Shown here piece after piece: positions 1 through 64,000 of a DNA stretch of 64,000 nt. The position numbers and the translations under genes were made by a program. Within the stretch, counting starts at the first letter, position 1; every line of letters begins with the position of its first letter. Under the pieces are notes generated by a model. The model did not search any database. It was not told where the DNA came from and was given only the letters and a program-made list of their open reading frames with translations. Origin of the DNA: Desulfobulbus sp. (lineage in GTDB: Bacteria > Desulfobacterota > Desulfobulbia > Desulfobulbales > Desulfobulbaceae); the NCBI GenBank assembly GCA_009780825.1, contig WQZH01000003.1, positions 62,001 to 126,000 on the forward strand. Direction: 5' to 3'.

Positions 1-1
1 T

Positions 2-75
2 GATGTTCCTGCTGCCAAGCCGTACGGACAAGGGAGCGCCGCCGCCCGGAGGATCGCCCATCAGCAACGTGGTTG
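2..75 (+). CDS. C-terminal fragment of an upstream gene, possibly UDP-GlcNAc 2-epimerase-like (truncated by window start)
   Basis: Open frame from base 2 gives ...DVPAAKPYGQGSAAARRIAHQQRG*; 'PYGxGxAAxRI' resembles WecB-type C-termini; very short. Confidence 0.3.
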
Positions 76-220
76 ATGCGGTTAGAGCCGCCAACCTCTT
101 GGGAGCAGGGTTTTTCAGGGAACGTAACGTTTTTTCAAGGAACGCCTTCCTTTTGTTCCAATTCCGGCTATCATGGATGCACGAATCTTGCCCAGAACTT
201 TTTTCCCGTGAATACAGGCC

Positions 221-1087
221 ATGCAAAAAGGTGTTTTCCTCGGGTTGGTGACAGCCGATACCGTCTATTATGTGCCCCAGCATCTCCAACCCAACCAGAA
301 AGTCAAGGCTGAGCGGCAGTTGGCCTATGCCGGAGGGCCAGCGGCCAATGCCGCCGTCACCTTCGCCGCCTTCGGCAACGAGGCCTCGCTGATCACCAGC
401 CTTGGGCAGCATCCCCTGGCGCACCTCGCCAAAGTTGACCTTGCCGACCATAAAGTGCGTCTGATCGACAGCACAGATCGACCTCGCCGACCACCCATCC
501 TGGCCGCCGTCATTGTCGATCTGTCCAATGGCGAACGCAGCGTCGTGTATTCCAATACCGATTCCCGCAAGCTCCGCCGCGACTGCATCAACGAAACCAC
601 CTTGGAGGATGCCGACATTCTCATGCTCGACGGCTTTTACTTGCTGCAGGCGGTGCAGATGGCCACCTGGGCCAAGGCGAGGCGCATTCCGGTGGTGCTC
701 GATGGAGGCAGTTGGAAAGAGGGGCTGGAAACCTTATTGCCTCTGGTTGATTACGTCATCTGCTCCGACGCCTTTCATCCGCCAGGCGCCACCGGCATCG
801 AGGGCACGGTTGCCAGCCTACGCGGTTACGGCATTGAGCATATCGCCATCACGAAAGATGGCGATCCGATTATCGCCCATACCGGCGGCGAGTTGTGCGA
901 GGTGCCGGTGATGGCGGTCAAGGTCGTGGATACGTTGGGCGCCGGCGATATTTTTCATGGCGCTTTCTGCCATTATATCTTGGAAAACGATTTTCTCATC
1001 AGTATCGAGCGCGCGAGCGAGGTGGCCAGTTTGGCCTGTACTTCGCTGGGTACCCGGGCGTGGATTGAGCAGGAGAAATTCATCTGA
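221..1087 (+). CDS. PfkB-family sugar kinase
   Basis: GGPAANAAVTFAAFG near N-terminus and DTLGAGDIFHGAF near C-terminus (PfkB signatures). Confidence 0.85.
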   Translation: MQKGVFLGLVTADTVYYVPQHLQPNQKVKAERQLAYAGGPAANAAVTFAAFGNEASLITSLGQHPLAHLAKVDLADHKVRLIDSTDRPRRPPILAAVIVDLSNGERSVVYSNTDSRKLRRDCINETTLEDADILMLDGFYLLQAVQMATWAKARRIPVVLDGGSWKEGLETLLPLVDYVICSDAFHPPGATGIEGTVASLRGYGIEHIAITKDGDPIIAHTGGELCEVPVMAVKVVDTLGAGDIFHGAFCHYILENDFLISIERASEVASLACTSLGTRAWIEQEKFI

Positions 1088-1114
1088 CCGCTACGGGTTT
1101 CCTCTGGTTTCTCT

Positions 1115-2056
1115 CTACCGTTGCCGGAACGGGATTTGGCAGTAATCAATGCCACGGTGCGGCACAATGCCATGCTGTTCCAGGAACATCTTAAGTGAAT
1201 TCATCGAGATATTGATGTTGGCCGTGGGGCCCAGGAACAGGTGGTCCATGGCCAGCGGCTGGCCGTCCAGGCTGAGGTCGAATTCGATGTAGGGCACCAG
1301 CATGGCGTGCCCTTCGCGGAACAGAATGGGTGATTCGGCGGTATTGGCGAACACCGGAGAGACGATGCGCCATTCCTTCTCTTCTCGGAACGACGGGTGC
1401 TTGAGAATGGCCGCGATCCGGAGCAGGTCGGTTTCCATGGCGGAGAAGGCCGATCGATACAAGGCGCTCCGCTCTCCCGCCGGACCATCATCGCCGCGCA
1501 GCCCGGCAATCAATTGTTCAACCGCATCGATCACCTGGCGGATCAGGACCCGTTGCCGTGCCGGTTCGTAGATGCACTTGCCGACCATGAACCGCTGACG
1601 CTGCGCGCAGCGCAGGATGTATTCGGGAGAAAACCCCAGACTGACCCCCTTGCCCGGAGTGCTGTATCCCCGCCATTGGCTCAACAAATTGCCGTGGGAA
1701 CGAAAGGAGGCGCCGAACAGCATGCGGCCGTTGGCGATCCGGTGCGTCACCCAGTCGACGAATACGGACAGCGGGCCGGAGTCGGTGTGGCCGCTGTCGA
1801 TCCGTTCGTGCACTGCGGCGGCAATCAGATCGGCTGTGTGGCGCAGTTCGGCGGAATCATTCATGTAGCGGATGTCGCTGGCCCAGAGAGTCCGGCTTTT
1901 GACAATGCCGAGCAGGCCGCTGAACGTGGTGTAGTGGTAGAGGGTGCCTTGCGGAATGTCGTCGTACAGTTCCCTGGTTAAGGTCTCGATTTCCTTCATC
2001 GCTCTCCTCGGAGCCGGCGCGGCCGGGTGGACGACCCTGCCGAAGACCGACATCAT
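1115..2056 (-). CDS. DUF2971-like protein
   Basis: LYHYTTFSGLLGIVKSRTLWASDIRYMNDSAEL...LSQWRGYSTPGKGVSLGFS pattern; true start may be internal (MKEIETLT...). Confidence 0.7.
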   Translation of the reverse strand: MMSVFGRVVHPAAPAPRRAMKEIETLTRELYDDIPQGTLYHYTTFSGLLGIVKSRTLWASDIRYMNDSAELRHTADLIAAAVHERIDSGHTDSGPLSVFVDWVTHRIANGRMLFGASFRSHGNLLSQWRGYSTPGKGVSLGFSPEYILRCAQRQRFMVGKCIYEPARQRVLIRQVIDAVEQLIAGLRGDDGPAGERSALYRSAFSAMETDLLRIAAILKHPSFREEKEWRIVSPVFANTAESPILFREGHAMLVPYIEFDLSLDGQPLAMDHLFLGPTANINISMNSLKMFLEQHGIVPHRGIDYCQIPFRQR

Positions 2057-2201
2057 TCTTGAGATTTCGGCCGTTATCTGGTATAAATAATACGTTTATT
2101 TGTTTTCGCCTCCGGCGTTGGCACGGCGGTCGTGTCGGCCGTGTCCTCCGACCTTGTGCCCCACCGGTCACCCCGTATCTCTTCACCTGGTACCATATCC
2201 G

Positions 2202-3269
2202 ATGTACAGAAATTTCAAAATAGTCCCCAATATTGTTTTTGGCCGAGGTTGTTTCAATCAACTGGGCGATATCCTTAAACTCAAACGAGCGGCGTCCGAT
2301 GCCTGGATAGTGTTTGTGCTCGATGACGTGTTCAAGGGCCGGCCGCTCGAAGGCCGCCTGCCGCTGGAGCAAGGCGACATGCTGCTGCCGGTCAATGTCG
2401 ACGATGAGCCCAAGACCGGCTACATCGACCAACTGGTCGCCCAAATCCGAGCCTATAGTCCGCGCAAGCCGGACGGCATCATCGCCATCGGCGGCGGCTC
2501 GACCATGGATATTGCCAAGGCAATTTCACTGATGCTCAACAACCCCGGATCGACAGCCGATTATCAGGGATGGGATCTGATCAAGAATCCGGCGGTGTAT
2601 CATGCGGCCGTGCCGACCCTGGCAGGCACCGGCGCCGAGATTTCCCGCACCACCGTACTCACCGGTCCGGTCAAGAAACTGGGCATCAATTCGGACTACA
2701 CCCTCTTCGATCAGGTCGTGCTCGACCCCGAATTGCTGGTCGGGGTGCCCAAGGATCAGTGGTTCTATACCGGGATGGACTGCTATATCCACGATGTCGA
2801 ATCCCTCAACGGCACCTATCTGAACGAGTTCAGCCGGGCGTATGGAGAGAAATCCATCGAGCTCTGCCGTCAGGTCTTCCTCGAAGATTGTCCGAGCAAA
2901 GACGACAAGTTGATGATGGCCTCCTACTTTGGCGGCATGTCCATCGCCTATTCCCAGGTCGGCGCCTGCCATGCCCTTGCCTACGGATTATCCTTCGTTC
3001 TCGGCACCCACCACGGCATTGGCTGCTGCATCACCTTCGACCAGCTGGAGGATGTCTACCCGGAAGGGGTGAAGGAGTTTCGCCGGATGATGGAGAAGCA
3101 CGACATCCATCTGCCGCGCAACCTGACCGCTCATCTCGATGAGCAGGCGATGGACACCATGGTCAATGTGGCTCTGGGCTTGACGCCTCTCTGGGAGAAT
3201 TGCTTCGGCAAGGATTGGCAGCAGGTCATGACCAAGGACCGGCTGCTGGAGCTTTACCGCAAGATGTAA
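2202..3269 (+). CDS. kdnB: Iron-containing alcohol dehydrogenase, KdnB-like (Kdo 8-oxidase family)
   Basis: MYRNFKIVPNIVFGRGCFNQLG..., GGGSTMDIAKAISLML, GACHALAYGLSFVLGTHHGIGCCI; resembles Shewanella KdnB; ORF can extend to 2100. Confidence 0.7.
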   Translation: MYRNFKIVPNIVFGRGCFNQLGDILKLKRAASDAWIVFVLDDVFKGRPLEGRLPLEQGDMLLPVNVDDEPKTGYIDQLVAQIRAYSPRKPDGIIAIGGGSTMDIAKAISLMLNNPGSTADYQGWDLIKNPAVYHAAVPTLAGTGAEISRTTVLTGPVKKLGINSDYTLFDQVVLDPELLVGVPKDQWFYTGMDCYIHDVESLNGTYLNEFSRAYGEKSIELCRQVFLEDCPSKDDKLMMASYFGGMSIAYSQVGACHALAYGLSFVLGTHHGIGCCITFDQLEDVYPEGVKEFRRMMEKHDIHLPRNLTAHLDEQAMDTMVNVALGLTPLWENCFGKDWQQVMTKDRLLELYRKM

Positions 3270-3538
3270 CGGCTCCATCGGCCAGAACACGTGAACCGGC
3301 GCCAGGGGACAGGTGGCGCCGGCCAGCCGCAACCTCGTCCGTTTGGTCCTGTTGGTGACCGTAACGGGCGGGGTTGTTTTTTGTGGGCTGTGCGCTTGTT
3401 GCCGCGGGCGGACTGATCGTTGTGCATGGCTCCCCGCGATGGGATAGACGCGGAAGGAGCCTGAACGGCCAGATGTTGCTCTCCGCCGGGATGTGCCGGC
3501 GGGCGGTGGGAGGCACCAGAAAAAGGAGGTAGCTTGCC

Positions 3539-4933
3539 TTGGCAAAAAGGGCGACAAGATCGGCGGCATCCGCCCCCTCCCTGTATGCGCTGCCCAATAT
3601 CCGCCTGTTCATCGCCTTTCGCGTTCTGTTCAACGCTAGGTTCTATTACCCTGTCTTTACTGTTCTTTTTCTTGATTACGGTTTGAGCCTGGAGCAATTT
3701 GCCGTGCTCAACACCGTTTGGGCCGTCACCATCGTGCTGGCCGAGGTTCCATCCGGCGTCTTGGCCGATCTTTTGGGAAGACGATTGCTGCTGATCGCCA
3801 CCTCCCTGCTGATGGTCGCTGAAATGGCGCTCATCACCTTCGTGCCGCTGGGAAACTCCCGGATCGTTTTCTGGGCCTTTCTGGGCAACAGGGTGCTCAG
3901 CGGCCTGGCTGAGGCCATGGCCAGCGGCGCCGATGAAGCGCTGGCGTACGATACCCTGGCCGCGCATGGCCAGGCCGACGCCTGGCCCGAGGTGCTGGAG
4001 GCGCAGATGCGTATCCAGAGTGGTGGCTACATCTTCGCGATGACCGTCGGGGCGCTGGTTTATGACCCCGGAATTGTCAACCGGGTGCTTGGCTGGTTGT
4101 CCTTTGGCACCGTTGTCACGCTACGGGACACCATGCGGTATCCCCTTTTTTTGACCCTGCTGTTTGGGCTGCTGGCGTTTGCGGTTACCTTGAAGATGCG
4201 GGATCCCCAAGGGATCGCAGGGCGATCCGAGCAACGAACCGCGGCGGCCACCTTGCGGGACGGGTTGTATCTGATGTTCCGGGCAGGCAGGTGGATCTTG
4301 GCCACCCCCATGGTCCTCGCCGTGGTGCTTTTTGCCATGGTCTTCGATCACACCTTGCGGATGATCGCCACCTTGGCCAGCGAATACTACCGATTGATCG
4401 GTTTGCCCGAGTCCAGTTTCGGTTTGCTGGGCTCAGCGGCGGCGGTGTTCGGTCTGTTTGTTCCCCGGTTGGCCCGGATCATGACGGAGCGCCTGCCGCC
4501 ATGGGGCAACGGTCTGACGCTTGGCCTCCTTTCGTTGGCGGCCTTGCTGCTTCTTCCTCTCTTCATCCCATATTTCGGGGCGATACCCATTATGCTGGTC
4601 TTCGTGGCGCTGACCATGACCAGCTATTTCACCAGCCACTACCTCAATGCCTGTGCCGATTCGCAGCAACGGGCCACGGTGCTGAGCTTCAAGGGGCTCG
4701 TGTTCAACATTGCCTACAGCGGCATCGGCCTGGCGTACGCCGGCGTGATTCAATTGTTGAAGCAGACCCAGGCCGGTGTCCATCCTGGCTGGTCGCCGGA
4801 GCACACCGCTGATCAGGCGTTCATGGCCGCGATGGGATATTTTCCCTGGTATATGATCGCCGGGCTGGCGCTCGTTTCTCTCTGCTGTCTTCCCCGGCTG
4901 ATCCGCGAGCGCTCCCGAACCCGGCGCGACTGA
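3539..4933 (+). CDS. MFS transporter
   Basis: About 12 hydrophobic segments, GVLADLLGRRLLL loop typical of MFS; putative TTG start. Confidence 0.8.
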   Translation: MAKRATRSAASAPSLYALPNIRLFIAFRVLFNARFYYPVFTVLFLDYGLSLEQFAVLNTVWAVTIVLAEVPSGVLADLLGRRLLLIATSLLMVAEMALITFVPLGNSRIVFWAFLGNRVLSGLAEAMASGADEALAYDTLAAHGQADAWPEVLEAQMRIQSGGYIFAMTVGALVYDPGIVNRVLGWLSFGTVVTLRDTMRYPLFLTLLFGLLAFAVTLKMRDPQGIAGRSEQRTAAATLRDGLYLMFRAGRWILATPMVLAVVLFAMVFDHTLRMIATLASEYYRLIGLPESSFGLLGSAAAVFGLFVPRLARIMTERLPPWGNGLTLGLLSLAALLLLPLFIPYFGAIPIMLVFVALTMTSYFTSHYLNACADSQQRATVLSFKGLVFNIAYSGIGLAYAGVIQLLKQTQAGVHPGWSPEHTADQAFMAAMGYFPWYMIAGLALVSLCCLPRLIRERSRTRRD

Positions 4934-4952
4934 AGCGGTGCTGCGACCACAC

Positions 4953-4980
4953 GCCCAGCCGCTGGGCTTTCTCTTTTCTC
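4953..4980 (+). terminator. Rho-independent terminator-like hairpin after the MFS gene
   Basis: gcccag-ccg-ctgggc followed by tttctcttttctc. Confidence 0.55.
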
Positions 4981-5414
4981 ATCCCCGGTTGTGCAGGAAC
5001 GACCGCAGCGATGCAGCCGATGAACGTGACGCGACGATCACCCGGGGGTTAGGACATCAAGAACATCACCTTGAAACAACAGAAAAATTGATTGCCGTGC
5101 ATAATTGCACTGATACATTTTGCCCCATTGCCGCGAACAGGAGTATTTTTTGCAAGAAAAATGCATTTCCATCAAATTGATGATTGGTAATCGTTTTCTT
5201 TTTTTGAAAAAGTCCTGTACATAAATAAGTGTTGGAGTGTTCCCGGAGCGATCCGGGCACTGGCAGTCAGTGGGTGCAGGTGTTCTACCTTCTGTGGGGG
5301 GATGGAGACGGCGGATGCATTCCAGGAAGGTGGGCCATACCGGTCCGTGAAGTTTTGGTGCGGACAGGCATGAGCTCGTGGCACAAGGCATTATGTTGAA
5401 AGGAGGTAATGAGG

Positions 5415-7400
5415 ATGAGTGCAATGGAAGACAAGATCACCAGTTTATTAGCCGAGAACAGGGTGTTCCAACCGCCGGAAAAAGGACGTGAACAGGCCTG
5501 GGTCAAGTCGATGGACGAGTATAACAAGGTGTATGCTCATTCCATGGAAGACCCCGAGGGCTTTTGGGCTAAACGGGCGGAAGAACTGGTTACCTGGGAG
5601 AAAAAGTGGGACAGAGTGCTGGAATACGATTTTTCGGTCCCCGAGGTCAAATGGTTCCAGGGCGGCAAGCTCAATGTCTCCGTCAACTGTCTGGACCGCC
5701 ATCTTACCGATGGGCGGCGCGACAAGACCGCCATCATCTGGCAAGGCGAGCCGGAAGAGGATGTCCGGATCTATACCTATCAGACGTTGCACGAGGAAGT
5801 CTGCCGGTTCGCCAATGTGCTCAAGAAAAAGGGTGTGAAAAAGGGTGATCGGGTCACCGTCTATCTGCCCATGATTCCTGAACTGGCCATTTCGCTTCTG
5901 GCCTGCGCCCGGCTCGGCGCGGTACATTCGGTGGTATTTGGCGGATTTTCCGCTGTGGCTCTCCAGAGCCGGATCGAGGACTGTCAGGCCAAAGTGTTGA
6001 TCACGGCTGATGCCGTTTTGCGCGGTGGCAAGGCCATTCCCTTGAAAGCCAACGCCGACGAGGCCATGGCCGCCTGCCCCAGTGTCGAGACCTGTCTGGT
6101 CGTCCGCCGGGCCGGCATCGACATCGAGATGCAGGCCGGACGCGACTGCTGGTGGCACGAGGAGGTGAACGCCGCCTCCATTGCCTCGTTCTGCGAGCCC
6201 GAACCAATGGAGGCCGAAGACATGCTCTTCATCCTCTACACCTCCGGCTCCACCGGCAAGCCCAAGGGTGTGGTCCACACCACCGGCGGGTATCTGACCT
6301 ATGCCATGCACACCACGCAGTGGGTGTTCGATCTGAAAGACGACGATCTACACTGGTGCACCGCCGATCTCGGCTGGATCACCGGGCACAGCTACATCCT
6401 CTACGGGCCGCTGGGACTGGGCGCCACGACGCTCATGTTTGAAGGCGTGCCCAACTATCCTGGCCCGGATCGTTTCTGGAAAATTGTCGAAAAATTCAAG
6501 GTCACCATCTTCTACACCGCGCCGACCGCCATCCGGGCGCTCATGCGGGAAGGCATTGAGCCGACCCAGAAGTGGGATATGACCAGTCTGCGTATCCTCG
6601 GGTCGGTAGGTGAACCGATCAACCCCGAGGCGTGGATGTGGTACCATATCAATGTCGGCAAGGAAAAACTGCCGATCGTCGATACCTGGTGGCAGACGGA
6701 AACCGGCGGCATCATGATTTCGCCGTTGCCGTATGCGACGTCGCTCAAACCCGGTTCCGCCACCTTGCCCCTGCCCGGCGTCGATGCGGCCATCTACAAC
6801 GAGGAAGGCAAGGAAGCCGCTTCTAACGAAGGCGGGCATCTGGTCATCCGCAAGCCGTGGCCAGGTATGCTCCGGGGCGTCTTCGGCGATCCGGGGCGGT
6901 ATAAAAAGGGGTATTTCAGCCGGTATCCGGACACGTACGACCCGGAGGACGGTGCCCGCCGGGACGAAGACGGTTATTTCTGGATCATGGGTCGGCTCGA
7001 CGATGTCATCAATGTTTCCGGGCATCGCCTCGGGACGGCGGAGATCGAGTCCGCCCTGGTGACCCATGAGGCCGTGGCCGAGGCTGCTGCGGTCGGCATG
7101 CCGCATCCGATCAAGGGGCAGGCGGTCTTCGCCTTTGTCACCTTGATGTCCTGGGCGGAGGAGAGCGAAGAACTGCGGGCCGAGCTGCGCCAGCATGTGC
7201 GCAAGGAAATCGGGCCCATCGCCACCCCCGACGCCATCCTGTGGGCGCCGGGATTGCCCAAGACCCGGTCGGGCAAGATCATGCGGCGCATTCTACGTAA
7301 AATCGCGGCCAACGATTTCGCCAACTTCGGCGACACCTCGACCCTGGCCGATCCGACCGTGGTCGAACAGTTGGTCGAAACCAAAAAGCAGATGGGATGA
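5415..7400 (+). CDS. acs: Acetyl-CoA synthetase
   Basis: [67 protein letters not shown]; preceded by aaaggagg RBS. Confidence 0.95.
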
Positions 7401-7458
7401 TTCGGTCGATTGACCTGCATACCGCCGCGTGACCCGAAGCGGCCACGCTCCACCCACC

Positions 7459-7495
7459 CCCGACAGGCAGAATGTCCGGCATTTTGCCTGTCGGG
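7459..7495. terminator. Perfect 11-bp inverted repeat between acs and alaS (terminator-like)
   Basis: cccgacaggca ... tgcctgtcggg; no good T-tract after it. Confidence 0.45.
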
Positions 7496-7662
7496 TCCTC
7501 AACCTGCAGCCTGCCGTTTTTCCTTTGCAATGTTTCATTTCATGGTATCATGAGCGACCTTGCGGCGAGGGCGTCTGCTTCCTCGCCGCTGTTCACGCCT
7601 GGCCGATGGCTTCAATGGGGCCAGGAGCCCCCTCTTAGAACAATCAACGCTCTGACGATGCA

Positions 7663-10311
7663 ATGACCGGTAACGATATTCGACAATCATTCTTGGAATT
7701 TTTCGAGGGCAAGGGGCACACCAGGGTATCCGCATCCTCCCTGGTGCCCAGCGACGATCCCACCTTACTGTTTGTCAACTCGGGCATGGTCCAGTTCAAG
7801 AAAGTCTTCATGGGCGAGGAAACCAGGCCCTATGCCCGGGCCACCACCGCTCAGGCCAGCGTCCGGGCCGGCGGCAAGCACAACGATCTCGAAAACGTCG
7901 GCTATACCGCCCGCCACCACACCTTCTTCGAAATGCTGGGCAATTTTTCCTTCGGGGATTATTTCAAGGAAGAGGCGATTGCCTATGCCTGGGAATTTCT
8001 CACCGAGAAGCTGCACATCGACCCCAAGGATCTGTGGGTCACGGTCTATAACGACGACGACGAGGCCTATGCCCTCTGGGAGCGGATCGACACGCTGCTC
8101 AAGGGGCGTATTGTCCGCATGGGTGAGAAGGACAATTTCTGGGCCATGGGAGATACCGGTCCTTGCGGCCCCTGTTCTGAGATCCATATCGATCAAGGGG
8201 CCGAAGTGGGCTGCGGCCGTCCGGATTGCGCCTTGGGCTGCGACTGCGACCGCTTCCTTGAACTGTGGAACCTGGTGTTCATGCAGTTCTATCGGGACGA
8301 AAACGGCACCATGACCCCGCTGCCCAAGCCTTCTATCGACACCGGCATGGGGCTGGAGCGGGTGGCGGCGGTGCTTCAAGGCAAGAATAATAACTACGAC
8401 TGCGACCTGTTCACCCCGATCATCGACCATGTGGCCAATCTTGCGGGCAGGCGATATCATGCCAGCAAGGAGGATGATGTTTCCATGCGGGTCATCGCCG
8501 ATCACGCCCGGGCCGCCACCTTTCTCGTGGCCGATGGCGTGCTGCCCTCGAATGAAGGCCGGGGATATGTCCTGCGCCGGATCATGCGGCGGGCCATCCG
8601 CTATGGCCGCGCCTTGGGGCTGACTTCCTTTTTCCCGGGCGTCTGCGCCGTGGTGACCGAGGAGATGCAGCACGCCTATCCCCATCTCGCCAATACCCGT
8701 CAACTGCTGGCCAAGGTGGTGACCAACGAGGAGGAACGCTTCGGCGAGACCCTGGATCATGGCTTGGGCAAGCTCGACCAGGAGATCCGGCGGCTGCAGC
8801 AGGAGGATGGCGACCAGGCGGTCATTCCGGGCGACTTTATCTTCAAGCTCTACGACACCTATGGTTTTCCGGTGGATATCGTCCGCGATGTCGCCATTGA
8901 ACGCGGGGTGGCCTTTGATGAGCCCGGATTCGCCAAGGCGATGGAGCAGCAGCGCGAGCAGTCGCGCAGGTCTTGGAAGGGCAGCGATGTCGATCACCTC
9001 GAAGCTGGCATCATCGAACTGGGCAGCCAGGGCAGGAAGGCGGAGTTTATCGGCTATGGCGTCACCCAAGGCATTTCGATTGTGGAAGGGATCGTCAACG
9101 ATGCCGGCCAACTGGTGGCAGAGGCCAAGGCTGGAGCGCGTTTGCGCCTGTTCTGCGTCCAGACCCCATTTTATGCCGAATCGGGCGGTCAGATTGGCGA
9201 CCGGGGCGAGATCACCTGGCCGAACGGCCGTTTCATGGTGGAGAGAACCTTTGCCCCGGTGGAAGGACTTATCTTGCACGAAGGTCAGCTGGTCCAGGGA
9301 ACCTTGACCGTTGGCACCCGGGTCGAGTTGACTGTGGCCGAGCGGCGGAGCGACACGGCGCTGAACCATACCGCCACCCATCTCCTGCAAGCGGCGCTGA
9401 AAAAGGTGCTGGGCGACCATGTCAAACAGGCCGGATCAGCGGTTGACCACAACCGCCTGCGTTTCGACTTCACCCATTTTTCGCCGTTGACTCACGGAGA
9501 AATCTGTACCGTAGAGCAGATGGTCAATGCGGAGATACGCAAGAATATCCCGGTGTCCACGACCCTGCTCGGGCGCGAGCAGGCGATCGCCGAAGGCGCC
9601 ACAGCTTTGTTTGGCGAAAAATACGGGGAAGAGGTGCGGGTGGTGAGCATCGGCGGTTTCAGCAAGGAATTGTGCGGCGGCACCCACACCCGCATGACCG
9701 GCGACATCGGACTGTTCAAGGTTGCGGTCGAAACCGGCATTGCCGCCGGCATCCGCCGGATCGAGGCGCTCACCGGATCCGCCGCGGTGCATTGGGTACA
9801 GGATTTGGTGCGGCAGGCATCCGCGGTCAGTGCGGCTATTTCGGGGCCGCTGGAGGGCGCTGTCGACAAAATCCAAGGGCTGCTCAGACGGCAAAAGGAG
9901 TTGGAAAAGCAAATCGCCTCCCTCAACGCCACCATGGCCCTGTCCGATCTTGAACAGTTGCTGGCCTCACGTGTCGAGATTGATTCCATGCCGGTGGTGG
10001 TCAGCAAGGTACCACTCGATTCCCCCAAAACCCTGCGCGAAATTGGTGACAAGATCCGCGACAGGATGCCGCACGGCATTATCGTGCTTGGCGGCGAATT
10101 TGAAGGCAAGGCCGCACTGCTGGCCATGGTCAGCAAGGATTTGACCGGTCGGATCAAGGCCGGCGACCTGATCAACCAGATCGCGACGATCGTTGGCGGC
10201 AAAGGAGGCGGCCGGCCCGACATGGCCCAGGCCGGCGGCTCCATGCCCGACAAGCTCGACGAGGCCATCGGCAGCGTGGTCAGCATCATCAAGGGCCTGG
10301 CCCGCGTCTGA
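7663..10311 (+). CDS. alaS: Alanyl-tRNA synthetase
   Basis: 882 aa; IRQSFLEFFEGKGHTRVSASSLVPSDDPTLLFVNSGM; LNHTATHLLQAALK; CGGTHTRMTGDIGLFK. Confidence 0.97.
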   Translation: MTGNDIRQSFLEFFEGKGHTRVSASSLVPSDDPTLLFVNSGMVQFKKVFMGEETRPYARATTAQASVRAGGKHNDLENVGYTARHHTFFEMLGNFSFGDYFKEEAIAYAWEFLTEKLHIDPKDLWVTVYNDDDEAYALWERIDTLLKGRIVRMGEKDNFWAMGDTGPCGPCSEIHIDQGAEVGCGRPDCALGCDCDRFLELWNLVFMQFYRDENGTMTPLPKPSIDTGMGLERVAAVLQGKNNNYDCDLFTPIIDHVANLAGRRYHASKEDDVSMRVIADHARAATFLVADGVLPSNEGRGYVLRRIMRRAIRYGRALGLTSFFPGVCAVVTEEMQHAYPHLANTRQLLAKVVTNEEERFGETLDHGLGKLDQEIRRLQQEDGDQAVIPGDFIFKLYDTYGFPVDIVRDVAIERGVAFDEPGFAKAMEQQREQSRRSWKGSDVDHLEAGIIELGSQGRKAEFIGYGVTQGISIVEGIVNDAGQLVAEAKAGARLRLFCVQTPFYAESGGQIGDRGEITWPNGRFMVERTFAPVEGLILHEGQLVQGTLTVGTRVELTVAERRSDTALNHTATHLLQAALKKVLGDHVKQAGSAVDHNRLRFDFTHFSPLTHGEICTVEQMVNAEIRKNIPVSTTLLGREQAIAEGATALFGEKYGEEVRVVSIGGFSKELCGGTHTRMTGDIGLFKVAVETGIAAGIRRIEALTGSAAVHWVQDLVRQASAVSAAISGPLEGAVDKIQGLLRRQKELEKQIASLNATMALSDLEQLLASRVEIDSMPVVVSKVPLDSPKTLREIGDKIRDRMPHGIIVLGGEFEGKAALLAMVSKDLTGRIKAGDLINQIATIVGGKGGGRPDMAQAGGSMPDKLDEAIGSVVSIIKGLARV

Positions 10312-10325
10312 TCCGGCTTGTGATT

Positions 10326-11576
10326 ATGCTGCAACTTCCTCAACATCAAAGAATAGTCATCACCGGCGTGGGGTTGACCGCGCCGGGTGCGGCCAATCTG
10401 GCGGAGTTCCGGGCCAACCTCCTGTCCGGGGTCAGCGGTGTTGCCACCATCGATCTGCGCTACATGGGCGTGCATCCGGCCGGCATCTGCCGGTTTGCCG
10501 AAACCCGTTACCGTAAAAAGCGGGAAAACAACCGGGGAACCCGCGCCGGCTGCATCGGCGTTTACTGCGCCAACGAGGCGCTGGCCGATGCGGGGATCGA
10601 TTTTTCCACCTACGACCGGGCCGCCACCGGCGTCTATATCGGGCTGACCGAGCACGGCACGGTGGAAACGGAGAACGAAGTCTACAACATCGGTCAGTAT
10701 GGGTATGACGTCAACTACTGGACGCATCATCACAATCCCCGCACGGTCCTGAACAACCCGGCCGGCGAGATCACCATGAATCTCGGCATCACCGGCCCGC
10801 ACTACTCTATCGGCGCCGCTTGCGCCGCCGGTAACGCCGCCTTGATCCAGGGGATGCAGATGCTCCGCCTGGGTGAGGTCGATCTGGCCCTTTGTGGCGG
10901 TATCTCGGAGTGTGTCGGTTCGTTCGGCATCTTCGCTTCCTTTCGGGCCCAAGGCGCCTTAGCGGAACACGAAGATCCGACCAAAGCCAGCCGCCCCTTT
11001 GACCGCGACCGCAACGGTATCGTTATTTCGGAAGGCGGCTGCGTGTTTATCCTGGAACGTTTGGATCGGGCCCTGGCGCGTGGTGCCGCCATCTACGGCG
11101 AACTGACCGGTTATGCCATGAATTCGGATGCCCGGGATTTTGTCCTGCCCCATGGTCCCCGCCAACGGCAGTGCATGGAGGCGGCCCTTGCCCGTGCGGC
11201 TCTGCGGCCAGAGGACATCACCATTGTCAATACCCATGCCACCGGCACCAAACAAGGCGATATCGAGGAGTGCAACGCTATCCGCGCGACCTTCGTCGGC
11301 TGCGCCAACACCTGGGTGAACAACACCAAGTCGAGTATCGGCCACGCCATGGGCGCCGCCGGAGTGCTCGAACTGGCCGGCAATTTGCCTGCCTTCACCG
11401 ATCATCAGGTCCATCCCACCATCAACCTGGATCATCTCGATCCGGAATGCGAACTGGACGGCCTGGTGATCCATACCCCCAGACAGCTCGACCGGGTGGA
11501 CGCCATCCTCAACAATTCGTTCGGCATGGTGGGGATCAATTCAGTGGTGATAGTCGAAAGATTTGTGGCGAATTAA
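10326..11576 (+). CDS. Beta-ketoacyl-ACP synthase (KAS I/II-type)
   Basis: Cys-His-His catalytic set: IGAACAAGN, NTHATGTKQGD, NTKSSIGHAMGAAG. Confidence 0.9.
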   Translation: MLQLPQHQRIVITGVGLTAPGAANLAEFRANLLSGVSGVATIDLRYMGVHPAGICRFAETRYRKKRENNRGTRAGCIGVYCANEALADAGIDFSTYDRAATGVYIGLTEHGTVETENEVYNIGQYGYDVNYWTHHHNPRTVLNNPAGEITMNLGITGPHYSIGAACAAGNAALIQGMQMLRLGEVDLALCGGISECVGSFGIFASFRAQGALAEHEDPTKASRPFDRDRNGIVISEGGCVFILERLDRALARGAAIYGELTGYAMNSDARDFVLPHGPRQRQCMEAALARAALRPEDITIVNTHATGTKQGDIEECNAIRATFVGCANTWVNNTKSSIGHAMGAAGVLELAGNLPAFTDHQVHPTINLDHLDPECELDGLVIHTPRQLDRVDAILNNSFGMVGINSVVIVERFVAN

Positions 11577-11657
11577 AGAGATCTGTGCTATCTTCATCTA
11601 TTTATGCCGGGCTGCAAACAAATGCGTATTTGTTATTTTACATAAAGGAACCGAAGC

Positions 11658-11909
11658 ATGAGCCGTGACGAGATCAAGGACGTTCTCCTTGAAATCATAG
11701 CCGACATTGACGAAGAAGCCGATTTCGCCAGCCTTGATGCCGATGCTCCCCTGCGGGACCAACTGGATCTTGATTCCATGGATTTTCTTGATATTGTCAT
11801 GGAGTTGCGCAAACGCTACAAACTGCAAATTCCGGAAGAGGAGTATCCGCAGCTCGCCACCCTGACCAGTTGCGTTAACTATCTGGTGCCCAAACTGCAA
11901 CAGGCCTGA
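11658..11909 (+). CDS. Acyl carrier protein
   Basis: 83 aa acidic, phosphopantetheine site LDLDSMDFLDIVMEL. Confidence 0.9.
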   Translation: MSRDEIKDVLLEIIADIDEEADFASLDADAPLRDQLDLDSMDFLDIVMELRKRYKLQIPEEEYPQLATLTSCVNYLVPKLQQA

Positions 11910-11974
11910 TCTGTCTCGCCAGCGTCAACGGCACCCGGCGAGATTCCGTTTTTCCTAGTGTTTGTGTCTGCCCC

Positions 11975-13351
11975 ATGGCCGCTTATCAGCTTCTTATCAT
12001 CGGAGGCGGTTTGTCGGGAATCGCGGCTGGCATCCGGGCCGCCCGTTTCGGCCTCAAAACGCTGATCCTCGAACAGCACAACCTCCCCGGCGGACTCAAC
12101 TCCTACTATCTTCGCCAAGGGCGTCTCCTGGAAACAGGGCTGCACGCCATGACCAACTTTGCTCCGCCCGGTGCCAAAAAGGCTCCGCTCAACCGGTTGT
12201 TCCGCCAGTTGCACCTTTCCCGCAGACAATTCGAGGCCCACGAGCAGCTCGGCTCGGAGGTCCGCTTTGCCGGCCGAACGTTACGCTTTACCAACGATAT
12301 CGCGATGCTGGAGGAAGCGATCGCGTGCGAGTTCCCTGAAGCGATCGACCAGTTCCGGCGGCTTAGGCTGACGATCGCGGCCTATGATCCCTTTGCCGCC
12401 GTTCCCTGGCGTTCAGCCCGGCGATTTCTTGCCGAACACCTGCGACACCCGCTCCTTGCGGACATGCTCCTGTTGCCGTTGATGATCTACGGCAATGCCG
12501 AGGAGCATGACATGGATCTCGGGCAGTTCGTGATCATGTTCCGGGCCATATTCGAGGAAGGCCTATTCCGGCCCGGCGGGACCATGCGCGAATTTCTCGA
12601 CCTCCTGGTGCAGCGGTTCCGCGATTTTGGCGGCGAGCTCCGGTACCGTTGCCCGGTGGCATCCATCGAAACCGATGGTGGCCGGGTGCAGGGCGTGCGT
12701 CTGGAAAGCGGCGAGGAGTTGACTGCCGACGCGGTCCTGTCCACGGTCGGCATTCCGGAAACCATGCGGCTTTCCGGTTGGGAGGGTGATTGTGCCCGAT
12801 ACGCCGGCAGGATGAGCTTCATGGAAACGATCTCGTTCATTCCCCGCGCTAGCGCCCCATCGTTTGCCCCAAGGCGAACCATCGTCTTTTATCACAACGC
12901 TCCCCGCCTCGACTACCAACGTCCCGACGATTACCTCGACCCCTCCTGGGGAGTGATCTGCTTTCCCGACAATTTTTCCGGGCTGGTGCCGGAGGATACG
13001 GTCCAAGTCCGGGTGACCAACGCGGCCAGCTATCCTCTGTGGCAGGGGCTTGCCGCCGAAATCTACGGCCCGGTCAAGGAGCGGTGGACCCAGGCCGCCA
13101 TCGCCGCCAGCGAGGAAATCGTTGGGAATTATCGTCCATCCATTGTATATCAAGACAGTTTCACGCCGGTGACCATCGAGCGGTTCACCCGCAAGGCCCA
13201 GGGCGCGGTCTATGGCAGCGGGATCAAAATCAGGGACGGCGCGACGCCCTGGAGCAACCTGTTCATCGCCGGCACCGACCAGGGTTACCTCGGCATTGTC
13301 GGGGCGATGCTGAGCGGGATCACCATCGTCAACCAGCATATTCTCCGGTAG
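11975..13351 (+). CDS. FAD-dependent oxidoreductase, phytoene desaturase/CrtISO-like
   Basis: N-terminal LLIIGGGLSGIAAGIRAARFGLKTLILEQHNLPGG dinucleotide-binding motif; C-terminal GTDQGYLGIVGAMLSG. Confidence 0.85.
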   Translation: MAAYQLLIIGGGLSGIAAGIRAARFGLKTLILEQHNLPGGLNSYYLRQGRLLETGLHAMTNFAPPGAKKAPLNRLFRQLHLSRRQFEAHEQLGSEVRFAGRTLRFTNDIAMLEEAIACEFPEAIDQFRRLRLTIAAYDPFAAVPWRSARRFLAEHLRHPLLADMLLLPLMIYGNAEEHDMDLGQFVIMFRAIFEEGLFRPGGTMREFLDLLVQRFRDFGGELRYRCPVASIETDGGRVQGVRLESGEELTADAVLSTVGIPETMRLSGWEGDCARYAGRMSFMETISFIPRASAPSFAPRRTIVFYHNAPRLDYQRPDDYLDPSWGVICFPDNFSGLVPEDTVQVRVTNAASYPLWQGLAAEIYGPVKERWTQAAIAASEEIVGNYRPSIVYQDSFTPVTIERFTRKAQGAVYGSGIKIRDGATPWSNLFIAGTDQGYLGIVGAMLSGITIVNQHILR

Positions 13352-13433
13352 CCCTCTGCGGACCGCGCCGGACCGTTCGTCCGGTGTGTGCTGGAGACGC
13401 GGGTTTCATGTTCATCCACAAAAACGGAGTGCA

Positions 13434-14843
13434 ATGCGGTACACACCATTGGAACAGGTGCGGTCTTTATACGACGTCATCGTGGTCGGCGCCGGCCTTG
13501 GCGGTCTTACCTGCGCCAACCGGCTGGCCGCGGCCGGCCATTCGGTCCTGTTGCTGGAGCACCACCTGCAGCTCGGAGGGCTCGCCACCTGGTTCAAGCG
13601 CGGCGGGCATATCTTCGACGTCTCGCTGCACGGCTTTCCCTACGGCATGCTCAAGACCTGCAAGAAATACTGGGGCAAGGCCATTCGCGACGCCATCGTT
13701 CAGTTGAAGAGCATTGTCTTTGATAATCCGCAATTCTCTTTGCGCACCACCTTCAGCAAGGACGACTTTATCCGGATTCTCCAGGAGCGCTTCGGGGTTT
13801 GCCAGGAGACAGTCAGCGCATTTTTCGCCACCGTCGATGGGATGAATTTCTACGACGACCAGCGCCAGACCACCCGGGAGCTGTTCGACCGGTTCTTTCC
13901 CGGCCGCAGCGACATCCATCGCCTCCTGATGGAACCGATCACCTACGCCAACGGCTCCACTCTAGACGAACCAGCCATCACGTACGGCATTGTCTTCTCC
14001 AACTTCATGAACCGGGGAGTCTACACCTTCGAGGGCGGTACCGACAGGCTGATCAACCTGATGGCCAGCGAGTTGCGGGCCAAAGGGGTCGATATCTGTA
14101 CCGGTGCCAAAGTGGACCGCATCCTGGTCGAAAAGGGGACAGCCACCGGCGTGGCGGTCAAAGGGCGGACGATCAAAGCCCGGAGTGTCGTCGCCAATGC
14201 GGGGATCACCAACACCATCGACCAGTTGGTGGGCCGGGACCAATTTCCCTCTGATTTCCTCGGCCGGTTCGGCAAGGTGCGGGTCAACAATTCGAGCTGT
14301 CAGGTCTACTTCGGCATTCGCCGGGGCGAGACCATTCCTGATATCGGTGATCTGCTGTTCACCTCCACGGCGGCGGCATTCTCCTCGGAGGAGATGCGGC
14401 GGATGGACACGGGGAGCCGTACTTTTTCCCTCTACTATCCGAAAACCCGGCCCCAGAGCCCGCCGGACTACACCATCGTCGCCTCGATGAACGCCGATTA
14501 CGATGACTGGGCCGGGCTCGACCAGGCGGCGTACCGGACCGCGAAAGAGACGATGATCGCCCGCTGCTTTGCCGACCTGGAGCGCTATCTTCCCGGTATC
14601 CGCAACCAGGTGGACACCGTGGAATCGGCCACGCCGCGCACCTTTCACCGCTATACGCTCCATACCAAGGGCACCTCGTTTGGCACCAAGTTTGAAGGAC
14701 TCGATATTTCCCGATCCCTGCACAAGGAAATCGGCGGGCTGTTCCATGTCGGCTCGGTGGGCATCATCATGAGCGGGTGGCTGGGGGCGATCAATTACGG
14801 GGTGATCGTGGCCAACGACGTGGATGGGTATTTGCGGGGGTGA
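13434..14843 (+). CDS. FAD-dependent oxidoreductase, phytoene desaturase/CrtISO-like (second, divergent)
   Basis: [69 protein letters not shown]. Confidence 0.85.
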
Positions 14844-14853
14844 CAGGGGAAGG

Positions 14854-15957
14854 ATGAGGCTTGCCGACTGCGCCCGGGGCCGGGACAACAATTTCAATCT
14901 GATCAGAATTGCGGCAGCTTTTGCTGTCTTGGTGAGTCACAGCTTTCCGCTGGCGCTTGGTCCCAAAGTTGGGGAACCGCTGGCCGCCATCGTGGGCCTG
15001 AGCTTCGGCAGGATCGCGGTCGATGTTTTTTTCTTCACCAGCGGCTTTCTCGTTACCGCCAGCCTTGTGACGAGACAAAGCGTAAAACAGTTCGTCTGGG
15101 CCCGAATATTACGGATTTACCCTGCGCTTCTTGTTGTGGTCCTGCTGTCCGTTTTCGGCTTGGGCTTGTTTTTCACCACTCAGCCAACGGTGGCCTATCT
15201 GGTTGATGTGGGAATCTATAAGTATTTGCTCAAATGCTCAACCTTGATAACCGGTATCAATGACCATCTTCCCGGAGTTTTTGCAAACAATCCGTATAAG
15301 AATGCTGTCAATGGATCGCTGTGGACCTTGCCGTATGAATTGAGAATGTACGTAGCTCTCGTGAGTGTTTGGTTGGTCGTGCAGTTGAATCCGGTCAATA
15401 AGGTCAAGATTTTCAAGATTATTCTGGTGTTGATCGCGGCAATCTCCGGGATCCTGTTGATATTGATCCATTTTGAAGTGATCAACATGAAGGATAACTA
15501 TCCAAGATTTTTCTATATGTTTTTTTCAGGCGCATCGTTTTATATTGTGCGCGATAAAATAATTTTATCCCACACTCTTTTTTCTTTGTTTTTGCTGTTG
15601 TTGATAGGGGGACTTGTCAATAAGCACCTATTCTTTGTAAGCTATGTCCTGGTTCTCGGGTATTGTATCTTGTACTGTGCATACATTCCCGCTGGAATTG
15701 TTAGAAAATATAATGATCTTGGCGATTTTTCTTATGGGGTCTACGTGTACTGCTTTCCTGTGCAACAGTCTGTCGCCGCATTGGTTCCCGGTATATCTCC
15801 TTTGGGTATGTTTGCCTTTTCAAGTATCGCCACGCTGATTCTTGCCGTATTTTCCTGGTTGTTGGTGGAGAAAAAAGCGTTGCATTTGAAGGAGAGCTGG
15901 CTTAACCACCGCACGGGCTTTTTGTCCCCCTTGCGCATGTCTCGGAGCAGGAATTGA
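14854..15957 (+). CDS. Membrane acyltransferase (Acyltransferase_3/OafA-like)
   Basis: NNFNLIRIAAAFAVLVSHSFPL N-terminal motif with catalytic-type His, multiple TM segments. Confidence 0.8.
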   Translation: MRLADCARGRDNNFNLIRIAAAFAVLVSHSFPLALGPKVGEPLAAIVGLSFGRIAVDVFFFTSGFLVTASLVTRQSVKQFVWARILRIYPALLVVVLLSVFGLGLFFTTQPTVAYLVDVGIYKYLLKCSTLITGINDHLPGVFANNPYKNAVNGSLWTLPYELRMYVALVSVWLVVQLNPVNKVKIFKIILVLIAAISGILLILIHFEVINMKDNYPRFFYMFFSGASFYIVRDKIILSHTLFSLFLLLLIGGLVNKHLFFVSYVLVLGYCILYCAYIPAGIVRKYNDLGDFSYGVYVYCFPVQQSVAALVPGISPLGMFAFSSIATLILAVFSWLLVEKKALHLKESWLNHRTGFLSPLRMSRSRN

Positions 15958-16020
15958 CGATGGGCAGGGCATTGTTCCGGGTTGACACGTAACTGGTTTA
16001 ATTTTTTTATTAATAATTCT

Positions 16021-16761
16021 ATGCTCGAATTCGAAAGCAAGAAAGCTGTGGTTACCGGCGCCACCCGCGGCATCGGCCGGGCAATTACCGAGGCCCTGCT
16101 GGCCCAGGGTGCGACGGTGGCCGGCATCTATGGCGGCAATCAGGAGGCGGCCGAGACCATGGCCGGCGACAACAGCCGTTATGGCGAACAGTTGCGGCTG
16201 GTCCAGCTCGATGTCGTGGACTATGCCGCCGTGGCGGCCTTCTGCACCGGATTGGAAACGGAATGGGATACCCTCGATATCCTGGTGAACAACGCCGGTA
16301 TCCGCCGCGATGCGATCCTGGCCATGATGCGCGAGGAAGATTGGCGGCGGGTGCTCGATGTCAACCTCACCGGCGGCTACATCATGACCAAGCTCGCGCT
16401 GCCGCTGATGCTCAAGCAAAAGTATGGCCGGATCGTCTTCATCACCTCGCCCATGGGGCATCTCGGCTTTGCTGGTCAGGCCAACTATGCGGCCTCCAAG
16501 GCCGGACAGATCGGATTGATGAAATCGCTTGCCAAGGAGGTGGGCAAGCGCAAAATCACGGTGAACAGCGTCTCGCCCGGTTTCATCGCCACCGAACTGA
16601 TCGGTGACCTGTCCGCAACCCAGGTGCAGGAATACAAGAAAATGGTTCCGGCCAACCGGTTCGGCACTCCAGCCGAGGTGGCCGAGGCGGTGCTGTTTCT
16701 GGCCGGCGACCGGGCCGCCTACATCAACGGCGCGGTGCTCGAAGTGACCGGAGGCCTGTGA
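16021..16761 (+). CDS. fabG: 3-oxoacyl-ACP reductase, FabG-like SDR
   Basis: TGATRGIGRA, LVNNAGIRRD, ITSPMGHLGFAGQANYAASKAG (Ser-Tyr-Lys). Confidence 0.9.
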   Translation: MLEFESKKAVVTGATRGIGRAITEALLAQGATVAGIYGGNQEAAETMAGDNSRYGEQLRLVQLDVVDYAAVAAFCTGLETEWDTLDILVNNAGIRRDAILAMMREEDWRRVLDVNLTGGYIMTKLALPLMLKQKYGRIVFITSPMGHLGFAGQANYAASKAGQIGLMKSLAKEVGKRKITVNSVSPGFIATELIGDLSATQVQEYKKMVPANRFGTPAEVAEAVLFLAGDRAAYINGAVLEVTGGL

Positions 16762-17210
16762 TGCGGCCAGCCGCTGACCCCTTTATCCTGGACCGCATCC
16801 CCCACCGGCCGCCCTTTCTCTGGCTGGACCGGGTGCTTGAAATCAGCGGCGAAACGATCCGGGCGGAAAAAACCATCGACCATGACCTGCCGCTCTTTGC
16901 CGGGCATTATCCCGGCTATCCTTTGATGCCCGGCGTGCTCCTCTGCGAGGCGATCTTTCAGGCCGGTGCCTTGCTGATCGGAGAGTTGATGGGCAACAAA
17001 GGAGCGGTGGGGGAGGGCGGCATGCCGGTGCTGACCCGGATCATGGGCGCCAAATTCAAGCGGGAGGTGCGGCCGGGCGATACCCTGGAAATAATCGCCA
17101 CCCTGATTGAGCGCATGGGGCCGGCCTGGCTGCTTAAAGGTTCGGTTCGGGTGGATGGCAAGACAGCGGTCCAGGTGGAGTTTGCCTGCGCCCGCAAGGA
17201 AGGGGCATAA
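16761..17210 (+). CDS. 3-hydroxyacyl-ACP dehydratase, FabZ-like
   Basis: IPHRPPFLWLDRVLE, AGHYPGYPLMPGVLLCEAIFQAGALL hot-dog motif. Confidence 0.9.
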   Translation: MRPAADPFILDRIPHRPPFLWLDRVLEISGETIRAEKTIDHDLPLFAGHYPGYPLMPGVLLCEAIFQAGALLIGELMGNKGAVGEGGMPVLTRIMGAKFKREVRPGDTLEIIATLIERMGPAWLLKGSVRVDGKTAVQVEFACARKEGA

Positions 17211-18011
17211 ATGGATTTTCTCCAACTTGCCGGGAAAACGGTCGTGGTGTTCGGGCTGGCCAACAAAAAATCGGTGGCCTGCGCCATTGGCCGGGTACTG
17301 GCGATGGCCGGGGCAAAGGTGATCCATGTGGTCCGCAGCGAACAGGTGGCGGCCACAGCAAAAAAACTCTTTCCCGACAGCCCGGTTTTTTGCTGCGATG
17401 TCGAAGACGAGCGCAACATCGTCCGGGTGCGGGACGGGATTGGCGGTCACATCGAGGCCCCGCTTGATGGCATTGTCCATTCCATAGCCTTTGCCAATTA
17501 CTCGGAAGGAATGCGGCCCTTTCACGCCACCTTGAAGCGGGATTTCCTTCAGGCCATGGATGTTTCCTGTTTTTCCTTCATCGGGATCGCCAACCATTTC
17601 AAGGAACTGCTGGCCCGGCAAGCCTCGCTGGTGACCATCTCGATTTCCACGACCCGCATGGCCGCCGAAAACTACGGCTACATGGCCCCGGTCAAGGCGG
17701 CGCTGGAATCGTCGCTCTGCTTCCTGGCTAAAAGTTTCGCCGCCTTTTCCGAAATCCGTTTCAACGCCGTCTGTCCTGGCCTGCTCAAGACTTCTGCATC
17801 AGCGGGCATCCCCAACTACATCGACAGCTACCTGTTTGCCGAGCAGGCCACCCTGCGGAAAAGGGCGGTGCAGACCGAGGAGGTGGCCAATGCGGCCGCC
17901 TTTCTGCTTTCGCCGCGTTCCTCGGGGATAACCGGTCAATGCGTGGTGGTGGATGCCGGCATGGGCATGAATTATTTCGACGCCGCGATCGTGGCCAAGA
18001 CCGTGGGATGA
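17211..18011 (+). CDS. Enoyl-ACP reductase, FabI-like SDR
   Basis: [38 protein letters not shown] (Tyr-x6-Lys); C-terminal [14 protein letters not shown]. Confidence 0.85.
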
Positions 18012-18161
18012 GGTGGGAGGGATGCTCCTTTGGCCGATAACGCTTCCCGCTCCATGGCGAAGAGCTATGCGTACCCCCTGTCGTGCGGTTTCCCTGCGCC
18101 CTGATCTGGTGGATTGGATCGGTCGGTGCTGGTCCTTGGCGTTGTTGCCCGGGGCAGGGTC

Positions 18162-19202
18162 ATGAATGTGCGCTACACCCGGGTGTGCCTGCACGAGTTC
18201 GGCTACCAACTGCCGCCGATAGAATTGTCTTCGGCGACCATTGAGGAACGGCTCGCCCCTGTCTACCAGCGGTTGAAGCTGCCGGCTGGCCGGCTGGAAC
18301 TGATGACCGGCATCCGCTCCCGGCGGTTGTGGGCGCCGGGAACCCGGCCGAGCGATGGCGCGGCGGCGGCGGGTGCGGCAGCCATCGCCAAATCCGGCAT
18401 CGATGCCGCTGCCTTGGAGTGTTTGCTGTTTACCTCGGTGAGCCGCGACATGATGGAGCCGGCCACCGCCGCCTTTGTGCACCGCACCCTCGGGCTGCCG
18501 CCATCCTGCCTGCTGTTTGACATCTCCAATGCCTGTCTCGGTTTCCTCGACGGTATGATCATGCTGGCCAACATGCTGGAAATGGGACAGATCCAGGCTG
18601 GATTGCTGGTGGCGGGCGAAACCGCGGAAGGTTTGATCGCCTCCACCCTCAATCACCTGCTCACCGACGCCACCCTCACCCGCAAGACCATCAAGCCGCT
18701 CTTTGCCTCGCTGACCATCGGTTCCGGAGCCGTGGCCCTGGTGATGACCCGAAGCGACTATCGCGACACCGGCCACTACCTGCGTGGCGGCGCTTGCCGG
18801 GCCAATACCGCCCATAACGATCTCTGCCAGGGCGGCCAGAATGCGGAGCAGGGAACCCTGATGTCCACCGACTCCGAGCAACTCCTGGAAAAGGGGATTG
18901 CCACCGCTGCCGACTGCTGGGGTTTCTTCCAGGATTGCCTGGGCTGGGACAAGCGTTCCATTGACCGGTTTTTTTGTCATCAGGTGGGCAAGGCCCATGC
19001 CCAGATGCTGTTTGAGACCCTGCAACTCGATCCGGCGAAAAATTTCGCAACCCTGCCGGCCCTGGGCAATGTCGGTTCAGTCTCGGCGCCGATCACCATG
19101 GCCCTGGGCATCGAGCAGGGGGCTTTGGTGCCGGGACAGCGGGCTGCTGTCCTGGGAATCGGTTCGGGCATCAATGCCCTCATGCTGGGAATCGACTGGT
19201 GA
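18162..19202 (+). CDS. oleA: OleA-type thiolase (head-to-head acyl condensation)
   Basis: MTGIRSRRLW, TSVSRDMMEPATA, FDISNACLGFLDGM, VLGIGSGINALMLG: close to OleA family; ORF can extend to 18114. Confidence 0.9.
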   Translation: MNVRYTRVCLHEFGYQLPPIELSSATIEERLAPVYQRLKLPAGRLELMTGIRSRRLWAPGTRPSDGAAAAGAAAIAKSGIDAAALECLLFTSVSRDMMEPATAAFVHRTLGLPPSCLLFDISNACLGFLDGMIMLANMLEMGQIQAGLLVAGETAEGLIASTLNHLLTDATLTRKTIKPLFASLTIGSGAVALVMTRSDYRDTGHYLRGGACRANTAHNDLCQGGQNAEQGTLMSTDSEQLLEKGIATAADCWGFFQDCLGWDKRSIDRFFCHQVGKAHAQMLFETLQLDPAKNFATLPALGNVGSVSAPITMALGIEQGALVPGQRAAVLGIGSGINALMLGIDW

Positions 19203-20077
19203 TGGGGCGCGCAGCCAGGCTGGCCGAATATCCCTTTACGCCGCGTTTTTTTGCGATCGACGGCCACCGCATGGCCTATCTCGACGAGGGCGATGGGCTG
19301 CCGGTGGTTATGGTGCACGGCAATCCCTCCTGGTCCTATCTGTATCGCAACCTGATCCTTGGCCTGCGTACGCACCACCGCTGCATCGTCCCCGATCACC
19401 TCGGATGCGGATTTTCCGACAAACCGCAAGTCTATTCCTACTGCCTGGCCAGCCACATCGACAACCTGGAGCGGCTGCTCGACCACCTCGACATAGCGCG
19501 GTGCGTGCTGGCGGTGCATGACTGGGGCGGGGCCATCGGCATGGGTTGGGCCGGCCGCTATCCAGAGCGGATAGCCGGAGTGGTGGTGTTCAACACCGCA
19601 GCGTTCCGGTCGCATCGCCTGCCGCTGCGTATCGCCGTCTGCCGCTGGCCGCTGTTGGGGCCGCTGCTGGTGCGCGGTCTGAACGGTTTTGCCCGTGCGG
19701 CCACGGTCATGGCGGTCAACCGGCCCATGCGGCCGGAGATCGCGCGCTCCTTCCTAGCCCCCTACGACAGTTGGCGCCATCGCATCGGACTGCTGCGTTT
19801 TGTACAGGATATTCCCATGCATCCGGGCCATCCTTCCTGGCCGGCGCTGGCGGCGGTGGAACAGGGGCTCGACCGGCTGCGCGACTGTCCGCTGCTGCTC
19901 TGCTGGGGGGGGCGTGATTTTTGTTTCAATGATCACTTTTACGACGAATGGCGTCGCCGGTTCCCGCAGGCGCAGGCCCACTATTTTCCGGATGCCGGCC
20001 ACTATGTGCTTGAGGATGCGCTGGCCGAGATCCAGCCGCTGGTCGCCTCGTTCCTTCGCCGTCTTGAGGATGAGTGA
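19202..20077 (+). CDS. oleB: OleB-type alpha/beta hydrolase (beta-lactone decarboxylase)
   Basis: HGNPSWSYLYRNLI, VHDWGGAIGMGWAGRYPERIAGVVVFNTAAFRS, DAGHYVLED; immediately after oleA. Confidence 0.88.
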   Translation: MGRAARLAEYPFTPRFFAIDGHRMAYLDEGDGLPVVMVHGNPSWSYLYRNLILGLRTHHRCIVPDHLGCGFSDKPQVYSYCLASHIDNLERLLDHLDIARCVLAVHDWGGAIGMGWAGRYPERIAGVVVFNTAAFRSHRLPLRIAVCRWPLLGPLLVRGLNGFARAATVMAVNRPMRPEIARSFLAPYDSWRHRIGLLRFVQDIPMHPGHPSWPALAAVEQGLDRLRDCPLLLCWGGRDFCFNDHFYDEWRRRFPQAQAHYFPDAGHYVLEDALAEIQPLVASFLRRLEDE

Positions 20078-21708
20078 TGACCGACTGCAATATCGCCACC
20101 GTGCTCCAGCGCACCGCCGCCATCCAACCCGAGCAGATCGGGCTGGTGGCCCTGGAAGAGGGGCAGTGGCGGGAATGGACCTTTGCCCAACTCCGGGACA
20201 ACTGCGATGGTTTTGCCGCCGCTCTGCACGCCGAGGGCGTCCGCCAGGGCGACCGGGTGATGCTGATGGTGCGGCCGTCGATGGCCTTCATCTGCCTGAC
20301 CTTTGCCCTGTTTCAGCTAGGGGCGGTGATCATCCTCATCGATCCGGGCATGGGCTATGCAAACCTGCTGCGCTGCATCGGTTCGGTCCGGCCGGACATC
20401 CTGGTCGGCATCCCCCAGGCCATTTGCTTCAGCCGGATTTTTCGCGGTCCCTTTGCCGCGGTGCGCAAGCGGATTATGGTTGGCCGTGCTTGGTGGCTGC
20501 CCGGCAAACGGATTGAACCGCTGCCGGCCGGAACTGTCGCCTTGCCCAGGTATCAGGCCGCTGCATCCGATCCGGCGGCCATCATCTTCACCACCGGTTC
20601 CACCGGTCCGCCCAAGGGCGTGGCCTATGCCCACGGCATCTTTCATGCCCAACTGCGCATGATCCGCGACCATTACGACATCGGGCCGGGTGATGTTGAC
20701 CAGCCCGGTTTTCCGCTGTTTGGCCTGTTTGCCGCCGCCCTCGGCGCCAAGGCGGTCATTCCGGACATGGATCCGACTAGGCCGGCCCAGGTCGACCCTG
20801 AAAAATTTGTCCCCACTCTGCTGGCGCACCGGGTGAGCTACTCCTTTGGTTCACCGGCGATCTGGAAGGTGGTCAGCCGCTATTGCCTGGCAAAAAAGAT
20901 CGTGTTGCCGGTCCGCACGATTTTGATGGCTGGCGCTCCGGTTTCGGGCGAACTGGTGGCCCAGGTCCAGCGGATTCTGCCCGATGCGGCCCGGATTTTC
21001 ACCCCGTACGGCGCGACGGAGAGTTTGCCGATGACCTCCATCGAAGGGCGGGAAATCGTCGGAGAAACCTGGCCGCTGACCCGCACCGGCCACGGGGTTT
21101 GTGTTGGCCGTGCCCTGCCTGGCATGGAGATTCGGATCATCGAACCGGTGGAGGGCAGGATCGGCTCCTGGCAGGAGGCGCAAGAGGCCGAACCGGGAAC
21201 CATCGGCGAGATTGTGGTGCGCGGGCCGGTGGTCACCCGCCTGTATGCCGACAATGAGCAGGAAACCCGGTTGGCCAAGATCCAGGATGGCGAAGGATTC
21301 TGGCATCGGATGGGCGACATGGGCTATCTCGACCTGCATGGCCGATTGTGGTTCTGCGGCCGCAAGGCCCATCGGGTAGCCACGGCCCAGGCCATGCTCT
21401 ACACTATCCAATGCGAGGCGATCTTCAACGAGCACCCGCGGGTCCGGCGTTCCGCCCTGGTCGGTCTGGGGGATGTTCCCGACCGGAAGACGCCGGTGAT
21501 CGTGGTGGAGCCGGATGGTCCGGCTGGCGATCAGGATCGGCTGTTTGCGGAACTGCGGGACTTGGCCAAGGCGAATTCTTTGACCGAGCAGATCGAACAC
21601 TTTTTGCTGCATCGTTCTTTTCCGGTGGATATTCGCCACAACGCCAAAATATTCCGGGAGCGACTGGCGATTTGGGCTGCTAAACGGGTGCAATTGCCGC
21701 GCGGGTGA
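20077..21708 (+). CDS. oleC: OleC-type AMP-dependent ligase (beta-lactone synthetase)
   Basis: IIFTTGSTGPPKGVAYAHGIF, FTPYGATESLPM, GDMGYLDLHGRLWFCGRKAHRV; position in oleABCD. Confidence 0.9.
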   Translation: MTDCNIATVLQRTAAIQPEQIGLVALEEGQWREWTFAQLRDNCDGFAAALHAEGVRQGDRVMLMVRPSMAFICLTFALFQLGAVIILIDPGMGYANLLRCIGSVRPDILVGIPQAICFSRIFRGPFAAVRKRIMVGRAWWLPGKRIEPLPAGTVALPRYQAAASDPAAIIFTTGSTGPPKGVAYAHGIFHAQLRMIRDHYDIGPGDVDQPGFPLFGLFAAALGAKAVIPDMDPTRPAQVDPEKFVPTLLAHRVSYSFGSPAIWKVVSRYCLAKKIVLPVRTILMAGAPVSGELVAQVQRILPDAARIFTPYGATESLPMTSIEGREIVGETWPLTRTGHGVCVGRALPGMEIRIIEPVEGRIGSWQEAQEAEPGTIGEIVVRGPVVTRLYADNEQETRLAKIQDGEGFWHRMGDMGYLDLHGRLWFCGRKAHRVATAQAMLYTIQCEAIFNEHPRVRRSALVGLGDVPDRKTPVIVVEPDGPAGDQDRLFAELRDLAKANSLTEQIEHFLLHRSFPVDIRHNAKIFRERLAIWAAKRVQLPRG

Positions 21709-21750
21709 TAGGAGCTGGCTGTCCGGTCTGGATGACGAGAGCGAGAGGAT

Positions 21751-22788
21751 ATGATGGATGCCGGTAACGAGGTGCGAACAGGAGCGATGCACAAGGTCGC
21801 GGTGACCGGTGGCGGTGGCTTCATCGGCAAGGCTTTGGTACGGGCGCTGGTCAATCGCGGGGTCGAGGTGACGGTGATCGGCCGCAATCCCTATCCGGAC
21901 CTGACTTCCTTGGGTGTGCGCTGCGTCCGGGGCGATATCCGTGAGCCGGGCATCTTGGCTGAGGCCTTGCGCGGTTGCGACACGGTGTTTCACGTGGCCG
22001 CGAAGGCTGGCATCTGGGGGCCGCGGCACGAGTATTTCGCCATCAACTGCACCGGCACGGCAAACGTCGTCGCTGCCTGCCGTGCGCAACAGGTGGGCCG
22101 CCTGATCTACACCTCGACCCCATCGGTGGTATTCGATCAAAACGATCTTGCCGGGGTGGACGAGTCGACGCCCTATGCCAGCCGGCCGCTGTGCGCCTAT
22201 GCCGCTTCCAAGATCCTGGCCGAGCGGGAAGTGCTGGCGGCCAACTGCGAGGATCTGCGCGCCATAGCCCTGCGGCCGCACCTTGTCTGGGGACCCGGAG
22301 ACCGCCATCTCATTCCTCGCCTGCTGGAACGGGGCCGGGTCGGATCGCTCAGGATCGTCGGTGCCGGCGACAACCAGGTGGATATCGCCTACATCGACAA
22401 CGTGGTCCATGCCCACCTGCTGGCGGCGGATAACCTATGCACTATAGGGAGCGGTGCTGGTCAGGCCTTCTTCATCGGCCAGGAAAGGCCGGTGGCGCTG
22501 TGGCCATGGATCAACGGCCTCTTTGTCCGGCTCGGCATCCCACCGGTAACCCGAAGGGTGCCACTGACCGTTGCTTACGGCGCCGGGATGATCCTGGAGG
22601 GGCTGCACGGGATGATTGGCACGGCCAATGAACCGCGCATGACCCGGTTTCTTGCCTGCCAACTGGCCCAATCGCATTGGTTCAGCCACCGGAAGGCGGA
22701 ACGGGTGCTCGGTTATCGGCCCCTGGTCGGCACGGAGGATGGAGTTGAGCGACTGGTGGACTGGCTGCGGGAAAATGGAGAGATGTGA
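21751..22788 (+). CDS. oleD: OleD-type NAD(P)-dependent reductase (SDR epimerase fold)
   Basis: VAVTGGGGFIGKALVRALVNRG, IYTSTPSVVFDQND, YAASKILAER. Confidence 0.9.
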   Translation: MMDAGNEVRTGAMHKVAVTGGGGFIGKALVRALVNRGVEVTVIGRNPYPDLTSLGVRCVRGDIREPGILAEALRGCDTVFHVAAKAGIWGPRHEYFAINCTGTANVVAACRAQQVGRLIYTSTPSVVFDQNDLAGVDESTPYASRPLCAYAASKILAEREVLAANCEDLRAIALRPHLVWGPGDRHLIPRLLERGRVGSLRIVGAGDNQVDIAYIDNVVHAHLLAADNLCTIGSGAGQAFFIGQERPVALWPWINGLFVRLGIPPVTRRVPLTVAYGAGMILEGLHGMIGTANEPRMTRFLACQLAQSHWFSHRKAERVLGYRPLVGTEDGVERLVDWLRENGEM

Positions 22789-22995
22789 ACGCAAGTCCTC
22801 CTGAAGACCTGGCGGCAAAGAGTCCTTGTCAGGGAGCGGAGGTGCTGTTATGAAAGGGATTGTTCGATGAAAATCAGGACTGGAACGGAATTGTTATTCG
22901 TTGCTCCGATAGCGGGATCATCACGGAACCTGTGCAGCAGGCACGCGTGTTCTCGACAAAGCGCGAAACCACCCAATAGGTAAGAGGAGAGAGGC

Positions 22996-23583
22996 GTGAT
23001 AAAGAAGATTCTATCGTTGGTCATGACCACGATGCTGCTCTCCGGCTGCGCCACCATAATGACCGGCGGCATGCCAAGCTCGTCGTATATGGATGCCCCG
23101 CTGATTCTTGCCTATGCCAATGCCGAAATGATACGGGAACAGTCTGAGGTGGCCACCCTGGTCATCCAGAGGGACAAATACGGCCTGGCTGTTGACGGCG
23201 TTCCCGTCAAGGAGCTGGGAGGGGCGTTCAACCCCGACTTGCGCATTTCCAAAAGCAGCAACCCCAACGCGTACATTGTTGATGTGCTGCCCGGCCCCCA
23301 CAAGCTGACGGTCACGTATGACGCCATGACCGACGCGACTGGCAAAGCGCCCACCGCCAGGGCGGAACAAAATATCGGCGGCGGCTCAACCGCCAGCGGC
23401 TCGTGCGGCGGCAAGCTGTTTTCATGGAATAGAACGTCTGAGACTTCTCATGTACTCAAGGCAGGGGAAGTGCACGTCATCGGGTTGAAAATGATGAGCG
23501 TTTCAGGAGAAATAGACCTCTATCCCCTGGAAGAAGCTGACCTCGGCATAGTCATTGCAACTCGAAACAGAGCGAATTTCTAG
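22996..23583 (+). CDS. Putative lipoprotein, function unknown
   Basis: Signal peptide with lipobox-like LLSGCATI; upstream purine-rich RBS. Confidence 0.65.
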   Translation: MIKKILSLVMTTMLLSGCATIMTGGMPSSSYMDAPLILAYANAEMIREQSEVATLVIQRDKYGLAVDGVPVKELGGAFNPDLRISKSSNPNAYIVDVLPGPHKLTVTYDAMTDATGKAPTARAEQNIGGGSTASGSCGGKLFSWNRTSETSHVLKAGEVHVIGLKMMSVSGEIDLYPLEEADLGIVIATRNRANF

Positions 23584-23926
23584 GGAACTGGTTGAGTCGG
23601 CGACTTGAAGATGCAGCGGGACAAGGTGTTCGCGGCTGCCCAGGGGCATTGATCGGCGCTTTCTTAGACCAGTGTTTCCCCAGGAAAGCTGTACGGAACC
23701 CCGGCCAGTACCGTGTCTGCCTGCCGGCAGACAGCCCGTAAAAAGGGGTGTAGACAGAAGCAACAAGCATAACTGAAAAATCCTATAAATTTTATTTAAA
23801 AAGATTTGACAGCCGAACCATTTTTCAGTAGTTATCCGGTGCGAGTAACCGGGCGAGGGATGAACCGCTATTCACTTGTCGTGGCGGGCAAAACTATCAT
23901 GTCTTCAGCAATAAGGGGTAGTTCGT

Positions 23927-24358
23927 ATGATTTCGGTTGATGTTACGCTATTAATACACATCATCAACATGATCGTGCTGATGTTCGTTCTCAACGCGAT
24001 CCTGTACAAGCCAGTGCTGGGAATTCTTGAGAAACGGGCACAGAAAATCCAGGGGCTTAACGGTGATGTGGCGCAGTTTGAACAGAATGCCCGTCAGCGG
24101 CAGGCCGAATTAGACAAGAAAATGCGGGAAGCGAGCAATAAGGCGAAAAACGCGCTCGATGGTGCCCGGTCGCAAGCCCAGGCGGCAGGAGCCGAGAAAC
24201 TGACCGCCATCCGCAAGGAATCAGAGGGCATCAAGGAAAAACAGTTGACTGAACTCCGGACGCAGGTCGAGGCGGCCAGGAAGGAGCTGCAGGGGAATGC
24301 CGCGGGTTTTGCCCAGGCAATGGCTGGAAAGATACTTGGAAGGAGTTTGGACGCATGA
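23927..24358 (+). CDS. atpF': F0F1 ATP synthase subunit b'
   Basis: Single N-terminal TM then charged coiled coil; LYKPVLGILEKRAQKI; start of atp operon. Confidence 0.88.
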   Translation: MISVDVTLLIHIINMIVLMFVLNAILYKPVLGILEKRAQKIQGLNGDVAQFEQNARQRQAELDKKMREASNKAKNALDGARSQAQAAGAEKLTAIRKESEGIKEKQLTELRTQVEAARKELQGNAAGFAQAMAGKILGRSLDA

Positions 24359-25080
24359 GAGCTTGGAACACAACATTGCTGCCGATGCTGTTGGCGTTGT
24401 TGATCGGTGCGTTGCCGGCCGCGGTTGCCTTGGCGTCTGGTGCCCCGGAAGCAGGTGCGCATCAGGAAGTGGGGGTTGCAGCGCAAACGGCGGAATCGCC
24501 TGCGGTCGGAGTGACAGGTCATGAGACCGCGGACGTTGGTCATGGGGCCGAGGCCGGTGCCCATGGCGATGCCCACCATGACGGTAATCCGCTGTCCGCG
24601 GACAGATTGAAGGATTTGTTCTGGCGAACGGTCAACTTTTTGGCGCTCGTCATTATCCTGGTGAAGTTCGGCGCCAAGCCGATCATGTCTGGATTGACTG
24701 GGCGGCAGCAGCGGATACGGGAGGAACTGGACGATCTGACTGCCCGCCGTGACCGGGCCGAGAAATCGTATCAAGAATTCGAGGCGAAGCTCGCTGGCAT
24801 GGAAAAGGAGATGGAGCTGATCGTCAAGCGTGCCATTGCTCAGGCCCAGGTGGAAAAAGAACGCATCCTGGCTGACGCGGAAAAGGCAGCGGGCGATATC
24901 AGGCGCCAGGCGGAGGCGGCGGTCCAGACCGAATTGGAAGACGCAAAACGGCTGCTCAAGGAAGAGATTGCGGAACAAGCCGCAGCCATGGCGGAGGAAT
25001 TGATCGTGAAAAACCTGACCCCGGCGGATCAGGTGGCGATCACTGAACAGTATCTTGAACGAGTGGGTGCGGTACAGTGA
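24355..25080 (+). CDS. atpF: F0F1 ATP synthase subunit b with N-terminal extension
   Basis: Signal-like N-terminus, His/Ala/Gly-rich stretch, then TM and coiled coil; overlaps atpF' by 4 nt. Confidence 0.88.
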   Translation: MRAWNTTLLPMLLALLIGALPAAVALASGAPEAGAHQEVGVAAQTAESPAVGVTGHETADVGHGAEAGAHGDAHHDGNPLSADRLKDLFWRTVNFLALVIILVKFGAKPIMSGLTGRQQRIREELDDLTARRDRAEKSYQEFEAKLAGMEKEMELIVKRAIAQAQVEKERILADAEKAAGDIRRQAEAAVQTELEDAKRLLKEEIAEQAAAMAEELIVKNLTPADQVAITEQYLERVGAVQ

Positions 25081-25625
25081 GACAGACAATACTAGCAAGG
25101 CGCTATGCAAAGGCGCTCTTTTCTCTGGGGAAAGAGCAGGGGAAAACGGAAGACTACAGCGGTAAACTCAAGGAGATCGCCGCGTTGTACGCCGACGAGG
25201 CAGCCGGTGTCAGTGATGCCGTGACCAATCCGCTGTATCCGTTGGATGTCCGGGAAAAGGTCATGGTCAAAATCGCCGAATCGGTGCAGGCGGACGCCAT
25301 GCTGACCAATTTCCTCAAGCTGCTCATTGCCAAGAAACGGGCGGATATTCTGCCCGACATTGCCGAAGCAATGCAGTCCATGGTCAACAGGGACCAGAAT
25401 ATCAGTCATGGCACCATCGTTTCAGCCTTTGAGTTCGACGACGCCTTGATGGCGAAGATCCAGACCACTCTGGAGAAGTTGACAGGGAATAAGGTGATAC
25501 TTGAAACCCAGGTTGATCCGTCCATTATCGGCGGTATTATTGCCAAGGTTGGTGATTTGGTGCTGGACGGAAGTATAAAGACGCAACTGAATGGATTAAA
25601 GGAATCTATCAAGGGGAGAGAATAA
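25077..25625 (+). CDS. atpH: F0F1 ATP synthase subunit delta
   Basis: ILARRYAKALFSLGKEQG; operon context. Confidence 0.92.
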   Translation: MRQTILARRYAKALFSLGKEQGKTEDYSGKLKEIAALYADEAAGVSDAVTNPLYPLDVREKVMVKIAESVQADAMLTNFLKLLIAKKRADILPDIAEAMQSMVNRDQNISHGTIVSAFEFDDALMAKIQTTLEKLTGNKVILETQVDPSIIGGIIAKVGDLVLDGSIKTQLNGLKESIKGRE

Positions 25626-25628
25626 TCA

Positions 25629-27152
<1,524 letters not shown>

Positions 27153-27170
27153 GTGCAGGAGTAGACGCTC

Positions 27171-28052
27171 ATGCCTGGACTAAAGGACGTTAAAGAGAAG
27201 ATTAAGGGTGTTAAGAAAACCGCGCAGATTACCAAAGCCATGAACATGGTGGCTTCGGCCAAGTTGCGCGGCGCCCAGGAGAAAATGGAGCGCTTTCGCC
27301 CCTATGCCGGTAAATTTGCCGAAGCGATGCGCGATCTCTCCAGCGGCATGGAGGGCAGTGACCTGCCTCTGATGGAGGTCCGCGAGGTCAAAAAGGTGGA
27401 AATTGTAGTGGTCACCTCGGATCGCGGATTGTGCGGCAGCTTCAATGCCAACATCATTAAGACGGCCGAGCGGCTGCGTAAGCAGTATGAGGCCGAGGGG
27501 AAGATCGTCAGCTTTGTTACCGTCGGTAAAAAGGGAACGCAGGCGTTCAAGAGGAGCGGCAAATTGCGCGTTCAGTTCAACGATATCATGGGTTCCTTCC
27601 AAATGTTCAACGCGCGCGCGATTTCGCAGAACATCACCGCGGCCTTTCTCGATGGAGAAAGCGACCAGGTCGATATCGTGTATGGCCGCTTTCATTCCGT
27701 GGCGATCCAGAAGCCCGAACGGGAGGAACTGCTGCCGATCAAACCCATGATCGCTGATGAGGAAGACGCGCCTGTGCGGGCGGCAATGTCAGGTTCGTAT
27801 ACCTATGAGCCTGATCCAGAGGAGATCATGGAAGTGCTGCTGCCGCTCTTTCTCAATGTGCAGATATATCATGCCATGCTGGAGGTCGGTGCGAGTGAGC
27901 ATGCAGCCAGGATGACGGCTATGGATAACGCTACCAATGCATGCAAGGACATGATCACGCAATTGACTCGTCTGTACAACAAAGCGCGTCAGGCTGCGGT
28001 CACCAGCGAGCTGATGGATATTGTTGGCGGCGCCGAGGCGCTCAGAGGATAA
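27171..28052 (+). CDS. atpG: F0F1 ATP synthase subunit gamma
   Basis: MPGLKDVKEKIKGVKKTAQITKAMNMVASAKLR; SDRGLCGSFNANI. Confidence 0.97.
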   Translation: MPGLKDVKEKIKGVKKTAQITKAMNMVASAKLRGAQEKMERFRPYAGKFAEAMRDLSSGMEGSDLPLMEVREVKKVEIVVVTSDRGLCGSFNANIIKTAERLRKQYEAEGKIVSFVTVGKKGTQAFKRSGKLRVQFNDIMGSFQMFNARAISQNITAAFLDGESDQVDIVYGRFHSVAIQKPEREELLPIKPMIADEEDAPVRAAMSGSYTYEPDPEEIMEVLLPLFLNVQIYHAMLEVGASEHAARMTAMDNATNACKDMITQLTRLYNKARQAAVTSELMDIVGGAEALRG

Positions 28053-28056
28053 TTAG

Positions 28057-29520
<1,464 letters not shown>

Positions 29521-29550
29521 TCACGTCTACTCTGAAGTGAGGTAACGTCC

Positions 29551-29967
29551 ATGGCGCAAATTCATCTGGAAGTTGTCACACCCAACGGTGCCGTGGTCAG
29601 TGAAGATGTTGACATCGTCACTGCTCCCGGCGTGGGTGGTGAGTTCGGTGTGCTGGCCAATCATGCTCCCTTTTTGAGCACCATCAGAACAGGCACATTG
29701 AGCTTCAAGAAAGACCGGCTCACAAAATATCTGATGGTGACCGGAGGCTTCACCGAAGTGTCCAACAACAAGGTCACTTTTTTGGTGGAGAGTGCCGAGT
29801 ATGGTCAGGACATCGACGTGGAGCGGGCATTGCGGTCAAAAGAACGGGCTGAAAAACGGCTTCTTCAGGCGCAGCAGGCCGCTGAAAAGATTAACCGCGT
29901 TCGGGCTGAATCCGCGTTGCAGCGGGCCATAGCTCGTATTCATACTGCGGAACTGTCACGGTTCTGA
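29551..29967 (+). CDS. atpC: F0F1 ATP synthase subunit epsilon
   Basis: HLEVVTPNGAVVSEDVDIVTAPGVGGEFGVLANHAPFLS. Confidence 0.95.
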   Translation: MAQIHLEVVTPNGAVVSEDVDIVTAPGVGGEFGVLANHAPFLSTIRTGTLSFKKDRLTKYLMVTGGFTEVSNNKVTFLVESAEYGQDIDVERALRSKERAEKRLLQAQQAAEKINRVRAESALQRAIARIHTAELSRF

Positions 29968-29990
29968 TTGCATTCGTTTCCAGTTGCAAC

Positions 29991-30021
29991 AAAAAAGCCG
30001 CCCTTGCAAGGCGGCTTTTTT
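29991..30021 (+). terminator. Rho-independent terminator after atp operon
   Basis: aaaaaagccgcc-cttgcaa-ggcggcttttttg. Confidence 0.9.
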
Positions 30022-30127
30022 GTTGGTGCATCGTCAGGCACGGCATGTGAACTTGGAGGCGAAATTTTTTTTTCAGGCCTGGCAAGGAAAACAGCTGGGT
30101 CCTATCGCGCCGGGGCTGGACACCAGC

Positions 30128-30535
30128 TCACTTTGCCCCTTGCAAGGCTGGGGATATATTTCTGTCTTTGAAAACTTTTCTTGCCACGCCGACGGCGTTG
30201 AGCACTTTGGGGAATCCGGTATAGGGTATGCATTGAATAAAAGTTTCAATGATTTTGTCGGGCGATATGCCGACATTCAAGGAAGCGTTTATATGAACTT
30301 CTAATTGCGGCTCACAGCCTCCGGCGGTCAATAGACTCACTATGGTAATCATTTCTCTTTCTTGCAAGGAAAGCCCGTCGCGGCAGTAAACATCCCCGAA
30401 GGCAAACTCGATGATATATCTTCCCACATCCGGCGCTATCCCCTCCAATGAGGCGATAACATTTTTTCCGGCATTCCCATCCACCTCGTTCAACCTTGCT
30501 GTACCTCTTTGCAAGCGTTCATTTTCCATTGGCAA
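30128..30535 (-). CDS. Carboxymuconolactone decarboxylase-family protein
   Basis: FGDVYCRDGLSLQEREMITIVSLLTAGGCEPQLEVHINASLNVG. Confidence 0.85.
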   Translation of the reverse strand: MPMENERLQRGTARLNEVDGNAGKNVIASLEGIAPDVGRYIIEFAFGDVYCRDGLSLQEREMITIVSLLTAGGCEPQLEVHINASLNVGISPDKIIETFIQCIPYTGFPKVLNAVGVARKVFKDRNISPALQGAK

Positions 30536-30646
30536 AGCCTCCTAATGGAAGGAAAGTTGTAATCTCTATCCTGGCGTGGGCATTTCCTCAGAGGAGGCCA
30601 ACTGCCGGCGAAATCGAAAAAACGCCTTGCCGATGTGTACCTCTTG

Positions 30647-32563
30647 TCACTGGGTGACGGCGGCGGTATGGCGATGGTCGACGTAGGCAGCTATGCCGGC
30701 GGCGAGGTGGCTGGCGATTTGATCGAGATATTGATCGTTGCGCAGGAGTTTTGCTTCTTCAGGATTGGTGATGAAGGAAATCTCAGCCAAGATTGCGGGC
30801 ATGTCAGCCCCGATCAAGACATAGAAAGGCGCCTGCTTGACGCCGAGATTGTGGCGCTTGTACCCACGGCCCAAACCTGAACTCAGGTTGGATTGGACAA
30901 ACTGCGCAAGCCGGGTTGATTCAACGACCTTGGAATTTTGCATCATGGTCGAGAGAATATTTTGCATCTCTCCGATGCTGTGCGTTGAGGTGGCATTTTC
31001 CAGTGCCGCGACGTGCATGGCATTGGCATCGGTGGCGAGGTTGAGGAAGTAGGTCTCAATACCGCTCTTGCCCTGATCTGAGTGGGCGTTGGTGTGAATC
31101 GAGATGAACAGATCGCTTTTTTGGGCATTGGCGATGGCAGTTCGCTCTTCCAGTGGGATGAATGCATCCTTGTTTCGGGTCAGCACCACCTCGTACTGAT
31201 AGGTTTCATTGAGTATTTTCGCGATTTTTTTTGAGAGGGCGAGGGTGATATCCTTTTCCTTGAGGCCAAAGGCCATTGCCCCTGGATCTTTGCCGCCGTG
31301 CCCTGGATCGATAACAATTTTACGGACCCCGAGTCCCAATTGTTGAGCCAGCGATAATTTCTCCCGGGATTTTTCCTTGCCGGCAAGAGACGTGCCCAGC
31401 GGCTGAGGGCTACGCTTCTTCTGTTCCGTGAGGCTGACAATTGGTGATCGTGTCTCGTTTATGGGGGGCTTGGCAGCAGCTTCTCGGACAATTTGCGGCG
31501 CAGCGGGAAGGGGAGGAGCCGCAGCCTTGGCGGGTTGCCCGACCACGGGGTTTGCTGTGCCGCCGCGGATATCGACGATGACCCTGAATGGATCCGGGAG
31601 ACTGAAAATTTTATATCCCGAGAAAGAGGTGAGGTCCAAAACAACCCGGGCGGTATCGCCATTGAGTTGATCCGACCGGATCGCCTTGAGGAAACCGGTC
31701 CGCACCAGAAATGGACGGCGGTTCTTTTGATCGATATAACTTTGACCGAGATCAATGGCGAGCTGGCGCTCCTGGTTATTGTTCTGGTTCAACACCTTGG
31801 CAGAAAAAGGCACAGGGGCATCAGGCTGAAGGACGATCCGGCAATAATCGTCCGAAGACCAGTATTTGACGGGAGTGAGAGCCGCGAGACGAGGCGGAGT
31901 CCGCGGTGCAGCCGCTTGCGCTGGTTGCGGTGTACCTAGTTTGGATTTTTGCGGTTGCTGGAGCCCGGCCTTGGCCTTTTTGACCTGGTCCCCTTGCGGA
32001 TAGACGGTCACAATTTTGAGATACAAATCGTTGACCAGGGATTCCTTGCCGGGGCTCATCCTGGCGCATTCCGCCGCTTCGTACAGGGCATCATCGGCAA
32101 GAGTATGACCAGGGTAGATGTCTGCCAAGTCGAGGAAGCTCTTCAAGGCGGCGTCCAGATCCTGGGGCATCTTGAAGAGATCGAAGGTGCGTCGATATGT
32201 TTTGCCGGCCATGAACAAACTGACCGGGCCAAGTTCTCTCGTGCGCTCGGACGTATGGATTGCGTGGAATCTTTGCGCGCATTTGATCCAGTTGTCATGA
32301 ACTTTGCCCAGAACAGGCTCATGCTCCAGACGCTCTGAAAAGTCCCTGGTCGCTTTGTATTGCTGCTCGGCGGTGGGTTGCTTGGTGGCTCCGATCTTGG
32401 TGACTTTAGGTGCCGAAAAAGCTGGCCCTGCCGTAACAATGAGCAGCAAGAACGCAATACATAGACGCGCCATTCCCCTGAGTCGGGCAAAAGGCAGAAA
32501 GGTGAATAGCGTCGTCAAGGGCATGGCAGGCGTATGGACTATGTTGCTAATTGTTTGAAACAA
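30647..32563 (-). CDS. N-acetylmuramoyl-L-alanine amidase with AMIN domain (AmiC-like)
   Basis: IVIDPGHGGKDPGAMAFGLKEKDITLALSKKI, SIHTNAHSD, EISFITNPEEAKLL. Confidence 0.92.
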   Translation of the reverse strand: MFQTISNIVHTPAMPLTTLFTFLPFARLRGMARLCIAFLLLIVTAGPAFSAPKVTKIGATKQPTAEQQYKATRDFSERLEHEPVLGKVHDNWIKCAQRFHAIHTSERTRELGPVSLFMAGKTYRRTFDLFKMPQDLDAALKSFLDLADIYPGHTLADDALYEAAECARMSPGKESLVNDLYLKIVTVYPQGDQVKKAKAGLQQPQKSKLGTPQPAQAAAPRTPPRLAALTPVKYWSSDDYCRIVLQPDAPVPFSAKVLNQNNNQERQLAIDLGQSYIDQKNRRPFLVRTGFLKAIRSDQLNGDTARVVLDLTSFSGYKIFSLPDPFRVIVDIRGGTANPVVGQPAKAAAPPLPAAPQIVREAAAKPPINETRSPIVSLTEQKKRSPQPLGTSLAGKEKSREKLSLAQQLGLGVRKIVIDPGHGGKDPGAMAFGLKEKDITLALSKKIAKILNETYQYEVVLTRNKDAFIPLEERTAIANAQKSDLFISIHTNAHSDQGKSGIETYFLNLATDANAMHVAALENATSTHSIGEMQNILSTMMQNSKVVESTRLAQFVQSNLSSGLGRGYKRHNLGVKQAPFYVLIGADMPAILAEISFITNPEEAKLLRNDQYLDQIASHLAAGIAAYVDHRHTAAVTQ

Positions 32564-32756
32564 TTGATAATTTAAAAATCAGTCTCAGGGGAGACGCTAA
32601 CAATGTATCAATATTGTATATACCATACAGTATTTACGCATAAAGGTAAAATAAATTGTACTTTATTGGGTTGAGGTTAAAAAAATTTAAACGACGGTCG
32701 GCAAATGCGTGCAGGCAATACGGTGTGCCCAAGGGAAAGAGGGCAGGAATGGCGGC

Positions 32757-35429
32757 TCAGTGGCCGGTGGGACCAAGGGTGGCGAGAGTCTGGTAGAGAA
32801 GATCAAGCGCTTGTTTAGGACTGAGTTCGTCGGGGTTGATCGAGGCCAGCAACGAGAGAGCGGGGTGGGTTGGCGGTGCAAACAGCGGGAGCTGGCGGGG
32901 GAAATTTTTTTTGCTCTTTTTACCCGCGGCGATAGTTGGTTGCCCTTGCAGGTTAAATTCGCCCATCTCGATATTTCTTAGGATTTCATAGGCGCGGGTG
33001 ATGACATGTGCGGGTACGCCGGCAAGAGAAGCCACCTGGATGCCGTAGCTGCGGTTGGTGGCCCCTTTGACCAGCTTATGGAGAAAGATGATGGTGTTGT
33101 TCCATTCTTTGACCGCAATCGAATAGTTCTGGATCTTGGCGTTTGTCGCCGCCAAGTCAGTCAATTCATGGTAATGCGTGGCAAAAAGGGTTTTGATGCC
33201 CATGTCATTCTTCTGGGCCAGTTCTTCCGCCACGGCCCAGGCGATAGCCAGGCCATCGTAGGTTGAGGTGCCCCTGCCAATCTCGTCGAGGATGACCAGA
33301 CTGTTTTCCGTGGCGTTGTTTAAAATGTTGGCAGTTTCGTTCATCTCAACCATGAAGGTCGACTGGCCGCGCCGCAGATCGTCCATGGCTCCGACCCGGG
33401 TGAAAATGCGGTCCACCAGGCAGATGTCCGCCGACTCAGCCGGGACGAAGCTGCCGAGATGGGCCATGAGGACAATCAGGGCGGTTTGACGCAATACCGT
33501 CGATTTTCCGGCCATATTGGGGCCGGTGATGATCAGGATCTCGTTCTGTCCTTGATCGAGATGCACATCATTGGGCACGAAGCGACCAGGTTCCAGGGAA
33601 CGTTCGATGACCGGGTGCCGTCCTTCGGTGATAGTGATGGCGCGGTCATTGGTGATCGTCGGTCGGCAGTAACGATGTCGGTGCGCCAGTTCGGCGAGGC
33701 AGGCAAGCGCATCGATCCGGGCCAGCAGGTCGGCAACGGCCAGTAACCGCTGATTGTGCTCGACGAGTTGTCCCCTTACCTGCAGGAAAAGGTCGTATTC
33801 GAGCGCAAGCCGCCGTTCCTGGGCGGTAGCGATAGAATCCTCCAGATCCTTGAGTTCGGGAGTGATGAAACGTTCGGCGTTGACCAGGGTTTGTTTGCGG
33901 ATGAAATAATCGGGAAGGGCCTCCGCCTGGCTACGGCTCACCTCGAAGTAGTACCCGAAGACTTTGTTGTAGCCGACCTTGAGCTTGGTCAGGCCGGAAC
34001 GTTCACGTTCACTGTTTTCCAAGGCGAGGATCAGTTGCCTGCCGTCGCGGAGCAATACCAGGAGCCGGTCGAGCTCGGCGTTGTATCCTTCCTTGATCAG
34101 GGTGCCTTCCCGCAGACTGATCGGAGCATCGTCGCGGATGGCGGCATCTATGAGCTGATGGAGGTCGGCCAGGGGATCGAATGCAGCGGCCATGGTCTGC
34201 AGGAGAGGAGCGGCGCAGCCGGCCAGCAAGGTATGGAGGGCTGGCAACTGTGCCAGGGAGATTTTGATGGCGATCATGTCGCGGGCATTGCCGTGGCCGA
34301 GCACCAGGCGGCTGCATAACCGTTCGAGGTCGTACATCGAGTCGAGCAGATCACGCATGGCAGCCCTGATATCGGATCGCTGAATCAGGTCCTGTACGCT
34401 GGTCAGCCGAGCCTCGATCTGTTCTTTCTCTTGCAATGGGAACAACAGCCAGCGGCGGAGCAGGCGGGCGCCCATGGGCGTGGTGGTCCGGTCCAGCACG
34501 GCAAGCAGCGATCCTTCCCGCTGGCCGCCTACCAGCGTCTCAGTCAATTCCAGATTGCGGCGGGAAGCGTCGTCGATGATCAGGTAGCCGCCATGGTTGA
34601 GGGGGCTGAGTTGCTTGATATGGGAAAGGTCGGATTTTTGCGTCTCCTTGAGGTACAGCAGCAAGGCGCCGGCGGCGTTGATGGCGGCGGTGTAGGAAGC
34701 GCAGCCGAATCCGGCCAGGCTGGTGGTGCGGAAATGCTCGGTGAGGGCTACAAGGGCCGACCGGGGATCGAAGTGCAGGTCCGGCCGGGCGGTCAGGCAG
34801 AGCTGTCCCAGATGAGCGGTGATTTGCTCCGTCAATCCGGCCAGTTCATCCATCTCGGATTGCGGCAAGAGCAATTCCGCGGGCCGCAACCGGGTGAATG
34901 CGTCGATCAGGGGGGTAGGGTCTCCTGTGGCGAAGACAACCTCGCTGATCTGAAAGCGGCCGGTGGAAATATCGACCACCGCCAGTCCGGCCAGCGTTTC
35001 TTTCGTCGATTTGCGCTGGAACGACGCGGCGCAGACATAACAGTCCGATTTGGCGTCAAGGAGCTGGTCGTCGGTGGTTACTCCCGGGCTGACCACCCGG
35101 ACCACTTCCCTGCGGACAATCCCCTTGGCCTGCTTGGGATCCTCGACCTGTTCACACAGGGCGACCCGGTATCCGGCCTTGATCATCCGGCCCAGATAGC
35201 CGGTCACCGCATGAAAGGGCACCCCGCACATCGGGATCTTGTTTTCGTCGTCTTTGGCGCTACGCGAAGTCAGGGTAATGCCCAGAATTTTGGCGGCTGT
35301 CACCGCGTCATCAAAAAACATCTCATAGAAATCACCCATGCGATAAAAGAGGATAGTATCCAGATACTGTTCCTTGATCTCCAGATACTGCTGGAGCATG
35401 GGGGTGATTTTGGGCGGAGCTGCATTCAT
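32757..35429 (-). CDS. mutS: DNA mismatch repair protein MutS
   Basis: TPMLQQYLEIKEQYLDTILFYRMGDFYEMF; ITGPNMAGKSTVLRQTALI; DEIGRGTSTYDGLAIAWA. Confidence 0.98.
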   Translation of the reverse strand: MNAAPPKITPMLQQYLEIKEQYLDTILFYRMGDFYEMFFDDAVTAAKILGITLTSRSAKDDENKIPMCGVPFHAVTGYLGRMIKAGYRVALCEQVEDPKQAKGIVRREVVRVVSPGVTTDDQLLDAKSDCYVCAASFQRKSTKETLAGLAVVDISTGRFQISEVVFATGDPTPLIDAFTRLRPAELLLPQSEMDELAGLTEQITAHLGQLCLTARPDLHFDPRSALVALTEHFRTTSLAGFGCASYTAAINAAGALLLYLKETQKSDLSHIKQLSPLNHGGYLIIDDASRRNLELTETLVGGQREGSLLAVLDRTTTPMGARLLRRWLLFPLQEKEQIEARLTSVQDLIQRSDIRAAMRDLLDSMYDLERLCSRLVLGHGNARDMIAIKISLAQLPALHTLLAGCAAPLLQTMAAAFDPLADLHQLIDAAIRDDAPISLREGTLIKEGYNAELDRLLVLLRDGRQLILALENSERERSGLTKLKVGYNKVFGYYFEVSRSQAEALPDYFIRKQTLVNAERFITPELKDLEDSIATAQERRLALEYDLFLQVRGQLVEHNQRLLAVADLLARIDALACLAELAHRHRYCRPTITNDRAITITEGRHPVIERSLEPGRFVPNDVHLDQGQNEILIITGPNMAGKSTVLRQTALIVLMAHLGSFVPAESADICLVDRIFTRVGAMDDLRRGQSTFMVEMNETANILNNATENSLVILDEIGRGTSTYDGLAIAWAVAEELAQKNDMGIKTLFATHYHELTDLAATNAKIQNYSIAVKEWNNTIIFLHKLVKGATNRSYGIQVASLAGVPAHVITRAYEILRNIEMGEFNLQGQPTIAAGKKSKKNFPRQLPLFAPPTHPALSLLASINPDELSPKQALDLLYQTLATLGPTGH

Positions 35430-35932
35430 GGGGCAGAAGATGGGGGCAGGGCCAGAAAATCTGGAGCGAGCATATCAAATGTTCGCTCGATATGCTGAGG
35501 AATGGTACGGATTTCAGCGCACACGGTCATGAAATTGTGATCGTCCTGCCAACGAGGCACGAGGTGAAAGTGGAGATGGTCGGCAATGCCGGCGCCGGCT
35601 ACGGTGCCCAGATTGAGGCCGATGTTGATGCCGTCTGGATGCAGATGACGCCGGAGTATGGTGCAGCAGGCGGCGAGCATGGTCATCAGCCGGTAGTTCT
35701 CATCTGGAGCGAGATCGGTGAGATCGGCCAGGTGCCGACGGGGTGCCAGGAGCAGATGGCCGTTGGCATACGGAAACCGGTTCAAGAGGACGACGGTCAG
35801 CGCATCACGGCAAAGCAGCAGGTGCGCCTTATCCTGCGCCATGGTGCCAGGTGGTTCGAACAGGCAACCGCTCGCCTTTGGCGCCGTGCCAAGGATGTGC
35901 TCCATCCTCCATGGAGTCCACAGTGTCTTCAT
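35426..35932 (-). CDS. HIT-family hydrolase
   Basis: NIGLNLGTVAGAGIADHLHFHLVPRW (HxHxH). Confidence 0.9.
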   Translation of the reverse strand: MKTLWTPWRMEHILGTAPKASGCLFEPPGTMAQDKAHLLLCRDALTVVLLNRFPYANGHLLLAPRRHLADLTDLAPDENYRLMTMLAACCTILRRHLHPDGINIGLNLGTVAGAGIADHLHFHLVPRWQDDHNFMTVCAEIRTIPQHIERTFDMLAPDFLALPPSSAP

Positions 35933-36423
35933 CGGATCAAAGGAACGGTAACGATCCGGGCGGTGAGTTTTTCGCCTGCTTCGAGCACGGCAAAGGTTCC
36001 CGGTGCGCCATAGGGTCCTGTGGAACGGAATGTGCCCGGGTTGAGGAAAAGGGTCGTGTCGATGCGATGACAGACCGGCCGATGGGTGTGGCCGTAGATG
36101 ATGCAGTCGGCCTCGGGGAAGAGATGCCAGAGCGCGTTCTCGATATCGGGCCCCAGCCGGGCACCATGCGTCAGACCAATGGTGAATTGACCCAAGGCAA
36201 ATTGCATTTGCTCTGGATGGCGGGCGCAGGTCTCGCCGTCACACATATTGCCGTGGACCGCATACACGGTCTTGCCGCGGAAAGCCTCCAGGACTGGCAG
36301 CGCCGTCAGGTCGCCGACATGGATGATGGCTTCGCAATCTGCAAAGCAATCCGCAACCTGCCGGGTGAACAGGTCATCGGGTCGGCTGAGATGGGTGTCG
36401 GAGAGAACGCCTGCGCGGATCAT
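35929..36423 (-). CDS. YfcE/MJ0936-type phosphodiesterase (metallophosphoesterase)
   Basis: AGVLSDTHLSRPDDLF, IIHVGDLT, VHGNMCD, IIYGHTHRP. Confidence 0.9.
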   Translation of the reverse strand: MIRAGVLSDTHLSRPDDLFTRQVADCFADCEAIIHVGDLTALPVLEAFRGKTVYAVHGNMCDGETCARHPEQMQFALGQFTIGLTHGARLGPDIENALWHLFPEADCIIYGHTHRPVCHRIDTTLFLNPGTFRSTGPYGAPGTFAVLEAGEKLTARIVTVPLIR

Positions 36424-36633
36424 TGGCTATGGTGCGGTCTTGGGATGGAGATCATGCTTGTCAATGTGCTACTCTATAAATATTACAGAACGAACACAAG
36501 CAAAGACCGTTCCCATACGGTACGTTTTGCCTGGGGCACAGGAAATAGTTGCGAAAAAAACCATGGTTCTGTATTCTAAAAAATTTATATAAAAAATAAT
36601 CGATTGATAAGAAAAAGAGCAAAGGACGAATCC

Positions 36634-37197
36634 ATGTACACAGCATCCGATCTGCGCAAGGGCCTGAAAATCCAAATTGATGGTGAGCCCTACATTGTCA
36701 CCGAGTTCGATTTCTCCAAGCCCGGCAAGGGGCAAGCCTTGTATCGGACCAAGATGCGGAACATGATCACCGGCATTCAATTCACCCAAACCTACCGCTC
36801 CAACGACAAATTCGAGCGCCCGAACCTCGAAGAACGGAAGATGCAGTTTTTGTATGCCCAGGATGACGCATACCACTTTATGGATACGTCCTCCTACGAG
36901 CAGATTTTTCTGAGCAGGGAGCAACTGGGCGACAATCTGAATTTTCTGGTCGACAATATGGAAGTGGAAGTGTTGTTTTTTGGGGAACGGGCCATTGATA
37001 TCACCTTGCCCACCTTTGTCAACCTCGAGGTAACGGTGGCCGACCCCTGGGCCAAGGGAGATACCTCCGGTTCAGACACCAAACCCGTGACCGTGCAGAC
37101 CGGCTTTCAGCTCCAGGTGCCGCCTTTTGTCGAAAAAGGCGATAAAATCCAGATTGATACAAGAACGGGCGCCTATATTACCCGGGTGAAAGAATAA
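36634..37197 (+). CDS. efp: Elongation factor P
   Basis: MYTASDLRKGLKIQIDGEPYIVTEFDFSKPGKGQALYRTKMRN (modifiable Lys in PGKGQ). Confidence 0.95.
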   Translation: MYTASDLRKGLKIQIDGEPYIVTEFDFSKPGKGQALYRTKMRNMITGIQFTQTYRSNDKFERPNLEERKMQFLYAQDDAYHFMDTSSYEQIFLSREQLGDNLNFLVDNMEVEVLFFGERAIDITLPTFVNLEVTVADPWAKGDTSGSDTKPVTVQTGFQLQVPPFVEKGDKIQIDTRTGAYITRVKE

Positions 37198-37203
37198 TTC
37201 GGC

Positions 37204-38124
37204 ATGCTTTCCCCTGCGGGGCTGAGGCTGCGATCCGACCTGTTGCAGGCCATTCGTTTGTTTTTTCTCAAACGTGGTTACATCGAGGTCGATACCCCGT
37301 TGCGGCTTCCAGCCCTGATCCCTGAATCCCACCTTATTCCTTTCGCCAGCGAGGGCGCTTTCCTGCATACTTCGCCGGAATTGTGCATGAAGCGGCTGCT
37401 TGCCAATGGATGTGACCGTATTTTTCAGATTTGTCACTGTTTCCGCAAGGAAGAGCGCGGACGGCTGCATCAGGCGGAATTCACCATGCTCGAGTGGTAC
37501 CACAAGGGATGGGATTATTTTGACTTAATGCGGCAATGCGAGGAACTGATCGTGCAGGTAGCGCAGAGCTTGCCCAGCTGCGCGGGCCTTGTGGAGGGCA
37601 ATGGCCTGCGCTGGGGAGATGCCCTGGTGAAGCTGGCCCCGCCATGGGAACGGTTGACGGTTGCCGAGGCTTTTCAGCGTTATGCCGATGTTGCGGTCAC
37701 GAAAGCGGTACGAACCGGCAGTTTCGACGAGATCCTGGTTACTGAGGTCGAACCTAATCTGGGAGTGGATCGACCGGTCTTCCTCTATGATTACCCCGCC
37801 GAACAGGGGGCGTCGCTCGCCCGGAGGAAGCGGGAAAACCCAGCAGTGGCGGAGCGGTTTGAGCTCTATATCGCTGGAGTCGAACTGGCGAACGGTTTTT
37901 CCGAGCTGGTCGATCCGCTGGAGCAACGGCAGCGCTTCCAACGGGAAATCGAGAATGTGCACCGGGCGGGAAGGACAGCCGAGATGCCGGAAAAGTTGCT
38001 CGCGGAACTGAGCCAGGTGGGCGAAACGGCGGGCATTGCCTTGGGGGTGGACCGCTTGTGCATGCTGTTGATGGGGCACACTGACATAGCCCAGACAGTG
38101 CCATTATTTTTTGAAGAATTGTAA
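37204..38124 (+). CDS. epmA: EF-P lysine--lysyltransferase (EpmA/GenX/PoxA)
   Basis: Class II aaRS-like: YIEVDTPLRLPALIPESHLIPFAS, IFQICHCFRKEERGRLHQAEFTMLEWY; directly after efp. Confidence 0.92.
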   Translation: MLSPAGLRLRSDLLQAIRLFFLKRGYIEVDTPLRLPALIPESHLIPFASEGAFLHTSPELCMKRLLANGCDRIFQICHCFRKEERGRLHQAEFTMLEWYHKGWDYFDLMRQCEELIVQVAQSLPSCAGLVEGNGLRWGDALVKLAPPWERLTVAEAFQRYADVAVTKAVRTGSFDEILVTEVEPNLGVDRPVFLYDYPAEQGASLARRKRENPAVAERFELYIAGVELANGFSELVDPLEQRQRFQREIENVHRAGRTAEMPEKLLAELSQVGETAGIALGVDRLCMLLMGHTDIAQTVPLFFEEL

Positions 38125-38180
38125 CCTGTTGCCCTTGTTTTTTTTTCTCTTTCTACTACCATAAATAAGCGCCTGGAAGA

Positions 38181-38846
38181 TCATGCATTGCCCAGCGGCA
38201 CGCTGATCACCTCGCGTTCAGGAAGCAACAGAGCTGTCAAGCGGCCACCATACACGGCTCCGGTGTCGATTCCGATTTTGTCCGCCGTAAAATAGGGTTC
38301 GGCAAACACGGTGTGACCAAAAACAACAGGCTTGCCAAAGTCATGGGAACTGCTGAGAAAAGAGTTGCGCGCCCACAGGCACCATTGAGCGGTCTGCTGA
38401 CTGAGATGGCGCCCGGGCTGTAGGCCGGCATGCACATAGATGGCGTGCTGATCCTCCCAGAAGAGGGAGAGGCTCCGCAAGAAAGCAATATGGTCGGCCG
38501 GAACCCGCTGCATGATTTCTTCGCGCGTTGCCGAAGGTGAGAGGCCATAGCTGGTCAGAGTCTGCAGCCCGCCGACCTGCAGGAAAAAGGAACTGTCGTC
38601 ACCCACGAGATATTGATGGAAAAGGAAATCGTGGTTTCCCATCAGAGGCACAATCCGCAGGTGCTGGGAGCCCAAAGACAGGATCGTCGAGACCACCGCC
38701 TTGGAATCTGGACCTCGGTCGACATAATCGCCTAGGAACACCAACGTATCCGCTCGGTGGCAGACCTTGTCCAAGAGGTGGAGGAGCGCGGTATGGCAGC
38801 CGTGAATATCGCCAATCACACAAGTGGTTGTATTTGCTTTTGACAT
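38181..38846 (-). CDS. Serine/threonine protein phosphatase-like metallophosphoesterase
   Basis: VIGDIHGCHTALLHLLD, VFLGDYVDRGPDSKAVV, PLMGNHDFLFHQYL. Confidence 0.9.
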   Translation of the reverse strand: MSKANTTTCVIGDIHGCHTALLHLLDKVCHRADTLVFLGDYVDRGPDSKAVVSTILSLGSQHLRIVPLMGNHDFLFHQYLVGDDSSFFLQVGGLQTLTSYGLSPSATREEIMQRVPADHIAFLRSLSLFWEDQHAIYVHAGLQPGRHLSQQTAQWCLWARNSFLSSSHDFGKPVVFGHTVFAEPYFTADKIGIDTGAVYGGRLTALLLPEREVISVPLGNA

Positions 38847-38882
38847 AACGGTTGATGACTGAAAAAAACACTTTGAAGGATT

Positions 38883-40457
38883 ATGAATAATCAGCAGCGT
38901 CAGTTGATTAAAAAGTATGTTGATCTCCTGCTGGCCAGATGGCGGCTCATCATCAGTTGCCTGCTCTTGGGGATGACCGTTGGCGTGGGATACTACAAAA
39001 CCGTGCCCCCAGTCTATCAGAGCATTGCCTTGCTCAGCTATGAACAGCAGCAGATCAATCCTGGAAAAATGGATCCTGAGCAAGGGAAGGGCAGGTTGCA
39101 GGACTCCTTGGCAACGCTACGTGAACTTGTAACCAGTCGTAATAACCTTGAAAAGATCATTCAGCAATTTTCCCTGTACGAAGAAGCAAGAAAAAAATTG
39201 CTTCTGGAAGATGTCATCGAGATGTTGCGTAATAATATCACCATCCAGCCTTCTGGTAAAGGTGACATATTCAGCGTGTCTTTTCAGGGAGAAGACCCGA
39301 AGAAAGTGACCAAGGTCACCAATCAACTGGCTTCTCTGTTTATTGAGGAAAATCTGAAATATCGTGAAGAGCGGGCTGCGGAGACCTCGAAATATACCCA
39401 AAGCGAGTTGGCTTCGTCAAAGAAGGTGCTGGACGCAAAAGAGCAGCAGATGCGGGATTACAAGCTGCAATATTTTAATGAGATGCCTGAACAGCGGCCA
39501 GGTAATCTCACGCAGCTCCAGGCCCTCATGAGGCAAAATCAGGATATCCAGAATTCAATCCAAGAGCTTGAACGGACCAAGGTCATGGTGCAGGAACAGG
39601 CAAGCGTGCAGCGAAGCCTCGTCTCATTGAATGCCCCCGGTGACCCGGTTCATGCCGCTTCTCGGTATCCAGAAACCGACGAGGATCGATTGCTGCGGCT
39701 GAAGTCCTATCTTGATGAATTGTTGGGAAAATATACGGATAATCATCCAGAGGTGCGGCGGACCAAACAGATGATCACCCAATTGGAGGAAAAAATAAGC
39801 AAAGGAGGAGCATCTGCCAGAAGAAACGCGGCATCAGGCGTGAGCAAGTCAGCGCAGGCTTCGGAACTGGAAGGCAGCAGGATTCAGATCCAATTGAAAC
39901 AAATTGAAATCAATATCGAGCAATTGCGAGGGGAGCAGGCGAAGATTCCTCCGCAAATCGCCCAGTATAAAAAATGGATTGAAAATGTTCCTGTCCGCGA
40001 AGCGGAATGGGCTGGCTTTACCCGCGATTACAACGAGCTGCGCCGTCATTACGATCAATTGGTCGCCCAGAATTTACAGGCGCAATCCGTGGAGAACCTT
40101 GAACGAAATCAAAGAGGGAGCAAGTTTAAGATCGTCGACTATGCCCGTGACCCCGAAAAACCGTTCAAACCCAATTTCCTGAGAATATTGTTTGCCGCCA
40201 TTGCAGCCGGATTGGGCATAAGTCTCGGGTATATTCTGCTCACCGACTTTGTCGATACCTCATTCAAGAATATCGGAGAGTTGGAGGAATATATCGGCAT
40301 TCCGGTCATCTGTTCCATACCGTTCATCGAAAAAGAGGCCGAGACCAGAAGGGACCGGCTTGTTTTTCGTGTAAGCCTTGTCCTTATTTCCAGCTATGCG
40401 ATTCTGTTGTTCGGGGTCATCGCGTTTATGAAAATTAAGGGTATGATCATCATTTGA
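38883..40457 (+). CDS. Polysaccharide chain-length determinant (Wzz/GumC-like)
   Basis: Two terminal TM segments, long coiled coil, PxxP-type motif DPEKPFKPN before second TM. Confidence 0.85.
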   Translation: MNNQQRQLIKKYVDLLLARWRLIISCLLLGMTVGVGYYKTVPPVYQSIALLSYEQQQINPGKMDPEQGKGRLQDSLATLRELVTSRNNLEKIIQQFSLYEEARKKLLLEDVIEMLRNNITIQPSGKGDIFSVSFQGEDPKKVTKVTNQLASLFIEENLKYREERAAETSKYTQSELASSKKVLDAKEQQMRDYKLQYFNEMPEQRPGNLTQLQALMRQNQDIQNSIQELERTKVMVQEQASVQRSLVSLNAPGDPVHAASRYPETDEDRLLRLKSYLDELLGKYTDNHPEVRRTKQMITQLEEKISKGGASARRNAASGVSKSAQASELEGSRIQIQLKQIEINIEQLRGEQAKIPPQIAQYKKWIENVPVREAEWAGFTRDYNELRRHYDQLVAQNLQAQSVENLERNQRGSKFKIVDYARDPEKPFKPNFLRILFAAIAAGLGISLGYILLTDFVDTSFKNIGELEEYIGIPVICSIPFIEKEAETRRDRLVFRVSLVLISSYAILLFGVIAFMKIKGMIII

Positions 40458-40490
40458 GACTCACACTCGGCTATTGCGCACGAATTCAAC

Positions 40491-41492
40491 ATGTATACCA
40501 AGTATTACAGTCTGGCTAAAAAACCCTTCGCTCTGACGCCTGACCCATCCGTGGTCTTCATGAGTGAGACGCATCAGGAAGGGTTGGCCATCCTCAAGTA
40601 CGGCATCATCAGCAAAAAATGTTTTCTGGTGATGACCGCCGACGTCGGTTCAGGCAAAACGACATTGTTGCAGGCCCTCGTGAATTCGCTGGAGCAGGGT
40701 ATCCATCTCTGTCTCATCAACAATCCGATCCTCCATCGTGACGAATTTTTTTCCTACATAGCCAAACAGCTTGGATTGCGCTGGGACGGCAATAAGGCCA
40801 TGTTTTTGATAGAATTCGGCAGGCTGCTCAAAGAATGTTACCAAAAGAAGGAGCGGGTACTGCTGATTTTTGATGAAGCCCATGTCCTCCCTGTTGACCT
40901 GTTGGAAGAAATACGCCTGCTCTCCAATTTGGAAGAAAAGGGACAAGACGTACTTTCGATTTTTCTGGTGGGGCAGCCGGAGCTCAATGAGCGCATGAGT
41001 GACGACCGGTTGCTGCCCCTGCGTCAGCGCATAGGTATCCGCTTCCATCTTGATAGATTTTCCCTCCATGAGACCCGGCAATATATCCTGTTCCGTTTGC
41101 GCCACGCAGGAGCTCGGCATTTCAGTATTTTTTCCGATGATGCCATTGCCGAGGTGCACCAGGTCAGCCAGGGAACACCTCGCTTGATCAACATTATTTG
41201 TGATCATGCCTTACTGTCGGGGTTCTCGGAAAGCAAACCAGTGATTGATGCGGAACTCATTAAAGAGTGTGTCGAGGATCTGCATTTCCCCGGCGAGGAG
41301 AATGCCTTGCCCGTCCCCAAGCAAGCCAAACCTGACAAGATATACCTACTCGTGGCGTACGCGGGGAGCGTTGTCATACTGCTTCTGACGATTCTTGTCG
41401 TGATGGAAATGTTGCCGGCCACCCGGGACATTTCTCTTCTTGACAAGGTACTACCTGATTCATTGTTGCAGTATCTTCATTTTTTAAGGTAG
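40491..41492 (+). CDS. ExeA/GspA-like AAA ATPase of EPS clusters
   Basis: MYTKYYSLAKKPFALTPDPSVVFMSETHQEGLAILKYGI; TADVGSGKTTLLQAL; LLIFDEAHVLP; C-terminal TM. Confidence 0.88.
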   Translation: MYTKYYSLAKKPFALTPDPSVVFMSETHQEGLAILKYGIISKKCFLVMTADVGSGKTTLLQALVNSLEQGIHLCLINNPILHRDEFFSYIAKQLGLRWDGNKAMFLIEFGRLLKECYQKKERVLLIFDEAHVLPVDLLEEIRLLSNLEEKGQDVLSIFLVGQPELNERMSDDRLLPLRQRIGIRFHLDRFSLHETRQYILFRLRHAGARHFSIFSDDAIAEVHQVSQGTPRLINIICDHALLSGFSESKPVIDAELIKECVEDLHFPGEENALPVPKQAKPDKIYLLVAYAGSVVILLLTILVVMEMLPATRDISLLDKVLPDSLLQYLHFLR

Positions 41493-41504
41493 CCGGAGGG
41501 CTTT

Positions 41505-42638
41505 GTGGGCAAGGTATTCAAGGCATTAAAGCGGGCGGATGAAGATGTGACCAAGGTAATGGAGGCGCCATCGGTGCCTGATGAGCCCATCTATGCTCCT
41601 CAGACATCCGCACCGGCAGTTCCTCCACCGCCGCCATCGGCGCCGGATAAGCCCATCTATGCTCCTCAGGCATCCGCACCGGCAGTTCCTCCACCGCCGC
41701 CATCGGTGCCTGATGAGCCCATCTATGCTCCTCGAACATCCACACCGGCAGTTTCTCCACCGCCGCCATCGGCGCCGGATAAGCCCATCTATGCTCCTCG
41801 AACACCCGCACCGGCAGCTTCTCCACCGCCGACAGCGATGCCGAATAAGACCAGCCATGCTCCTCGGGCATCTACACCGACAGCTCCTCCACCGCCGACA
41901 ACCTCTGTTGATGCTGCCAACCTGTCGCATCCCGGACAATGGGACGACCGGCTGGTTCTCGCTACAGCGAGCACTGGCCCAGTGGCAGAAAGCATCCGTG
42001 CCTTGCGAACGCGCATTCTGTTTCCAGCTTCAGGAAAACCTCCCCGGACCATCTTGGTGACCAGCGCTTCTCCTGGTGAAGGGAAAAGCTTCATCTGCGC
42101 CAACTTGGGGATTTCCCTCGCCCAAGGAGTGGACAACTACTGTTTGCTGGTGGACTGCGATCTGCGGAAACCGATGCAACACACTCTTTTTGGCCAGAGC
42201 AATACGGTGGGCTTGTCCGACTATCTTCGCCATAGGACGCCGATACCGGATCTGTTGTGCTCACCCGGTGTTGAGAAGCTCTCTTTGCTCCTGGCCGGCC
42301 CCCGCTCCATCAATCCCGCCGAACTCCTCGGATCGGCGGCCATGAGCCGCCTGATGGATGAATTGGCCCAGCGATACGACGACCGTATTGTTCTCTTAGA
42401 CAGTCCGCCGATCCATGCAGCCAGCGAGACTGCGGTCCTGGCACAGCATGTGGATGGAGTGGTGCTGGTGGTCCGTTCCGGTCTCGCTCGCCGTGAATAT
42501 GTGAAAGCCTTGGCCGAGACCATCGGCCGCGACAAGATTCTGGGTATCGTTTTTAATGCCTATCGGGCGACCATGCTTGATTACAGGGTATTCGGCTATT
42601 ACGAATATCAAAAAGATTATTATTATGGAGAACAATAG
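41505..42638 (+). CDS. CpsD/CapB-type tyrosine kinase with Pro-rich repeat N-terminus
   Basis: VTSASPGEGKSFICANLGISLAQ, LLVDCDLRKPMQH, C-terminal Tyr cluster YYEYQKDYYYGEQ. Confidence 0.88.
   Translation: MGKVFKALKRADEDVTKVMEAPSVPDEPIYAPQTSAPAVPPPPPSAPDKPIYAPQASAPAVPPPPPSVPDEPIYAPRTSTPAVSPPPPSAPDKPIYAPRTPAPAASPPPTAMPNKTSHAPRASTPTAPPPPTTSVDAANLSHPGQWDDRLVLATASTGPVAESIRALRTRILFPASGKPPRTILVTSASPGEGKSFICANLGISLAQGVDNYCLLVDCDLRKPMQHTLFGQSNTVGLSDYLRHRTPIPDLLCSPGVEKLSLLLAGPRSINPAELLGSAAMSRLMDELAQRYDDRIVLLDSPPIHAASETAVLAQHVDGVVLVVRSGLARREYVKALAETIGRDKILGIVFNAYRATMLDYRVFGYYEYQKDYYYGEQ
41568..41897 (+). repeat. Five in-frame tandem 66-bp units (22 aa, PSxPDxPIYAPxxxxPAxxPPP)
   Basis: Unit starts at 41568, 41634, 41700, 41766, 41832; last unit degenerate. 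Confidence 0.95.
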
Positions 42639-42937
42639 GTTTCCCGGACAGTTCTGTCGTGTGGAGGACCCAGGCCCTGACTTTTCATCATCTGTCATAC
42701 GACATGGCATTTGTGGGTGTACGCTGTCAACAGGGACGCTCTTGTTCTTGCAATGTCCTATGCGAGATAACTCGGGACAAACGGAATCCTTTTTGGATCT
42801 GAATCAGATCGTTTCTTGTAGCTGACCACCGGACAACTGATATGTCCTCTCCCCTTTTCGGAGAAGGTGGCTGAGTAGCTTGGCCTCAGATTTTGTTCAC
42901 CAAAGCAACGACAACATAGCCCAAGAAAAGGAAGCAC

Positions 42938-43531
42938 ATGCGGACAGTAAAAAGAAAGATGACAGGGCAGGAGGCGCTCGAGGCCCTGTTGGCAGGGAAT
43001 AAACGGTTTGTTTCGGGAAATCTTGAGCGACCCAACCACTGTGAAGAATCGCGAAAGGAGCTCGTCGCCGGGCAGAGCCCGATAGCTGTGGTGCTCGCCT
43101 GTGCCGATTCACGGGTGCCTCCAGTTGATGTGTTCGACCAGGGATTGGGCGATCTGTTTGTGCTGCGTGTTGCCGGCAACCTCATCAACGACCATATCCT
43201 GGGCAGCATTGAATACGCGGTTGCTCATCTGCATACTCCGCTCGTCATGGTCTTGGGCCACTCCTCCTGCGGCGCGGTCACTGCGGTGGCGCAAGGAGCC
43301 AAGTTGAATGGGCACATTGCCTGCCTCACCCCATCGATCGATGCGGCCCTGAAAAGAACGAAGGGACAGGATGGCCACTGGCCGGACAATGCCGCCAGGG
43401 AGTTGGCAAGGGCCAACGCCAAAAAAATCGCGGAGTCGGAACCCATCATCGCCGATCTGGTGCAAGAAGAAAAAGTGCTTGTGGTCGCAGCCTATTACAA
43501 TTTGGCGACCGGCGAGGTAATCCTGTTGTAA
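42938..43531 (+). CDS. Beta-class carbonic anhydrase
   Basis: VVLACADSRVPPVDVFDQGLGDLFVLRVAGN, VLGHSSCGAVTA (Cys, Asp-Arg, His, Cys). Confidence 0.93.
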   Translation: MRTVKRKMTGQEALEALLAGNKRFVSGNLERPNHCEESRKELVAGQSPIAVVLACADSRVPPVDVFDQGLGDLFVLRVAGNLINDHILGSIEYAVAHLHTPLVMVLGHSSCGAVTAVAQGAKLNGHIACLTPSIDAALKRTKGQDGHWPDNAARELARANAKKIAESEPIIADLVQEEKVLVVAAYYNLATGEVILL

Positions 43532-43632
43532 GCATCGATGGAGAGCAAACAGGACGTCCTGATCCTGGAAAATATTCCCGGCATCCGTTGTTTTGTGCCC
43601 CCTTTCAGCCACCCGATCGTGTCGGGAATATG

Positions 43633-43660
43633 AACCAGCTCTTATCGTGCTGGTTTTTTT
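43633..43660 (+). terminator. Rho-independent terminator
   Basis: aaccagc-tcttatcgt-gctggttttttt. Confidence 0.75.
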
Positions 43661-43926
43661 ATTGTGCGCCGTCCCGGTGCGTGAGATCAGAGAGGAAAGC
43701 TCTCTACGGACCCGGCAAGGTATCCATCGCGATGGATCAGGCAGGGGAACCTGCAGGCAATGCGCTGTCCTGGGGAACAAAAACCGTAGCCGAGGCAGCC
43801 GCAACTATCCTGTTGCTCCATAATTGTACTATGGAAAATCTATGGGACAGCCCAGAGGGAAGCAACATATCCTTCTCGGGGGAATCTGATAACTGATAAC
43901 TGATGACTGGTTTGGCGGGTGCGAGC

Positions 43927-45381
43927 ATGACATTTCCTCTGCAGGATGTTCTTGCCTTGTTGAAAAAAGAGGTTCAGGAATATCAGGTCCCTGTGGTTGA
44001 TCTGATTGCGGCGCAAACCAGCGATCCCTTCAAGATTCTGGTGGCCACACTCCTGTCGGCGCGGACCAAAGACGAGGTGACCGCCGCCGCGTCGCGGCGG
44101 CTTTTTGCCCGGGCTGGAACAGTTGAGGAATTGGCTCGCCTGACGGTCGAGGAATTGGAGCAACTGATTTATCCTGTGGGGTTTTATCGCAATAAGGCCC
44201 GGTTTCTCAAGCAGCTTCCCATGGTGTTGCAGGAACGGTTCTTTGGAGCCATCCCTCAGGATATCGATGCATTGGTCAGCCTGCCGGGCGTCGGACGCAA
44301 AACTGCCAATCTGGTGTTGGCGGTTGCCTTTGGGAAAGCGGCCATCTGCGTGGATACCCATGTGCATCGCATCATGAATATATGGGGGGTAGTCAAGACC
44401 GCAACCCCCCTGCAGACCGAGATGGCCTTGCGGCGGATCCTGCCGGAACAGTCATGGGCGGAAGTGAATTCCATTCTGGTTGCCTTCGGCCAGGGGACAT
44501 GCACACCGGTACGGCCTCACTGCGACCGCTGCGTGGTCACAAGCTGGTGCCCGCGCATGGGCGTGACGCCTCGGGCCGTCCAGGCGGCGGGTAAGAGAAT
44601 GGCCCTGCGGCGAATGGAGGAGAAGAAATTTGTCTCCTGGAATGTCAATGGCATACGGGCGGCCATGCAGAAAGGACTGCTGGAAGTATTGCGCGGTTTC
44701 GATGCCGATATCGTCGCTCTGCAGGAGATCAAGGCGCAGCCGGAGCAGTTGCCGGCCCCACTGCAACACATTGATGGGTACCATGCGTTCTGGAATCCGG
44801 CGCAAAAGAAAGGCTATGCCGGGACAGCGGTCTTGAGCAAGAGGGCTCCGCTCCAGGTATGGCATGGACTCGATGAGCCCCGGTTCGACGAGGAGGGACG
44901 GGTGCTCACCCTTGAGTTCGCTGACTTTTACTTCATCAACGTCTATACGCCCAATGCGCAGCCCGAGTTGCGCCGTCTTGCCTTCAAACAGGATTTCAAT
45001 CAGGCTTTGCTTGCCCACATGGACCGCCTCGCCCGGGTCAAATCGCTCGTGCTCTGCGGCGATCTGAACGTAGCCCACAAGGAGATCGATCTGGCCAATC
45101 CCAAGGACAACATCCGTAATCCTGGTTTCTCCCCGCAGGAACGCGCCTGGATGGATAGGATCGTCGAGGCTGGGTACATCGATACCTTCAGGAAATTCGA
45201 CGCCTCGCCAGCGCGATACACCTGGTGGAGCTATCGCTTCAATGCCCGGGCAAAAAATATTGGCTGGAGAATCGACTATTTCATCGTCGACCGAGCCAGT
45301 GGCGACCGCGTCGTTGAGGCGGCCATTCACGACGAAATCACAGGCTCGGACCATTGTCCGGTGAGCATGGTGTTTCGCTGA
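43927..45381 (+). CDS. Fused endonuclease III (Nth) - exodeoxyribonuclease III (Xth) protein
   Basis: N-half: LPGVGRKTANLVLAVAFGKAAICVDTHVHRI, Fe-S C-x6-C-x2-C-x5-C; C-half: KFVSWNVNGIRAAMQKG, VALQEIKAQPEQLP, GSDHCPVSM. Single uninterrupted frame (track start 43903). Confidence 0.9.
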   Translation: MTFPLQDVLALLKKEVQEYQVPVVDLIAAQTSDPFKILVATLLSARTKDEVTAAASRRLFARAGTVEELARLTVEELEQLIYPVGFYRNKARFLKQLPMVLQERFFGAIPQDIDALVSLPGVGRKTANLVLAVAFGKAAICVDTHVHRIMNIWGVVKTATPLQTEMALRRILPEQSWAEVNSILVAFGQGTCTPVRPHCDRCVVTSWCPRMGVTPRAVQAAGKRMALRRMEEKKFVSWNVNGIRAAMQKGLLEVLRGFDADIVALQEIKAQPEQLPAPLQHIDGYHAFWNPAQKKGYAGTAVLSKRAPLQVWHGLDEPRFDEEGRVLTLEFADFYFINVYTPNAQPELRRLAFKQDFNQALLAHMDRLARVKSLVLCGDLNVAHKEIDLANPKDNIRNPGFSPQERAWMDRIVEAGYIDTFRKFDASPARYTWWSYRFNARAKNIGWRIDYFIVDRASGDRVVEAAIHDEITGSDHCPVSMVFR

Positions 45382-45436
45382 CGGTTTTCGTCTCAGAACA
45401 GCGTCTGGCTGATGAAGGCGTGGTGAGGAATCGGGT

Positions 45437-46279
45437 TCAGCGGGTGCCGCCCTTTGCTGTCTGTCGGCATCGCCACCACCACAGCAGGGGCGCCACGATG
45501 ATCATGACCAGGCAGAGCAACTGTCCCATGGAGAGCGCCGATCCGATCAGTCCGATCTGTGGATCCGGTTCACGGACAAATTCGACCAAGAAGCGAACGC
45601 AGCCGTAGAGGCCGAGAAAAAGAATCAGCACGGAGCCATGTGGCCAGCGGCTTGAGGACGCCTGCTGCCACGGTTTTGCTTTGATGGCCCACAGGATTGC
45701 AAACAGGGTCAACCCTTCGAGCAATGCCTCGTAGAGCTGCGAGGGATGCCTGGGCAGCGGTCCGCCTTCGGGGAAGATCATGCCCCAGGGGACCGTGGTG
45801 ATCCGGCCAAAGAGTTCTCCATTGATAAAGTTGCCCAAACGGCCGAAGAAGAGGCCGATGGGCACCGCGACGATGAACAGATCAGCGGCTTTCCAGAAAT
45901 TGAGCCCCATGCGGCGGCAGCAGAGCACGCCGGCGAGGATCGCTCCCAGGCAGCCGCCGTGGAAGGACATGCCCCCGGTCCAAAGGGCCGGGATGGCGAG
46001 CGGATGGGCAAGATAATAGGAGAGATTGTAGAACAGGACATAGCCGAGGCGTCCTCCGATCACCACCCCGATGATCAGAAAAAGGTGCAGGTCATCAAGC
46101 CGGTCAACGATCTGCTGCCAGTGAAATCGTTTGGCCTGGTACAGAACCAGCAGATAGGCGGCGGCAAAGCCGAGGACATACATCATGCCGTACCAGCGGA
46201 TCTGGATCGGGCCCACGGCAAGCATCACCGGATCGATGGTGGGATACGCAATCATAGATATTTTGGGGGTGCCGGTCAA
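45437..46279 (-). CDS. lgt: Prolipoprotein diacylglyceryl transferase
   Basis: [53 protein letters not shown]. Confidence 0.96.
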
Positions 46280-48159
46280 AGAAGACCCAGGCGTTTGAGA
46301 TGGACCTGGAGGACGGAAAGGGCCGCCGGGGTGACGCCAGATATCCGGGAGGCCTGCCCCAGCGAACGGGGCTGCACCTTGGTCAGTTTTTCCACGACCT
46401 CATTGGAGAGGCCGGGTAATCCCTTGTAGACAAGATCCGGCGGCAGTGCAATGCGTTCGAGCTTCTTGAAGCGCGCGACCTGTTCCTCCTGTCTGCGGAT
46501 GTAGCCTTCGTATTTCACCTGCAATTCGATTTCGTCGCTGAAAATGGTGGCTTGCGCCGGCAGCGACAGATCCGGAATCACCGCGCTGGCTAAGGTCGTC
46601 AGTTGGGGCAGACGTATCTCGGGACGGCGGAGGATATCCGCCAGGGACACGGCTTGCGTGATGGCCGGTGAGTTGTGGCGGGCAAGAAAGTCGTTCACCT
46701 CGCCCTGTGGTTTGATCCGGGTTGCGTGCAGCAGGCGGACTGTTTGTGTAATGCACGATTGTTTACGTTGAAATCCCTCCCAGACGGATTCGCTCACCAG
46801 CCCTATCCGATAACCGATTTCCCGCAGCCGCATGTCGGCATTGTCTTCCCGCAGCAGGAGGCGGTACTCCGCCCTTGAGGTAAAAAGACGGTAGGGTTCC
46901 CTGGTGCCCAAGGTAACGAGATCATCAATCAGGACCCCGAGGTAGGCCTGGGACCGGTCGAGAATGACCGACGGCTCATCTCGCGCATACAAAACGGCAT
47001 TGATTGCGGCCATCAGTCCTTGCCCGGCGGCCTCCTCGTAGCCGGATGTGCCGTTGATCTGGCCGGCCAGAAAGAGGCCCCCGATCTGTTTTGTTTCCAA
47101 CGACGGCTTCAGCTCCCGTGGATCGACATGATCATATTCGATGGCGTAACCGGGCCGGATGATGCGTGCCTGTTCCAGCCCGGGGATGGAGTGGACCATG
47201 GCGATCTGGGTGGACAGAGGCAGACTGGTGGGGATGCCGTTCGGGTAGACCTCGATGGTTTCCAGGCCTTCGGGTTCAAGAAAGACCTGGTGACGCGGCT
47301 TTTCCGGAAACCGCATCACTTTGTCTTCGATCGATGGGCAGTAGCGGGCGCCCACCCCCTCGATGATGCCGGCGTACATCGGCGATTGATCGATGGAGGC
47401 GCGGATTATGTCGTGGGTGCGTTCGTTGGTGTAGGTGATATGGCAGGGTCGCTGAGGGAGAGGCGGCGCTCCGCCGGAGGAGAAGGAAAAGAGGGCTGGA
47501 GCGTCGTCGGTGTACTGGGCCTCCAGCCGGGAATAGTCGATGGTGTTGCCGTCCAGCCGGGGGGTGGTGCCGGTCTTCATCCGGCCCATGGCGAAGCCGG
47601 CGGCGGCAAACCATTGGGCCAGTCTGGTCGAGGGCGCATCGCCCATGCGGCCGGCGGGAAAATGTTTCAGGCCGATGTGGATCAATCCGTTGAGAAAGGT
47701 GCCGGTGGCGACCACCACCGCCTTGATCTTGATCCGCTCGTCCAGGGAAGTCCGCAATCCGGTCACCTTGCCGTTTTCGACCAGGATCTCATCGACCATT
47801 GCCTGGCGGATGGCCAGATTGGGCTGGTTTTCCAGCACATGCTTCATGCGCAGCCGGTACAGCAGACGGTCGGCTTGGGCGCGGGAAGAACGGACAGCAG
47901 GGCCCTTGCTGGTATTGAGCCGCCGGAACTGGATGCCGGTGGCATCGATGTTTTTGGCCATTTCACCGCCCAAGGCGTCGATTTCCTTGACCAGATGCCC
48001 CTTGGCCAGACCGCCGATGGCGGGATTGCAGGACATGGCTCCGATGGTGTCGGCATTGATGACGCACACCACAGTTCGGCAGCCCATGCGGGCGGCGGCC
48101 AATGCCGCTTCGCAACCGGCGTGGCCCGCACCGATGATGGCGATGTCGAAGTCAGTCAT
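46276..48159 (-). CDS. mnmG: tRNA uridine-5-carboxymethylaminomethyl synthesis enzyme MnmG (GidA)
   Basis: [56 protein letters not shown]. Confidence 0.97.
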
Positions 48160-48335
48160 GGATATGGATAATCTGCGGAGTGGGAATGGACCGATAAGAG
48201 GTTGACGAATCGCGGCACGCAGGCCACGGGCCTGGGTGCCGATCCTGGAAAGAAGGCTATTATACGGTATCGATCTTGATTTGCAAGCACCCTGGCCGGA
48301 AAGCGTCTTTGGCGGATACCTCGGCTCCGTACGGT

Positions 48336-49169
48336 TCAGTGCGGGGAACGCTCGGTGCGCCAACTGATGAAGGCCCAGGTGGGAACGTGACGGGGATAAA
48401 GCGATATCGAGCCGTCGCCGTTGCAAACCGCGATGGAGCGGAGGTATGCATGCAGCCGTTTGGTTTCATCTTCATCCAGTTCCTGAAACATCCACCGGTA
48501 ACGGGCGAAGGCCTCGTCAAATGAACGGTAGCGGTCGGTCTCTTCGAGCCGGATGAAATCGACGGTCGCCAGGCAGCCCATCTGGTAGAGCAGATTGACC
48601 GTGTAAATGTAATCCGGGCCGGGACGCAGAGGACGTCCGATTGCGGCGAAGGCGTCGGGATCGCGGGGACCGGAACCGACCAGGTCGGTCACTGCCACCT
48701 TGCGTGCGGCAAATTCGTTTAAGCGGCGAAGGGCGGCGCCCAGGTCGGCGACGGCGAGCGAGCGCGAGGCAATGACCAGATCGTGGGGGATGACGCCATG
48801 GATGAGCCAGTCGTCATCCCAGGAGAGGATGCATGGGTTGATGTTGACGAGTCCGGCTTGACTCGCCCGGTCGGTCAGAATGCGGATCATTTGGGGCGAG
48901 AAATCAATGCAGGTGACTGTTCGCACCCTCGCTGCCAATGGCAGGGCCAAGGTTCCGGGGCCGCTGCCGACGTCGAGGACGGACCAGTCCGGCTCTGGTT
49001 TGAGTAGGGCGAGGAAGGCATCGGCATAGGCCGATTGCCCGGTCCGCTGGGCAAAGGTGTTGGCTCGCTCGTCCCAGTCGGAGGCGTCTCTGGTCGGCCA
49101 TGATTTTTCCGCTTGCGCCTGCTGCCGGAGGAGGTCCCAGTCGATGTCCTGATAGCGCCGAAGAGGCAT
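48336..49169 (-). CDS. Class I SAM-dependent methyltransferase
   Basis: [34 protein letters not shown]. Confidence 0.85.
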
Positions 49170-49409
49170 GGAGCACCTTGTTCCAGGTGAAATAATTTGA
49201 CAGACTGCAATCTCTATGATTACAATAGCTCTTTTTTGTAGGAGCACACCAATGACCTCAGTGGCCTCGTCTTGAGGTTGCGTGTGCGCCGAAAACCGTT
49301 GCTGCATTCTCTCTCTCACCGGGCAGAGCGGCGCAAGAGAACGCGAATGAACAAGAGGGCATATTCTCCCCTCTATTAAACAGATTGTCTGTCAGAAAGG
49401 AATTGGATT

Positions 49410-49547
49410 ATGAGCAAAAGGACGTTTCAACCCAGCACCACCAAGCGTGCCCGTACCCATGGCTTCTTGGTGCGCATGAAAACCCGCACCGGCCAGGCGG
49501 TCATCAAGAGAAGAAGAGCAAAGGGCCGCAAGCAGTTGGCGCACTGA
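49410..49547 (+). CDS. rpmH: 50S ribosomal protein L34
   Basis: Translated by hand: [45 protein letters not shown]; below the length cutoff of the ORF track. Confidence 0.97.
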
Positions 49548-49551
49548 TCGC

Positions 49552-49911
49552 TTGGATCGCTGTCCGCTTCCTAAACAACATTTGCTGCGAACAACCGGGG
49601 AATTTCAGCGCGTCTACCGATCCGGCCGGCGGTTGCAGGGAGAGGGATTCGGCCTGATCTTCCTGGCCAACGGTCTGGAGTACAATCGATTGGGAATCAG
49701 TGTGCAGCGTAAGGCAGGCAACGCGGTGCGGCGCAACAGGATCAAACGATTGATCCGCGAGGTTTTTCGTTTGCACCGCGATCAGTTCCCCTTGTCCGCC
49801 GATGTTGTTTTCACTGTCCGGCCTGGATTTGCCATCGACACGCTGTCGGACATGCATACCAGCTTGGCGCGCTTCGCCGAAGCGTGGCCAGGGACACAAC
49901 AATGCCTGTGA
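49552..49911 (+). CDS. rnpA: Ribonuclease P protein component
   Basis: [30 protein letters not shown] start; directly after rpmH. Confidence 0.95.
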
Positions 49912-50183
49912 CAAAACAACCTGATGGGATGTATGCTGTAACCACATCCCGGTGGCACCGATGGCGGATGTTGCCAGGTCGGTGCCTGATTGTGCTGTTT
50001 AGAGGGTATCAATATTTCATCTCCCCGCTTTTTCCCCCAGCATGCCGCTTTGTGCCCACCTGTTCCCAATATGCGATCGAGGCTGTCGCCAAATACGGCG
50101 CCATCCGGGGAACATTGCTGGCCCTTTGGCGGATAGCGCGCTGCCATCCCTTTTCCCGGGGCGGCTATGATCCGGTCCGATGA
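49902..50183 (+). CDS. yidD: YidD membrane protein insertion efficiency factor
   Basis: [64 protein letters not shown]; start uncertain. Confidence 0.93.
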
Positions 50184-50252
50184 GCCGCTGTAGCGTTTCG
50201 TTTCTTTTCCATCAACTCCTCTGTCGCCGCAGGGGGTCACAAAGGTACCTTC

Positions 50253-51908
50253 ATGGATCTCAATAGAGCTTTTTTAGCCGTTGTCCTCTCGCTGGTCATT
50301 CTGGTTGGCTTTCAGTATCTCTTCCCACACGTTCCTCCTCAGCAAGCGCCCGCCGATTCACAAGCACAGCATGCGCCAGAAACGGCTGCCGGCCAGCAGG
50401 CCCAGGTCCAAACGCAGCAGATTGCCGCCCCCCCGGCAGGAGCAAATCAACCTGCGGTGGCGGTGAATCCGCAGGCCAGGGATATCATGATCGATACCCC
50501 GCTGTATGCTGCAGTGGTGAACGAGCAGGGCGGCGGGTTCAAAAGTTTTGTCCTCAAAAATTATCGCAGCACGATAGACAAGGATTCCGGGCCGATGCAA
50601 CTCCTTGCCGACAAAGGCCCCGGTAGTCTGCCTGTGTTGTTCTCCCTCGATAACGCCGTCGGCGCTGATTTGCCCCTGTTCAAGGCGGACAAGACCTCGG
50701 TCACGCTCACCAAGGAGGGCGAGACAGCCCAGTTGACCATGACCGCTACAGTGAGCGAAGGGGTCACCGTAGTCCGCACCCTGACGTTCAGAGGCGACAG
50801 TTATCTCATCACCACTGAATACAAGGTCCAGAACTCCACCGACAAGGCCATCCAGGCCTCACCTGCCCTGACCCTGACCAACGAGCCCTTTGCCCATGCT
50901 GCCAGCAGCAGCGATTTTCTGTTCCATGGCCCCGCCGCTTTCGTCAATGGCGCCCTGGTGGAAACCAAGATGAAGAAGCTGGCCGAAAGCCCGGTGACCC
51001 TCCAGGGCAAGGTGAGCTGGACAGGATTTGTCGATAATTATTTTATGACCGCAGTGGTCCCGACCAACGGCAATGCGGTGCTCGTCACCCAGCAGGGATC
51101 TGAAAAACAGGCGCGAACTGTGATTTCCGAGGGTATTCAGGGGATCGGCAGCCACGAAACCAAGTCGTACACCTACACCCTGTATTTTGGTCCCAAGAAG
51201 CTGAAAATCCTTGAGGCGGCCGGGAGCGACCTGGCGCACTCGGTGGACTTCGGCTGGTTTGACGTCATCGGCAAGCCAATGCTCTGGTTGCTGAATTTTT
51301 TTTACGAGTTCAGCGGTAACTACGGCATAGCCATTATTCTGCTGACCATGCTGATCAAGGGGGTTTTCTGGCCAATTACCCAGAAAGGGATGAAGTCGAT
51401 GAAGAACATGCAGAAACTTCAGCCTAAGATCGCTAAGATCCGCGAACGATACAAAGATGACCCGGGCAAGATGAATCAGGAAATAATGACCATGTACAAA
51501 ACCTACAAGGTCAATCCGGTGGGAGGATGCCTGCCGATGCTGATTCAGATTCCCTTCTTCTTTGCCTTGTACCGGGTGTTGATGGCGGCCATCGAGTTGC
51601 GGCATGCCCCCTTCATGCTGTGGATCAACGATCTGTCCTCTCCGGACCGGCTGGGGATAGGCATTGATATCCCCTACCTGCACGGCATCCCAGTGTTAAC
51701 GTTGCTGATGGGCGCCTCCATGTATTTTCAGCAGAAGATGACCCCAACCACCGCTGATCCCGTTCAGGCGCGCATGATGCAGTTTTTGCCGATCGTGTTC
51801 ACCATCATGTTCATCAACTTTGCGTCAGGCCTGGTTTTGTACTGGTTGGTCAACAATTTGCTTTCGATACTGCAACAGTATCTCATCAATCGGAAGAATA
51901 AGTCCTGA
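50253..51908 (+). CDS. yidC: Membrane protein insertase YidC
   Basis: MDLNRAFLAVVLSLVILVGFQYLF; KGMKSMKNMQKLQPKIAKIRERYKDDPGKMNQEIM. Confidence 0.97.
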   Translation: MDLNRAFLAVVLSLVILVGFQYLFPHVPPQQAPADSQAQHAPETAAGQQAQVQTQQIAAPPAGANQPAVAVNPQARDIMIDTPLYAAVVNEQGGGFKSFVLKNYRSTIDKDSGPMQLLADKGPGSLPVLFSLDNAVGADLPLFKADKTSVTLTKEGETAQLTMTATVSEGVTVVRTLTFRGDSYLITTEYKVQNSTDKAIQASPALTLTNEPFAHAASSSDFLFHGPAAFVNGALVETKMKKLAESPVTLQGKVSWTGFVDNYFMTAVVPTNGNAVLVTQQGSEKQARTVISEGIQGIGSHETKSYTYTLYFGPKKLKILEAAGSDLAHSVDFGWFDVIGKPMLWLLNFFYEFSGNYGIAIILLTMLIKGVFWPITQKGMKSMKNMQKLQPKIAKIRERYKDDPGKMNQEIMTMYKTYKVNPVGGCLPMLIQIPFFFALYRVLMAAIELRHAPFMLWINDLSSPDRLGIGIDIPYLHGIPVLTLLMGASMYFQQKMTPTTADPVQARMMQFLPIVFTIMFINFASGLVLYWLVNNLLSILQQYLINRKNKS

Positions 51909-51932
51909 GTGTAGATGAGCAGAAGGTGCATC

Positions 51933-52904
51933 ATGGTGAAAGGACAAGATTTTTATGGCAAGGATATTGCCGGGGTCATCGAGCAGGCTTGCAAAGCCCT
52001 GGAGGTAGCCCGGGAAGATCTGGATATCGAAGTGTTGGAAACCGGATCGGCTGGTATTTTTGGTCTCTGCAGGAAAAAAGCCCATATCCGGGTGCAGCGC
52101 AAGGCCATATCCTTGATCGAGGAAATCGAGGCCGTAGCCGGAGCCTCTCCGGCTAAGCAGCCGGCCACGGCCAGAAAAGGCGCGCCGGTCAGGCAACCCG
52201 TTATTGATCCCTCCGCCGCTTCCGGGGCTGTGGCTCCGGAGGACTCTGCCGATGACCGATCTCTTGCTGGAACGCCTCCACCTGCTCCTGCGGCCGGGCA
52301 AGCTGCGGAGCTGGCACAACGGGAAGACGACGAGGAACAGGAGAGCGAGCAGGAAGATTTCGAGGAAGAGGCCCCGGTTGAGTCACCCTCTGCCGAGAGT
52401 CTTGCCGCCATCCAGGCTGATCTGCACCAACTGTTGCTGTTGATGGGGCTGCCTTCGGAGGTGCGGGTGGAGTTTGCGGACAGTACTGTTCACTGCACCA
52501 TCATCGGCCAGCACGAGGCGCATATTGTCGGCCCCGAGGGGCGGACCCTGGACAGCCTGCAATATCTGCTGCGCAAGATGGTGGCTAAACACCTGCCCGA
52601 CAAAATCATGCTTTCCCTCAATGCCGACGGGTTTCGCGAACGACGGGCGGAGGAGCTGAAGCTGCGGGCGATTGAACTGGCGGCCCGGGTCAAGGCGGAC
52701 GGCAAGACCCAAGCCATTCCGGCGCTTAACCCCTCGGAGCGGCGGGTGGTGCACATGGCGCTGCAAGAGGATAGGAGCGTGCGCAGCCGTTCAGTCGGCG
52801 AAGGGCTGTTCAAGAAAGTCTTGATCTACAAACCCGGCAAGGGCCGGCGTCCGGCTCCTAAAAAAAGGCGGGGAGGGCAGGGTGGCCGTTCATCCGGCGA
52901 CTGA
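51933..52904 (+). CDS. jag: Jag/SpoIIIJ-associated RNA-binding protein (Jag_N-KH-R3H)
   Basis: GKDIAGVIEQACKALEV; GPEGRTLDSLQYLLRKM; NPSERRVVHMALQED R3H. Confidence 0.9.
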   Translation: MVKGQDFYGKDIAGVIEQACKALEVAREDLDIEVLETGSAGIFGLCRKKAHIRVQRKAISLIEEIEAVAGASPAKQPATARKGAPVRQPVIDPSAASGAVAPEDSADDRSLAGTPPPAPAAGQAAELAQREDDEEQESEQEDFEEEAPVESPSAESLAAIQADLHQLLLLMGLPSEVRVEFADSTVHCTIIGQHEAHIVGPEGRTLDSLQYLLRKMVAKHLPDKIMLSLNADGFRERRAEELKLRAIELAARVKADGKTQAIPALNPSERRVVHMALQEDRSVRSRSVGEGLFKKVLIYKPGKGRRPAPKKRRGGQGGRSSGD

Positions 52905-54270
52905 GACCATTGCCGCCATCGCCACCGCGCCAGGCACAGGGGGGATCGGCATCATCCGGATTTCAGGTCCGGATGCTCTGCCGTTGCTCCGCAACGTTTT
53001 CGTGCCGCGTACTCCCCGCAGTCATTTCACCAGCCATACCCTCTACTACGGTACAATCGTCAACCGCCATGGGCAAACGCTCGACGAGGCCCTGGCGGTC
53101 TACATGCAGGCGCCGCACACCTATACCCGGGAAGATGTGGTTGAACTGCATTGCCATGGCTCGTACCTCGTCCTACAGAGTATCCTGCGTACCCTGATCG
53201 CCAGGGGCTGTCGGCTTGCGGAGCCGGGGGAGTTCACCAAACGGGCCTTTCTTGCCGGCCGGATCGATTTGACCCGCGCCGAGGCGGTGATCGACCTGTT
53301 GCAGGCGCAGACCGAGGTCGGCGCCCGGATGGCGGTCAATCAGCTCCAGGGACAACTGTTCGACCGGCTGGAGGCGATCAGGCAGCGGTTGGTCGAATAT
53401 CTCGCTTTACTGGAGGTCGCCATCGATTTTCCCGACGACGACGTGGAGATCTTCGACACCAATCAGATCGCCGCACGGTTGCAGACCGAGGTGATCGCCC
53501 CCCTGGAACGCCTGATCGCTTTGGCCGAGCAGGGCAGGATTGTCCGTGAGGGCGTCAAGGTGGTCATCGCCGGCCGGCCGAACGTCGGCAAATCCAGTTT
53601 GCTCAATGCCCTGTTACAGGAAGAGCGGGCCCTGGTTACCCCGGTCCCCGGGACCACCCGGGACACGGTCGAAGAACGGATCGACATTCACGGCGTTCCG
53701 GTGCATCTGATCGACACCGCGGGCATCCGCAGGCATGAGGATTCGGTGGAGGAGCTGGGCATCGAACGGGCCCGCCGGAAGCTGACCGAAGCGGATTTGG
53801 TGCTGTTCGTCGTGGATGCCTGTGCCGGTATGGATTGGCGTGACCACGAACTGTACGAGAGCGTCCGGGAAAAGCGCCATCTGGTGGTGCTCAACAAATG
53901 CGATCTGGTGCGCGGTGAGCAGGTGGCGACCTTGGCCGGCACGTTCGGCAATGGCACGGTGGTGATGGTCTCGGCCCGGCAGGGCGAAGGCATCGCCCTG
54001 TTGCAGCAGGCCATTTACCAGACAATTGTTGCTGGAGGCGAATTCACCGACCAGGTTGCCTGCGCCCCCAATACATGGCATCGGGCAATATTGGTGCGAA
54101 CGGTAGAGGCGTGCCGGCGGTTCGACCGGGCCATGGCGGCTGGTGCGCCCGTTGACCTGCTGGCGGTTGAAATACAGTCGGCGCTTGACGACTTGGGCGA
54201 CATCACCGGGCTGACCACCCCGGACGATGTCTTGGACATGGTGTTCAGCCGGTTTTGTATCGGCAAGTAA
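52882..54270 (+). CDS. mnmE: tRNA modification GTPase MnmE
   Basis: [37 protein letters not shown]-terminal FSRFCIGK*. Confidence 0.97.
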
Positions 54271-54360
54271 CGACGGATAGGACACTTTTCCCGGTTCACC
54301 GCACCGAAGCGGAAAACCGGGAAACCAGCGCAGCGGGAAACAACGGATGCCTGCGACAGA

Positions 54361-54912
54361 TTACTGCTTGGTGAAGCTGTCGGCAAAGAGTTGGTTGATG
54401 GCATTGATCCCGTCGTCGCTGAGATAACGGGTGCCCGAGCCGGCGAAGGTGTTGTAGCAAATCTTGGGGCTATCTTCTCTCCAGGCCCCTTCCTGCCAGG
54501 TGAACCACTGTCGGCGGGGCTGGTCATAGACGTGCAGCGGCCGGTTGAACAGCTTGGCCAATTCTACTGCCCAGCCGGTACCGCCCTTCACCGAATTGTC
54601 CTCCAGGATGGCGCCGACCACAAAGACCTGGTGCCCCTTATTGACGATATGGAAGATCGCCTGGAGCACCCGGCGGATCTTTTCGGTTTCATAATAGGTC
54701 CGGTTCATCATGCGCGATGCCAGCTCCATGCTGATATCGCCCCGGCGCAAATCTTCCTCGCTCAGGGTCACCGGGTTGCGGTCACGGTTGAGGCGGTGGC
54801 CCGCAAAGGTGAAAATCGCCTCCTGAACTCCATACTTCTCGGCATTCTCGCCAAAGAGGGTTTCCGCCCCCTTCAGTCCCCCATGGTACAGCGTACAGTC
54901 TTGTGCATTCAT
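54361..54912 (-). CDS. Uncharacterised Rossmann-like protein (possible SLOG/YAcAr-type)
   Basis: LYHGGLKGAETLFGENAEKYGV...VGAILEDNSVKGGTGWAVELAKLFNRPLHVYDQ; nucleotide-binding-like Gly-rich motif. Confidence 0.55.
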   Translation of the reverse strand: MNAQDCTLYHGGLKGAETLFGENAEKYGVQEAIFTFAGHRLNRDRNPVTLSEEDLRRGDISMELASRMMNRTYYETEKIRRVLQAIFHIVNKGHQVFVVGAILEDNSVKGGTGWAVELAKLFNRPLHVYDQPRRQWFTWQEGAWREDSPKICYNTFAGSGTRYLSDDGINAINQLFADSFTKQ

Positions 54913-55270
54913 GTCTTGTCCTTGCTCGGCGACGAATAGGTCGTCGCATCATGTTTAAATTCCATTATTTTATTGTGAAACGTACTCTGTGCGACCCATT
55001 GAACCACCCCAAAAAGCACTGGATTGAAACAATTTTCCGGCTGATTTCGGGCGCATACTGAAGAAGCAGGAAAAATATAATCATCCATCTGCCGGACGTC
55101 GAGTATGGCGGCGCCTAAAAGGCTCGTCAAGTGGCTTCTATCACAATTCTCCTTTGAAGGCGTAGCCCAGGCGGGGAAGAGAGCGTCCAAACGCTGTAGG
55201 CGGATTTGAAGAGGAAGGCTATAGTATTAATGAGTACGTTATTCACAGAACACAGACCAGAGTTTTTTCT

Positions 55271-55363
55271 GTCATTTCGACGAGCACAACGAGGAAAAAT
55301 TTATAAATATTTCAGTAAGTTCTCGCGCAAGCCAAGGAGATTTCTCCCTGCGATCGATATGAC
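55271..55363. repeat. Imperfect palindromic element with gtcatttcga / tcgatatgac ends (REP/MITE-like)
   Basis: Terminal 10-mers are inverted with one mismatch; resembles 'GTCATTTCGA...TCGAAATGAC' dispersed repeats. Confidence 0.5.
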
Positions 55364-55508
55364 GAAACAAGGGCTGTTGTTCGGTGATTAATGACCGTAT
55401 TAATAGTTTGCATGATCAATTTTCATGCAATAAACCTGTGTCAGGCAATAAAAAATTTCTTATACAATTGCAATAGATAAATATTGCCGACATAAATGTT
55501 GTTAAAGT

Positions 55509-56182
55509 TCAAGATATATTGATACTAATTTTTATAGCATTTTTAATATTTTTTTTAATTTGATTCAAAGCATAATTATAGTCTCTATAGCATCTCATGT
55601 CTATCTTATTGATTTCTACAATTGGTACTATTTCTTCATTCGCTATCTTGTTAAGTTTATGGCATGCTTTATATAAAATAAGTTTGCATTTTTCGAATTT
55701 TCAAATTCATACGTATCTTTTGTACTTATAAATCCAAGATTTGTTGATGTGTGTATGGCGTGATCTAGTTTTTCTCTCTCTTTTGAATTTATATTTTTTT
55801 TATTCTTCCATTGATATATATCTTGTTGAAGAAAATTAAATAATTTTTCTGACACAGCAAAAAAATCTAAGTCAGATTTTTGACCATAATCTTTCATCCA
55901 TTTATCAGGATTAAGAGAAAAGCCTAACTGTGTGCTACCTGTTAATTTGATATCTATGGCATCTATTCCAAGAGCAGTTGCAATATATAAACGAATTATA
56001 TCGAATAATATTGGTTTTTTTTCTATAATAAAATTAGGTATATTTCCTAAAATATATAATCTAATAAAGCTCTCTATATCATTGTCTGTTGGTTGTATGT
56101 CTTGAGAAATAATCTCAAAAGCATGTTTCGGTCTATTGCCAATTACATGATTCGACCATTTGCTAATCATTGAATTCGCCAT
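55509..56182 (-). pseudogene. Polymerase-beta-like nucleotidyltransferase, apparently frameshifted near 55670-55676
   Basis: IKLTGSTQLGFSLNPDKWMKDYGQKSDLDFFAVSEKLF (GS...DxD). ORF ends at 55643, but frame shift at tatata restores ...LFYKACHKLNKIANEEIVPIVEINKIDMRCYRDYNYALNQIKKNIKNAIKISINIS*. Confidence 0.6.
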
Positions 56183-56194
56183 ATGAATTTTAAA

Positions 56195-56818
56195 TTAATA
56201 TTTATAATTCAATTTTGATAGACGGAATTTAATATATGAAATCCTATTGTAAATTTTATTTAATGATTTATCTGATGGATAACGCGGTAATGGATATTTT
56301 AATAATGAAATTATTGCATATAGAATATCATTTTCAGTAACAATATTTTCATTTTTTATTCTTATATAAGCGGAATTATATCCGTGCATCCTCCATCCAT
56401 AATACGCTAAACAAATATAAGAATAAGCTATTTCGTATTTTGTATATATATTATTTATAGATGACGCTAGAATAATTTCTTTAATTTTTCTATTTATTGT
56501 AAAATTTTTGTTTTGAGTTATTGTTCTTACAAGTTGCTGATCAATTGTACTTGCTCCACTTTTTCTATAATAAAATATAAATTTGAATAATGCTCTGAAA
56601 ATTGCTAAAATATCAAATCCGAAATGTCTGTAAAATCGTTTGTCTTCAGCAGCAATCATAATTTCTATTATATTATTATCTATAATAGAATTTTTTTCTA
56701 TAGCATGCGATATAGTATCAATTAATTTATCGAGATCATTTTTATAAATCAATTTTGACAATGAATATTGTATGGTTACTATAATATTGTTTATATGTTT
56801 TTTATTCTCACGCTGCAT
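56195..56818 (-). CDS. GT51 peptidoglycan glycosyltransferase-like protein (no obvious N-terminal TM)
   Basis: AAEDKRFYRHFGFDILAIFRALFKFIFYYRKSGASTIDQQLVRTITQNKNFTINRKIKEIILASSI matches EDxxFxxHxGxD...GASTIxQQ...RKIKE. Confidence 0.8.
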   Translation of the reverse strand: MQRENKKHINNIIVTIQYSLSKLIYKNDLDKLIDTISHAIEKNSIIDNNIIEIMIAAEDKRFYRHFGFDILAIFRALFKFIFYYRKSGASTIDQQLVRTITQNKNFTINRKIKEIILASSINNIYTKYEIAYSYICLAYYGWRMHGYNSAYIRIKNENIVTENDILYAIISLLKYPLPRYPSDKSLNKIYNRISYIKFRLSKLNYKY

Positions 56819-56848
56819 ACAACATATCTACATTCAGACTACCAGCCG

Positions 56849-57808
56849 TTACGGCTGCCTGGTGGCTTTGAGGAACACCCGCCGGGGCGCTGGATATCCC
56901 TCAACAGTAAGTGCTTGATTATCCCTATCAATGAAATCCTCGTAGGATTCAAAATCCATCCAGGCGGTCCGCCGCTGCTCAGCGCTGCTCATGGCATGTT
57001 CGCAGAACAGGCGGACCTCCCGGAAGCCGGTGCGGACGGCCCAGTTGACCAGGCAGGTTCCGGTGGGCACAAACCAGGTGCCGGGAACCTTGGCATAGGT
57101 GGAGCGGGGAAAGAGTGCCACCGGTTCCTGGCCGGGAAGAGCCTGGGATTCGATGATCAGCCAGCCGCCCGGTTTGAGCGCGGCATACAGGTCACGCAGG
57201 GCATCCAGCGGCGAAGGCCGATGGTACAGGATGCCCAGACAGAAGATGCCATCGAAGCATTCGGGAAAAAGCGGGAGATGTTCAATGCCCAGCGGCTCCA
57301 CCTGGAGATGGCGCTGACCGGCAAAGGCGTTGAGCGTGTGGAAGGTGTAATAGTGCTGGACGTAAGGCTCGAACCCGAGCACCAGCGCCGGCTGGTGATG
57401 CGCCATGCGGAACATGTAATAGCCGTTGTTGCAGCCGATGTCGGCCACGGTTTTACCTGTCAGGTCGGGCAATTCGGGGATGATCCGGTTCCATTTCCGC
57501 TCGCTGCGCCATTCGGCGTCGATGTCGATGCCGAAGACGGAAAAGGGCCCCTTGCGCCAGGGCATGAAGCCGCGCAGAACTTGATGGAGCTGAAGCTGTT
57601 GGTCCGGGCTCAGATCGGTCGAGGCGCCGATGCGGACCACGTCGCCGGAAAAATCGCACGATGAGGCCCGCAGATGGCTCACTGCCTCCATCAGGCGCCG
57701 GTAGCGGAGGAATCCTTTTTTTTCTTGATTGATCCAGGCGGCCTTTTCTGCCAGCGCCGATCTGAGCCGATCGCCGTCGGCCTGGGGGAAGGCTAGAGTC
57801 AAGTCCAT
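56849..57808 (-). CDS. cmoB: tRNA U34 carboxymethyltransferase
   Basis: WRSERKWNRIIPELPDLTGKTVADIGCNNGYYMFRM; GILYHRPSPLDALRDLYAALKPGG. Confidence 0.95.
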   Translation of the reverse strand: MDLTLAFPQADGDRLRSALAEKAAWINQEKKGFLRYRRLMEAVSHLRASSCDFSGDVVRIGASTDLSPDQQLQLHQVLRGFMPWRKGPFSVFGIDIDAEWRSERKWNRIIPELPDLTGKTVADIGCNNGYYMFRMAHHQPALVLGFEPYVQHYYTFHTLNAFAGQRHLQVEPLGIEHLPLFPECFDGIFCLGILYHRPSPLDALRDLYAALKPGGWLIIESQALPGQEPVALFPRSTYAKVPGTWFVPTGTCLVNWAVRTGFREVRLFCEHAMSSAEQRRTAWMDFESYEDFIDRDNQALTVEGYPAPRRVFLKATRQP

Positions 57809-57811
57809 GGA

Positions 57812-58543
57812 TCAGTGCTTGAGGGCAACGATGGCGGTAAAGTTGAACCAGCGGAAAAAAGGTTCTACCTCGGCAAATCCGGCCTCCCGCAGCAGGGCGA
57901 TATTTTCCTCCAGCGAGAAGGGAATCAGGACGTTCTCCAGGGCTTCCCGCTTGGCCGCGATTTCCAGTTCCGAGTAGCCCTGCTGTTTTTTGAACGCATG
58001 GTAGATGTCGATGAAGTCGCGGTTGAGCCGGCCGGCATGGGAGATGGTCTTTTCTCCGAGAAAGAAGAGGCCGCCGGCGGGCAGCGCCTCATACACGCGC
58101 TGGACAAAGAATTGCCGGGTCAGCGGCCGGAGGAACTGGAGGGTGTAGTTGCAGACGATGGCCTCTGATCGGGGCAGGGGACAGGAGGTGATATCGGCCT
58201 CAATGAAGCGCAGCACATCGCTTTTGCTGAACATGGCGCTTTTGCGCCGCGCCTTGACGAGCATAGCAGGGGCGTTGTCAATGCCGACATAGTGCAGATG
58301 CAGGTCCGCAAGCCGCCTGGCCAGTTCAAGCAGCGTGGTGCCGGTCGAGCAACCCAGATCGCAGATGGTGGCGCCGGAGGCGAGATGGCCGGCCAAGAGC
58401 TGCGCCATGCCGTCGATCACCATGCGGTAATGGGGGATCGAGCGGTTGAGCATGTCGTCGAACACATCCGCGACCAGATCGTTGAAGGTAAAATCTTCCG
58501 CGACTGTGCCGGAGGTGTACAGGGTGTCCTCGAGGGTTGTCAT
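57812..58543 (-). CDS. cmoA: Carboxy-SAM synthase
   Basis: FDDMLNRSIPHYRMVIDGMAQLLAGH; DLGCSTGTTLLELA; VCNYTLQFL; adjacent to cmoB. Confidence 0.95.
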   Translation of the reverse strand: MTTLEDTLYTSGTVAEDFTFNDLVADVFDDMLNRSIPHYRMVIDGMAQLLAGHLASGATICDLGCSTGTTLLELARRLADLHLHYVGIDNAPAMLVKARRKSAMFSKSDVLRFIEADITSCPLPRSEAIVCNYTLQFLRPLTRQFFVQRVYEALPAGGLFFLGEKTISHAGRLNRDFIDIYHAFKKQQGYSELEIAAKREALENVLIPFSLEENIALLREAGFAEVEPFFRWFNFTAIVALKH

Positions 58544-58609
58544 GGCCGTGCCGGTGTTTGTGGGGCGATAGGGTGCCGGCGGTTTCCGGCACCAGCGGCC
58601 GGTCCGGCC

Positions 58610-59623
58610 TTACCTGTAGCCATTGGGATTGGCCGCTTGCCAGCGCCAGCTGTCGGCGCACATCGCTTCGATGCCGAGCCGGGCGCGCCAGCCCAGCTCG
58701 CGTTCGGCTAGGGACGGGTCGGCATAGCACTGGGCGATGTCTCCGGGCCGGCGGGGGGCGATGCGATAGGGGATCGGCCTGCCGCACGCCTGGGTAAAGG
58801 CCGCGACCATCTCCAGAACCGAATACCCTTGGCCGGTGCCGAGGTTGTAGGTCGCTGTTCCGGGGCGGTCGGCCAGTTTCTCCAAGGCTTTCAGGTGACC
58901 GAGCGCCAGATCGACCACATGGATGTAGTCGCGCACGCCGGTGCCGTCCGGAGTGGGATAGTCGTTGCCGAAGATCGACAACTCCGGCAGCTTGCCCACG
59001 GCAACCTGGGCGATAAAGGGCACGAGGTTGTTGGGAATGCCGTTGGGGTCTTCGCCGATCCTGCCGCTGACATGGGCGCCGACCGGATTGAAATACCGCA
59101 GGAGGATCACGTCCCACTGGGCGTCGGCCCGCTGAAGATCGCGCAGAATCTCTTCGATCATCAGTTTGGTGCGGCCATACGGGTTGGTGCAGGACAGCGG
59201 GAAATCCTCGCGGATAGGTACCGAGGCCGGATCGCCGTACACGGTGGCGGAAGAGGAGAAGACCATCCTGGTCACGTGCCGCTCAGCCATGATGCGGCAC
59301 AGATTGAGCGTTGAGCCCAGGTTGTTGTGGTAGTAGAGCCATGGCTTGGCCACCGACTCGCCCACCGCCTTGAGCCCAGCGAAATGGATCACCGCTGCTG
59401 CATCCGGTGTTTGGCTGAACACCTCGCGCAGCTTGTCCTCGTCCAGCAGATCCACCTCGAAAAAGGCAAGGGATTTTCCGGTCAGTTCCTCCACCCGGCG
59501 AAGCGATTCCCGGCTGCTGTTGCAGAGGTTGTCGATCACGGTGACCTGATAGCCTGCATTGAGCAGTTCCAGGCAGGTATGACTGCCGATGTAACCGGCG
59601 CCGCCGGTGACGATGACATGCAT
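58610..59623 (-). CDS. galE: UDP-glucose 4-epimerase
   Basis: [64 protein letters not shown]. Confidence 0.95.
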
Positions 59624-59806
59624 AATTTTTTCCTTGGAGCAGGTGGGGTTTTCATTGGCCGACCGCAATGCACATCGACGGGACCGCTAATTTCTGCTAT
59701 CTTTTACCTAGATTAACGATGTTTGTCTTGCAAAAAGGGCGCACGTAGCGCCGCCGGGGTGGCGGCCAGGGCATTCAGTTATCAGACAATAATCAGAGAG
59801 GGCGAT

Positions 59807-59992
59807 ATGCCGTATGTGAGCATTCGGGTGGCAGGCAAATTGAGCAAGGAACAGAAACAGAAGATCGCGCAAGGGGTTACCGAGGTGATCGCCGAGGTCA
59901 TCAAGAAGCCGAAGGATTCCGTTTTGCTGTTCATCGACGAGGACAGCAGGGACAACGTTGCCAAGGGCGGCGCATTGCTCGAAGATATGTAG
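59807..59992 (+). CDS. 4-oxalocrotonate tautomerase-family protein
   Basis: MPYVSIRVAGKLSKEQKQKIAQGVTEVI; Pro after initiator Met. Confidence 0.9.
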   Translation: MPYVSIRVAGKLSKEQKQKIAQGVTEVIAEVIKKPKDSVLLFIDEDSRDNVAKGGALLEDM

Positions 59993-62298
<2,306 letters not shown>

Positions 62299-62347
62299 GT
62301 ACCGGCATGCGGAAGAAGCGCTCAAGTTAACGGTTTGTTGAAGAGCT

Positions 62348-62599
62348 ATGCAGAAAGTCCACATCCCTACCGGTGAGCCCGCAGGACGCATTGTGTGCGA
62401 CCAGTGCGGCAATGCCAAGCATTTTGTCGAAATCGCCGAGAACGTGCTGGTGACGACCCGTTATCAGCAAAACAGTGACGGGTCGTTCACGCCGGATGAC
62501 AATACCTCCGAAATATTTGGCGAGGTACGATTCGTATGCGGGAAGTGCGGAGCAGACATGACCCGGTTTCATGCCCATTTTTTGGAGATGTCGTTTTGA
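62348..62599 (+). CDS. Small zinc-ribbon-like hypothetical protein
   Basis: Two CxxC pairs: VCDQCGNAK and VCGKCGADM. Confidence 0.65.
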   Translation: MQKVHIPTGEPAGRIVCDQCGNAKHFVEIAENVLVTTRYQQNSDGSFTPDDNTSEIFGEVRFVCGKCGADMTRFHAHFLEMSF

Positions 62600-62656
62600 G
62601 AGGATGGGTCGCGGGAGGGGCTGAGTCTCTTTGTCTGGGCAAGGCCGGCCGGGAAT

Positions 62657-62689
62657 AAAAAAAGGCTGCCTCTCGAGGCAGCCTTTTTT
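62657..62689. terminator. Bidirectional rho-independent terminator
   Basis: aaaaaaaggctgcct-ctcg-aggcagccttttttg. Confidence 0.88.
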
Positions 62690-62715
62690 GCGCAACACAG
62701 CGACAATCTGGTTGA

Positions 62716-63036
62716 TCAGACGCAACCGGTAGGTTTTGGCAATCCAGCCATCTTACAGGCGCCCTTGCCGGGACCGGAGGGGAACAACTCATAGATGCGC
62801 TTCAACGGGAAGCCGGTGGTCTTGGAAAGAATACGAACCATGGGAGCGATACCGTTTTTCTTGTAGTACTCTTGGAGCGCATCAATAACCTTTTGATGTT
62901 CGTCGGTGATCTCGGCGATACCTTCAACGGTCTTGACGTAGTCAACCCAATTCTCGTCCCACTCTTCAGCGCCTTTCAGCAAAAAGCCGTCTTCGTCTAC
63001 CTCGTAGGATTTACCCTTGTGCTCGATACTTGCCAT
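62716..63036 (-). CDS. dsrC: DsrC/TusE-family sulfur relay protein (DsrC type)
   Basis: MASIEHKGKSYEVDEDGFL...CKMAGLPKPTGCV; both C-terminal Cys present. Confidence 0.95.
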   Translation of the reverse strand: MASIEHKGKSYEVDEDGFLLKGAEEWDENWVDYVKTVEGIAEITDEHQKVIDALQEYYKKNGIAPMVRILSKTTGFPLKRIYELFPSGPGKGACKMAGLPKPTGCV

Positions 63037-63287
63037 GTGTTCCTCCTTGGCCGTGTGGTTAAAACTATGGTGAGTAATGGAAGCCAAATCTAAAAAATCC
63101 ACAGTTTATTACTATAGGGTGTGTGCTTTGTCAAGCAAACACGCCCTGTTTTTTTGAATGGCGATTCAGCTTCTGTTTTGTCTGCTTCCTGGCTCATTTT
63201 TCTCTGGTAAGTTGCTGACAAATTGAACATAATGCGTCCTTAAAAAAATCAGTATATCGTTGAGCTGTTGCAGGGGTTACACTTATC

Positions 63288-64000
63288 ATGTTGAATATAC
63301 TTAGAAAAAATGCGCAGTCGGTCTTCGTCCAAGCATTGGTGGTCATTATTGCTTTGGTTTTCATTTTCTGGGGGTTTGGGAGGAAGATGCAGGATAATCC
63401 CAATGCCCTGGCCGTGGTCAATGGCAAGGAAATACCGTACCGCGATTTTCAGCAGAGTTATGAGCGGACGGTCGAAGCGTACAAGCGGCAGTTCGGCGGT
63501 CAACTCCCTCCAGAAGCCCTTCAGGAGATGAAACTGAAGGAACAGGTCCTTGATCAGTTGATTCAGGAGGAATTGCTGCGGCAGGGTGCTGAAAAGGCAG
63601 GGATCATGATCAGCGATGGGGCTGTTCAGCGCAAAATCCAAGACATGCCGGCCTTCAACGCCAATGGGCGGTTTGATCTTGCCACCTACAAGTTCGTTCT
63701 GGAACGGAACAGGCTCTCGCCGGCATCGTTTGAAGCGAGTATCCGCAACGACCTGCTCGTGAACCGCGCGCTTGCGGCCATCGGTTCGTTTGCCGTAATG
63801 CCCGAGCAGGAGATGCGAAACTGGATCGAATACATCGACCAGGAGATCAAGCTGGCGTACGGATCGGTACAGAGTGACGATTATATCGCCCGGGTTCAGG
63901 TGACCGACGACGCCCTGGCATCCTGGTACGAAGCGGCCAAGCAACGATACAAGACTGCGCCCCAGTGCAAGCTGCTCTACCTCGCTTTTCCGTTTGAGGA
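63288..64000 (+). CDS. PpiD/SurA-like peptidyl-prolyl isomerase, N-terminal part (runs off window)
   Basis: MLNILRKNAQSVFVQALVVIIALVFIFWGFG TM then SurA_N-like VNGKEIPYRDFQQSYERTVEAYKRQFG; open to window end. Confidence 0.85.
   Translation, partial: MLNILRKNAQSVFVQALVVIIALVFIFWGFGRKMQDNPNALAVVNGKEIPYRDFQQSYERTVEAYKRQFGGQLPPEALQEMKLKEQVLDQLIQEELLRQGAEKAGIMISDGAVQRKIQDMPAFNANGRFDLATYKFVLERNRLSPASFEASIRNDLLVNRALAAIGSFAVMPEQEMRNWIEYIDQEIKLAYGSVQSDDYIARVQVTDDALASWYEAAKQRYKTAPQCKLLYLAFPFE

Follow-up and report, generated by a model that had tools for sequence, protein, structure and literature searches.

Within the 64,000-nucleotide stretch of Desulfobulbus DNA analysed here (the window), an open reading frame on the minus strand (56,195–56,818) encodes a 207-residue GT51 protein without a transmembrane (TM) helix, an assignment drawn from PF00912, fold matching, hydropathy and a family alignment. 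Twelve nucleotides past its stop codon begins a second gene, whose product has nucleotidyltransferase (NTase)-like features. The in-frame part of this partner (179 aa; 55,643–56,182, minus strand) was recognised from a GS-X20-SDLD motif, from its counterpart in Aliarcobacter and by profile (E = 1.6e-74), and three-frame translation against relatives recovers the C-terminal part, including a conserved R-x-Y strand (RCY), in another frame (55,509–55,682, minus strand). The same comparison places a frameshift near 55,650–55,685, which may represent either decay of the gene or an assembly error.

The two genes are the only ones in an AT-rich island (55,250–56,850) delimited by composition and by empty sites in relatives, with GC content falling from ~60% in the genome to 22–33% in the island core (about 55,250–56,850). 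The flank on the host side is a cmoB-like methyltransferase gene (56,849–57,808, minus strand; 65–100% identity in 18 of 22 genus genomes), and the flank on the other side is a conserved host gene of 183 aa (54,361–54,912, minus strand) that follows cmoB directly in 11 relatives at 81–91% identity. This 183-residue gene has no Pfam match and is itself conserved genus-wide, at that same identity, between mnmE and cmoB. The two flanks lie 1,936 nt apart in the window but only about 65–250 nt apart, with no AT-rich insert, at 11 same-genus loci, indicating an insertion of ~1.85 kb with two recognisable genes that is seen in the window genome only; the pair is thus a recent insertion. The insertion borders yielded no convincing repeats, the window contains no tRNA, and promoter and terminator scans gave no matches above chance.

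Transgly (PF00912) is the sole Pfam domain of the 207-residue protein (97.3 bits against a cut-off of 27, E = 9e-28). It has no transpeptidase domain, and its significant sequence matches in the PDB are exclusively GT51 proteins, comprising monofunctional glycosyltransferases and class A penicillin-binding proteins (PBPs). With an AlphaFold model (mean pLDDT 89.5) as query, Foldseek returned only GT51 structures below E = 1e-3, the best being 3nb6 (E = 1.4e-6; TM-score 0.64/0.72) and 3vmt (E = 1.6e-6). The original prediction, made from the sequence of the window, had located both catalytic glutamates in the domain, and this is borne out, as neither E58 (in AAEDK) nor E114 (in RKIKE) varies across an alignment of 17 family members. 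Likewise invariant among the 17 are D59, R61, H65, G67, D69 and R75, G88, S90, T91, Q95 and R98, and R110 and K111. Loss of catalytic residues in a structure-based comparison, named in advance as a finding that would overturn the prediction, was not seen, and a degenerate GT51 is ruled out by the retention of the family-invariant residues and the fold. Judged by sequence, the frame encodes a GT51 protein with every family-invariant catalytic position, for which lipid II polymerisation is the predicted activity. The window genome encodes three further GT51 proteins, all of PBP size.

Ahead of the first catalytic glutamate, the highest Kyte–Doolittle mean over 19 residues is 0.69 and the best sum on the biological scale over 21 residues is +16.0, compared with 2.2–2.6 and −1.5 to +0.9, respectively, for three membrane-anchored PBP controls (one from the window genome, two from the same phylum). 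Hydropathy is therefore far below that of the controls, and the claim that no TM segment precedes the catalytic motif holds. The model places a helix at residues 2–24, at lower confidence, that by hydropathy is not a membrane span. Nor was a missed upstream start found, the other result that could have undone the prediction by adding a TM helix: the open frame comprises 210 codons, just three beyond those counted from the ATG, and 30 nt separate the GT51 start from the end of the upstream cmoB-like gene, so a missed start or hidden TM segment is rejected because the frame is too short upstream. When small GT51s linked to the NTase (n = 15) were scored against a Kyte–Doolittle level of 1.6, 13 fell below it and thus contain no TM-like stretch, the two above being those of loci L023 (1.64) and L025 (1.93). 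We infer that the window GT51 is cytosolic, a location made more credible by the mostly TM-less family and by a separately derived, TM-less GT51-transpeptidase that accompanies the same NTase; from there it might act on inner-leaflet lipid II and be toxic.

The partner resembles nucleotidyltransferases of the Pol-beta type, a likeness suggested chiefly by its GS-X18-21-SDxD motif, in which the G, the S and both D residues are invariant in all 17 members. PF01909 scores 16.4 bits against a cut-off of 21 for one member, 2 of the 17 members give weak matches, and no member passes any Pfam cut-off. A fold model of a relative (pLDDT 93.9) found no significant Foldseek match in the PDB or BFVD, the top non-significant PDB match being the nucleotidyltransferase TUT4 (E = 1.1), with AadA lower; given this result, 'NTase-like' is mainly a motif-based designation. 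Distant relatives of the partner (profile E = 1e-22 to 1e-17) are instead paired, again as two-gene units, with a DUF262/GmrSD-type nuclease (L015:1423–3056; L040; L041:329–1975; L042:4893–6549), which suggests that the NTase is a module whose partner can vary.

The same pair occurs on a plasmid of Aliarcobacter cryaerophilus, where the GT51 is 39% and the partner 36% identical to the window proteins over the aligned parts. A scan of genome contigs with the GT51 alone as query retrieved nothing, and the NTase-like partner as query retrieved 14 loci from several phyla. At all 14, the gene immediately upstream of the NTase is derived from a PBP and in most cases overlaps it; 12 of these genes encode small GT51s and two are of GT51-transpeptidase type, namely that of L026, which is complete, and that of L028, whose transpeptidase part alone is visible at a contig edge. 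Hosts include Desulfobacteraceae, Pseudoduganella, Pandoraea, Alcanivorax, Cohnella, Acidobacteria, Bryobacterales, Parvibaculum and a Bacillota MAG, and one viral contig (L032) also carries the pair, a short way downstream of the phage baseplate gene gpD. Recurrence of the same two genes in so many organisms argues that their association is not due to chance. The pair is rare: in the class (243 genomes), all top GT51 matches but the window's are PBP-sized; among 395 genomes of the phylum, a small GT51 occurs only in the window genome and one other, and a larger GT51 protein in one.

In a maximum-likelihood tree with seven MtgA proteins (a clade of their own, 100/96) and several PBPs, the small GT51s group together (100/99), to the exclusion of both. 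This exclusion of all seven MtgA proteins, together with a TIGR02070 score of 52.1 bits against a cut-off of 182.65, rules out an ordinary MtgA. The GT51-transpeptidase of L026, whose N-terminus is likewise without a TM segment, joins a PBP of the window genome instead (89/76, under the strict threshold), and its grouping with a different PBP rather than with the small GT51s points to two independent recruitments, each with loss of the anchor and coupling to the NTase. This repeated origin is the strongest argument that GT51 and NTase belong together. At L026 (646–3359), the TM-less GT51-transpeptidase (491 aa; transpeptidase 27.7 bits) is followed by the NTase and then by a beta-rich protein with one TM segment, a homologue of the protein that partners the GT51 in E. 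coli prophages, and by this gene content L026 is a three-gene version of the GT51–NTase system. Three NTase sub-clades correspond to GT51 sub-clades; the deep NTase branches are long and without resolution, and both window proteins sit on long branches. Estimates of dN/dS from three GT51 pairs and two NTase pairs (0.10–0.23) show purifying selection on members of the pair. Also in the small-GT51 clade is a 452-residue protein (L035:1258–2616) that by eye resembles an M15-type peptidase in its C-terminal half; the 3.5 kb examined at that locus contain no NTase.

A divergent member of the small-GT51 clade is present in 5 of 5,426 E. coli genomes, in prophages (in a P2-like tail region, or flanked by antiterminator Q and holin) or next to other cargo (L009:7384–8546; L011:7330–8480; L050–L054). 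Each time it overlaps an upstream gene for a small protein with, by sequence, one TM segment and a beta-rich domain; this TM-beta protein is found in the same five E. coli genomes, adjoins the GT51 in five viral contigs as well, and had no match in profile searches of PADLOC models (CBASS included) or PDB sequences. The E. coli GT51s are unaccompanied by an NTase and have a hydrophobic N-terminus, by which they may be membrane-attached. In the annotation of plasmid NZ_CP050167 (L006), the GT51 start is placed so that the hydrophobic N-terminus is left out.

Several loci of the pair adjoin defence genes or sit in a P2-like prophage, as is seen when they are taken one by one. L017 lies near a PDC-S37-like helicase-nuclease (E = 1.4e-168) and a HepT-MNT pair, and has in common with L020 an Mrr nuclease and a further protein (41% identical). 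This further protein of ~320 aa (L017:6760–7740; L020:1084–2043), next to the pair in two unrelated genomes, has no Pfam match and, by eye, a PIN-like N-terminus. A PDC-S02-type Mrr protein neighbours L022, a Tmn-like/YobI ATPase and a dGTPase neighbour L027, and a PDC-M54A-like AAA protein neighbours L029, while L005 is surrounded by Hp1–Hp3, DrmC-like, DUF4365 and TIR proteins. No obvious defence neighbour was seen at L019, L023 or L024. As a control, ten ordinary window genes were compared with PADLOC and drew nothing beyond generic matches to GTPases and methyltransferases, the best at 3.6e-13; weak PADLOC matches therefore count for little, and most of the named neighbours score far more strongly.

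The presence of the pair in unrelated bacteria, often near anti-phage genes or in prophage, favours an undescribed defence or toxin module over a normal wall-building enzyme. Our preferred reading, to which we give not quite an even chance, is a two-gene conflict module (anti-phage defence or toxin–antitoxin-like) in which the GT51 is a weapon under NTase control, with horizontal acquisition as the best explanation of how it arrived. Having lost its anchor, the GT51 would remain cytosolic, with its N-terminal helix and the membrane-contact surface typical of GT51 enzymes probably meeting the membrane from the inside. Cells synthesise lipid II on the inner leaflet and normally polymerise it on the outside (PMC6053597), so an enzyme held inside would meet only the unflipped form. 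Once unleashed, it might polymerise or trap lipid II ahead of flipping, and this capture would stall wall synthesis, tie up carrier lipid and thereby stop growth of the (infected) cell. Zeta toxins drain wall precursors (PMC5923241), and an attack on unflipped lipid II has been proposed for Min-Wnt effectors (PMC12419801). The NTase-like protein would restrain or arm the GT51; the simplest way would be to add a nucleotide to it, as MntA, which adenylylates its toxin (PMC7641770), does to HepT.

Several observations count against a conflict module: L019, L023 and L024 have no evident defence neighbour; PBP2a is much less active without its anchor (PMC4632607), so anchor removal can impair such an enzyme; the E. 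coli members combine a hydrophobic N-terminus with the lack of an NTase; the NTase-like fold has neither a significant structural match nor a passed Pfam cut-off; and the frameshift in the window NTase is hard to square with antitoxin function, unless it arose in the assembly. The fuller proposition, that the pair constitutes a new immune or toxin–antitoxin class in which a polymerase was twice de-anchored and turned inward on unflipped lipid II under a dedicated NTase, joined in some lineages by the TM-beta protein, we hold to be doubtful.

Alternatively, the GT51 could be a sensor, with the cytosolic GT51 (or GT51-transpeptidase) recognising lipid II, carrier lipid or a failure of wall synthesis, the NTase making a nucleotide signal or modifying some other target, and the TM-beta protein, where present, acting as membrane effector. 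At L026 an NTase and a PBP-like protein are joined by the small beta-rich protein with one TM segment, which is consistent with such an arrangement, as is a weak match of one NTase member to the PADLOC Cyclase model (E = 0.0054), but the TM-beta protein is absent from most pairs and matched by no CBASS model, and the catalytic glutamates, needless in a mere sensor, are retained everywhere; we regard this as unlikely. Marginally less likely is that mobile elements carry the GT51 as an accessory enzyme of peptidoglycan or surface glycan, which leaves the cell or attaches to the membrane by an unrecognised route and alters the envelope, for example in superinfection exclusion. GT51 enzymes ordinarily work outside, and the E. 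coli relatives, in prophage cargo positions and with a hydrophobic N-terminus, would suit this role, but most members carry no signal or TM segment, the GT51-transpeptidase variant also lacks an initial TM, and a partner of ATP-type NTase character points to the cytosol. Least likely, by a small margin, is that the pair in the window genome, whatever its role elsewhere, is a decaying insertion with no present function, for although the NTase frameshift, the long branches of both window proteins and the very low GC could be read in this way, the GT51 frame is intact with all family-invariant residues present and a lone frameshift may stem from the assembly itself.

Peptidoglycan polymerases are usually regarded as outward-facing housekeeping enzymes. 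If the conflict-module reading is true, a widespread anchorless, NTase-tied lineage of them, recurring in defence islands and prophages, would represent a new means of halting infected cells, and would offer a natural tool for studying the effects of consuming lipid II on the wrong side of the membrane, at a step targeted by antibiotics.

PADLOC 2.0.0 contains no model that meaningfully matches the window GT51, the NTase or their relatives, and the GT51–NTase system was found in none of PADLOC 2.0.0, NCBIfam, Pfam or the open-access PMC papers searched. With MtgA/SgtB (TIGR02070), the window protein shares a single GT51 domain, the catalytic glutamates and the fold, but it differs in having no N-terminal TM segment, in belonging to a separate clade and in its NTase partner. 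Class A PBPs (PBP1A/PBP1C) share the GT51 domain, and PBP_1a_fam is the best NCBIfam match (96.7 bits), but the window protein has neither a transpeptidase domain nor a TM segment; the L026 variant is a TM-less GT51-transpeptidase. CBASS with a Cap15-type effector is similar in its NTase-like gene and, for L026, in the small one-TM beta-rich protein, which we take to resemble Cap15, but CBASS has no GT51 counterpart and this TM protein matches nothing in PADLOC or PDB sequences. The DUF262/GmrSD units are likewise two-gene units with a distantly related NTase, whose partner is a DUF262 nuclease and not a GT51. The type VII HEPN-MNT (HepT-MntA) toxin–antitoxin, which pairs a HEPN toxin (RX4HXY) with an MNT antitoxin (GSX10DXD; PMC7641770), is also a small operon of an enzyme followed by an NTase-like protein with a GS...DxD motif, but the GT51–NTase pair contains no HEPN, spaces its GS-DxD motif by 18–21 residues rather than X10, and has an NTase of 220 aa that is not minimal. 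GT51 enzymes are thus a known family, and their pairing with an NTase is possibly a new class of system.
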